From Patiria pectinifera (Eukaryota > Echinodermata > Asteroidea > Valvatida > Asterinidae): a stretch of DNA of 64,000 bases. The translations under genes were made by a program, and so were the position numbers. Within the stretch, counting starts at the first letter, position 1, and each line of letters starts with the position of its first letter. The notes beneath the pieces are model-generated. The model saw nothing but the letters and a program-made list of their open reading frames with translations, was not told the DNA's origin and made no database searches. Location: contig CM057140.1 in NCBI GenBank assembly GCA_029964075.1, forward strand, positions 14,960,643 through 15,024,642. Direction: 5' to 3'. Shown here one piece after another: positions 1 through 64,000 of this stretch.

Positions 1-350
1 CTAGCAACGACGTCCCATGGGCGGGCGGGACACATACATTTCGCTGATGGCGCGCACCATTCCTTGTGTGTGACGCACGTACACCAGTACCAGGGGATTT
101 GTACTATGTACATGCAGTGGCCGCGCTTCTACGTGGCAAAATAATGCAGTCAGGCAAGATGGCGTCGACCGGTGAGGGGGTACTTGTGAACGGAGCGGAT
201 AGACTGTCTGAAATCAATATTTACAAGCCAACAGCTCACACAGGGTTTGTGTGCATTCATTACCCTATGATTTCTTCCTTTAAAAAACAAAATAAGGCTA
301 TGAAATGGGGGGGGTATGGAATGCAGAGTGGCGAGGAAAGTCCAACTAAC

Positions 351-1014
351 CGATTTGGCGTAGATGGAGCTCTTGTCCGCTCGTACACATTGATAGATGC
401 GATCATTGAAGTACAATCCCTTCTCTCGGGTAGCTGAGGGGTCCTTGAAGGCATCAATGAAACGTTGGATTTGATCATTGCTCACCTACAAGACAATCAA
501 GAATACATTAAAGAAAAGTAATTGGACAAATCTAGTATTTTCTTCTTCAGGGAGATGTTAGTTTCCATAATAGGGTTTTACACATTCAATGACATGGGCA
601 TCTTAGAGGCACTGGCAATTGTTTTTGGTGGGTCTGGAAGTGGGCAGGGGAGTTCAGTCACTCCTCTAGATCCCTCGTCGGCTACACCACTCAAACTGCT
701 TCAATTCAAAGATTAACTCCCCAATCACACTTTTCCTTGCAGCCACCTTCCGATGGATCCTTTATTATATTGCAGACCAGAGGGACATGCAGACCTTTAG
801 CTAAGTAGACCTCCTTTGCATTCATAGTCGATGAAATATTATACCTCCAAGATGGCCTCTGAATGCATAGGATCTATTGTGACATGTATTCACCTACCGT
901 GAAACCAGCTGAGCTGGCCCGTAGTGAGACATCTCTGCGTCTGATGATGGCGCTATTCTCAACGTGTTCCGTGGCAATCAGGGCTCCGTGGAGGAGGTTC
1001 TGTAGCTGGTTCAT
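351..1014 (-). CDS. PFN4: Profilin-4, N-terminal two coding exons (3' end beyond window)
   Basis: Two coding exons read on the minus strand: 1014-898 (start ATG at 1014-1012, inside an exon that begins at 1026 after a T-rich acceptor) and 485-351. The first ends in phase 0 at ACG|GTAGGT; the second opens with GTG AGC AAT after TTGTAG and ends TCG|GTTAGT. The joined 84 residues begin MNQLQNLLHGALIATEHVEN and continue through SAGFT-VSNDQIQRF, EKGLYF and QCVRADKSSIYAK. This matches the N-terminal two thirds of profilin-4 (about 129 aa), a small divergent profilin expressed mainly in testis and linked to sperm and ciliary biology; the actin-binding surface is reported to be weak in this family. 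The remaining exon or exons should lie to the left of base 1. The start is chosen because it aligns with the family N-terminus and has A at -3. The gene lies head-to-head with FAM228. Confidence 0.9.
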
Positions 1015-1895
1015 CTTGACACGGTCCTAAAAAAACGTCAAAAAGAGATAAGACAAGAAGTAAATATTACTGAAAATAATTGCTGTACATTTTAAACTTT
1101 TAAAGTCATTTGTTTAAAATTCCAAATACGTCTGCAGAGTTCCAATGGATTGTGACCGACTAGTGTCGTAAGCAAGAAAGGCTCAGAAATTGCGACACAT
1201 ATTTGTGCATTTTCAATAAAAATTAGTTGCAGTATTTCAAAAACCAAGCTCGCACTGGTTCCTCGTCCGTAATCCACACGGTAAACCATCCACACAGTTG
1301 CATCTACAAAACCTACAAATAAGATAAGTATCTCAAGAACTGAGCTACTTGAGAATCTGCTGAGCTGACAGACCATAAAGTAACCCTACCTGTGCTGGTC
1401 TGTGTGGTATCTCTGGATCTATGTGGTTTATGACAAGATTGACCAACTCCTCAATTTTGTCCAAGCGCATGTAATCTCCGATTTCAACCATGACAGCGAC
1501 AACACAAACAGGAGAAAATCTATATCTAAGAAAATACTACTTCAGTCAGTCTTTCTTTGTGTCCAATGTTCTTTCACTTCAAATGTCTACTGATGATCTG
1601 GAAAGAATACAGCAAGTTGCAAACACTGATCTCATAGTCCACTCATTCCGTAGAAATCTTGAAGTTACTGAACATCCACCACAACCCACAAGAACAAATA
1701 TTGAAGGCAACTGGTCGAAACTTGCACATGTTCTGTACACGCACACCACTCCTTCAATGCATGCAGTTTCCAAACAAGGAAATGTACTGTGACTTATTCC
1801 CACAGAAAATTTCACCAACACTTAGTGCAGCAAACGAAATACAAAATGTATCCTGAAAGCTGGTACAGCCACTTGTCAATGCACTGTCTGCATTC

Positions 1896-1933
1896 CATCA
1901 ATCAATTACCCAATCAATCAATCAATCAATCAA
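1896..1933. repeat. (ATCA)n microsatellite
   Basis: A short run of CAAT/ATCA tetranucleotides, interrupted once near its left end. It lies in the PFN4 5' intron. Confidence 0.85.
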
Positions 1934-4900
1934 GCATGCAGGTAGCCTTCGCTGTAAATCAAGTGTACAGTAGAGTAATTTGCTGCATATTTTGGCCTTC
2001 ATTTCTTTACAAAGACTGATCATATACATGTACAATGAATGCAGGGCCAGCACACAAACTTTGCACTGTGAGTCATCAGTGAGAAATCATTTGTAAAAAA
2101 CTAATTATTTTAACCAGAACAAGCGATTCAGTTAAGGTTGTTTAGCTGGACAGTGAAATGTTAAATCAATATCACGCATCATGTGCCAGATTTAGTTATG
2201 TAAATTAGCACCCCAGGAAAGTAAACACTGTCCCATTCCCAGTGTATTGTTCGCACTTAGCAACAGTAACTAAGAAGGGGTTGCTGATCTGAGTTGGTAC
2301 TGGGCAATGTGAAGAGCGCCATCTATTGTTGTGATATGGAAAGGCTGAACTTTTTACTGACTGTGTGTATATTTGCAATGATTTTATCAAATGACTTGTT
2401 TAATTTAAACATGCACAAATTGATGGATTAAAATCTGGCAATTATTAATTTAAACTGCTTTGTAAATGACTTTAGAAACAGTGTAATAATTATTGTAAAT
2501 GTCCACGCGGGGGTAATATTGATAGAGCAAATCTCTTTTTGTAATAAAAGTTCTCCATCAAATCAGATAATTTCTGTTTCAAAAAAAAAATAAAGAATAA
2601 TTTCTCATTGATGTTTTTGGCTAAATTAAGGGGAACATTTTGTTCAAGAAAAATACTCCGACATCACATTTCTACACAGAAAGATAGCTTGTCAAACAAA
2701 ACCACTCAGTTTGTCAAAAACAGATGGAAACCAGTCATGATTAAATATCTTTACAGAAAACACACCAGAAAAACATTCACAAGTTTACAAAATGAAGCAA
2801 TACAAATGATGGAATAAGGGTACAAGTAATAATACCAAACAGTATGCTGTTTAGCAATCAGGAAAAGTTCGACTACAGAAAACAATGCACAGGAAAATGT
2901 AGGAAAAAATACACCTGTTGTAGAATTACTCATTATTTACTCACCGGTATAGAGGACGAAAGAAGATCAATCTTTAAATGTTTGTCGGTCATTGAATGCC
3001 TCAATTTTCATTCAGAGGAAAAATAATTCATCAATCTTGACAGATTGTACAACGTGCAGTCATGATTGTAGACATGAACACTAACAATACAGCAAGACCG
3101 CTGGACCAAGTAGTTCAGCTCCTCAATACAGCACTCCGCTGTGAGATTTTGTTACGTCCAGCCTGCAGTGTTGATCCTGCCACCTTCAGCAAAGCACAGC
3201 AAAAACAGAAGCTCCCACAAGGCTACTTGAGATCAAATTCAGAAATCTGAGCTCTCTGATCTTGCCAAAACACTCCAAATTTTACAGGTGACTTGCTGTA
3301 TGAAATATACATCGCAAACAGCATTCTACTTGAAGACGGTACAAAGTATCCAGATTTTAGAATTCCACTGTGGTGTTCTAGGATTTTATTTCCAGCACTG
3401 ATTCAAAGGCTTCTTAAGCTTCTCAGTGAATGACTGAGTGGCCCCCTTTAAGACGAGCCGCCAGGGTACCCACTAGATGCCTTATGACTGCCAAATCACA
3501 GCCTAATCTGGGTGTGCATATGTTGTGTGATGGCAAGTCAGGCAGGTGGTGGTCCATTCAACAACAATACTTGATTATCTCAACTTGTAAAGCCTCTTTT
3601 CTCATCTTGCTTGTCGCCACTTGAAACTGCTACAGGCATAGGCTGAGTGAAAGGATTTTGACTGTGACAAAATTAGACAATCTCCTCTTGGCTGCAGGTT
3701 AAAGATTTCTAGGCATTGTCATCCTTTAGTCTGAAGACACTACCTATCACTAGAATCATAGCTAGAGGCATTCACATCAAGCCCAGCACTGCTTGGCTTG
3801 GATGGTTTACACCTATTGATAAAAGAGTCAATAACATCCGTTTTCCTCTAGGATACGCAATTACTTCAAGTTGACTCTGTTTTCTACCGAGTAATTACAA
3901 CTGTGGGCTGTTTGTACCGAGAACAACCATTTAGCAAATAACACTATGCCTGCTCTCTTTTTACAACATAGATTGGAATAACACGCTATGACAACTTACA
4001 CATTATTTTCCTTTCCCCAATGATGATGAAACTCAGAAAAGACTCAAGACAAGTTTTGTTAACACCATCCAGTACTTTCATCTAGAGTTGTCTGCCGTTG
4101 AGAACACTTTACACATGATATTTCACTTTACCTGAGTACAGGAAAATATGGCAGTCCTACTACGTAGACATAGATGATGCAAAATAAAATCTTCCTCTCT
4201 AAGAACAGCATACTGTAATTACCTCTTGGGTATCTCCTCTTAGATCGTCCTTCTCTAAGAATGAGACAAGAAGGGCCAGCGCTTCCATTCCCATGGTGAG
4301 ATGAGATGACTTCAAAATAGAAGCCATTTCCTCTATGAGCACAAATGTCTTTCCGATGACAAATCAAGCCAGCACAAGTGATACTTCTTGATCAAGTGAT
4401 CTAACATTAAGATGATTGCGAACTGCAGGTAGATTTACTCCAGATAGCAGATATGTTTCCACCAAATGTTATAAAATAAAGACAACATCAGGAACATCTC
4501 TTGCAGTAAAACATCATTCAGCAACTGTCTTGAGATAGTGCCACAAAGCATATCTTCATGAACAATCCACAAGATTTTAGACTTTCATTTTTCCAACTTC
4601 ACATCAAAAGTTTGCCATTTAAAGACTAGCTATTATATATTGCTACAACACAGAATCGGCCCTCGCGGGTTTGTTTTCATTACCGAAATGGACTCAGTGC
4701 AAACAGGCCACTTAGATACCTACCTCTACCGCTTCCCCTGTGCAAAGACCGCTGGTAGGGATATGAAAGGCCTAACTAATAACGATTCAACTGTGTTTGA
4801 CTGATCACCAAACATACAAGTGTTTGATCAGGAACTTCAGCCAACAATCAAACACCTCTCCAACTCTCTTGAGATGAGCAAATTCATTTTGAAGACAAAC

Positions 4901-4987
4901 TGAGATGCGAAGCCACTAAAACAAATGTTTACCAAGCTCCTCCCCTAACAGTAACAGGCACACAAACAGATGGGCTTGTGCATTTCA

Positions 4988-5146
4988 GCCATTTCGCGGA
5001 TACCGCCATTTTTGATATACGGGGGAATCAAAATGAAAATGCGTCCCATCATGCAACTGTAGCCATGGTAGCTGAGCATGATGGGTCGTATTTTCATTGT
5101 GGTGCCCTCTCAAATTTCAAAGATGGCGGTATCCACAAAACGGGAC
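4988..5146. repeat. Short inverted repeat, MITE-like
   Basis: Left arm (about 4988-5055) carries GGATACCGCCATTTTTGA and later CGTCCCATCATGC; the right arm (about 5078-5146) carries their reverse complements with scattered mismatches and small indels. Arms of about 65 bp flank a loop of roughly 20-25 bp. I cannot define a target-site duplication, so a mobile origin is inferred from the shape only. Confidence 0.6.
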
Positions 5147-5819
5147 ATGGTTGAATAACCAATAAAAATGCATCTCTCTTGAGTCCAATTTTAAATAGTA
5201 AAAAGTCATTCACGCCAATTAATCATCATCATCCCTGGCAGTTAACATGATCAAAGTTTAAGTATGAGCACACAACAAATTTCCCTAAACTCTACACCAC
5301 CAAGATATAATTTAAATTCATGGCCAACTAAAAGTAATTTTCAATTATCAGTTGCAGATCTGATTTTTCCTTCTTGACTGGAAAATGGTAAATAAGATGA
5401 TTGGGACAAAATGTTGCAACCATCAAAAATGATGATAAGACATGATTTTGGGACTAAGAAACATTTCCAATTTTGTTAGGAAATACTTGACTCTCCATAG
5501 ACTTTGTACACAATTGCGGAAGTGGGGTCAGGTTGCAACATTCCTTTCGATGATAGTGTAAATTTCCTCAACACAATGTGAATTTAATGACTTATTAAAC
5601 AAACATCATAATTTGCAATTTCAACATTGGAAAAAAAACCAAACAAACAAAAAACACAAATAAACAGCAATATCCTGTGACATTTTACCATACTATCTTA
5701 GTGACGGTCATTCCCTGAAAATGAACGCAAACTGAAATTATTCTAGTTTACGGTTTAATGATAGGGGGCCTAGACTTATTCACTAGTTATAGCATTATTA
5801 CATGATTTTTTATTTTTTG

Positions 5820-6100
5820 TTAAATATGGCCAAACTATACATCAAATTAAAGCTCTCGATGGGAGAAATCCAATGGTGCAAACAACATTGTCATAGGTGC
5901 TTCCGTTCAGAAGTTATGTCCTCCCAAAGACACCATACTCCTGGAACTCTTCTGGTCCATCAGAGTTAAAGTTAATGTATTAGTAGAAGAACCACCACTA
6001 TTCAGTTTTTTTTTCAAATATATATAAACTATACATCAAATTAAAGCTAGCTTTGAGAGAAATTCAATATAAAAATCAACGTCATCATCATTGTCATTCG
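5820..6100 (+). repeat. Diverged direct duplication
   Basis: Two segments about 195 bp apart share AACTATACATCAAATTAAAG followed by similar GAGAGAAATTCAAT and CATTGTCAT blocks. They look like an old local duplication in non-coding DNA. Confidence 0.55.
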
Positions 6101-6290
6101 TTCTTATTACTTAGATTAGCATCCCAATAGTTAGATGTTTAACTTCATTTGCATAACTCCCCACGCTCAATTTTGTGAAACGAAAACAAGTCAACACGGT
6201 AATTTTTTCCCCAGTTTGTAGTTACTTCAATCCAAATAAGTATGAAAACTGCATCTTTCCCGTCCTTTACATGTAAATTAATCAACTTAC

Positions 6291-6400
6291 CCGAAGATGG
6301 ACCAAGTAAATGAATCAAATTCGGGATGCAGACGACAGCTTGCCCACTTCGTCATGCACGAATAACTTTTTCAATATGGCGCTGAATAAAGGTCAAAGGT
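6291..6400 (-). other. PFN4: Candidate non-coding first exon of PFN4
   Basis: On the minus strand a strong donor (CTTCGG followed by GTAAGTTGAT) lies at 6290. The PFN4 start codon sits 12 bases inside an exon with its own acceptor, so an upstream 5' UTR exon is required, and this donor is the best candidate near the FAM228 start. The right boundary (transcription start) is a guess. Confidence 0.45.
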
Positions 6401-6878
6401 CGTATCTATGACAGTTTAATAGACTTGCAACATGCTGCTGAGTATTTCAGTGACTTATTACTCGTGCTAATATTGTAAAATATCTGCAGTTTATTTGTCC
6501 CGTGTGTGTATTTATGAGAAAAAAACAGTTCAAAATTAATCCTTATACAGTTTTTTTCTAAATTATAATACTTTAATAGCATAAATGTAAGTGCTTAGAA
6601 GTTTGGGAGAAGAAAAGTTGCTAGAATTATATCGCCCAAATGAGCGCTATTTGGCGCATACAAGAAGCTGGGTTGATAATAGACTGTGCACAAATTATTG
6701 GGCGCTTGGCAGCGGCGTTGGGCTACATTATCGGACTTGGCAACAAAGCCGAACAAGGCGTACACAACCAGTCAACATGCTGCAAACCGTACGAACTCCG
6801 TACTGTACTGACTGACGACTAAATTTCTTAGATTTTAATCATAAAAATTGTCAATGGTAAATTAATGATCAAAGAGAG
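6400..6878. promoter_or_regulatory. Probable shared PFN4/FAM228 promoter region
   Basis: This is the gap between the candidate PFN4 first exon (minus) and the FAM228 start codon (plus). It contains a small GC-rich patch with an E2F-like TTTGGCGC (about 6649-6656) and GCGC palindromes within AT-rich DNA. I saw no clear TATA box and no convincing RFX X-box. The promoter call rests on divergent gene geometry. Confidence 0.4.
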
Positions 6879-9800
6879 ATGGCTACGGGAGAAAGGTCCC
6901 GTGGAATAAAGGTGCATTCTCCAGGACTTCACGAGGCTCTGGTGGCTGATGTTAAACCGACAGAACGCGTAAGATCATCGGTAAGTTTTGGACCAGGAAA
7001 TGGTTTATCAATTTATTGCACTGCACTACCGCACTTTGTACGCTGCAGTGCCCGGTAGGCTTTTGTCACGCTACGGTCCGAAAAAACGTCGGAGTACGCC
7101 CAGTCTGCAAAAATTTAAAAAAAAAGTTTACTCCCAAAAAAAGACTAAATGCCTGATTTTTGACCTTGTGTTTTTTATTTTAAATGTTCTAAATGAATCT
7201 TATTGAAAGTAGGCCCTATTTTTGGTTTCTTTGAAAAAATAATAATAATATTGCCTACATTTTTTCTAGCCAAGATATTTTTTATAAATGAATGTTTATT
7301 TGAAGTTTAATTCTTTCTTACATGTTTAACTTAAGCTGTCGGTTTTGTTTACCCTTTTTTATGTTTTGCATTTTTATAGTCCTTGTTTATGCACTGTCAG
7401 CGTTAAACCTTTTTGAGTTATGAATCTCATTACAGCTGTGTTTTAACGAGTAATTTAATAAAAAGAGTTTTTCTCCAAAACCAAACTAATGAATGACAGA
7501 TCTGTTCTTTACATTTAGAATATTGCTGAAATAAATTTGCACTTGTACTGAAGAGCCATCAGATTTATTTTGTTTATGCTTGCACTAAGCTTGATTCAAG
7601 CTTCAAGATTCAAGAAGACATTTATTCCAAACTCCTTTTGGAAAATACATCGATAATTAAAGAAAATTAGAACATAAGAAAATAATAAGATCACTATGTA
7701 TTGTACATAAATAATGCACGATTGGAACTAATAATTAAATAAGAATTATGATCTATGTACAAGAGAAAAGAAAGAGTATGAGGCTGCTTAAGTAAGCTAG
7801 TACCAGAAACAGTCATCGAGTGTTGAACTGTCCTCGTGCCAAGTCATATCAGGCATCAGGACATCGTGTTATTACGTAGCAACCGACGAAGGGACACTCA
7901 GGATTCTGCTGTAGATTGATGTTGTCTTTGTTAAATATTAAACAAGTGAATGGACCATTACCAGTAGATTGCAAAATAAATGACATTCTGGTGAAATTAT
8001 GCCTAGTATCATTATATTTCTTCTTTTATGGATCATATTTTTTGGAAGGTGTACATGTAGCTATTTCACAAACAAAAAGAAGTACTTTTCCAATTTTTAT
8101 TTTTTTGTGCATAAAACTGCAACAACCGAACAAGTTTGAAGATGACTGTAAACAGAACTGATATTTTGTAACTTTTTTCAGAATTTTCTTTTTAATTGTT
8201 AATTTCTTTCTTTCTTATTTTTGTTAAAGCCCGGCAGGCGAGATTCCAGACGAAAGCTTCCTGAGACCAAGCGACCATGGTCAACACCAGCGATCAGTCG
8301 GTCAAGCACTACGCTATCAGCTAACAGCAGTCGGACATCGATTGACCAGAGTGCCAAGATACAGAACTGGCTGTGCCAGAAATCTATACGTGGGGTTCAG
8401 GTATGTCCAAAAATACTTCAGTCAAAAACATGTAATGATGGTCAGACAAAAATGATTGAAATGTTAAGTTAACATCTTTGGTCCCTTTCAGAATCACACC
8501 TCTGTTATGGAGAATCGGGGAACAAAGACGTTGTACACTCATCAAGACGGCTCCAGTAATGTGGAGGCATTGTGCTATTCATTGTACAAAACTGCTCCAT
8601 GACAGTTACTCTGACAATGTTACCAAAGAAACTCAAAACATTGTTTCCCCAAAATAATTAATTTGTTGGACACTAATAGTAATAAGGAATCGTATTCTCC
8701 GTTTTTTCCCAACCCAGAGTCAGAAACCTTTTAATTGCTTGTTCTCCTCAGTGTGTTTACCTTGCAAATTTACATTGGACCCTCCCCACCTCGGACTGTT
8801 TACACAGCCAAGACCCTCATTGATTCCAAACCCTCATAAAAAGACAAACCCTTACATTGTAATTAGCACGGATGGAGAACTCTTCTGTGGAGTGTGGACA
8901 TTAGTAGATTGGCCAGAGATCGTTTGCATTCCTTTTCGAGATGACCATTACCAGTGCGTGCTATTTAGATGGGCGTAAAGTAGTTTGTTAATGTGCATTG
9001 ATTGCTTCTTGTGCCTAGCAACCCAGAAAAGTCAACAGATGTTTTGAATAATGTTTAACAGTGTTCTAAAATGATTAAGACTTAACCTTTCTGTCAAAAT
9101 GCCCAATGCAAGTTAATGATTTACCAAATTATTGATTTACTATTGGCCACATCCAAATCTATTTCTGTTGCCTCAGTATTCACTCTAATATTAAGTCTTT
9201 TAAATGTAAATAAAAAAAAAATGTGTGGTATCTAGTGTCAAAATCAATAATCATCATAAAATGCTACAGTCAACAACGTGTCCTGGGCAAACAATATTGA
9301 GCAGTACGGATCCATAGAACTTGCATCAGTGAACATTATGGACTTTGTGTTGTTTATTCCAAATCAACATATTAACACCTACCTTTTTAAAGATTTGAGT
9401 TTCCGCGGAAATTATATTTGTATTATCACAAAAATGTTTGACTACATAAAAATGTGTCAAGTTGCATTTTAAAAACTCATTTCAAATTATATATGCTTGA
9501 TATTGTCCATTTCACATTTTTAACCAATTTTTTTCTTTTGGTTTGACATACAGGAAAGGGCCGACCCTGAATCTAAAGAAACTAAAAAATTGTACATGGC
9601 AGTCCTAGACAGAGAAAACACATTCGTCAGGGTTAGTGTTGACAATTTCACAATAATTATCCAATTTTAATCATCAAAGGTCGTTGTACCAACCTATTTG
9701 TCATTTTTCACATTTACATTGTAAATCTTACTTTTTTCAGTGTGTTCTCATATCTCATTGTTTTAAAAATATCACATATAATTTGTATAATTTGTAAAGG

Positions 9801-11847
9801 CTGAATATTTTTCTCTTGTTATGTTTAAAATGATCCAAAGTTAATATCACATATTTGTATAATTTGTAAAGGCTGAATATTTTTCTCTCGTTATGTTTAA
9901 AATGATCCAAAGTTTTGTTTCAGAATGGCATTGAATTTTCTCATTTGTAAATGTCCCTTTTTCCCAGAATAAATTTGTAATTATAATGAAAAAAACCCTC
10001 ACCAAGCAAACCTTTAAGCTTAAGATTAGTTCAATAATAATGATGATGTTTGGAAATGATACCTTTTTCCCTGGCAGGATGTTGATAATTTCCTGACGGA
10101 GAAATCCTTCCTGGACCTACGTAAGAAGGAGATGCTGTATAAGAAGTGGAATGAACGCATCTTTGCTCCTCTCCAAGAGCAGATCTACCGGGAGATGAAA
10201 GGAAACTACGCAGCGGTGGACAAGAGAAAGAGGGCGCTCTTCCTTGAGTATCTACGACACAGAAATAAAAAGGTAACAATATTTTCTTGAATGGTTGGAT
10301 AAATATGTCCATTTTTTAATGAGTGAAATAATTATAACACTTACGAGGAAATGGTTTGTTCTTAAATTCAAACATTTTTGTTTTCCTAGTTATAAAAACT
10401 AAACAGTTTTTGATTGATGATTTTGTTGACAATATTTTGTTTTCTTTTGTTTGTTTGTTGGCAGGGCTTTGTTTCTCTAGACATCTATGATCCCATAGAG
10501 TATGATCCTCTCAAGTTAGTCGTCCCTCGTCCAGCCCCCATCGTAGCACAGACTGATACACTGGACGATCCCCTCATAGCCCAACAACGCAATAGGAATG
10601 ATGAAGATAGAACCATCATAAGATGTAGAACAGGTATGTGCGATAGAGAACATTAATGGGTTTTTAGCTAGCTTCTTCAAGATTTTGGAAGTGTTTTAGA
10701 ATGCTCTCTTTTTTATAACACAATTGAAGGACACATTTTGTAGCTTTGAGGTTTCATTTAGGGTTTTTTGGATGCATACCATGTAGCCAAAAATAGATCC
10801 ATGCCTTAAAAAACATACACAGAAAGGCAATGCCAAAAGTTGTATCGTTAACTTAAGGCATCCTGAGAAGCACATGAAATATTCTCTCAGCAGTATAAGG
10901 TTACCAGACAACCTTACAATTTTCACTCTTTGTTCTATTACAGGGAGAACCCTTTCTGATTCAGCCGTTGAGGTCCAGCGCTTGCCACCCTTACCCCTTG
11001 TGCCTCTTGGTCGGCACGGAACCGAATGCCGTACCTGGCTTGCCATGCCTCTACATGACATTGAGAGTCCAGTCAGAATGAGCAGCAGGTCAGTAGTCTT
11101 TGACACACCCAACTTTTCAACTTCACAGACAAAAGTTGGAGGGGTTTGAAAAATAGTCTTCATCTCCAGTTTCAGTATCATTTGGAAGCCTTCCATGTCC
11201 AGACAATGGAAACACTCAACTTGAACCTCTCAAGCATTTCTAGTACTTAAAGCAAAACCATATTCTGAGGCAAAGTCAAAGTTTCAACACCTGCTTTGTA
11301 AGATTAGATGGTATTCCGTGTCTGTATTACCCTTTTCTTGTTCCATTTTTCCCTGAAATTTCCTTGTTACTGTTAATGCAAAAAAAAATTGAAAATCAAA
11401 TTTGTCCAATAATTATATTCCTTATAACTAATAATTAAAAACTGTAACATGTACTAAAAACACAATTTTCATTCAGAAATCAGATTTCTACAATTGCAGA
11501 AGACTTAGGAGTTTGGGGTCTGTCTGTTTTGCTTCAAGTGTTCCTGGATTCCCTTTTTGGGGGAATAGAGGGTATAGACAACCGCAGTTTGTCCAATTGA
11601 TGTCTTGTAACCAGAAATCATTTTTAGTAATCCTACTATGTACATGTACAAATGTATTAATTTTCTATTTCCTGTTGTGACTTGTAATCTTTTCAGGCGA
11701 CGCATGAAAGGTGTTTTCAACGACTCCCACTTTGACTTTGAGGAGTGGTCCAAGTTGACCTTTGACCCGACCATCGTGGACGAGGAGATGAAATGCCAGA
11801 AGAAGAGAGTGTACACCAGCCAACAACCCACCATGGTTTCGTCATAG
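6879..11847 (+). CDS. FAM228B: FAM228 family protein, 7 coding exons, 336 aa
   Basis: Exons: 6879-6980, 8230-8400, 9554-9631, 10078-10272, 10465-10633, 10944-11088, 11697-11847. All junctions are GT-AG and phases agree, giving 336 aa ending in TAG. The core FLTEKSFLDLRKKEMLYKKW (exon 4) and FLEYLRHRNKKGFVSLDIYD with the following PIEYDPL (exons 4-5) are the signature of the FAM228 family. Human members are A and B, with B about 324 aa from memory. Their biochemical function is unknown and expression is often testis or ciliated tissue. The N-terminal 90 residues are Ser/Arg-rich and likely disordered; the central region is charged and helical; no signal peptide or membrane segment is visible. 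The exon 2 acceptor at 8230 was chosen over one at 8238 because the latter shifts into a stop. The gene is divergent from PFN4. Confidence 0.9.
9768..9914 (+). repeat. Tandem duplication of about 75 bp in a FAM228 intron
   Basis: Copies 9768-9842 and 9843-9914 share AATATCACATAT, AATTTGTAAAGGCTGAATAT and AAAATGATCCAAAGTT in the same order. They differ by a 3-base deletion and a T/C change in the CTCTTG versus CTCTCG block. This is a recent tandem duplication between FAM228 exons 3 and 4. Confidence 0.9.
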
Positions 11848-13660
11848 ACATAACTGGTATACATCACAAGGTCAAAGGTCGTAATATCTGGTCACCTCAT
11901 GACATGGTTATTACCGAGGAGCCACTTTTGGGTTACAAAGCTCAGGCAAAATTTGTTTTAAGCTATTCATTTAGCATCACTATGAAAATATCAACTTGGC
12001 ATTTAAAGAGGTTTACAGAACTGTATTATTTAGAGTCCTTGCCGTGATCTTCTTTACATTTTGCAAACTCTCCACACGTTGGATATGAAGCGTGTGGTGT
12101 AGTGTGGCTGAAATGTATGGAGACTGATTTACGCACGTTGGGTTTCGAAATTCGTGGGATTATCTAGATTATCAATTCATAAGCGACGACATTCCAAACA
12201 CAGCAAGGAGTACCAGGATTTTTTACTAATTCCTTACCAATTTTTTTATTATTTGTCTTTCACTCTCATCTCATTTTTTAAAAACTTTTCTTCATCTTTG
12301 GAATTCATCTTTGAAATATGAGGCCCCATAGATCCTAGATTTTGCCTGGTTCACATACAAGTGAGGAGCACGCAATTTGGCTGCGTGTTTGCATCCACAA
12401 ACGCCTGTTTTAGGTTTTAAAACCATAATGTTATGGTTCCTCTTTTTACAAAATTTTTATTATTTTTCGACTGTGCTAAGTTTCAACTCTTGTTTCTGTT
12501 TTTACGTATTTGCTTGTTGTGGGCTGAATCTGCTGCTTGACTTTATGCAATTGCTGTTTTTTCCTATAAAGATATATTTCATGAAATGTCTGTGCATATC
12601 GAACAAAAAAGTGTGAGCCTTTTTGCAAGGTCAGTTTTTGATATACAAATGTTTTCTTGATGACTTGAATCAGCCCTTTGAATATATTACGGTCCTGAGT
12701 TTCGTATTGGCGGACTCAGGTTCTATTTTGAGGTACTTTTCATTTGTGGTTGAAGAGGAATTTAAGAAATATTTTTTTTTATATTCTATTGTTATTATAT
12801 TTTGTAAAGTAGTGAACCATTGCATTGATTTTGCTAATATGGTGATAGGTGTGGGGTTTTGATTGTTGTGAGCAAGCTTTGGTGTGTAGTTCTGCTCCAA
12901 GCTTCAGCTGAGGTGATAAAATGTCATCTTTAAAACAGAAACACCTGCCTCTCAATTTGTTTAAAGATGATGTTGCCTAAACCAGGTAGTTTGAGCAAGA
13001 GCTCTGGATAAACACTGCAATGGTTGAGTGCTCAGAAAAAAAGTCTGATAATCCTGTCTCGTTTTGAACATTGAGGGCGCTACAGCATTCTGTCTGATGA
13101 GAGACTAGCCATCATGTCTTCTACTTACACATCTTGCTATGCAAAGGATTCACGTACTTAAAAAAAAGTTGCTCAGTAGAAGCACTTTGAGTTGCAGTTT
13201 TCTTGGACAAAATCCTTCAAGAAAGCCTCATTTTGAAGAGCAGAACTACAGACTTAAAATTATTAGCAACAGGAATGTATAAAGCAGCACACTGAACAAA
13301 GGACAGCAATCTATGCACAATCTTGGTAAATTCTTCAAGTTGATAATGTACACTTGAAGCATTGCACAATATTTCCTATGCACTATTTTTATCACACAGT
13401 GAACAAATTTGTAAAAAATGACTCAGGCTTTTACGGATTTTTTTGAGACCGAACAAAAGTAAAGGTCAAAACAATATGTAAAATATGTAAAAACTAATGA
13501 AGTGGAAGGTTCAAGGGAATACATGTAACTTACTTTTAAAAATAATTCGCATGATTATTTAGGGAGTTTCTTTACAAACGTTTGGGCTCGGGAATATTTT
13601 TTTAGTGAGACGATAAAACATGTAATTAAAAGTGAAATAAAGATTATGAATTATACAGAT
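11848..13660 (+). other. FAM228 3' UTR and downstream
   Basis: No coding exon was recognised here. The first clear AATAAA followed by AT-rich sequence is at 13636-13641, so the UTR may be about 1.8 kb. Nothing else notable was seen. Confidence 0.45.
13636..13641 (+). terminator. Probable polyadenylation signal of FAM228
   Basis: AATAAA in the plus strand about 1.8 kb after the FAM228 stop, followed within 30 bases by T-rich sequence. An earlier variant signal cannot be excluded. Confidence 0.4.
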
Positions 13661-13737
13661 TTGTCATTCTCTTTTTTTTTCGGAGGGGTTTAGTCTTTAG
13701 GATCAGACATTCACGCGTGCATGTGCAGAACCACGGT

Positions 13738-14029
13738 CGAACGTCTGATATATCCCAATTTATGCTACCCCGCACGCCAGCCAATCGGAGTCGACTTTAG
13801 AAACTGTGACATTATTTCGATCAGAAATATGGACTAAGGTGTTGATTGGTCAATTTGGATGTCATGTTTTTGTAATACAACAACGGGTTACCGAAGACCC
13901 GATATATGTAGAAGGCGCCCGCTGAATGGTCAGAAACTCGAGGTCAAGTCGCAGTCTTCAAGTTTTGCATAATCGCCGAATTTGCTCGCATATCATAAAC
14001 CCTTGCTGTGCAAGGGGATGCTCCATAGA
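13738..14029 (+). repeat. Hairpin-bearing dispersed repeat, copy 1
   Basis: It shares with 21904-22206 the ordered blocks ACGTCTGATAT, GCCAGCCAATCGGAG, CGACTTTAGAAA, TTTCGATCAGAAAT, TTGTAATACAACAACGGGTT, CGAAGACCCGATA, TTTTGCATAATCGCCGAAT and a final hairpin CCCTTGCTGTGCAAGGG (14000-14016). A second hairpin, CGGGT...ACCCG, spans 13884-13901. I see no RNA polymerase III boxes, no clear TSD and no open frame. The family is unknown to me. Confidence 0.8.
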
Positions 14030-15582
14030 CTAGGGGGAGGTTGAGTTGATGGAAGAAATATCAAATTGTTGTCCTAAGAATGGAGTTTGTTAATTTGACT
14101 TAAGTCAATTCAATTGGAAGATTATTTTGCTTACCAGAACTGCGAAGGCTTCTCTTTTTTCAAATGGTTTGAAACCCCCTAAGCCAGCATTCTGCACACG
14201 CACAGACTCGGCTAAAGTGAGAAAAGGAAAAAAGTATCATGGTCAAAATCTCGGAATAACTCGTTTGCTCGAGCGGAAAAAGCCAACACCGGATCAACAA
14301 GTTTGCTTTTCTTCTGCCATTTCTATTTGTAAAACTCCCCCGAGTTATACAAACTTAGTTTTGAATGCTTGTGTTGTGACAAGGGTTTGTTATTGACTTT
14401 GACTGCTTGGCCTTCAGGGTTTTATGAAGCAAGATGCGAAATGTGCATGAGCTCAATTTATGTAAACAAATTAAGCATTCTCAAAATATTGAGGGGAAGT
14501 TATCCTATGTCCCCACACCTTGTGATACTGGGACTTTTAGCCTATAATGCTGGTATCCTGTTCTTATTAAAAGAAGCATATTCCCTAGTTTATCCAAGCG
14601 CTTGTAGATGTAGACATTGAAAGACAAGTGGGAAACATACAGAAGGAAATACGGAGAAAGGAATTACAGACAAAGGAGAAAATAAATTAAGTTTTTGTTC
14701 AAGCCTTGAAAGATTGAAAATGGCAGAAATCAGGCACGGCCTTTCCTTAAGGCCAGGAAACAACCTATTTTTGAAACCCCAGAAAGTGAGGTCCCAAGTG
14801 CCAAAATGCAAATTGAACTCTGTTTCGGCCAATGTTTCTCACACTTCTGAGACGAGTTTCTTTTGCAGCAGCTGTAAAATGCAACCCTTCTTCATTACGC
14901 CTGATTCCAAAATTGTGTATACTTTAGTTGGACAAGTCTATCAAAAATCTGCTGAATAATCGTTTGACTTTCGAGCTCGAGTCGACTTTTCTTCACGCAT
15001 GGTAGACACAGTCACGGAAAGTCTTTACAATATCTGTAAACTCGCCAAACACTAGTCGAACCATCGAGGAAAACAAGAAAGGGTGTAGCGGGCCGACACA
15101 AAGTTTTATTCAGAGCGATTTTTGGCAAAGTCAAGGCGAAGTTTATAAGCCGATTTTACGACTGGTTGCTCTCAATCAGAAACAAGCGCGGGCTGTGGCT
15201 GGGTGCATTGTTCAATAGAGACGGCTGTTTTATCCCGGTACGAGGATGGGGAGTTCGGACCAGGTTCACGGCCGGGCCAGGGTGTACTTTTACACGGGCC
15301 GAGGTGATTCGTACTCTCGGTGGATTCACGTGGCTTTTACCCGTCTGTTGTGTTGCCTGCTTGTTTATCCCGACTGTACTGTACGGCATCGCTATGTTCG
15401 TTGGTTTGTCTGTCTCTCTGTTTGGCCCCTCGTATTTCTCATTACACTGTAAAGGACGGTTTCATACATGCAAGTAGTAAGTTTAACACCGAAGATGTCC
15501 AGCATACCAAATACATGAACAGCCTGTTCGAGAACTCTGTTGATAATGTCAGCATCGTTACGGAATTAGTTTCTCTTTTCTT

Positions 15583-15609
15583 CCCCCCCCCCTTTTTTTT
15601 GGGGGGGGG
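15583..15609. repeat. C10-T8-G9 homopolymer block
   Basis: Ten C, eight T and nine G residues run consecutively. The C and G runs are self-complementary, so this could form a hairpin. It may also be inaccurate in length because of sequencing or assembly of homopolymers. Confidence 0.8.
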
Positions 15610-18600
15610 CAAATTAACACAAACATTCACAGTTTACAGATATCCTCATATTATGCTAACATAAAGGTAAAAGCTTGGACAGAGGGTAAATAAGGTGATG
15701 AAAAACAATGTCTGCCTCCTCCAACATCTCTCACATTGAGACCCCGCCCATTAAAAAGCATACACCTATTACAATAATGAACGATCTCGTCCCCCAATCT
15801 ATTCAAAACACTGATCACATTCTCAGACATATTATACAAGATGGCACACTGCTCCACTCTCGCGTCTCACATTAAGTATAATTATTATTATCGGTCGCGT
15901 GTGTGTATATATCAGACCATGATGATAATTCCCAGACAATCGGCCAACCAAGTCGGAAATAACCAGGTTAAAAAATAAATCAAATCCACAGAGTAATCAG
16001 AGTACCAATGAATAAAACATAGTGGTTAAAAAAATCCCTGCTTCGAGTCTGAAAAACACTTGCAGTCACAGACAGAACAGATGTCAAAGCAATCAAGGCA
16101 TATCATGATAATAACGCCCCTAGGGGAAAACAAGCCCAATAATATCAATGAATGAAAAGGATTCCGACTTGAATATTGTTCCCAACTCCCAAACTAGACC
16201 CATTTACTCGATTAACACCAGTTTTACTCGGCTATTTCTCGCATGGAATGAACAAACTCCAGCCAATTCATCGGCACGATGCAGACATCTAAGAGGATGC
16301 CGCCGAGAGTCTCTACCCCAAGCCTCCCCCTTCCACCCTCCCCAGCCAGCCCCCTTCCCCCATTGTCGACCAAAGTACCCTGAACTCCGTACCGCGCGCC
16401 CGGTTCCTCATTTCACCGTGAATTCTTGCACGGGACTGTGGGGAGGAGGTCCCGTGTACCACCCTCAGCGTGCGGTCCAATGACTTCTTTACGGCTCACC
16501 TCACAGACTATCGTCCGCGTGTTCGGGAAATGTACGAGAAATGCACTTTTCCCTTTTCTTTATTCTTTTTTTTACGCCTGTTCTCACGGAGATCTTCCCC
16601 TGCTGTGCCAACCGCGGCGCTGGTTAAACTGTTTTCGTTTCCAGGCATTGAAACTCGGGATAATGAGATGTTTTTACTATACAAGTACGGCAACAGTACG
16701 GCTAGCACTTGGTCAAAACTGAAAAATAACGAGCCTGTTCTCACTTATCATACGTAGAATTTTTGTGGTCATTTTGTTTCTTAACTAAAAAAAAAAATTA
16801 AAAGCTTGCACAAACGTCTACCGTTTATCGGTAAAATGCATAATTTAGGTTGGGGAAGGGCGCCATCATCGTTTCAACCAAGTTAGCATGTCACTTTCTC
16901 TTGTGTGGTTTGAGTATTCTTCGCTGACAGAAAGCAAATTGATGATGATAAAACAAGCACGCTGATTGGATGGGAAGCTGCCTGTGGTCCCGCCAAAGAA
17001 CGTTCATTGGCTACTGCGGCAAGGGACCACGCCCACCTTGATTACTCTACACAAAACTGTCGACCTACATTTACTGTTCAATTGATTTTGTTTTCCTTCA
17101 TAAAATAATGAAATTCTCTGACGGTTTTCTCGCCTTCAGAATCATCACGTGCCTCTCATGTAACAAAACCTTGTTCCTATATTTGGCCTGAGATTAGGAT
17201 GGCGTTATTAGCCAAGCGTGAAGACGATTTAATTGCTTTCCTTGTGTCAAGTACTTCTCTTTTTGTGTAACCCTAGACGAAAAGGTAAATGTTGGGTAGT
17301 TGAGCGCAATCTACGCAATATCTCTGGGCCAATAACTGCGGGCAAATTAGCCGTATTATTAATTGGGTGTTTGTTCTAAAATGGAATGTATCTTTTAGAG
17401 AGACGCACGGGCTGATTGTAATAGCCGTAGGGTAGTTTGAAAGTCGGAATTGGGTGAGGACAAAATCGTAATTAATAAAACTGTTTGGTAAGATCTTAGA
17501 ATTTGTAACAATAGGGCCTAGGAAGCTAGGTGAGTTGCTGGTCGCGCTACGGCGGGAATTGGATGCAGATTTAACTCAGACCTGATAAAAAAATGGTTTT
17601 AATAAAAACGCCGGTTTGGAACAAATATTTGTCCGATATGATATTTGGATAAAACCGAATGAGTTGGAGGGGAAATGATTTTTCTGGACACGTGTGGGAA
17701 TTGGGTTTCAGGTCGATGAAAAATGGCAGAAAGTGACGAAATTGCAAGTTGTGGAAACAATTTCTTTCAAATTAAGTACGAAGTTTGTGGCGTGATTATG
17801 GACAATGCAACAAGCACGTTTCTTCGAATTATTTTCTACATTTAAGAAGCATATTTTATGTCGATTATATATCCGTCAGAGGAATTTATTACATTGCGAC
17901 CGTTAATTAATATTAAAAGGCTCTTTACAAAGAATACAAATGTCATCAATGAAAAAGAGCCTGAAAAATCATTCACTGATGTAAAGGGCAAAAACAAAAC
18001 ATTTTGGAAAAGGAATAGAAGGATAACGATGCGTCCATTTGTCCAATTTACGATGACGTATGGGGTCGGGGTTTATCCCAACCCCCGATGAAAACACACC
18101 ACATCCCCTCCATACGGACTCCAGAATAAGCCCCGTCCCCAGGGGAGAAACTTCAGTCTCCGTTCCTGGCCCCTTTTAACCCCCGAGTCCAAAGCCAGAG
18201 TTGCCCTGACAATAGGTCCGTCCATTTGAGGCGTTTTAAACACATTTTTATGCTGTTTAAATGTCTGTTTGCCTACCGCTTTGGCAGCGTGTTGGGGGCT
18301 CCCCAAGGCCGCCCGCCCGTAGGCTTTTGTCTCCCGCCCAGTCCGCGTTGACGGAGGGGCACAACGCGTTTAACGACAGCGGACATTGTGTCGATGTGGC
18401 GTTGAATATTTGGGCAAATTTGTGGTTTTAAGTCAAGAGAAAAAAATCAGAAGAAATCTCGACAATAAAATAAATTATAATCGAGAAAAATACTGTACAT
18501 TTATTATTTCACCCAATATTAGGGTAGGTCAGCCTATCGTTAGTCGATTAAGAAAAACAATATTGATAAAATATAACTGACATAAAAAAAAAATCGTGGA

Positions 18601-21600
18601 CCGCCTATACTTCCAGTCAGGACATGCCCATCATGCAGGAACTTTTCCGTTTACAACAGCTATTGCAGACTGCATCTGATTGTACTGTTTGTTTGTTTAA
18701 CCTACTTCACTGGCACAGTAAAGATCTTTATTGACTGTTTTGTAAACCTAAATTTTCGTTTTTGACTCTTGGTCTGACGGTTCCAGAAAACGTCTCTGGT
18801 TTTATTGGCGAACCCAGAATTTAATAAGAAGTGTCAGCAAAAGAACTGTCGAACTCGTCCCGAATATCACATTTCGTTAACCTTCGTTTTCCTTAACAAT
18901 GGAAGATAAATATTAGAGGGGTAATTAAATAGAATTTAGCGGACCGCAGCAGCGCGGAATGTCGGTAACAGCACGCCCGAAACAACGGCGTGGACTTCGG
19001 TCCATTCTGGGGTAGTCATCGGGGTGAGGGCTCCCTGTCAAAAGTGGGTTTCGTGCTTTCATACAACTAGGCTAAGCGTTACTCACGTCGCCAACTTTTC
19101 CTTTCTTGTCCTCGCACTTGGCAATCAAACCCACAAATACTCCGTTATCCACGGCCTAGTTTCCTAATCTAAAACTAGGTCTCCGCTTTTCTTGTTTTCA
19201 TTTTTTTGTCCGCATGACAAGGATTTCTAATGTTTTATTCCTGTCAAAAGTCTCGCCTAACGGTCTGGCTTAGCGACTCCGAACTGTTGACTGACAAAAG
19301 AGGAGTCGGGATTTCTCCCCCTAACTTTCCCCCCGCGGGAGTATTGTGGTTGCGGAGCTCCCTGTCCCATCCAATGGGGAGATCGGTGCTCGAGCACGGT
19401 AGGACGAGACTCGCCAATTCACGGTCCCGTCCACGGCACCTGGGCAAATATATCCGACTCAATTCAGACCGAGTATGATCGACAGCTGGTGTGATCAAAA
19501 GACTGGCCCACATTTTTGACTGTTTTCAATTTTTTTCAAAACCTTATTTGCGATGTTTTGCAAATAAGGATGACACAGTTTTCATTCGGGAGGGATTTAC
19601 TGAGGCCCCATATTTTTCACTCAGGCAGGCCAAATAGTACAGTTCAGCTGTTTGAAAATGTATGCAAAAGAATATAAACATCATACAAAATAATTGTAAA
19701 CTACATTTTCTCAAATCCATAATAAATGCATAACTATTCAATGGGAATTAATATCCAGGTGGTATAACTTATTACTGTTTTGTACCCTTTACCAAATTGT
19801 AAAGTCAGTGCTACCTTGGTCTTGAGACATGGGTGCTGTGACTCCCACATGAAGTCACAAAGGGCAAGGTTTTGGAGGGAGTTGTAAGGATTCTCGAAAG
19901 GCAGGGTAACTTGTCCGATTACCTTAAGGCTTCCCTGTACGGACTCCAATAGAGAGCTTGCACAGAGCGCCCTCGCTGTGGTCATGTCTTTATTCCTCTG
20001 TGATTATGCATGAGTTGACACTGTACTTTCATTGTCAATGAAATTAATAATAAACTGTCCACAGAGAGTCCGTCCACTTGTGTGTGACATCGACATAATA
20101 AACCCCGTGTGGCGTATATACTTGGGGTGGATAAAAACTTGGAAATTATTGAGAAATTATAGATGTATGAGATGGAGTCAGGTCAGGGAATGATGAGGAC
20201 CTGCCCCGTCCGTCAGCCACCATGACCCTGGTCCACCTTGCCCCTGCCACCTGCTCCAAATCACCCCGGTGACAGACAAGAATGGTCCGCTACCCCCCCC
20301 CCCCCAACAATCCCCTTTTACAATTGTGACTATTATCATCTTCAAAACTTCAAGAGCAATTTTGTTTTTCATCACGGAGTCTCAGTGTGCTGTATACGTC
20401 TGCGTGTGCTCAGTACTCGAGAGGTATTGTCCACATAAGGACTTGGGTAAATGCTGGCAATTCAAGCAACACTTCAGATTTGGCAAAAGAGAACCGGGAA
20501 AAAAAGAGGCTGGAGACAAGAGATGCCTGAGGATAGTCAGGGGGCAAAAGGGAGAAACAAGATCGTGTTAAAGCAATCATAAAATATTTACTTGCCCCGC
20601 CCAGGTTATTAGAAAGCGACTGTTTAACTTGCCCTTTTTTCCTCACTTCTTCATGGGGCCAGAGCTGGGTTTGAAGGGCGGTGGAGCAAGGGTGTTGTTC
20701 CTGTAAGGCAAGGAGTGGAATAGCAATAGGGTAAGAACGAGACCACTCAAAAGAAAAGACAGCCCATTGAAACCACTGGCCCCGCTCCATACGTGCTGAG
20801 TGAATGAGAATCCCACTGCTGTCACTTCTTTTTGGTATCAAGGGGATTGGTGGACTGTTGGGCCAACTGATGAACAACGCGTGCACAAGTGGCCAAACCT
20901 CCCCTACTATACCCCAAGCCCGCGCTGCCAACCCCCCGTGTCAGCCCCGTAGTGCGTTGAGTACTACCGCGCTTGGGTTTTCCTTTTTTCACGGTCTTTT
21001 TAAGGTCTTGTTTGCCTTGCGATGCAGTCAGAGTACATTCGACCCGGCGCGCTGGCACGGAGGGCCGGGGCTGCTCGGCCGTGTGGCCCGCTAGCGCCCT
21101 TTGGGGTGACTTTCTGAAGGGGCTCCTTTTGTTCGCCTCGAGGGGTTGAGGTATTAAGGCAAATAGACACTACTTGGTGTGTTAACCCCTGCGTGATTAG
21201 CAGTTTAATGTAGGATGTCAGTCGATGTCTTAATCGGTAGGGGATGGTTGCTAAAAAAATGTGGGGGTTGGAAGAGGAGGGCGGGGCATGTTGGCCTGAA
21301 AGGGGGGGGGGACTAATGCAGGGCCGGAGTCATATGTAATTTTGGCTCCCATGGTTGGTCTCTGATTGGTCTCTTTTACCTTATATGGACTCTAACCCGC
21401 ACACGTGATCTAAGTAGGCATGCGCAGTACAACCGATGAGTCTGTATTTCATCGAGGCCAAATTTCACACTATACAACGGCTGAAAGTAATATCGTAGAG
21501 GGACATTGAAAGATTGTTCATCTTTGTTGACAATACAGGTTGTCATAATGCACTGATGCACATCTTCAAAGGTATTTCGACTTATTATTTCGACTTATTA

Positions 21601-21903
21601 TTACTCGATTATTTCCACAACATTGCTCTCATTAAAGGTTTCTAACCCCATACTATTTCCAGTCAAGCGAATAATCGCTGATTTCGTCGATCACAGGTTA
21701 ATAAGAATATACCAGATTAGCCTTTACAAGATGCACAAAATAAAGTTAACAAGGGGAAACTATTTCCAAAAACAGCCAAGGTTTGTCCAAGGCTCCCTGT
21801 AAAAAAAAAAATCGATGGCAATTTTCTGTTCTTAAGGCTATGATTGCCTTGTGCCCTTGTCTGAGTATCACTATCTACCATTACGAAGCCCTCTCCGTAT
21901 AAC

Positions 21904-22206
21904 CAACGTCTGATATGACATATTGTGAGCAATGCATTTTTTATGCAACCCCGCGCGCCAGCCAATCGGAGGCGACTTTAGAAATTGTGACGTCATTTCG
22001 ATCAGAAATGTTGATTAAGCTGTTGATTTTTCAATTTTGATACCATTTTTTTTGTAATACAACAACGGGTTCCCGAAGACCCGATAGAAAGCGCTCGCTT
22101 AATGGTCAGAATGTGTCTAGGTAAAGTCGCTGCCTTGTTTTGCATAATAGCGCCGAATCTGCACCATGCCATAGACCCTTACTGTGTAAGGGGATTATTC
22201 CATATA
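21904..22206 (+). repeat. Hairpin-bearing dispersed repeat, copy 2
   Basis: Second copy of the 13738-14029 repeat, same orientation, about 8.2 kb away and diverged by many substitutions and small indels. Both hairpins persist: CGGGT...ACCCG at 22066-22083 and CCCTTACTGTGTAAGGG at 22186-22202. The terminal stem differs from copy 1 by a paired G-C to A-T change. Confidence 0.8.
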
Positions 22207-22739
22207 ATGATTGCCTGGGTTTTACGCAGTTTCCACCCAAAAGAAAGTCAAGCCAACTTTCTATCAGTTGTCAATGTTTTGCGAAATTAACTGAAATTAA
22301 TAATGATGCTTAACTATTCTTCGCAATTCAGATGTAAACCCATCACTTAACAAGTTGACCTCCTGCACCTATATCCAGTCCACACTCCACAACACACATC
22401 AAGTAATCCATTTTGGAAAAAAAAATATATCAAAATTTGTATTTCTTGCTCGACATCAAATAACCAAAAACATTTAAATAGTTTTTTCAAGTCCTAATTG
22501 AGATCCAAGGATATGGAGTTATCATGATGAACTCGGAAAGTGATTTGTGCACGACTGAGGATTTTGACCGCAAAGTAAAATGAATACATTAGGCCTATAG
22601 ACTCCAACTTTACTTCAAATAATTATAACCATAATACAAGGAGTATTTTACGCAACTCGCTGCTTTATACAAGTCACTCGCCAGCGCAATACACGCATAA
22701 TATACACAACACTTTCAGTCATTACAAAATTTCGCCAAA

Positions 22740-23209
22740 GTGGTGGGGCCAATCAGCGAGCGTTCTTACGAGTCCACGTTGTGTCGTCTGCTCAACCCTC
22801 AAAGGGTTTGTGTAACAAAGTGGGAGGAGTGTTGTTGGGGTTTTGTTCGTCACCCCGGGGCGCCCTGTACACGGTGAGTTTTTTCACTGGCGGGTTTTTT
22901 TTACACCGCAAAAAAGCTCCCTCTAACCATTTGCCTCATTATAAGCTGCATTGCCCCGAGGCAAAAGACGGTTCAACGGCAAGCTAGACGCTAGAGGGTT
23001 CAGAGAGGCAAAAGCACCGGAGGGGAATTGGATCTCCGCGGCCACTAGCGTGATTCGCTCGTCACACACCGGGAGCAGAGACGCACTACACCCAGCGGCC
23101 GCGTTCCGCTACTGCCCTGCCCGCCGGCGAGGATTATCCCCAGGCCTGCTCAACTATTATTCATTGTTCCGGGAGCTCGAAGTAGAAAAAAAATTGACTG
23201 ATTATCAAA
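22740..23209 (+). promoter_or_regulatory. Probable NR2E1 promoter and 5' UTR
   Basis: A CCAAT box (22749-22753) is followed by a TATA-like ATTATAAG (22938-22945), then a GC-rich stretch that runs to the NR2E1 start codon. The elements are spaced as in a simple RNA polymerase II promoter with a 5' UTR of about 240 bases, but the start site is not proven. Confidence 0.45.
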
Positions 23210-26200
23210 ATGAGCGGCAAAGTTGGATCAACGTCAAGTAAGTATAACAATAGCTTACTGAAATTCTAGTAACAGTATAGAGACAGGATATCTTTTACAG
23301 ATTTGGTTGTGATCATTTCTAATATAACTGTAGTCTGTGCATACGAGAGTTAAGCTACTTATTGCATTTCTATATTTAATTAAAAATAATTGCGAGTTTG
23401 TCTCTGTATTCAGGTCTTGCCAGTGTTGAAAAGTGCACGTTTTTATTGGTTTTGGTTCATTCCTAAAACGTTTGGGCTTTATCTCATGTCCAAACTCGTG
23501 CAACTAGTTTTAGCGAAATGTATACCTAAAATATATAGAAAAGACGAGAGTTTTGGCCTATATCTCCAACACGTGTTAACCTTGAATATTCAATCAATAC
23601 ACTTTTGATTTGCAGTAACATTGTACAACTTTTCATATTGATTACAACTATGGTATAAGAATGATATTTTTCATAATGATGTGTTCTAAGAATCAAATTA
23701 AAACCTCCACCAGCCACTGACATCTGCATGCACTCCGTGGTGCAGAGATCTGATAATCTCACGACTCGAAAGAAGGCTACACGTCTCATAAGATCATACC
23801 CCATATCTCCAACCAATCAATAAACTACTGCACCAATCCTCAGCCAATTAACACCTATAATTCCTAACGGTACACTGTCGATTAGAGCGATTAGATTATT
23901 ATAGGATTAGACGCAACTCGTCTGGGTCTTGACAGACACAACAAGGGATCATCCATCTCGCCCCTCCTCTTTCGAGCTGAGACGATTATGTACAAAGGAA
24001 ATTGAATATCAGCTCAGAAAGAAAATCCATAAGTCTAAATCCCCGACAAAACACCATCTTAGAAAGACAGGCATTCGAAACGTGAGGTTCCCGTAAGAAG
24101 TTTTTTGTTGAGTTTTCAAATCATTTCGGAAACAACTTTAGATATTTACTCTAGTAATTAATAAATGGAAAAGATTAATACAACACTGTGTGGTCATTAA
24201 AGTTCCGCACGTGTGGTGTATTCAATTTAAACAAGTGATATGGTCCTTTTTTTCAATGAAACTATTATTCCAGCGGAATAATTCCGAACTACGTTAAAAC
24301 ACCACCGATAATGATGTGCAGGGTGAGTAACCAAAAAGCGAAACCCATATGGCAGGACCAATTTTTGAATGAAATTTTGCCTGTTGCCCAAATAATGAGC
24401 TATCTTGTGTTACAAGAATCATTAAATCACTCATGTACTTTCCAAGTTACAGAATTTTGAACACAAACACCGTTTTAAAGTTATGTCCACGGATCACAAA
24501 AACGTAAGTGTTCTTTTATAGCAAAACTGAAACAATCACATGCATCCCTATGAGCATTTGTTTCTCGATCTGCTGAAAGAACACTTACTTTTTTTGGCGA
24601 TCAGTGGACAGAACTTTAAAACGGTGTTTGTATTTACAATTCCGTAACTTAAAAAGTACAAGTGATTTGAATGATTCTTGTACTTAAAGAAAGCTTATGA
24701 ATTGGGCTTTCAGATCCTAGATTTTGAAAGCGCTACATGCAAAACTTCATTCAAAAATTGGTCCTGACATTTGGGTTTCGTTTTTTTTGTTTTACTCACC
24801 CTTTACACGAAAAGCTCTTTTGGGAAATAACCGAATTGTATATGAGCTTAAAGAATCCTAACACTGAGCAACATGTCAATGTATTGATGAGTTATTTTAA
24901 GACGGTGTAACACGTCTCAGGATATGGATAGCAGCATACACAGCGGGCGTGATTTTTCTGCTGATGAGGGGATTATTGGGAGCCAGAGATCGTTAAGTCA
25001 GGACTAGTCAACCAATTTCTTAATTTGGGAGGACAATATAAGGATAAGACAAGTCAATATCGGACAGGGGTGGAGGATGAGAATGAAAGAACATCGATTG
25101 AGATGGGGGAGAGGCGGACTGAAGGAAAAAGATATCAATGAATACAATAATAACAATCAAGGAATGACATGAGAATTGTTGACGTTTTATAGTTGATTGG
25201 AATAGAGTGTAATATCCTGATGGGGAAAAGAGAGGCACTAGCAGTACAAATCCAAACAAAATGGTTGTCTGGGAGAATTTAATGTCAATTTAAATTCCCT
25301 TACTGTTAACAAAAGTGGGCAATATTACAGGCATGCATGTAATACACATTTCAAATTCTGGTTATACTACCCATTAGCCACCACGAAACAGACCGTAATC
25401 CGAACGGATTGAAGGATATTTAAATCTGAAATCTCTCACAAGAAATTTTTTTTATCCATGTAAAATTTTCCACCAAGATTCTTAGTCGGTCTTCCTTTGT
25501 AGTAACAACATATTAATATTTACGCTACGATGAATCTGATGACTATTATTGCGTTACTGAAATAATTAAGTGAAACAGTTTATGGAATATAATAGCCAGA
25601 AAGCCAATCTCAATCGTACCGTATAATTGACAGCATATTAGCTTACAATGACATTATAATGAAGAAGACAATTATGCTTTGTCTTCGAATTCTAAAAGTG
25701 GCGGATGTCAGGGTACTGGTGCGTCAATGAAACATTTTTAATTAACGGCACGATATTGATATCATCCTCAAATGATAATGACAAATAATTACAGCATTTG
25801 GAATATTATCACAGCAATAAACAAAATGGATATCTTTGTTTTATAATTCTTACCAATTGCAGTTAAGTTGTGATTGTAATTTAAAAAAAATAATTTCTTT
25901 AGATTAATTGTATATTGGTGTTCATACACGCCAAACTACGAACATATGAGTTGGACTGTGATGAACGATTCCTCTGAATATTTTTTTTTCTATTTCTTTT
26001 TGAAATTGAAGCCTCCATATTTTTGTTTACTGAAAATCGGAATAAAGAACATCGATACTAGAATTATCTGCTCCCCTTCCTAAAAATAAATGACCCCATG
26101 GCGTCATGCCTCACCGCCTTGACCCTACATAGAGGTGTAGCACCAATCTCAGCTCTCCCTTACCACATGCCATCCTCCTTCATCATCATGACCTCTAGGA

Positions 26201-29200
26201 GAGGTCATAGGTCACATCCATGACGTCACAATGACGTCAAGTCCTGGTTTATCCATTCTCTCATCATCATGACACTAAAAAGGAAGTGATACCTCATCTC
26301 TATTATGGCCCCACAAGCATGCCCCTATCTTGTCCCTTCAAACCCTCCCTCGCCAGTTCTGGCCCAAGGGAGGTCATATCTCACCCCTATGACCTCACAA
26401 AGAGGTCATGCTCCTATCTCACCCCCTCCCAACCTAACATCTGCTGCCAATGCACAAAAGCCACTCCTAAAAGCTTGTTTTACATGACATAAAAACTTAA
26501 CACAGCCTATTCACAAGACGTGTGAAAAGACTCCTCCTCATTCTAACATGAGAAGTGATGTCTTGAAGGATCTTGTGCTTGATTCTCACACTGGATGGGA
26601 CACAGCAAACGGCGTGTTCACATGCTCCGGGGACAAGGGGACCCAGCGTGAAACCAGCGTGAAACCAGCGGGGCTTCACGGGCCAATGATCCGGCTGGCT
26701 GAATAGTCAAACACCGGTGAATCTCACAGCTTGTGCCGGTCTTTTCTGGGCATTGTCCGACCACCAACCTGCCAACCCGTCGTCCCAAAAAACTTTAAGA
26801 CGACTCCAAGGCCCAACCACTTGAGATTGTCACAATATTTTTTTGTATCAGGGGCTTAATTAACGAGCATTTGATGATTGCTGACCAATGGGAAACTCTA
26901 CAAGTTGTCAGGGATGTTTACAGTATCAGTCCAAATCGGTGAATCCTGGGACAGAGGCATCGTAAGCCGATCAATTAATTCGTGGGAATAAAAACGGGTA
27001 ATAAAAGGCCACTTCCAATTTCCCACGATTGGGTCTCACCTCGTGATTTTAGCAACATCCACGGGGGTCGCCCTAATCCCTAACACCGGATCTTGAGGTA
27101 GTTTCCTGGAGTGGTTTGTCTAGACTTTTTTTTGTAGGATGGGAACCCGCCAAGCAGATTGAGCTTCCTCAATGTGGGGATAAACAGAAGAGGTCTTAAT
27201 CGGGGCTTAAATCTCAGATTGCTACACTTTCCTCTTGTCCCGGCTAATCCCCATGTTGTTCAGATTGTGTATTGTTGCAAGGTGTCAACACGAAAGCATT
27301 GTAATGTCAATCACGTGGCCTTTAATTTGCAACAGTTCACACACTCTTTCTGCGTGATTTGATCATTATTTGCAATATAGCTGACAATTAAAGTCTTCAC
27401 GTGGGTCTAAATTGCCATGCTCTGTTGTATTTAAGCTTTGGCCAGACACATGCTCCTTCAAGTTTTGATTGGCTGAGATTAACCTGACGATCAGAACAGG
27501 ACACGAAGTCAACATGGGCATTTTTCAAAACTTGAAATAAACAAAAGTTTTTAAAAGAAAATAAGACTAATTGAAAACAAATAACTACAGGTCTTCCATT
27601 TAAAAAACAAAACAAGTCATTGCAAGCAATCCACAATATACATGTAGTACTAAAGTACGAAATTATACACACTTTTTACACACTTATTATCAAGATTTCT
27701 GTGTTCGGTAGAAAACATTCACGGATTAATTGTCTCATATGAATTGACTAGTGACACACTAATTGATGGTTGACTTGACTTAAATTCAGTCGATGAAGAG
27801 CAAAACACATGTGCCTATTTCCAACTGATTCCATTTTCCATCCTGCATTTGTTCTTGACAATTCCATAATTTCTGTCCCGACACACAAAGGCCAACGCCA
27901 ATTTGTCCTCACAATTTCCCCCAGCCTGTGGATATTAATTTCAAAATTTCTCTATTTGCAGCAGTTGGCAGAAAATTGTACAAGCTAGCCAACAATGATA
28001 CCCGATACGACAGTGTAGTATTGGCTTACATCTCACTTGTACAGGAAATCCGCGCAGTTAGGGGACAGTCTTTGTACACTTAGGGGTGTGGATAATTGAA
28101 AGAATCGATTTTTGAGAAGACCGTTTGACTGCCGATATCGATCGGGTAAACGAACGACGGTTAACCGAATAGCGGTTACGCACGTGGCGACACGAATAGC
28201 GCGCTGTTGAGGATTCGGCAGCGTAGTGCAAGAGTTTGTTGAAATAGGTTCTGCAAGCATCATTACGGAATTGAAATATTTTCTGTACTCAATTCTTTGT
28301 CATTATCCGGTTGATAGTATGAGGTTTTCAGTTGTGTGTTTCTCTAAAGTGGTTTCAACCTCGTGTTTTATGATAGACCAGAAATAATGTGATATTTTTT
28401 TTTTCTTCTTTGGTCTAACCTCAACACCAACATTAATAACAACCCCAAGACGGTGAAATTTTGAGACTTTGGATGTGAGACACATTCTTTTCGTTGTCAA
28501 TGGTTTGTATTTCACTTGTAATTTTGTAGGAAGGGGGAATTCAATGTAAAATTGACAGTGGAAGCTGATGTCATCAGAAACTATAAAGTTTCATGCATGT
28601 GCAACGCGGGCAGGGACCACGCCCAAAGTGCTGATCATACTCCAATACTTCAATCTTGCATTTTTGAAATTTCCAAGTGAATTAATCTTTAAATTCCCTC
28701 TATCCTGTTCTACCCAGGTCGCATCTTAGACATCCCGTGCAAGGTTTGCGGTGACCGTAGCTCGGGCAAGCATTACGGTGTCTACGCCTGCGACGGCTGC
28801 AGTGGGTTCTTCAAGCGAAGCATCAGGAGGAACCGCACCTACGTCTGTAAGAATCGTGGGCGTGGTCCCTGCCCTATCGACAAGACACATCGGAACCAGT
28901 GTAGGGCGTGTCGCCTCAAGAAATGCGTGCAGGCAGAGATGAATAAAGACGGTAGGTGAAAGAGGATGGAAATGGAAAAGGAAGATGGAAAAGGAGGATG
29001 GAGACTGGAGGATGGATGAGGGGTGATTAAAAAAAATTAGAGGGAGGATGACGAATGAAGTTATCGTTACTGTACTTATATACTTTGCGAATATTATAAG
29101 ATTTCGGCGTGATTGTGTGTATAAATTGGAAGATGGTTAAGACTTATATTGGAACTAAGCTTACAAGATGGTGAAGACTTGGGCGAGGAAACTCAGATAG

Positions 29201-32200
29201 AATCATGACTAGATAAATGCGAGTCAAAAATACTTGGAAATGATCTGGGAATAACTTGAGAAATTTTGAGAAGTTTTGGTGAGCTGAGAACTTTGGGAGA
29301 AGATATTTTAAGATGAGGAAATGGATATTCAACCCCCCCCCCCATGGCTGAGTGTGGTAATCTCACCTCTGAAGTTAGCAGACATATGCCAGTTTCACCA
29401 GAACGCGCAATAAATGATAATGGATATATATAAAAATCTACTCGAAAATATTTACAAAAACTATCTCTCGAAATGGTAGCTCGCAGCTGGTGACTGCAAA
29501 ATGCACGGCAGAACTCCCAAGTCTCTCTATTGTCTCACCATAGAGACTTGTGACTGGAACTGCCACTTGAAATGAGCAACTCACGATACACAGATTCCTG
29601 TGAGAGTCCTTGTCACCACCCTAGCCACTTCTCCCATCTAACCCATCTGCCTCTCAAACGATGGCAGAGAAAAATCATCATTTAATTCTGAAAACAAAAC
29701 TGAAGAGTCTTACCTTTTGAGGGCCCTTCACCCATTTTGCCGCTCGGTTGCTTTTTTAACCGACTTCAATGGGTGGTTAAAAAGGTGGTGGCATACCGTG
29801 ATTTTTTTCCCTCTTTTCAATCAACAATCGGTGAGTCGTCCAAGTAGTTTTTCCTGTCTTTTCAATTCCTGCAGTGAAATGGTCATCAAAAAGAGGTGTT
29901 ATTGTGTCATATGGTGGCAGATTGTTTGGTTAGAGATGATGAAAAGTTTGTTTTGATTTGATTGATTGATTGATTGGAGTGGGTTGATCAGGTGGATGGC
30001 GCAATCTGTTTATGGTGTTTGTTATAAGTGTCCGGACCACTAACGATGAGAAGTGCATTATAAGTCGATGTGGAACGATCAATGTTTGTTTGTCAGTTTC
30101 ACTGTCTGAGTAGTTTATTTTGTTGGTTTGCTAGTATGAAGAGTTTATAGAATAATTATGTGGCCATATTTTGAGACAATGTCTGTGAAAATGACTCACG
30201 TATCTTAGTAACTGACATTACGATTTTAAACCAATTAAGAATTTTCAAAACATAGTTCCGATAAAGATGAAACTTTTCAAACGAACACGTTAACAATGCT
30301 TTCTACGCATAGCCTATGTAATTTTTCATCAACTTTTAGAATATTTTTGCATCCTTCTCCTCCAGCTGTTCAACACGAGCGAGGCCCTCGTAACTCCACC
30401 CTCCGCAAGCACATGGCACTGTACCTCAGGGACACCCATCTCCGTGATCTACCGCCCTCTACCGACCTGGTAGCACACTCCCACCCAGCCAGCCCTGGTT
30501 ACTCCCCCCACAGCCCCGCCTACTTCCGCCCTTTCTTTACCGGAGTTACGGGCGGCAGTGTTGAGGGGTGCGGGACGCCCGTTGCCATCGCGCCGGGGAA
30601 TTTCACCTTTCACGGCGTGGGGCCTGGGCTGAGCGCGCTGAGTCTATGTCAGCCTATTCCAAGAGTAAGATTTTTCAAAGTAACATTTCTTTTGATTTTT
30701 ATTGTTGTTAATCCATCATTTTCCAAGAACTGCTTCATAGGACTCTTAGAAATATCATCCTATGACGAAAAAACAAACAAAAACAAAGTAACGTCGCGAA
30801 GAATGGACAAAACAGTGAAGTTATGGGCTCATTATAAAACTATGCCAGACAGAACAGATTTGTTTTCTAAACAACACAGAAGTTTAATTTAAGAATTTAA
30901 AATTAATTTACCCTAACCCTACCTAAAGCTTCAAATACTACTAGTAGTAAATTGTAGTATGCAGTACTTAAGCTTATAAGTGGGCACATCACTCATAATA
31001 TTTTTTAGTAGTACCTGCATACATAATTTTGGTAGATATACTCTGTAGCATGTGGTACTTTACCCCCAAATGAACTTTTTTGGGGGTTAGGGACAACACA
31101 AAAGTAGAAACTCACTTTATGTTCAAGCCTTTAACTGGCGAGTATGCTTCTCATTGATTTCCACAAATACGATTCCTAATGAAGATTATTTTATGTTGAT
31201 TTATTATTGACAGTACCATCCTCGCCAGACTATCCGATCATGCACTAACAGTGTGGAGGCGGTTTGTGAGATGGCAGCCAGGCTACTATTCATGAGCATC
31301 AGATGGGCCAAGAACGTGCCTGCCTTCGGTAGCCTTCCCGAACGAGAACAGGTATGCAGAAAGCCATTCCCATTGACATTGTGTGAATGCTAGCCGTAGC
31401 CTTGCCATTTGAAGACAGTCACAGACAATTATCGACAACCAAAGTTAATCCACAGACAGAATAAAGCTATGTGTAAGGGCAAGAGGCAGGCTAAAAATGT
31501 AAAAGGCTTCAATTTTTAAAATGCTGCGCCAGAAATTACATGAAGCGTTCTTATAATTTTCGAACTGTTTTATATAAACAGTACAAATAGATCATAAATA
31601 TCTACCGGTATAGCCCAAGTGATAAACAATGAAAGAACGACGTGCCATGAAAAATAAAAGTACTGAATTATTTATTAGTCTTCATGCACAAAAGCAACAG
31701 ATGGTTGAATAATTTTCAGCGGTCAAGTTCATTATGCAAATTTTGATTTTAAATCTCTGCAATATTTTCACCGATTTTCGTAGCTTGTGTTGCTCGAGGA
31801 CGGATGGCGGGAACTATTCATCCTTGGAGCTTCTCAATGGCAACTTTCCATTGATAGTCAAGCGCTCATCAGTGCGGCAGGTGAGTGGTCAAATCTTTTG
31901 CATAATTAGATGACATCATCATAGCCACGCCTAGTTGGGCGTGTCTTCAAAGTAAGGCATCGAAATTAATGATGTAAGCCATCATGTAGATGTCAACATA
32001 ACCTAATTACTTTCAAACAATGAATGATTGCCGAGCAAAGACAATCACAGGATCTGATTCCAAAAATGATATTTCCTCTTTTTCTTTTCGCATTTTTCCT
32101 CAGGTCTAAACTCCGAGAACACGGCGCCGGAGAAACGTGCCGCAATCACCAGCGAAATCCACGTCTTACAAGAAATCATCGCTAAACTCCATCAGCTGCA

Positions 32201-32845
32201 GGTGGATGCTACTGAATATGCATGCCTGAAGGGGATCCTGATGTTCAAAGCAGGTAAGCAGTGAGCCACCCTTTAAAGTAACATAAATAAAGCAGAAAAA
32301 CTCAACTTGCTAAAAAAAAGGAAAGATTTTTGGTAAAAAAAGAAAAGCACTTTCTCGAGTGTTGCTTTCATACTACAATAATTAAGTGCTTTTAAAAATA
32401 GTTTTTAATCAAAATATTGTTCATAAATTAACGTCTGAACTTACATTAACTGTATTCTCCTGTACACAAAATTGCTTTAAAAATACGTAATGTTTTCGGG
32501 CATGGCTGATTCCAGAACCTCAAAAAGTCTCTTCATTTATCGTTTATTCCAACCTCTGTCAAACTAACAATTTGCTTATTCCTCGTTTAAATCTCAGATG
32601 CCCCCGGATTGGAAGACGTGCCAACGATAGCTAGTCTCCAAGACCAGTCGCAACTAACGCTCAGCAAGTACATCTCATTGCGCCACCCCTCTCAGCCGTT
32701 TCGTTTCGGCAAGTTGCTCTTGCTGCTACCGTCACTGCGCGCGATACGCGGCAGCACGCTGGAACAACTCTTCTTCCGTCACACGGTGGGAGCCACGCCC
32801 GTGCACAGGCTGATTAGAGACTTGCACAAAGTCCAAGAATTCTGA
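23210..32845 (+). CDS. NR2E1: Nuclear receptor tailless/TLX (NR2E1), 7 coding exons, 397 aa
   Basis: Exons: 23210-23237, 28718-28951, 30366-30664, 31214-31351, 31784-31880, 32104-32253, 32598-32845. Phases agree at all six junctions. Exon 1 codes only MSGKVGSTS; joined to exon 2 it gives [16 protein letters not shown], almost the vertebrate TLX N-terminus. Residues 17-84 are the two-zinc-finger DNA-binding domain with the tailless-type P-box [11 protein letters not shown], followed by the [12 protein letters not shown] extension. Residues 100-187 form a Pro/Ser/His-rich hinge. The ligand-binding domain (188-397) includes [32 protein letters not shown]-like [10 protein letters not shown] and [18 protein letters not shown] is an orphan receptor, mostly a transcriptional repressor acting in forebrain and neural progenitors in bilaterians. 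Length is close to human (385 aa from memory). The tiny first exon and large first intron match the vertebrate gene. Confidence 0.97.
24316..24808. mobile_element. Fold-back element in NR2E1 intron 1
   Basis: Two inverted arms of roughly 200 bp flank a short centre. The left end reads GGGTGAGTAACC, then GCGAAACCCA and GGACCAATTTTTGAATGAA; the right end is the reverse complement of these blocks (TTCATTCAAAAATTGGTCC, TGGGTTTCG, TTTTACTCACCC). Inner blocks ACACCGTTTTAAAGTT and AACTTTAAAACGGTG also pair. No open reading frame is present, so it is a non-autonomous MITE-like element. I could not define a target-site duplication with confidence. Confidence 0.8.
26189..26408. promoter_or_regulatory. 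Cluster of nuclear-receptor half-sites and paired CREs in NR2E1 intron 1
   Basis: Directly visible are TGACCT at 26189-26194; a perfect DR1 AGGTCATAGGTCA at 26202-26214; two full CRE/ATF octamers in TGACGTCACAATGACGTCA at 26221-26239; AGGTCA at 26371-26376; TGACCT at 26390-26395; and AGGTCA at 26403-26408. DR1 elements are bound by RXR, HNF4 and COUP-TF-type receptors. TLX itself prefers AAGTCA, so autoregulation is not implied. Regulatory function is inferred from motif density only. Confidence 0.45.
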
Positions 32846-33820
32846 ACATTGCGAGATGAGAAGATCTACAGAATGACTTCCAAGAGCCTAGCGGACGACC
32901 AAAATATCTTCCAACTCGTCTTAACTTGAGCTGAGATGTGTCTTTGCTCTGTGATTCGTCGAAGCTAAATTATTTTGTGCATTTTGTAAATGTTGATGTA
33001 CATTTAAGAACTAACTTTTAAAGTCTAATTAAGAAAGGTCTTAGCTCTTTGTATACAAATTCTATTTCTAATCTGTTTCATTCTAGTACTTAAAATCCAC
33101 ACAAGAAACAAAAAATGCCAACAAAATAACATTTTCAATGACCACGGAAGAGGAATATGAATTCGAATCTAAAAAGTAAAGAAATGTAAGCATTTTGTTT
33201 AGAAAAAAAGTTTTAGTTACACTTATGAATTAAAAAATGTAAACCAACTTACCGACAGATCGGAACTGTTACTGTTTGGTACGTTGAATACCATGGGTCT
33301 GTAGTGCACTATACTCTCCTGTAAGCCAGAATAGATAGGTTTATCAGAACACTATCACTTTCAAGCATTTTACCAAAGATTATTTCAACCCCAAACAATC
33401 GTCTTGAACAATATTTTCTTGTAAAAATTACACCGTTATTTCTTTTCGCACGATTTTTAAAAGAACAAGGCGCCTTTGTGCTGCAAAACAATTCAACATA
33501 GAATAGGTAAAACTAGCAGGACCAACTTTGAAAATTAAAGTTTGAAGTAGCTTCCTTAACGAGTTGTATATTTTATTTCTAAAGGAATATTCAGAGGCCT
33601 GCGCCTAATAAGATAAATTATTCACGGTAATAAAAACTGCAATCAAATTCCAACATGACCTTCATCCCACGCTGTAATAAATAACTCAATCAACCTTATT
33701 CCGTCTGTATTCGGATCCTTTTGTCTCGTTACTCAGAGTTAAACTGCTTTCATGCAAAGTGAGTAAAAAAGTGAGTTTTCTGAGAAAAGTGGGATGAGAA
33801 CAGTCCGTCTACGATGAGAC
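32846..33820 (+). other. NR2E1 3' UTR and short intergenic gap
   Basis: No coding exon was found. AATAAA signals occur on the plus strand at 33629-33634 and 33676-33681, either of which could end the NR2E1 transcript. Confidence 0.45.
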
Positions 33821-34007
33821 AGAGCGCCCTCTTACGATATTAAGCAGCGCGCGTGATGAACGCGCGCGTCCGACTTGGAAACGCACGCATTACGCGTGAG
33901 TTACCTTGGCAGTGTCATCTTCGTTTTGTTGTTCTACAAAACAACAGTGAGTGTGTTCCTGGATCTGAGTTGATTTCACTTCTAAAATCTTCGCAGCCAT
34001 ATTTACA
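33820..34007 (+). promoter_or_regulatory. Probable creatine kinase promoter and non-coding first exon
   Basis: A CpG-rich block with the inverted motif GCGCGCGTGATGAACGCGCG lies near 33845-33870. Downstream, ATTTACA|GTAAGT gives a strong donor at 34008. A matching acceptor (CTGGCCCTTAG at 34901-34910) opens an exon 12 bases before the creatine kinase start codon. I therefore infer a non-coding first exon ending at 34007. The start site is not determined. Confidence 0.5.
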
Positions 34008-34922
34008 GTAAGTGACTTTTAAAATGTTAATGACCTTCATTTTCAATTTCCTTTGCAATGATCTGATGAAAATTATTTTAAAATGTTCTTTTCTTCATTT
34101 TTAAATCATATTTTAAGCAGAACCTTGGCCACAAAAAACGTTTTGAGATCTGCATGTTCAGTTCACGGTTGTATATGCAGTTGTTTTCCGCGTTCTGTAA
34201 AGGAATTTTCTACCGTAAGAAACTGTTCCAAACTTAAGACTTAAGTACAAAAAAAATGCTGTCATTAGAATTAAGACTAAGAGTAAGAGAAGTCTGCTGT
34301 AATACTGTTGGGAAAAAAAGTCATTTTTGGAATGAGAAAAAAAAACACCCTTGACTCTAATTTGATCAAAACATTTGTAACATTTATAAAATGTATACAT
34401 ATTTTTTATGGGACACGTCGTGCATACATTAATATTTAATTTCTTTTCATAAATCAGGGCCATTTGGAACATAAGTACATTTAAGATTCTATTTTTATCT
34501 CAATAGGGATGAAGGATATGTTTGCATAAAATCAAAAACCTTTTTCTTCAATAAAATTCAACAATTCAAAGTTTGACCTCTAGTGACATGTAGGCTACCA
34601 TTGGAAGATATTTTGCACAAATATTTTTGTTTTTAAATAATGATCGTTACCATCTACAAACTTCAGAAAAATGGCCATAACTTATCAACCGATGATATGA
34701 ACTTGATATTTCATGTGTTATCTTGCTGCTTGTTTCAATCTCTGCCTTGCAAGAAATAATTTACAAGAAATACCTTCCGAAAAATCCGGAACTAGAAAAC
34801 GACTGTATCTTTATTTTTAAACCTGAAAGTTAAAAAATGTTACAAATTCATGCACAAGATAGTTATCCGTCGCAAATAGTAAATTTGTTTGGTTATCATC
34901 TGGCCCTTAGCGATCAACCAAC

Positions 34923-37900
34923 ATGGCGGCAAGGTTGCTCACTTCCTATAGAGGCAAGCTGTCGGCTGCAGCAGCTCTGGCTCTTGGTAAGTCACGTTCA
35001 ATCGAACTGCGCAGTATCCGTTGAGGGCGCCACAGGGCCTTACACCAATCAGTACCGTTTCGGCTACTTTAAGTCTAAATTATTCTTAGCATAAAAAGAG
35101 GGGGAATTAAATTGAAGGGAACAGCTAGAATATTTTAACTGTCATGATACATCTCTCCAAACTGGAAAACATAATTATGTCAAGTATCAACTCTTAAATA
35201 CCATTGTGGTCTAAGAATTAAATAAAAGAAACATTTTCACACAACATCCTTATCGGAAAGTTACATCGTAACTCCTGACCCTCTGATCATGAGACACGAA
35301 CCCTATAACCACTATAGGCCACACTCCCAACCACTTGTTACAAACAACTTTATAATTTGTGGTGAAAAAATATCTTGCCAGGCGTGGCAGGTCTGAGCTA
35401 CATTCGCACCAAGCGAGGCCGAGCCTACATGGGGGTGCAAACCACCTTCCCCCCGTCAGCCAACTTCCCCGATCTCCGCCAACACAACAACGTGATGGCG
35501 TCACACCTGACGCCCAACGTCTACGCCAAACTCTGCAACCTTAAGACACCCAACGGGTACACGCTGGACCAGGCCATACAGACAGGGGTGGACAACCCGG
35601 GACATCCGTTCATTAAGACGGTGGGATGCGTGGCTGGTGATGAGGAGTCTTATGTGGTTCGAAACTATCCTTGTCGTTTTATCAATGACTTTCTCTGAAT
35701 TATTGTTCTTCCATAAGAAAATGATAATATGGACAATAACGTTAACTTAACGGTTGTTAACATTATCTACAATTGGAGGAAAACACGGAGGACGTCCGTC
35801 CAAAGCAGCGGGGATTTTTTGATTATGTAGAGAACTGTTAATGCTAATTCGATTTTTGTAAAAGAAATCAATGTCTGAGAAAAAAACCCCAATAAATATC
35901 AATAATTTACAAATTACATTATTGATTTCCATCCAACACGAAATGTTAACTAAGCAAAATTCTTGAAAAACAAGTCCGTAAGTTCTTCAATATTCTTCAA
36001 ATCGACGGTGACAATAACTCACATCAAATAACAAAATCAAATAACAAAATATACAGAAAGCAATAGTTGAATAGATGTTGCTGGTAGGAGAAAAAGAAAT
36101 AGCACTGGTATGATTAATTGATATCTGTCTGCAGGTGTTCAAGGAGCTGTTTGATCCCGTGATCGATGAGAGGCACAACGGCTACGGGGTTAACGACACC
36201 CACCCGACCGACTTGGACGCCTCCAAGATCCGTGGCGGTAACTTCGATCCCAAGTACGTGCTGTCGACTCGGGTCCGCACCGGGCGGAGCATCCGTGGAC
36301 TGAGCCTGCCGCCGGCGTGCTCGCGGGCTGAGCGCCGCATGGTCGAACAGGTATAAGATGGGTTGAAATCTGACCAAACATAAACTTGCTTTAGTGGCAA
36401 TGAAACCAAGAGTTTATTTTCTGAAGTAAAGTGTATAGGCTTAGCTCGAAAGCCCGTAGAGGACTGACCAATACGAGAGATGGTGAAGACATGTTGACTG
36501 TTTTAGGAGGAAAACCGCGATGAATTTCAAGAAAAAATCCACAGAATCAGACAGGGACTGAAATTTCTGCAAACCCAAGTTGTAGACTGATATCCACCTT
36601 TCACAATGAACGGACTCTAGCCTTCAACTCCAGGCTGATATTAAAGTCTTCCCCTCTGCTCTAATCCACATCCAAGGTCGTGGCGGAGGCTCTGGACGGC
36701 CTGGGCGGCGACTTGAGAGGAAAATACTTCCCTCTGACCAACATGACTGAGACAGAGCAGCAGACTTTGATCGACGACCATTTCCTGTTCGACAAGCCCG
36801 TGTCTCCGTTACTGACATGCGCCGGTATGGCACGGGATTGGCCCGATGGTCGTGGTATCTGGTAAGTCCTAAATGTTGCTTGAAGTTAAGACGATGATAG
36901 CAGTCACAAGCAATCACATGACATTGAGGCAAGTAGTTACCTAATTTTCCTGAGTCTCCTGACGACGGGCAGAGCATATTGTCCGAAACGTTGAGTTCAA
37001 CCGATACCATTCACTCCACACAAACGCATAAAAGAGAGATTTCGTGTCACACGGTGTAGCCGCAAAACCTATATTGCCGACGTCGCCGGGCCCCCATGTA
37101 AATCTTTTTATCTTATATTTCATCTGGTTACCGAATTGAACGGAGAAATAACATGTATTATACTGAAAAGCCCAATTGAAAGGCATAACAAAGGCTGTCT
37201 AATAATGCTCGCCACAATCTGGCGCTACCATAGCTACAGATCCGAGCTTGCGTAGACCAAAGGAAACGGCACTGTCTTGACTGTCTCTTAATCCTCAATC
37301 TTATTCTTATCTAATCCCAATCCCAATCCCCATCCCTTTCCTAATAGCAGTTCTTTAACCCAATCCCAATCCTAATCTCAACCCTAATCCGATCCCAATC
37401 CAGCGATCCCAATCCAGCAATACCAATCCTAATCCTAATCCTAATCCTAATCCTAATCCCAATCTGCCGCCAAGGCACAACGACGACAAGACTTTCCTCG
37501 TCTGGGTCAACGAGGAGGATCACACCCGTCTCATCTCCATGGAGAAGGGAGGCAACATGAAGAGCGTCTTCGAGAGGTTCTGCCGAGGCTTGAACGAGGT
37601 CAGAAATAACACCACTCAAAATGACGATGTACCTTTTTTTCATGAATAATGATAACTTTGCATATGAACTTTGGAAGAGAAAAATCATTAATGAAAATTT
37701 TCACAATTCAATTGCCGCTAAAAAAAAAAAATCTGTTGCCATTCTTTTTCCAGGTGGAGAAGCTGATACAGACCAAAGGATGGGAGTACATGTGGAATGA
37801 GCATCTTGGCTACGTCCTGACATGCCCCTCCAATCTGGGAACGGGCATGAGGGCCGGGGTACACGTCAAACTGCCCAACCTTGCCAAAGTACGAACAAAA

Positions 37901-39138
37901 TGTGAAGTGGAGCTAATCAAGGAGTGGAGCAAACCAACACACACACAAAAACAGAGAGTTATGCAAAAAAGCTTGCAGAGTTGAAGAGGGATTTCCAAAG
38001 AAATTAACCAAGAAAACAACTAGGCCTAAATGGAAATAATGTTAGAAATAAAAATACTTGACTATATTCTTGAATAAGTGTGAATGGTTTACCCATTGGT
38101 GAATACAGAAATGCAGCTCTGACAAAAAGGAAAACAGAGAGACATTAAAATAAAGTTTAAAACGAAAGCTTGAAGAACCTTGAAGCAAAATAACAAAAAA
38201 AATCGAGCTTTGGTTAACACAGATTGGAATTCTAGCAGTAATGGGCATCTTTCCAAACATCATTGTTTACTTCAGTGATTGCCTTTTATACAGTACTACT
38301 GAATGACAAAATATACTTCCATGCAAGTGTCCAACCAAAAAGTGAAATGGATTTTTTGTTGCGTGTACAGGAGCCTCGCTTTGACATGATCCTGGAGCGT
38401 CTTCGACTACAGAAGCGAGGGACTGGGGGCGTGGACACGGCCTCGGTGGGAGGCGTGTTTGATATCTCCAACCTGGACCGACTTGGACAGTCTGAGGTCA
38501 GTTAACTAGTCATTACCTAATAACAGATGGGTGGGTCTACTTGAGGAGGTCATGGCTTCTGGTTGGATTATAAGACAATAATAACGAAACCCCTCTTTCG
38601 TGACAATTCAAAACATTATGTAAACACTGTCGTGAAATTATCGAATCGAGCAAAAAACCAATACTTGTCTTTATTTCATGAATAATTCATGAATAACTCC
38701 TGCCGTTCAATTTTATTGTTTAAAAATTGAGAATCTATTATAAAATACGACGGGACTGAAGGTTACAAGCTGACAAGCACAGAGGTTTAGAAAAACTTTA
38801 ATTTGTCAGATTGTAATTTGTACGTAGCCGAGTCAATTTTTCGTCGTGCCGAGCGGCCATTTTGAATTTCCCTCCAAATATAGTTCTCCATTTTCTGCAA
38901 GTTGCTTTGAGCTACTGGGCCACGAAAACTGCACAAATGTATCTTCAAGTTTGTCAATACTCCTTACAAGTGTCAACATTTATCGGGCGAGCTCCTACCT
39001 TTGTGTTTCCATGGAAATTTCCCTGCTTTTTAGGTCCAACTCTGCCAGCGAGTCATTGACGGTGTGGACGCTCTGATCAAAATGGAGAAGCAGCTCGAGA
39101 GAGGGCGCTCTATCGAGAGCCTGATTCCAAAAGCTTAA
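34923..39138 (+). CDS. CKMT1: Mitochondrial creatine kinase, 8 coding exons, 409 aa
   Basis: Exons: 34923-34986, 35382-35656, 36135-36350, 36677-36861, 37475-37598, 37754-37888, 38371-38496, 39034-39138; all phases agree. The enzyme transfers phosphate between ATP and creatine in the mitochondrial intermembrane space. The first 40 residues ([20 protein letters not shown] and onward) are basic and Ala-rich with no early acidic residue, as in a mitochondrial presequence. [15 protein letters not shown] opens the phosphagen kinase N-domain; [18 protein letters not shown] binds nucleotide; WVNEEDHTR carries the catalytic Glu region; [10 protein letters not shown] holds the active-site Cys (residue 312); [12 protein letters not shown] and [10 protein letters not shown] close the C-domain. 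The mitochondrial-type N-terminus separates it from cytosolic forms. The C-terminus (ESLIPKA) is short and less basic than vertebrate mitochondrial isoforms. The exon 2 donor (GTG|GTTCGA) is weak but required by the frame. Confidence 0.97.
35270..35325 (-). mobile_element. Fragment of tRNA-derived SINE in creatine kinase intron
   Basis: Read on the minus strand, the segment contains GTGGCCTATAGTGGTTATAG, then CTCATGATCAGAGGGTCAGG, matching the tRNA-like head of the full SINE at 44653-44930 (GGCCTAGTGGTTAGGG and CTCATGATCAGAGGGTCAGG). Only the head is present and its B box is degraded. Confidence 0.75.
37306..37466 (+). repeat. CCTAAT/CCCAAT hexanucleotide array abutting a splice acceptor
   Basis: A degenerate array of CCCAAT, CCTAAT and CCATCC-type hexamers ends in an uninterrupted run of CCTAAT (about 37424-37460). 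The creatine kinase exon 5 acceptor (CCGCCAAG) follows directly at 37474. The array supplies the pyrimidine-rich stretch, and its CTAAT repeats match the yUnAy branch-point consensus. Confidence 0.9.
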
Positions 39139-39628
39139 GAAGCAACTTTTGACCAATCACAGCGCGTCTCACCTGTCGTCTGCTCACCTGCTTCAATCAA
39201 TTAGCCAATATGCTGCAGAGGTGCATGTGTATTTAAAGACAATGGGGTTTAGGAACAATGTAAATATGATTTTATATTGCAGATTTTACTGAAAATATCA
39301 GAATTTACGTTATGCACTATTCAAAACAAGCTAACGAAAGCAAATAATGAGACAAATTATATTGAAAAACCTTAACAGCTGTATTAAAAAGTATGTTGTA
39401 CAACTTTGAAACTGATTCCATTTTCTCTAAAGGGGCCTATTTTACGGTATAATTTTTGTAACATGAACAACATTCAATACATGGTGTTTTATTCAAATGT
39501 AGAGCAAAATGTTGTTTGCAATTTGTACTTGGACTATCTCGTTTTCATCCACATATCGCACTGCAATTTCAAATGGATAGTTAAGCACACAGTTATTTTC
39601 ATGTTACATACGCTGTACATTACAAAAC

Positions 39629-39634
39629 AATAAA
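39629..39634 (+). terminator. Polyadenylation signal of creatine kinase
   Basis: AATAAA on the plus strand about 490 bases after the stop codon, the first clear signal in the 3' UTR. Confidence 0.6.
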
Positions 39635-39660
39635 CAATCAAGGTTTGCAAAATAACACAT

Positions 39661-39666
39661 TTTATT
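39661..39666 (-). terminator. Probable polyadenylation signal of NOX-A
   Basis: TTTATT on the plus strand (AATAAA on the minus strand) lies about 1.1 kb beyond the NOX-A stop. It is 27 bases from the opposing creatine kinase signal, so the two convergent transcripts probably overlap at their ends. Confidence 0.5.
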
Positions 39667-40778
39667 GCTTCTTTTGGACTGACCTACAAGCTTGCATTTT
39701 AGTGTCTTAAAAATATTAAATTATTAAAAATGGTGACATTAATATGAAAAAAGTAATGCTGACGTCATGCAAATGACTTATATCAAAATGTCTAACATCA
39801 CATTTACCACATTAAACATTTTCTGTGCCAATTCATTTTCTGGAAAACAAAACTCCACCAAAAAATTCACACCAAATACTTTTGTAGCCACACTTATACC
39901 ACGTAATACTACAAAACCAGATCAGAAATGCATATAAAACACTAACATGCATATATTAAAATTACACAATTCATAAACGGCAAAAAGGACAAAAGACAAA
40001 ACCCACCTATGCAAATAATAGTAAAACATTTTTTTTTTTAAATACTTGTGACCGTTTACAAGTGTATTAAATCTAGTACAGCAGGCATCAATATACAATT
40101 ACCAATAAAGCTGATTCTGATTGGTTCAAATCTCCAATGTGACTTGCCTATAAATATTCATCAGGCCTGATACTAATTGTAACATTAAACTGCTCAGTCA
40201 CATGACCTTCTCAATGATGAATAATTCATCGGTTCAGTTCTAAAAGGTCCTTACAGCAGTACAAGATTTCTGGCGGACTCTCTAAGCTCAGAGTTCAAGC
40301 TTGAAAAAGTAAATTATTTCAGATTAAAATGACTTCCAGACTACTAATTTGTTTAAAAGAAATATTTTTTCCGACAACAATCTGCTCAGATTTAGCAATT
40401 TGTTTGCTCTTTAGTTTGTGATTTAAAGCAAGTTTTTGAGTAAGGACCTATTGCCAAAATTTTACAATCAGGATCTTTTAGAACTGAGATGAGGAATTAT
40501 TCATTACTCAAACAGTTGTCATTGCTACTGGCTAAAACCTGCTCCACACTAGACTTCAAAACGTTTGTATTTACTTTATCGGAATATACAAAATATTCAA
40601 GACATGGCGAGCAAAGCACAATACATGTACATGTAACTAGGACTGCTTTCAAACAAAGTTTTCTTTTCTTTTAAAACTATCTAAATGCTTTCAAAAAATA
40701 ACTCTGTAAAAAATACACTTAACTGATAATATCAACAATTATTTTAACTGTAGCAGACACCAAATCATTGTAATTTGC

Positions 40779-43700
40779 TCAGAAGTTTTCTTTGTTGTAG
40801 AAGAATTTGGCTCCTCCTTTGATGTTGGAGTGCTTGTTTGAACACTTGTGGAGAACCTGGGAGAGGATTTTGGGTCCGCAGTAGAAGACTCCAACACTGG
40901 TGCTAAGACAAGGCAAATGAAAGAAGGTTCAAGTTTTATTATGAGAAGCTAAATTCTATGAATTATGAACAAAATAAACACCCCCCCCCATAAAAAAACC
41001 ACTATGCAATGTTTTGGCTTACCCTGGGTTCTCCTCTGCGATCACCTTGAAGATGTCATCCCACTTGGGCCGGCCGTAGTTGGTCTTCTGTCTCAGGCCG
41101 GTGATGGCATCAACCTCCTCCTCCTCCTGCAAGTAGATGTTCTTGGCCTGCAAGAAAAAAAAATTCCAAAGGAGTAAATCTTGGGAAAAGCTTGTCTTCT
41201 TAGGTATTCTAGGTAGAAAGTAAAAAAAAAACCACCACTTTTATCAGCTTGTTTGGGCTCTGTGCACAAGTACCCCCTCAATGGTAAGAAAGGGAGAGTT
41301 GGGGGAGACCACTGGGAGGGACATTTTAATGCATTGCCGATGCCTGATGCTCACACGAAGACGCTATGGCTTTGTGTACATTCAGAATAAAATAAGTAAT
41401 GCGTACTTCGCGCTACATGCATGTGAACCAGTACGCTCACGCAGTGTGTCCCATCCATGGGCTCTCGAAAGTGGTCAACAGCGCCCTCTCTTGTTCACAC
41501 ACGGAGCTCATAGTCCCTGAACGTTTGGATTCTTGCCATAGAGCTACATTAAATTACTAGAGCACTGACTCATGTACGAATTGATGCCTGCTGGGCAGCT
41601 CTATACAGGTGCGTTACTGAAGCCGATACGCCTAAAACCGAAATGCACGATCAGCAAATGAGCGTTTCATTTTGTTAGCACTCTAGTAATTTAATATAGC
41701 TCTATGATTCTTGCTCAGACTAACCTGCTTAGTGCTCCAGCCCCTGGTCAGGTAGATGTTATACTTGAGGAAATCAGCCTTTCCTTGCTCTATCATGTGA
41801 ACCTCCAATGCGTCCAACATCTCTGAGAACCACTCAAAGGCGTTGGTGTCCGGGCAGATCCAGAAGAAATAGACCTTCTTCAGCTTCAACTCCAGGTCTG
41901 GCATCATACTCTGATGCCTGGAGGAAAACAAAAAACAAAAAGAGCAACAAAGATTCCCGTCAGTGCTTTTTGAAAAGTAATTTTACAATTATTTCAGACT
42001 CAGCTTTCCCACCAAGCAAAAATGTATTAAGATTGACTAAAGTCTACCTACACAGAAGTCAGTGTCACACAGAGGATCTTTATTTACTGATTTTCCTGGA
42101 CTGAACTTTGACTAGAAGTTTCCGAAAGGGGTAACACATTTAAGTTTGCTCATCTTCATCAAATGGTTTCTCAATTTTTTTTTAGAGACTCTGCAACAGT
42201 GGTGTAGTCGAGTTCATGATAAGGCCATCACAAATCCTCCAGTCAGAAGTAAATCACACCTCCAATCATAAGCAACAGCAGATGAACAACAACAAAGGAA
42301 TGCCGTCGTCACAGGTCCTTTGAACAGCTTGTGACTTGATTCAGGACTGGACGACTTTTCTTAAAGATGTGAGGATTTAGAACTCAACTACCACAGTGCT
42401 CTGAATTGCAACTCACCAAATAGAACGAAGGATGGATGCAAACGGCGTCACCCCAATCCCAGCACCTACGCAGATAGCCGCTTGATACTTGAAGACATCC
42501 AGACTAGCCGTGCCAAACGGGCCGTCCACAGCTACCCTGGCCAGGTCGGTAGACTCCGTGGTTGTGTTACCGTCGGCTCCCATCGCCTTGGCTAGGTCTG
42601 TGGTCCAGTCACCGACGGTACGGACGTGAATGCTGAAGAAGTCATCTTCAGGAGCCTATCACAAATAAAAATCGGAAAACTAAAACCAGTCGAGTCTATC
42701 AGAAGTCCATTACAAGTCCAGTCACAAGTAAATCACAAGTCCGTTCACAAGCCCAGGAGGAGGAACTATATATCCAAGGAATGCCTCTGCCACAGTTTGT
42801 TTGAATAGCTTGTGACTTGACTTGTGATGGACAGACGAACGCTGGAAATACTGCAAATACGCATCAACTGAAATGAGTTTCACGACAGTAAAAGATTCAA
42901 GTCTTACCGAGGTGAGAGTAAACGGATGCCACTGGATGTGAGACAGGGAGGGACACTTGAGGAAGATGTACTGTCCTGACAGCATCTTGAAACCAGACTT
43001 CTTCATCTGAAGCTCAATCACCTATGGATAATCAATACATCCAGTCAGCAATCAATCAATCATCAATTACCAATAGTCATCAATAACCAATAACTATTCA
43101 TAACCAATAACCATTTACTAAATGCTATGCCACAACTCGTCACAAATAGTCATTTATAAATCACTATCTTTGGTTGTATCGCACTGTAATCAATAATCAA
43201 TAACCATAGATTAGTTCTTAGTAATTATCAATTATTAATCAATTGTTCACCTTAGACGGGTGCTTGACTACTTTGATGACTTGCACAGTCTGACAGCTGC
43301 GAATGAACCTGACGAATCTCTCTAGGATGTAGATGGCAATGGGTCCGACCACCCATTTCCAACTCTGAAAACGGGCCAAAAACAAAATAAACAATGAGAT
43401 GAGAAAGGGCACAAGTACAAATAGTACAAGAAGTAACAAGTTAAAATGAGACAGATTTTTTTCATCTGATTTATAAGTCCAAGTCAGTGATACCCACAAA
43501 ATGCATGTGAAAAAGTACAAAAGCAACTGGTATGGGAAGAAACATTTTTCTGAGCAGTTTGCGTTTTCAGGTTGTGGTCTGGGGATATAGGTAATTTTTC
43601 TGAAACTTTTTTCAAAATGGTCAATAAAATTATTTTCAAGGCAGGATTTGGTTGGTGTGTTATTGCAAGTTGTGAAATGCCATGTTTAATTTCAGGACAC

Positions 43701-46700
43701 CTTTAATTCCCCCCCCCCCCCAAAAGGGGAAAATGTCACCAGGCAGGGCAAGTAGCCCCCACCCCCCTTGTGGGAGACCCCTGATTCTCAGTCATGAGTT
43801 TAAGGACTAAGTTGTTAACATCAATAAGAGGGGTTACTTACAGCTGCACTGCCCTTGACAAAGTTAGGATAGGGACACGGCTGGCTGCCCGGTGGTCCCC
43901 ACAGCTCCGGCTGAATGGAGCAGGTTGTGATGTTATGCTCAACCAAGTTGGACTGAGAACGGATCACTCCTCTGGGAAAAATAAAAAGATTTGAAATCTA
44001 TCTTCGTTATCATCCAAATGGCATCACTCTGATCTCAATGCCATGAAAGTGCTGATCAAAACAAATTGAGGATTTCTGAAAATATCTAGTCTTCAAAATT
44101 AAAGTATAATATTCAAAAATATGATGTGTCATTCATTCAAAACATAACACAAAGAAAAGACACTGGTTTGAAATCAAGTGTTAGTTCACATACTCCCATA
44201 TTTCTGTGTTGCACCCTGATACTCAAACCATACCTCTTAAAATCCATTTAAAGATATGCATGATATTGGTCTGAACCTATTTCTCAATAAGTTACTTTTA
44301 TTCCTGACTTACCCGACTCCATGGACAAGCAACATGGCAAAGTAGATAACAAACAGATGATGAGTTACCCAGAATGTCTCAAAGTACGAACGTCTAGCAG
44401 GTAAAAAAAAAAAAAAATCAATTGAAATGTTCTTAAACCACTGTCCGATACACTTCCCATCCATAATACAGATAACAGCAAAACAATAAAATATTACAAA
44501 GTTACAAAAGATTTCTAATTTATATGGCTCATATTTTGAATTTTTTTGAAATTTTGTTCATTGTTTGAAGTTTTGTCCTTAATTTTACAATACTTAATAT
44601 CCCTGTAGTATGATTGACTTTTTTTCAGTGCCTTTCAATGGGGGGGGGGGGGGGGCCTAGTGGTTAGGGTTTGTGACTCATGATCAGAGGGTCAGGGGTT
44701 CGAATCCAGCTGCTGGAAATTGCAAGCCACTTCACCTTCACTTGCCTCTCTCCACCCAGGAGTATACATGGGTACCGGCATTAGCTGGGGAGTAACCTGC
44801 GATGGACTGGCATCCCATCCAGGGGGAATAGAAATATTCTCAGTCATTTCATGCTACTGAAACCTGAGATAAACGCCGGCCTGATGGGCCACATTGCCTC
44901 GTGACAGACTTTACTTTCACTTTACCTCTCTTAGGCCAGTAAAAAGTATTGACTATAACCGGCATGAATTGCAAGTTTTGCTACAGTGACAAAGCAGACG
45001 ATCCAGGAGTCAATTTACAATACAAACACGGACATGTATTGATGCAAAGGAAAAAACATGTGACAATAACAAAACATTCAATCCGCAAACTTCCTTTTTT
45101 CTCTCTCAAAGTTTCCTGTTCTGAACTACCAGGCAGTGTCTCTCGTCCGAGTACAGTTTCCGCATTTCACAACTTTCATTTTACTAAACTAAAAACTGGA
45201 GAAGTTTCCCTTTGATGTTTCCAACACTGGAAATCCCCAGACAAGTCTCCCAACAGAAAGCAGAACAAAGTTTCACGCTTCACTCCCGTGTATTGGTTTT
45301 CATTTACTAGTATCTTATAGAACACTATCCCACTAGAATAACCCTTCTGTAACTCAAGATACCAGAGTTGAAAACATTCACTTGTAATTTCGATGTTTCA
45401 CAATTTCATGATTGCCATTATGTCATTCTTCCTTCTCAATTCCTGGGCTTGCAGAAAAAAACTGGTTGGCAAATTTATGTGCTTAGCAGAAGTTAGCGGG
45501 GGACCAGTCACAAGCAATATCAATGCATGGCATTATGGCTGGTAACCCGCTTTTGCTTAGCTAGTATTTTCTGTTCTTAGCAACTTTCTGCGCTTAGTAG
45601 CTCCAGGACATGCCCCTGCTCATGAAGAAAAAGAAGACGTAATTACCGAATGAACTCGGTGGCCGAGGAAAACATGATGATAAAAACTAGCGTCAGAACC
45701 ACGCCTGACCATCCGGCAATCTGGATGATGCCCTGCTCGATGAGGGGGAAACCGAAGGGTAGAGCCTGCGGGGAAACAAACAAACAAACAAATAAACAAA
45801 TGAAACAAAATGAAAGACACCTCAACACTGTTTCTTTTCAAAAACTACGAGCAATGTTAAAAAAAAAAAAAATTATAAGATGGAATTTTGCATCGGGGTG
45901 ATGTAAATCAAATTAGGGTTTTTTTTATCAATGTTAAAAAGTGTTTGTTAAAAAATGTTTGTCTTTGAGGTTTGGAAACTTTCAGAATTGTTTAAGTTTC
46001 AGGAACAGTTGTAGGCTGTCTAATCTGCAGTCATCATTAAAAAAAAAAAAATTCTGTAAAAACACCCAGTGAGAACATGTTTCCTGGTAATTAGGCCAAA
46101 TGGAGCTGACAATTTTTTATGCCAAATTGACCAAGAAAATTAAAAAGATGGACATCCATACGTTGTTTTTGTACAGTACTGGGTTGATCCAAGTTCCTCC
46201 CTCCTTGTTGGGTAAATCTCTCAGCTGGCATGAGATGCCGGTGTAGGGGCTACCAACAGGAAAGTAGGTCTCACAGCTGTTGAAGTGGTCGTACAAGTTA
46301 CGGAAGTTGAAGAAATGAGCGATGCAGTGGACGATGTTCAGCAGGCAGATCATGTACGCCAGGGTCTTGTGGAATGTTATGTTCTTGTCAAGCTGGCGAC
46401 GAACACTACGTCGACAAAGCTGGAGTGTTGGAAGTAAACGAGGAAAACAACACAACAACAAAATTTAGACAAATCAAACAAGATGTTTGTTTACTGAAAT
46501 GTCACAAATTTTACAGAAAGAAAAAAATTAATAGATCAATTTGCACTAAATTTTTGCTTTGAACTTTAATGCCATTTAACTGTTCTTGAATCAGTCAAAA
46601 CAAAATTCAGCAATTTCTTCTACAACCTAAAATTTCCATTTAACTGTTTTTAAATTGGTAACACACCCCCTCCCCCTCCAAAAAAGCTATAAACTTTCAA

Positions 46701-49700
46701 AACAAAAAAAACTTTCAGGTCAAAGTCAACTATAGGCAAGCTTAGTCTTGTTCCTCAGACATTTCAGCAAGATCTTCTCCAAATTCAAACTGACAAGACA
46801 GACTTGCCACATGCCAAGATAGACTTGGTCCGGACTCCAGACTGATCATCTCACCTGGTTTGTCTCACAAGATCCTCGGAGGAAAGAGATGAGATTGCGA
46901 CAGACAGGGAGGAGAATCAACATGCTGTTGAGGTTGAGGCAGGCTCCGCATGCCTTGGCAATGGAAACACCGGGCTGTGGAATCAAAGAACATACAAGTC
47001 GTTAACAAGACATGTCCTGTGGTTGAGACTAGATGAGAGAAAACTAAACCAACGTGTTAAAGAAACAGATGGGGGAAAACAATTATACTTGACATATTCC
47101 TTGTGGTATTTAAAGTTATATGGTGAACAAATCCGACACTATGACTTAACATTTGGATAATGGGCTTTTTCAGACTGAAAACATTAATAATTTAAAAACA
47201 TTTAAAATTTGAAGAATCTCTGTGAGTCCGAGAGGGCACATTCACTTACAGGATCCCTAAAGACTTTTTTGTTCATTGTTAAATTGGGTTGGTGCAGTGG
47301 TTTTTTTACTTGTCTTAGTTTCACCTCTGTGACCTAGAATTTGAATCTCACCGAGGTCAACATATTCATGAGTTCCGAGTTCCTGCCTGAAGTTCCACAG
47401 CTTTTTCCTGTATAACATTCAAGGGTTTCCCTCATACTTCTCAAATTTGGTATTTCTTTTCGAAAAGTTTTCTCTACAGTTTGATAGTCGCACTGCCTGT
47501 TCATGTACCTACCCCAATAATGAGTCGGATGTAGAAATACTGCGGCCCAAACTCATAGGTCCAGAAGACTTGGATCCAATAGCCAACATTGGCACCCAAC
47601 CACAACAACTGAAAAATTGGAAATAAAACAGTGAAGTAAGAAAAAAGACACATAAAGAAAAACAATGTTAAAGGGAACATACAACATTTGCAAACATCTC
47701 AAAACGAAATGATCAAATTATCACAAAATACCTTACTGGATTGTTAGGGAATGATAGTCTAAAGCATCCTGTAAAACTGTGGCTCCTGGTGTGCCAACAT
47801 ATTCAAGAAAAATTGTATTTTTCCCAACGCTGGTCGGCCGACCAGCATTGGAGAAAACTAGCTTTTTTTCAAAAACTGCTTGCAAACTCTTTGCCGCAAA
47901 AACTGCAAAAACTATTTGCAATTGATTACACACCTGTGAAGGGGTACAAGCCTGCTAGACTGATTCTCTGAACTTACAATTCCCCCAAAGTCTATAAATT
48001 CTCTGTTTCATCTTAAGTGGGGTCAGGGAATCAGACTACAAGAACATGAATGATTTTCTTGGTTTTTCTAGCATCTACAAGCCCAAAACGTAAAACAAGT
48101 CATTTTAACAATATTTGCTTTAACATACTAATCCTCCAAATCCATTTATTTCTGAAAATTGCAGCAAAAGCAAATGTTGTACATTCCCTTTAAATGTAAG
48201 TGAATAATAATTTATTTAATAGTCCCAAGCATCTTGTGAAATCAGAGCACCTGGTGAGCTGTCATTGTTAAGAAAGGTGGAATTTTTGTATCAATTTCCA
48301 ACAATGGTTGGCCGACCATCCTTGGAAAAAAATACTGTCCCCAATTTAAATCTGTTCTTTGGTCCTGATAGTAGGATTAGCTACAAAATTATAGATGTGT
48401 TCTCAAAGAGTATATAGGATCTGGAAACTCACTGATAACAATCATTTAGAGTTCCTGAGCTTGGTCCATGCAGGAAATGAATCGTTAAGTTGCTGGACGG
48501 TGTTTGATCAACACACAGAAAAACAGAACAGGAAACAGCCGAGGTTATCATGAACGTGGAAAATACAGTGTTTGTATTGTCTGTTTCTGGTCTGTCACTG
48601 TTTTGAAAAGGATGTAAGAAGCTTTATTGACCTAAAAGTGCAGATCTTCACAAGTACAGAAATATTACTCACAAGTGGTATTTCAGCAGAAATTTGTGTC
48701 AATAATATTTATTTACAATGCAAACTAAGGTGAGCTAAGGACAAAGAAATAATTATTGTAACATTTGACATTTGGGCTGGTGTCCCAGTTTTTTGGTTCA
48801 GTAAATCTTTTGTTCACTTATGAAGCCTTTTTAAAATACATGTACAAGAAGGGATTTTCCCTTTTAAGTCACGGAACAAATGTTGCTTAAAGGGAATGTA
48901 CATCATTGGCTATTGCTGTAATTTTCAGAAATGTATACAAAAATACCCTTTTCTTGAAAATGACTTCACACCAGGTGCCATAATTTTACAGGACGCTTTA
49001 GACTGTCATTTACCAACATCCTAGTAAGGTGTTTCGTAAAAAGTTGGTAGTTTTATTTTTCGATGTTTGCAAATGTTGTATATTCCCTTTAACACAAACT
49101 GTCAAGTCATTGTTACTTTTTATAACAACAATCTACCCTAAGCGCTAGGTTTTCAACTGCTGTTAAACAAAGTTCTGCAAGACTAAATTTGGCATAGTTC
49201 TCACTGAAGGCCATTTCTGCAAATTTGCTGACTGGTAGGTTTAGGCCCAGTTTAAAAAAAAAGGTTTATCTTCCCCACCCACATATAAAAATATTTCAAT
49301 TTTTTTCTCACCTCATAAAGCTAAGTTTTCTTGTATTTTGTTTTAATAAAATACAGAGAACATGTTTAACATAAATATTTGTGACTCTATTACTATTAGG
49401 GTAGCTCATTAAAAGCCGGTGGTCATTTTAAAGCAAAGTTGGTGGCCATTTTGAATTTAAATACTTGATGGCCAACTTGGGGAAAAAAATCAAAAATACA
49501 AAATACATAGGCCCTCATCCTCCTCTTTTTGAAAAAAAATCTGCACAAACATCTGGGTTTTTTTTTACTTGGCCTTATGATTTTCATGGGAAAAATGTTT
49601 TTTAAACTGTCAAGATTTGTAGGAAAGCATTTTAAATCTGCATGGTTTGTCAGTCTGCATCATTTATTTTCCAATCTGAGGATCGCATGATCACGCAAAA

Positions 49701-52207
49701 TCTTGCTAGTACTTCCAAAGTTTGATTATCCTTGAAGATGTTACCCTATTTCCTCTTGCCCAGATTTGCATGAAGCATTAGGGTTGCTGGGTGGGCAAAC
49801 TGACTTACACAAAAGGCACAAAAGTCAGGGTTGCTAAACCATCAGAAGATTTAGACCAGTCATTGTGGCCAATGAATAGAAGGGAATTAGTCAGCATAAC
49901 AATTTCCTCCTAGAAGCCCGGCAGCAACCAGGAAATAAATTGAAGCAACAGGCTCAAAACCACAAGGAAAAGTTGTCAGGTGGATGAGCACAGATTGCTA
50001 GAATGTTCTTCCTTGCTTTCATTTTTTTTCAGACTGAATAATTATTACTCCATGCAGAGTACTGAAGAGTAAGTTTACATAAGAGCAGTGAAGACTGGCA
50101 TGCAAATAAATGAATGTTTTCACCAAGTTGCTTATAACCCCACCCTGCCCTATAGTAAACTGTCTACTATATCAAGCAAATCACCAGGACTGAAGTTGAG
50201 GAAATGAGGACATAACGATATCCAAAAATTTATATAATCCAAGAAACTGTGTCCAAACTAACCAAACCATTTCCCCTGTCTTTGGGAAAGTTGCTTAATT
50301 TCACCTTTATCTCCAGGGGTGGATCTTAGCTTTCAGGAAATGCATGGAAACAGGTGTTGTTGGTTTTTTTTTGGTTTTTTTTAATATTTGAGTGACGGCA
50401 TATACCTGCTATAGGGGGTCTGGAGTATGCCCCTCCCTCATTCTAAGGCAATAAACAAATAAATTTAGTGTGAAATAGTTTTTTTTTTGCATGAAATAGT
50501 ATTCTTTTGGGCACCATTTTACTAGTATAAAAATCTTCAGTGGCTCCCCCCCCCCCTAAGATCTGCTACTGGTCTCTGAAGTTTTTGACACCCAAATGTT
50601 ATGACCTTTTACTAGTTTTAGCAAATTCATTGTACAAAAAAATATTTTTTGCAAGCATTTCTGGAATTAAGATTACAAAACAAGATCCTGTTATTCAGTT
50701 CCACTTGAACTTTACGCTTTGAAAATTGAAAAAAAAGTTGGTCTTTTCCAGAAAATACACGAGCTTTCAGAGTCTGTTTGCCAACTTTCCGTCAAAGAGT
50801 ACAATGACCTTTAGCCTTTAAAATTTGTCAAATGGGAAAAATTTGACTGCCGGAGGCCATTAAGCCATGAAAAAGTACAATCAATGACATTGGTTCATGC
50901 ATTCAAGGACAGCAGGGGCACCTGTCACATTGTGTAATTGATCATTAGTTTGGAAGCATGCGCCTTGCCGACTGGGTGTTGGCTGTTGCTTGAAAAAAAA
51001 AAGTTGTAAGTTTTAAGGACTTTTAATTCATTGCCTAGGGCTTTGAATTGCACTATTTACAATTAGATATTGAAAACTTGATATGTAAATAGGTTTGTTG
51101 AGCTATGTAACAAACCTACCTTCCTGAAACCAGGACGAAAAAACCCTAAAACCTGGCACACATTCCAAACCTAAAACTCTCCTCGGCGGATCCAGAGAGG
51201 TTATTTTCAGGGGGCGGAGGGTGTGCTGGGTGGGGGAGGGGGGGGGGAGAGAAGGGCTATCTCAAGTGAAACATGGCCTTATCTGAGAACAGTTTGGTCA
51301 CTGCATGGGGGAGGGGGGTTCAACAACACCCCCCCCCCCCTCCTGGATCCGACATTGATCTTGATTCACATACCCTGACCATATCCCTATGCACACACTC
51401 CTTTGCAATAATAATTTCTACACCCTTCTAAGTTGTACCAATGGGAGGGGGGTGTTTATACTAGCCGTGGCACACTGTTCTCAGCAAAATTGTCATGCAA
51501 ATGTGTGACAACATGGAATCAGTGTCCTGCCAATGGTTTTGTGACCCACAATAGGTGTACACAGGTGTTCGAGCCCTTTCATAGACAAGGTTGCGCGCAC
51601 AAATGAAATTCTGGCTCAATCTCCAAACACCTCAAAAGGAACTATGGTGCATGTGACTACAGATTTGGCTGGGACTTTGGGTTATGCATCACAACAAAAT
51701 ATATCCCCCAACTTAGGTACAACATTCCCTCTATTGCATCCAACAAGCATGTTACAATTTATAAGAAAATATGAGTATTGATTGGAATTCACAGTCCTTG
51801 TCTCCATTTATTTGATCTGTGCATGCACGGTCTTGATATTAGGGTCAAACAATTAAAACAAAATCAACAACCACAGTATGTATTATGTAAATAACATCAC
51901 TAAGAGTTTCCACAGGTGCCTTCTATTTCTAATTATAAAATTACCCCCCCCCCCTGCCAAAGAGAATTTAAAGGCCTTTCAAACCAAAGTTTGCCGGTTG
52001 TATGCAAGTGGATTACCAAATTCAGTCACTTAGTTTCAAAGCAAATTTACTACGGTGTTTACATCTGCTCAGCGAGATTGTTGCAATGTTTCTGAACAGC
52101 AAATTTTACCCTTTTTTAAGCACTGCTCGCCGTTGTGTTTTTTTTAATGAGATAAAACTCACCACGAAAATTGTCTTCAGGCCTTCATTGATCAGCCGAT
52201 CTCCCAT
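40779..52207 (-). CDS. NOX2: NADPH oxidase, NOX1-3 (gp91phox) type, paralog A, 13 coding exons, 585 aa
   Basis: Exons in transcript order: 52207-52163, 47608-47513, 46974-46855, 46419-46162, 45765-45647, 44393-44313, 43971-43842, 43364-43251, 43021-42908, 42655-42417, 41917-41725, 41147-41023, 40902-40779. All junctions keep frame. The protein moves electrons from cytosolic NADPH through FAD and two hemes to oxygen, making superoxide. The N-terminus [10 protein letters not shown] resembles NOX2. Heme-ligand histidines are visible: His104 and His118 in one helix, His224 and His237 (13 apart) in another. FAD motif HPFTLTS spans 353-359; GPFGTAS 404-410; NADPH motif [10 protein letters not shown] 422-431; then [26 protein letters not shown] and the C-terminal FYNKENF. 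There are no EF-hands, so it belongs with NOX1-3 rather than NOX5 or DUOX. It likely needs a p22phox partner. It converges with creatine kinase. Confidence 0.97.
41529..41714. mobile_element. hAT-like MITE with 8-bp target duplication
   Basis: The element 41537-41706 (170 bp) has inverted ends CATAGAGCTA...TAGCTCTATG that extend inward through ATTAAATTACTAGAG with few mismatches. It is flanked on both sides by the direct repeat ATTCTTGC (41529-41536 and 41707-41714). An 8-bp TSD and CA...TG termini are typical of hAT elements. There is no coding capacity. It lies 10 bases into the intron after NOX-A exon 11 (donor at 41724). Confidence 0.85.
42236..42351. repeat. Intron segment duplicated on the other side of NOX-A exon 10, copy 1
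   Basis: It shares with 42716-42836 the ordered blocks CCAGTCA..AAGTAAATCACA, CAAAGGAATGCC or CAAGGAATGCC, and AGCTTGTGACTTGA, in the same direction. The two copies bracket exon 10, in adjacent introns. Confidence 0.65.
42716..42836. repeat. Intron segment duplicated on the other side of NOX-A exon 10, copy 2
   Basis: Partner of 42236-42351, about 480 bp away, diverged mainly in the middle. Confidence 0.65.
44653..44930 (+). mobile_element. tRNA-derived SINE in a NOX-A intron
   Basis: The head GGCCTAGTGGTTAGGG resembles a pol III A box region, and GGTTCGAATCC (44697-44707) is a perfect B box. The body continues with GCGATGGACTGGCATCCCAT, a block I recall from SINE bodies in several animal groups, and ends near a TTTACTTTCACTTTAC tail. 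It follows a run of 15 G. Orientation is opposite to the host gene. Confidence 0.85.
47668..48193. mobile_element. TTAA-flanked MITE, long copy, NOX-A intron 1
   Basis: The left end is TTAAAGGGAACATACAACAT and the right end is the reverse complement with two changes (ATGTTGTACATTCCCTTTAA). TTAA at both edges fits a TTAA target duplication, as in piggyBac-like elements. Internally there is a perfect palindrome TGGTCGGCCGACCA. There is no open frame of note. Confidence 0.7.
48205..48345. repeat. Partial relative of the TTAA MITE
   Basis: It repeats, in the same order and orientation, internal blocks of the 47668-48193 element: AGCATC.TGTGAAA, CACCTGGTG and GGTTGGCCGACCATCCTTGG. No ends are recognisable. 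It is probably an eroded copy. Confidence 0.55.
48887..49092. mobile_element. TTAA-flanked MITE, short copy, inverted
   Basis: It starts TTAAAGGGAATGTACATCAT and ends GTTGTATATTCCCTTTAA. Its right half (ACACCAGGTGCCAT, TTTTACAGGACGCTTTAGAC, GATGTTTGCAAATG) is the reverse complement of the left part of the 47668 element, so the two are inverted family members. Confidence 0.75.
49093..52162 (-). other. Remainder of NOX-A intron 1
   Basis: No exon was recognised. The stretch contains several poly-G or poly-C tracts (51215-51345, about 50550, about 51943) and AT-rich DNA. Confidence 0.5.
51215..51345. repeat. G-rich and C-rich tracts
   Basis: A purine block with GGGTGGGGGAGG followed by 10 or more G lies near 51220-51250. 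Within 90 bp a C run of 13 follows. The plus strand of the first block could form a G-quadruplex; the second has the potential on the minus strand. Confidence 0.6.
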
Positions 52208-52754
52208 TCTGCTTATGACAATTCACCTCAGGCGATATTTCTCGAAACTTCAGTTGTAACTGTCCAAGACGAGAGTCCGTGTTTTCTGCAGGGTACCGTG
52301 CTCCCGCCCTCCAGGTATAGCGGGCGCAGCGATGCGAAACGCCGGGCGGAGCTTGCAATGACACACGGTGGTCGCTTTTACGATGCGTGCGTACACCCGT
52401 ACCCAACTTTACAAGTAAGTAAGCCAACAGCTTCACAAAGTAAAGTAGTGGGCCCTAGCACTTCAGTGCTACTCGACAAACTTTGGTACATGCACCCGAA
52501 AAGGCTGGAACGGACCGGAACTTGCGAACTTAGTTACATATTTCGAGAGACGTCTCTGCAAAATAGCAACCTGGTTTAAATACCGGCCGCGGCGGATGAG
52601 CAGTCTGTTTTGCTAGGGAGGTGACTTTTGTGCAAGTTTTACTTCCGCGTCTCTTAACATAACAATAGCTGTAATGTATACAAATGTATTACATATCCGT
52701 GCTCTCTCTAACCCATGGAGGTAAAACACACAAAAACACAGTGGGCGTGTTTGC

Positions 52755-52880
52755 CCGGTTTATACTTCACGCGAAAGCTTGCGCGAAGCGAAATTCATGT
52801 CAACAATGGTGGACGCGCCCCGAACGCCCCGTTGACGTCACGAATTTCGCTTCGCTTTCGCGTGAAGTATGGGGCGGGCT
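52755..52880. mobile_element. CpG-rich inverted repeat, MITE-like
   Basis: The left arm reads ATACTTCACGCGAAAGC then GCGAAGCGAAATTC; the right arm is its reverse complement GAATTTCGCTTCGCTTTCGC then GTGAAGTAT. Arms of about 40 bp surround a 35-40 bp centre. It lies about 0.6 kb upstream of the NOX-A start codon. Confidence 0.7.
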
Positions 52881-54116
52881 TGATTGTTCGCCGACCTCGT
52901 TTACCCGTGTTACAAACATACGCTTTCTGGATTTTTGTGGCTTTGAGAATCGGTCTTGAGTTGCTGGATTAAAAAAATCCAACTTGATGGTATAATACAT
53001 TTTTTTTTTAAATCAGTCAAAAAATAAAAAACTTTAAGCTGGCATTTTAACGTTTATGGACAAAAATATTAGAGTTGCATTAACCTACACTTGTTAATGT
53101 CTAGATCACACAAATAATTTGAATAAACATGACGATCGGTATCACAATTATTATACCAAAATTATTTATTTATTGTGTTACATGTTCGGTCAAGTAATAT
53201 AAAAACATTCCGTTCATGATCAGTCTTTTCTGCAATGTTATAATTACACATTCATTGCTTGAATGAATGTGAAACATTTGAAGAAAAACTACAGCTTTCA
53301 ATTTGTAACATCGTCATTGTGATTGCACACAAAATGATATCTAATCATTTAAGCCCCGCCCTTGATTCTTTGACCAATCACAGCCGTGCATATGGGTTAG
53401 TGACTTGTCATACACGCGCATGCACTACTGATTACTGGGGCCCATTGGATAAGCATCTCAAGTTGGTTCCAATGCTACTGAATGGGCAGTGGGCGTGGTC
53501 AAGAAACTGACGGGGCAGTGGGCGGGGCTTAACCGATCATCTAATAACGTTGGTTAAAAAAAATGTATATTAATGAATTGAAAACAAACATTCTATTTCT
53601 CATAATGTACTTCTGAATAGTTATGTATCTATCCTACCTAAACCCTGTTTGAAGACCTCTACAACTCAAAGATAAAAGTTTTAATCTAATTTGCATAATT
53701 GTATCTTCGTGTAAAATGCCATGCAAGTTGTTTCTCAAAGTAAACACCTGTGCAAAAATAAAACCTTTTACCAAATTATTTTGTAGACTATTTTACAATA
53801 GTAATTGAGTCATCGTTATTTGTGCGGACCTTTATATATGTTCTTAAATACAAGTCACTCTAAAAAAATCCACTTCAAGAAAGTGAACAACATGATCTCT
53901 ATTCCGTTTTTCAGAGGTAAGACTGCAAACCCAAAATTTAGTTCGATAAAAAACTACAAAGCTTCTGAACTCACTGATTGCCAAAACAGTTCTTTAAAGC
54001 CTGCACAAGTAGCAAAATTATGTATTTTAGGCTAACATTGGAAGAGACGGCTTTATTTTTCTATAGAAAAGACCCTCATTTGGTAAAAAAACAAACCAAA
54101 ATCGGAAAAAGGCCAG

Positions 54117-54282
54117 GTAAGCTAGTTCAATAAAAGTAAATCAGCTGGCTGTGTGGGAAAAAAAGCAACAGAAATTGTTTTAAATTTCATCTTCAATCTA
54201 GTAAGCTAGTTCAATAAAAGTAAATCAGCTGGCTGTGTGGGAAAAAAAGCAACAGAAATTGTTTTAAATTTCATCTTCAATC
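54117..54282. repeat. Identical 84-bp tandem duplication
   Basis: Segments 54117-54198 and 54201-54282 are identical over 82 bases (starting GTAAGCTAGTTCAATAAAAG, ending CATCTTCAATC), offset 84. Complete identity suggests a very recent event or an assembly duplication. Confidence 0.95.
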
Positions 54283-54570
54283 GTACAGTGCTAGCATAAT
54301 TGTTATTAATTATTGTAAAATAGCCAGCCCAAGGACACAGCTTTTTTATCCTCCGAGCAGACCAATACACCACTGACAACTCAAATTTTAATTCAATTTC
54401 ATACATAATAATCATATATCCCAACCTACCAATTAAATATTAAAGTTGGTATATACCTGCTTTTATAAAATTTAAATTTTCTTTTCCAAACAAAATTTAA
54501 AGGAATATGTCCTATAGCAAATTTAAAAAATGTACTTGTTTGTTTTTGCGGGTTTATACAGTTTTAAAAA

Positions 54571-54576
54571 TTTATT
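54571..54576 (-). terminator. Probable polyadenylation signal of MPC1-like gene
   Basis: TTTATT on the plus strand gives AATAAA on the minus strand about 300 bases beyond the MPC1-like stop codon. Confidence 0.4.
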
Positions 54577-54876
54577 TTAAATGGTACACTCCACTCCAGA
54601 AATTGTGCACACTAGTCAGAATAAATTAGGAGCATACTTTATCGCAGTCCTGTTTTTAATTCAAAAGTTGAAATTAATTAATTGATTACTTGTCATGGGC
54701 CGATTTTTCTGTGCGATGTCTCATTGGAAAGCTCATAACTAATGTAATTCTAGAAAATTGTCAATTCATTTTGAAAATCTAAATTTCTCCTAAACCTTTA
54801 AAAATAAAATGGGACTACATGCAGTGGTTTTTTCTCCATTTCCTATTTTAACCCTGATGCTAGTACCAGAGATTAT

Positions 54877-57800
54877 TTACGCCGACTCGGTGGGTTTATC
54901 TTCTGTTGAATCTCCTGAGGATCTGCAGCAGAAATAAAAAAGAGCAAAATTACTCAAATAGATTATAGGATATTTTGGGGGCACTGCTCCCTTTTTTTTT
55001 TTGGAGGGGGGGAGATTGGGCGGGGAGTCGGGGGTGGGCTGGATGAGGGGTGTCGGTGCTGACAGGCGCGGCAGGGGAAAGGCATTTTGTGAAACTCTAC
55101 AAGGCAGAATTATTTAATAACAACTACTTTATCCCATTCCCAAGAAACAAGTGGAAAATTACAACATTACAACAACGACCAACAACCCTGCTTCTACGTT
55201 ATAAGCCACTGATAACTTTGTAATAGGAAAGCATTGAATCTTAAATAACTGATAGACAACAATTTTACAACAAAGTTCTGGAGTAACATGTACTTTATTG
55301 CTTTTGGTGATGGACTTTCTGTATCAGGAACTGCTGAGGCAGCTGCTGCAGGTGCAGGTGGTGGTGGTGCTGCTGCAGGTGCTGGTGCTACTGCTGCAGG
55401 TGCTGATGTCGCTACGGTTGCTGCTGTTCCTACTGCTTTAGAACCACTGTCAAGAAATAAAACCCATTTCTTGATCAACAGAGGGCGCTATTGCCTATCA
55501 ACAATTGTCAGTGAGTGCTGGGCACTGGAGTGCGGAACATTTCAAAATCATGCAATCAGATATTGTAGTTCGCTCGTACCCCCCGCCCTGCAAACAGGAC
55601 GCTGGTCAGGGCTGACGTCATTTGAGCTCTCATTGGATAGATTTGCGTGACCTGTGACGTAGAACGCGTCACACAAACTAGCTTCCGGTGCCCATCATGC
55701 GTAGCGCGCGCTAGCTGCATGCAAAGGTCAATATGTACTTCCTTTACAAGATTCTGTGAAGCTCATCAGCCCTGACCAGCGCCCTGTTTGCAGGGCCCCG
55801 GGGTACGAGCCAAATATTGTAGTTTAGTGAATTTGATATGAATTGACACGAATTCTTCAGAGAAAAGTTAAATGGACGTTGATCCATCTTTCAAGATGAG
55901 AAGGCACATAACAATACAGAACACATTGGTTATGCTTAAACCATTGTTCCAACTACCTCCACATATTTTTTTCTGATTACACAATCATCTGAACTTGGAT
56001 TAACTTACTAGTTATGCTTAAACCACCGTCCCAACTGGCCGATTTGAGCGCATTCGTTGGTGAAGTGACATGCAAACAGTAGACTGTTGCGTGGCTTGAC
56101 CATCCATGCAAACCGCATGAATAGGGCTGAGTAGATACACAGAGCTTGAAGTAGAAATACATGAAACAAAAGTTACATAGAAGCTTAAACTACGCAATTA
56201 AATTAACTAAATGTAATACCCTGTGTTTGCAGCCCCCTAAAAAACACGTGAGCATTCGGCGGTTTTCATCTCAAGTTTTTCAGACATTATCGAACTCCAG
56301 AGGGCAAAAGCATTTTCAATCTTTCAAAAATAGAGCAAGCTCTACACATTTAGAAGCTGTGCATTTTTGACAGAAAATCTGTCTGTCTTACAACAATAGA
56401 GGGAGCTATCCACACTTGGTAGTTGTGCATTTTGTGTATGACAAAAAATATTCAGAAACTCGAGAAGGTACACAAATGTTTCTAAATTTTCAAAACAAAA
56501 GTTGAATGTCTATGGAGAACTACTGCACAAAAGTTTTAGAGAATTGTGTCCTTTTGTTTGCTAAAAAGTCAACAACTTAAAGAAATGGTAAAATGAAAAT
56601 ATGACCTTTATAGCAATGAAAACTATGTGTGGTATCAGTGAGCTCTTGTGTGGTTCTAATAATTTTTTAAACCCATCCATCTTTTTTTTTTTCAAACTGG
56701 CATGATTGATGTCAACAGCGCCCTCGTGTGGCCTACCTGCTGTCATCCTTGGGCTGATGATTTCTGGGTCTCTCCTCATGTCACCCATTGCAGCGAGGGG
56801 AATTCCCCAGTTGGCAACTGCATGATGTCATCAAACAAACAAACACCGTCTGTCATTAATGATTGCTGTAATACCTTCCACATTGGTGGCATATTAACAT
56901 ATAGAACTATTGATTATGATCTACATGTACTTCACGAATCAAAAACTGCAAGTTGACAACAACTTTTGCACTGTCTTCGAAATTCGACTCGTCTTATCCA
57001 GGTAGGTTTTTTTTTAAAACAAGTGAATAAACCAATAGAATCATGCCATAAAAAAAAATGATTAAGGACATTTACGATCTTCTATTTATGTATTCAGAAT
57101 TTGACCTTTCTAAATCCACATGGCTGGAACTCAATGCTCAAATAGAATTCAATACGTAATGCCATGATGCAATGTCCAATCTATTAATAACTCGGAAACA
57201 GATGTTCACCAATTTTATCTTGACAATGTGCACTTATGCTATGGAATGTATAATGTACAAAACTGACATATTGGTACGTGATTTAAAAATACCATTACCT
57301 TATCACTACAAATATGAAAACAGTATTCAATGTCTAAATTTGCTGCGAACGATAAATGTTTCTATTTTTTCCCCGTATGACCTATTTTTAAATATCTGAT
57401 AAGCTAGATGAAAATTCTTTAAATAATCAAACTTACCTGGTCCCCAGAAATGCTGAAAAGAACAACAAATTTAAAACCATTTAGTGCTCAGGATTACTTG
57501 GAAATAGGACTCATGTACAGTATAGGATTCATAATGATAGGAATTATTTGAAAATAAGCATTTGGGTTTGTTTTGGTATTGTTATTAATACTTTTACTTA
57601 TTTTCATTTTAAAACATCAATGTAGAAACATGTTACCACATAAATGTTATAAAAAAAATAATTCAGTTCAAAAATATGCACAGTATGCAGTTGTATGAAT
57701 TGTGGGTGCATATAATCTATGAAAAATCCCACTTTATATGAACTGTATAACTAGCTTTGTGACTACTGCACAAGTTGCTACATTATGGTAAAATTATTAT

Positions 57801-59096
57801 GTTTAGAAAAAATACTTACTGTGCTGTGACATCGGAACAGCGTAGCATCAGATGTCGGAGGAAAATGGAAAATGTGAAATTTAATATTCCAAGTATCTGG
57901 ACACAAACAAGTTTTCCTACAGCGTAGCATCAGATGTTGGAGGAAAATGGAAAATGTGAAATTTAATATTTCAAGTATCTGGACACAAACAAGTTTTCCT
58001 ACAAAAGCATGCATGTATAATGAAGATATAATACATTTCATTGTGGTAAAAATACAGCATTCAAAAAGATATGTACATGTATTCATACATGTACATACAT
58101 ACTATGAAAAGCTTCCACTTCCAGCAGCAGCAGGCCTAGGCCTCATCACAATTTCAATGAAGACTTTTAAAATTTCATCTTAATATTAGGCAGTGGATAT
58201 TTGACCGTGAACCGGTCCCTGATTGTTTTCAGTATTGTACCGGCACGGCACTGAACATGTGCAGCGAGTGTTTTTTGGGAATCGGACCAAATTTTTATTT
58301 CAGACTTTAGTTCCCTTAGAATCCTCCGGAGCCACGAATGAGAAAAAGATGAAATACTCTACAATTAAACTTAGGATTCCATTTAGAACAATAAAAGAAA
58401 ATTCTTCTTTTTTGGACACAAAAAATATAGTTTCAAGAAAATCTATCACGCTGGGACTCAACTTGAGCAGCTTTTATTGCGAGGTGGGCCTGCTATCCAC
58501 TAAGCCATGCATTCGCTTGACGAGAAATAGTACCCGGGTAAATTAATATCTTTTTTTATGGTGTAGGCTAGTCCAAAAATTTGGGACTCTCAATACTGTC
58601 CCGTGTTTGAGAGCCCCAAAACCTAATTAAGGTATTGAAAACATGGAATACGACTACGAGAAAATGATGATCAAGTCTTATCATCATTTTTGCGACGAAT
58701 GACCTTCATTGAGATGATATATGAAGAAAAAAAGTTGCGTCAGGTTACAACATTTTTTCCAAAAAAAAGTAACGATATGCAATGACCAATGTTGAATGTA
58801 AATAAACACATCTAATCTTACTTAGTTGGACATAATACTATGCCTAGGCTGCGCCTACTCGTTATTTTCAATTATAAATTATTTTATAACGAATTTCAAT
58901 TTAATATAATACGCCAAAAAATAATGACAAACCTGAAGAAATACTGTCCCCATGTCAACTCTGTCTGCACAGGTTTCTTGGCCGCTGCAGTGCCGTCTGA
59001 AGCAGCGAATCGCCGGCAAACATGACTCTGTGTCTTTATAAAACGTGCAGTTCTCTTGCTGAAAAGATTGGCGGCTGATCGTACACAAACTGCCAT
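54877..59096 (-). CDS. MPC1: Mitochondrial pyruvate carrier subunit MPC1-like, extended at both ends, about 199 aa
   Basis: Exons in transcript order: 59096-58933, 57823-57820 (4 nt, tentative), 57452-57437 (16 nt), 56817-56737, 56144-56009, 55446-55294, 54922-54877. The joined core reads [50 protein letters not shown] and [20 protein letters not shown], which is MPC1: it pairs with MPC2 to carry pyruvate across the inner mitochondrial membrane. Normal MPC1 is about 109 aa with little outside the core. Here an Arg-rich, acid-poor N-terminus ([19 protein letters not shown]) looks like a cleavable mitochondrial presequence, and after the core comes an Ala/Pro-rich tail of about 65 residues. ATG 59096 has A at -3 and G at +4. 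The last junction uses a weak donor (GTACAT); without it the frame runs to a TAG at about 55197. The core exons are certain; the micro-exon and tail are less so. Confidence 0.85.
55560..55824. mobile_element. MITE with about 45-bp inverted ends and 9-11 bp target duplication
   Basis: The direct repeat ATATTGTAGTT occurs at 55560-55570 and 55814-55824. Between them the left end GCTCGTACCCC, then CCCTGCAAACAGG and GCTGGTCAGGGCTGA, is mirrored by TCAGCCCTGACCAGC, CCTGTTTGCAGGG and GGGGTACGAGC at the right. A 9-bp TSD with TT(C/G)GCTCG ends, or 11 bp, both fit; 9 bp would suggest a Mutator-like origin. It lies in an MPC1-like intron. Confidence 0.8.
57437..57452 (-). other. MPC1: 16-nt micro-exon of MPC1-like gene
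   Basis: CATTTCTGGGGACCAG is flanked by acceptor GTTCTTTTCAG and donor GTAAGTTTG on the minus strand. It codes HFWGP plus the first base of Val, the most conserved block of MPC1, and joins in phase to VANWGIP in the next exon. Confidence 0.9.
57820..57823 (-). other. MPC1: Candidate 4-nt micro-exon of MPC1-like gene
   Basis: CACA lies between GATGTCACAG and GTAAGTATTT on the minus strand. Exon 1 ends in phase 2 (TTC AG) and the 16-nt exon starts in phase 0, so a piece of length 1 modulo 3 is required. CACA yields Ser-Thr, giving the family sequence STHFWGP. An alternative in-frame exon of 97 nt (57916-57820), with acceptor GCTGTAG, would insert 31 residues instead. Confidence 0.6.
57838..58002. 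repeat. 82-bp tandem duplication in MPC1-like intron 1
   Basis: Copies starting at 57838 and 57920 share CAGCGTAGCATCAGATGT, GGAGGAAAATGGAAAATGTG and CAAACAAGTTTTCCTAC and differ at two positions. The left copy begins 15 bases from the CACA micro-exon, and the duplication carries the alternative acceptor. Confidence 0.95.
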
Positions 59097-59772
59097 ACTC
59101 AACGCAGTGTGGAAATGACACGGCCGAGTTTTCGTTGGTAAAGTCACGCAGAAATCACGGTCTCAATTCTCAAAGACCATTCACTCTGAACTTTGCGATC
59201 TTATTTTTAGCTCAGCTAAGTCCACAAATCACGATCAAGTGTATGATTACATAACTTAGCACTTGGTTCCAAATTAAGACAACTTTGATTGAAATAGATC
59301 AGATAAACGGGCCACCAAGTCCAGTCACCGGCACCACTGTTAATTGTAAATAGCGCCCTCTCTTGAAATCATTATTTTTTTTGGAATAGTTTGTCTATTG
59401 ACAGATTGAGGGCGCAATTACACGAAACCACTTCCTATTTTATCTTGTCAACAATCGTGACCGTGAAAACGCAATTAGCCAATATAAAACTTTCTTGGCA
59501 TTTGTTTTACTAGACGACGATTTACTCATCACATCCATCGAATTGATTAATCAGTTGATGGACTAAAAGCTGGGATAATTGGAAGAAGATCAGTTGAATA
59601 CTTATGACTGATTCGAACTTGTGAAGCTTGAAGTACGTTTGTGTTGTCCCGCCTCCGCCGCCTTTACATAATTGATCACCACATAATTTAGGTCATTGTT
59701 AATGTTGCTGATGTGTTTAGTTTGTTAACATTCCAGTTTTGACTTAGGAATTGTTCGAAAGATTGCCCAGAG
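59097..59772. promoter_or_regulatory. Divergent MPC1-like / NOX-B promoter region
   Basis: Only 676 bp separates the two start codons. It contains an inverted pair of GCGCCCTC motifs (59353-59360 and 59408-59415) and, toward NOX-B, a possible 5' UTR donor (GAA|GTACGT near 59630) and an acceptor (GATTGCCCAG at 59770). No TATA box is evident. Confidence 0.5.
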
Positions 59773-62700
59773 ATGAGTGATCGACTTATCAACGAAGGAG
59801 TGAAATGGATGTTGGTGGTAAGTCACCATATGCAGTGATGGCAAGCAAAAGTCTACATATGCCTACTAAAAAAAGTACTTTAGTATAAATTGTGTGCATT
59901 TAAATTTTTAATTACATTTGTCTATTTGACAACAGCAACAGGGAGTGATTTTTATGAATTAAAATGATATAAAAATCTTTAACATGCATGATAAACTTTG
60001 CAACGCATAGGACAATCACACTTAGCTCTATGTTATGTTTTTTTCCCTCATAAACATGATAAATTGTGAAATTTGACTCATGTTACAATGTTTTGCTTGA
60101 TGGTTTTTTGAATGGTAAAAAAAATGGTACACAAACATTTACATTTTTATAATTTAAAATAATATGCTAGATTTCATGACGTCTGTCCATTTCATTTGCA
60201 GTTTTTGTGGTTTGTGGCCAATCTAGTCGCATGGCTGGCGTCCTACTTGACCTACGCCAACTCAGATGAATTCTTCTACATGCGGCATCTCATGGGGGTA
60301 AGTTTGTCATCCCACAAATTGGTGGGAAAAAAAACCTACAATTTTAAATTTTGAAGATTCCTAAATTGTAAAATTTTATAAAAAGATTTAGGTTGAATAG
60401 ATTTGTAACGAATCTAGTCTATTGTTGCTACCAGGCGAGTCTTCCCGTTGCTAGGGCGAGTGCTACATGTCTCAACCTCAACAGTATGATGATCCTGCTC
60501 CCAGTCTGTCGCAACATCATTTCCTTCTTCAGAGGATCTTGTGAGACAAATAGGGTAAGACTACACCCCTCCCCCAACCCAAGTTGTCACTTCCTCCCCC
60601 GCACCACAACACCGCACCCCCAAAGTGTTCTGAAACATCATCTTGTTTCTTTTGATTCTGTTAGGAGCATCTTTCTCAAGAGGAATTGTTCTCCTTAACA
60701 TCAACTGGTTCACTAGGATGCATTTATTTGAAATGTAGATATTCTTGAAAGTTAGATTTTATGAATCTTTGGGGAAAATGCCATCTTCAAAGATTTCTCT
60801 TGAAAATAATGAAAGGCACAAAAGGGAGGGTTAAGCCTAAATCTACCCTAGCCTGTTAAATCATGCCTTCCCACTAACAATTTTGCCTTTATCATCATTC
60901 AAAGTTTCAAGTGTCTTTGTTTCAGTATTATCGTCGTAATCTGAGACGTCAGCTTGACAAGAACATCACCTTCCACAAAGTGGTTGCCTACTTGGTTGTG
61001 TTCTTCACCATCATCCACGTCGTTAGTCATTGTTTCAATTCCCAAAACCTCTACAACTCAGTCACTAATGAATCCGGACCACTGGCTACAATCTTGAGCT
61101 CAAAACGAACAGAATCGGGAAATTTCCTCAATCCTATTCAAGTACTCAATAAGGTATGTACTCGAACCTTCTTTTCTATTTTTTTCCTTCGTGTTTTTTT
61201 ATGGAATGGGGGCTGAGTTATTACAATCTAAGTTGAAACTTATACTCAGCCTTAACTCCCTAGCCAGTTTTGCTGATCTAGCCTGATTCCATTAAAATCA
61301 ACAAGCCTGCAAGAACTAAACAGCACTTTCTTGATATTTCTTGTAAAGTTAGTCGCTTGCTAGGCTCTTCCTGAGAACTCTTGATCTTCCTCGTGGGTTT
61401 TAAAGAATCTGATTATGTAAATTGTGTCCTTGGGCAAGACATTTTACAACAATTTCATTCCTTCATCAATGAGTAAGTGAGTGCCTCTGAGGGTTTGAAA
61501 ATTGGCAGTGAGTGATGAGTTGGAAGTGAGAAGTTGTTTTTGAAGGTATCACGTCTTTATAATAGCATCGGTCCAACTATAGTTGGGGCTGTCCTAACTA
61601 TAGCTGGGGCTGTCCTAACTATAGCTGGGGCTGTCCTAACTATAGTTGGGACTGTTCTAACTACAGTAAGGGCTGTCCTTAACTATAGCTGGGGCTGTCC
61701 TAACTATAGCTGGGGCTGTCCTAACTATAGTTGGGACTGTTCTAACTACAGTAAGGGCTGTCCTAACTATAGCTGGGGCTGTCCTAACTATAGCTGGGGC
61801 TGTCCTAACTATAGTTGGGGCTGTCCTAACTATAGTTGGGACTGTTCCAACTACAGTAAGGGCTGTCCTAACAATAGCTGGGGCTGTCCTAACTATAGCT
61901 GGGGCTGTCCTAACTATAGCTGGGGCTGTCCTAACTATAGTTGGGGCTGTCCTAACTATAGTTGGGGCTGTCCTTACTATAGTTGGGGCTGTCCTAACTA
62001 TAGTTGGGGCTGTCCTAACTATAGCTGGGGCTGTCCTAACTATAGCTGGGGCTGTCCTAACTATAGTTGGGATGGTCCAAACTATAGTTGGGACGATGTT
62101 ATTGTTGGGCGTATCAAAGACAGCAACTGTCAATTGCACATCTCCTCAGTTAGTTTGAGTGTTTTCAGAAACATTTATTGGCCAGACAATCAGGGGTAAT
62201 ATGTCTCCTAATTTTCTTGTTTCTTGTCTCAGAGTCCGTATGGTCTGACTCTTATTGACAAGGTGTTGCAGTTGCTTCCTGGATGGACCGGTGCCGTCCT
62301 TACATTAGTCCTTATTGTCATGTTTTCATCTTCAACAGAATTTATCAGGTACGCAGGTTGAAATCTACCTCATCTTTGCCCCAAAAAATAATTTTTAAAT
62401 GTAAAAGTCACCATGGTGATATTTTATATTCACGTAAAAAAAAAATTGGCAATTTTGAGATTGTAATTTTAAATTAAAATGACACAGTTTTCAAAGACTT
62501 CCAATATTTCACCAGAATTCACAAACACTTGATATGATCTCATTTTTATTTACATGTACTTATATTTAAAATTTCAATATGTTCAAATTATTTTTTGAAT
62601 TGACGCATGAATCTTGCATTGGCCAATGATGATAACATTCCTGTATGTCAATAACCGTTTGATATTGACCTTCATCAATTGTCCCAATCAGCAACGTTTA

Positions 62701-63648
62701 CTTCCTGACTGACGTCCCACATTTAGTGCACCTTTTCATCAAATAATCTGATATATTTCACCTGTTTCCTGAGTGAAGTCCAACTTTCAGGAAGTATTGT
62801 TGGAAGAACAGGGATTTCCTTACACACCGAGTTATGGAACAGATTTTCAATTTGTGACTAAGTTTTGACAAACTCAACCGGAAGTTGCCAGATTAGGTTC
62901 AGTAACCTTGAGTAACTATGCAGTGACTTATGCGTAGTTCACCTTCAATCAAAAAGAAAAATTGAAATTTCTTTCTAATGTACACTGCTTGCAAACAGAA
63001 CCCAAAACCTCAAAATAAGAAACAATCCTGTTTAGAAAAGTTTCTGTCCATTTATACCATGATGGAATTAATCAACAAAATGTTTACTTATTCTTTTATT
63101 TTGTAGACGGTCTTACTTTGAGACTTTCTGGTTTACGCATCACCTCTTTTTCCTGTATTTTGCCATGATTCTGGCCCACGGAGCGCAGTAAGACATTTAC
63201 ATCTAATTATTTTCTACCTCCTATTAAAATTTAGAAACAAACGTAATTTACATAGCAATAAATTGATGACCTTCATCTTGTTGAATTAATATTAAAAAAT
63301 ACAGTAGAGAGGAGGATATTAATATTTTATTTTATTTGCCCACGTAAAAGCACTGTTAGTAAATTTAGAAAGAAGGTGAAAACTACTAGTTTGTAAGAAA
63401 AGTACATTCGCTCAATTTTCAATTTCCATGTTTCAATTCAATATATTAAACAAAAGTATTGCCTTTTGAATTTTGGCATGGATTTGAATTGTCCGATCTG
63501 ATTTCTCAATTGTTTGATCATCTGTAGAGGCATTGTGAGTCGACAGTCTAACGTTGCTGTTCACGATCCAAAGAAGTGTTCAGAAACTATTGCCCAGTGG
63601 GGGACTGACGAGTGTCCTGATCCGACGTTTGTTAACGGCTCAGCAGGA
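59773..63648 (+). CDS. NOX2: NADPH oxidase, NOX1-3 type, paralog B, first 7 coding exons (3' end beyond window)
   Basis: Exons: 59773-59817, 60202-60297, 60435-60554, 60926-61153, 62233-62348, 63107-63187, 63528-63648; the last keeps an open donor, so the FAD and NADPH domains lie to the right of the window. The protein starts [15 protein letters not shown] and keeps [32 protein letters not shown] and the heme histidines in FHK, TIIH, FTHHLF and ILAH (13 residues between the latter pair). Exons 1, 2, 3 and 6 have exactly the same lengths as in NOX-A (45, 96, 120, 81), and 4, 5 and 7 differ only by whole codons (228/258, 116/119, 121/130). The extracellular loops in exons 4 and 7 are diverged, so the duplication is not recent. 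It is divergent from MPC1. A NOX2-like role is inferred; NOX1-3 subtype cannot be set. Confidence 0.95.
61571..62094 (+). repeat. 21-bp minisatellite in NOX-B intron 4
   Basis: About 25 units of GGGGCTGTCCTAACTATAG(C/T)T run head-to-tail. Because 21 is a multiple of 3, frames stay open: GCPNYSW on the plus strand and VRTAPTI on the minus. A variant unit pair (GGGACTGTTC then AACTACAGTAAGG) recurs at about 61647, 61732 and 61838, showing higher-order duplication. It lies wholly within an intron. Confidence 0.95.
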
Positions 63649-64000
63649 GTAAGTAACAATCAAGAAGTCTTCTGTACCTTTTTTTATTATAATAAGCCTG
63701 CCACTCCCCATAGTCAGTATGCATTTTGCCAATCGCCCACACATTTTCCCCTTAATTTACGTCTGGATGATGACTGACGAGCTTAATGATGAAAATTGAC
63801 AGGTTAGGCGGAAATTCATAAAAGCTCATTTGCAGAGTAGATATGTAAACACAATGCACCGTTGCTAAGTAATTTAACCAAACACAGTTGTTACCTGCAC
63901 ACAGACGTAAGGCTCTACTGATATAGCTATCAAATGATGTCAGTTGCATGCTACTGGATAGAGATATTTACAATTTTCAATTTTAAAGTTCACAAGATAG
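63649..64000 (+). other. NOX-B intron 7, left part
   Basis: Sequence after the exon 7 donor to the window edge; I see no further exon or repeat. Confidence 0.6.

Follow-up and report, generated by a model that had tools for sequence, protein, structure and literature searches.

How is the protein signature of a carrier kept intact when it is cut into exons of a few nucleotides? This question is raised by the MPC1 gene of the sea star Patiria pectinifera, which lies in the 64,000-nt stretch of DNA analysed here (the window). A preliminary description had divided the STHFWGPV block of MPC1 over exon 1, which ends in phase 2, a 4-nt exon reading CACA, a 16-nt exon and the exon that follows, and all of its coordinates hold. 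The reading of the signature through a 4-nt and a 16-nt exon is borne out by the reading frame, by a gap-free alignment to MPC1, by the splice scores and by a 4-bp microexon that the accessible text of one study describes in human MPC1.

The MPC1 gene and its surroundings

The MPC1 coding region is complete on the minus strand of the window (59096-56008). Joining exon 1, CACA and the 16-nt, 81-nt and 137-nt exons (Table 1) across introns of 1109, 367, 619 and 592 nt gave a protein of 133 amino acids. Residues 49-132 of this protein (84 residues) aligned without gaps to residues 18-101 of 9mnw_A (E = 2.8e-35), the best-scoring solved MPC1 chain, which we take to be the human one, and the alignment runs through the Ser-Thr pair completed by CACA. 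Solved MPC2 chains gave weaker matches (7.8e-9 to 5.4e-8), and the Pfam MPC family PF03650 matched the joined protein at 2.3e-31. Judged by these alignments, the gene is MPC1, nearer to the MPC1 than to the MPC2 chains.

The genome (613.5 Mb, 1020 contigs) was searched with the protein and with the Pfam family, only the best candidates being scored in each case. MPC1 was found at a single locus, with four candidates scored in the protein search and three matches, all of them exons of this gene; no processed copy (retrocopy) was found among these best candidates. The Pfam search, in which six candidates were scored, returned the window locus and a second MPC-family locus about 8 Mb off on the same contig (G000:C12:6917096-6917443), which was unmatched by the MPC1 protein search and is probably MPC2. 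When relatives of MPC1 were sought in viral contigs, seven stretches fitted the pattern and none was confirmed. The genome also gave a bindin match (1.0e-33), which points to an echinoderm, bindin being known from that group; a search for COX1, meant to place the clade through its genetic code, gave no match.

Other features share the window with MPC1. Likely exons of the NADPH-oxidase/ferric-reductase type occur at 46117-46464 (-), 41683-41982 (-) and 60878-61216 (+); among the three, there are two Ferric_reduct matches just under the cut-off and one NAD_binding_6 match above it, and the exon at 60.9 kb matches the cytochrome b-245 heavy chain. Two genes of this type may lie on opposite strands around MPC1. 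A minisatellite at 61571-62092 is built of about 25 copies of 21-bp units (consensus GTCCTAACTATAGTTGGGGCT), with several frames open. A search of the window against Rfam gave no match at gathering scores.

Table 1. Coordinates, in the window, of the MPC1 exons and of the elements around the 4-nt exon.
Feature	Position	Strand	Description
Exon 1, coding part	59096-58933	-	164 nt; carries the ATG and an N-terminal extension; phase-2 end, AG; donor GTTTGT
82-bp tandem duplication	58001-57838	-	copy 1 58001-57920, copy 2 57919-57838; two mismatches
Possible 97-nt alternative exon	57916-57820	-	acceptor at the duplication junction, donor of CACA, open frame, +31 residues
3' splice-site region of CACA	57824-57896	-	71 nt without AG, then the acceptor AG
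4-nt exon CACA	57823-57820	-	flanked by tcacag and gtaagt; codes Ser-Thr with the AG of exon 1; donor GTAAGT
16-nt exon	57452-57437	-	HFWGP and the G of Val; acceptor TTCTTTTCAG, donor GTAAGT
81-nt exon	56817-56737	-	codes 27 residues
Last coding exon	56144-56008	-	137 nt including the stop

Frame, splice sites and acceptor of the CACA exon

Skipping of CACA had been said to break the frame, and its inclusion to restore the Ser-Thr expected of the family, and both statements proved correct. With CACA included, the last AG of exon 1 is completed to AGC ACA and the protein reads QYFF-ST-HFWGPVANWG; with CACA skipped, the reading shifts out of frame and meets a stop at codon 74, 39 nt ahead of the last junction. 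As far as sequence can tell, exon 1 is followed, ahead of the exon coding HFWGP, by an internal coding exon of 4 nt that is essential to the frame.

Possible internal exons, running from an AG to a GT and up to 249 nt long, were listed across the 1480-nt interval, the donor of exon 1 and the acceptor of the 16-nt exon being fixed. Those at least 30 nt from the interval ends, in frame and free of stops were kept (n = 59), and their splice sites were scored with a simple matrix whose site frequencies come from general knowledge. CACA ranked first (4.7), the 97-nt exon that shares its donor ranked second (3.9), and the third candidate scored -0.4. Three of the 59 are 4 nt long, and an ending in [ST][ST] is found in only two, CACA and the 97-nt form. 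The donor of exon 1 is weak (score 0.9) and is the best of nine GT donors listed with a preceding open frame; the other eight each scored below it. Taken by themselves, frame and residues speak weakly for CACA, but combined with the splice sites and the alignment to the family they make strong evidence. We infer that CACA is included in the mRNA, very probably as the main form, and the exon is most likely constitutive.

The pyrimidine tract at the CACA exon is displaced upstream of the acceptor AG. Its best window holds 20 pyrimidines in 25 at -51 to -27, and the best windows of the three downstream MPC1 exons lie at -28 to -4. Within 100 nt upstream of CACA, YTNAY is matched only at -52 and -25, each with a candidate branch-point A. 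Of the 7170 AGs that the window holds on its two strands, 126 had an AG-free stretch this long when thresholds were taken from the CACA site itself, and 19, the CACA site included, combined such a stretch with a displaced tract. The AG-free stretch alone is unremarkable within the interval, where 5 of 63 inter-AG gaps reach at least 70 nt. Nor is the CACA acceptor poorer in pyrimidines close by, with 13/22 at -25 to -3, the same count as at the 81-nt exon.

An inverted repeat of 6 bp, GACATC...GATGTC (57828-57856, minus strand), lies between the tract and the CACA acceptor; in its counterpart in copy 1 of the duplication the first G is an A and the second arm is missing. A hairpin of this repeat was considered as a means of shortening the way from tract to AG and was rejected as not above chance: its z was -1.1 to -1.2, and among the window's 7178 AGs, 583 have a 6-bp hairpin just as near.

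The 82-bp duplication and a possible 97-nt form

The tract region of the CACA 3' splice site is spanned by an 82-bp tandem duplication, with the CACA acceptor and donor outside the copied unit. TRF placed the repeat at 57837-58003 with 97% matches, and a search of the genome met the duplication at one place. It had been credited with creating a second acceptor. This stands insofar as a second TAG now sits behind a copied, displaced tract; the TAG did not come from nothing, however, and already heads copy 1, behind CTTTTG. The 97-nt exon that begins at this second TAG ends, as had been described, at the donor of CACA, keeps the frame and is open. Use of the acceptor that belongs to copy 1, which would give a 179-nt form, was also tried and rejected; this form runs into a stop.

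Of the alternatives to a gene read chiefly through CACA, the one that survives best holds that both acceptors are used, giving 4-nt and 97-nt isoforms in some tissue or stage. The tracts upstream of the two acceptors are near-identical, in copies that differ by two bases. The accessible text of PMC1431707 reports that human exons with AG-free zones of at least 100 nt are more often alternative, but the zones here measure 71 nt at the CACA acceptor and 60 nt at the 97-nt acceptor. Moreover, 31 residues placed just ahead of the first membrane segment would probably harm the carrier. We regard the use of both acceptors as unlikely, and expect about as little that use of the 97-nt form would be detectable. 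Somewhat less likely again is that the duplication gave a real two-way choice, between a canonical carrier made through the 4-nt exon and one longer by 31 residues made through the 97-nt exon; if true, this would be a natural case of a microexon becoming an exon of normal size.

A second alternative is that the duplication is an artefact of assembly or of haplotypes. Neighbouring copies that are 97% identical would fit such an origin, but two bases differ between them and the same window holds other two-copy tandem repeats, at 54117-54282 (84 bp, 100%) and 9781-9914 (72 bp, 98%), so that duplications of this kind seem usual. An artefact appears improbable. Because these 72- and 84-bp repeats share its window, the 82-bp duplication looks ordinary there, and this genome may hold many short tandem duplications.

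Third, the 97-nt exon could be the main form, with CACA alone unused; the duplication would then have turned a microexon into an exon of ordinary size and lengthened the carrier by 31 residues. This form has an open frame, the donor of CACA, the second splice score of the 59 and an acceptor behind the copied tract (20/25 at -40 to -16), and its protein scores nearly as well against Pfam as the 4-nt protein (107.5 against 108.6 bits, a gap of 1.1 bits). However, the Pfam match of the 97-nt protein begins only at residue 85, just before Ser-Thr, where that of the 4-nt protein begins six residues before Ser-Thr. The 31-residue insert, which would directly precede the first conserved block of the carrier, is without a Pfam match. 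The frame would be kept in one case in three anyway, and the 93 added nucleotides were open in frame in 929 of 5000 shuffles as well, so the open frame of this form is not telling. The human form, in the accessible text of PMC9929638, is also one of 4 nt. A leading role for the 97-nt exon is very improbable, and we think its use minor or absent.

Least credible of all is that CACA belongs to the noise of the intron, with the true junction at some other place: 21.7% of 4000 dinucleotide shuffles of the interval did hold an AG-N4-GT exon with Ser/Thr-Ser/Thr when splice scores were ignored, but only 2 of the 4000 held one scoring at least as well as CACA, whose observed value was the cut-off (the number was 53 when 4-nt exons of any sequence were counted), the [ST][ST] ending occurs in no other of the 59 exons than CACA and the 97-nt form that shares its donor, and there is a close human parallel, TACG, in the accessible text of PMC9929638.

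Human MPC1 exon 2 and other tiny exons

Four-nucleotide exons had been called rare and hard to define. This is true in general, but for MPC1 both the case and its likely solution are already published for human, in a study known to us through its accessible text (Koh et al. 2023, PMC9929638). Exon 2 of human MPC1 is described there as a constitutive 4-bp microexon, TACG, studied in minigenes, whose skipping was undetectable even when NMD was blocked with cycloheximide. Flanks of 67 nt on the upstream and 6 nt on the downstream side are enough for inclusion. The upstream region holds a pyrimidine-rich part at -67 to -43 (22/25), branch points at -68 and -64 (-63 in the paper's discussion) and, downstream of the tract, a TGTCTG direct repeat in a region tested by deletion only. 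The authors suggest that the distance of the tract and branch point eases crowding around so small an exon.

The human and echinoderm exons share their gene, their length of 4 nt and their place as second exon; both can supply Ser-Thr before HFWGP, and both have a tract displaced upstream of the AG (22/25 in human, 20/25 here). After AG, the human exon would read AGT ACG, Ser-Thr, matching the AGC ACA of the echinoderm. In contrast, the echinoderm tract is 16 nt nearer to the AG, and the TGTCTG repeat is absent from the last 67 nt before CACA, up to one mismatch being allowed. Because the human test described in the accessible text was a deletion of the whole region, we treat this repeat as non-defining for the 4-nt exon of MPC1. 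The introns flanking the microexon are 1109 and 367 nt long in the echinoderm but over 12 and 3 kb in human, and the 82-bp duplication is a further echinoderm difference. The exon after the microexon differs as well. The published coordinates (intron 3 at chr6:166,366,107-166,366,794, a piece of exon 3 to 166,366,843; one length is garbled in PMC9929638) suggest a human exon 3 of at least 49 nt, against 16 nt here, and the 16-nt exon would therefore reflect an extra intron in the echinoderm or an intron loss in human.

These likenesses suggest that CACA, with its introns, is orthologous to human exon 2 and is most likely recognised in the same manner. A branch point and a U2AF-binding pyrimidine tract would lie about 30-55 nt upstream rather than adjoining the AG, and this distance would leave U1 space at a GTAAGT donor lying four bases past the AG. 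Inclusion would join C-ACA to the AG of exon 1 and give Ser-Thr ahead of HFWGP, and skipping would shift the frame; an intron that splits the one longer human exon would give the 16-nt exon. The 82-bp duplication would have arisen recently and locally, copying the tract region and adding a second acceptor, usable and probably minor. We infer both this mode of recognition and the minor part given to the 97-nt form.

The oddity of CACA is real, and it is part of a known and probably ancient case. New with respect to human are the 16-nt next exon and the duplication that permits a frame-keeping 97-nt alternative. In a literature search that was incomplete and thin on subscription journals, no microexon was met in an invertebrate MPC1, and MPC1 and microexons were found together only in PMC9929638, as far as its accessible text goes. 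Should CACA and human exon 2 be orthologous, an exon of 4 nt on which the frame depends has persisted, together with the layout of its displaced tract, since the chordate-echinoderm ancestor. The echinoderm site also offers a distant comparison by which the important part of the 67-nt region in human may be sought, with the tract shared and the TGTCTG repeat not. A gene annotation from which tiny exons are dropped would cut the MPC1 protein short or join it wrongly.

Two further systems resemble this locus in part, as described in the accessible texts of the papers concerned. Adjacent microexons in plants, such as the 5-nt and 12-nt exons of rice (PMC8831610), are likewise two tiny exons in series, in a gene and lineage unrelated to echinoderm MPC1. 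The second system comprises exons whose branch points are distant and whose AG exclusion zones are large (PMC1431707). They likewise have an AG-free stretch and a tract that is set back, but their zones reach at least 100 nt and the class is enriched in alternative exons, whereas the zone at CACA measures 71 nt and the exon is probably constitutive.
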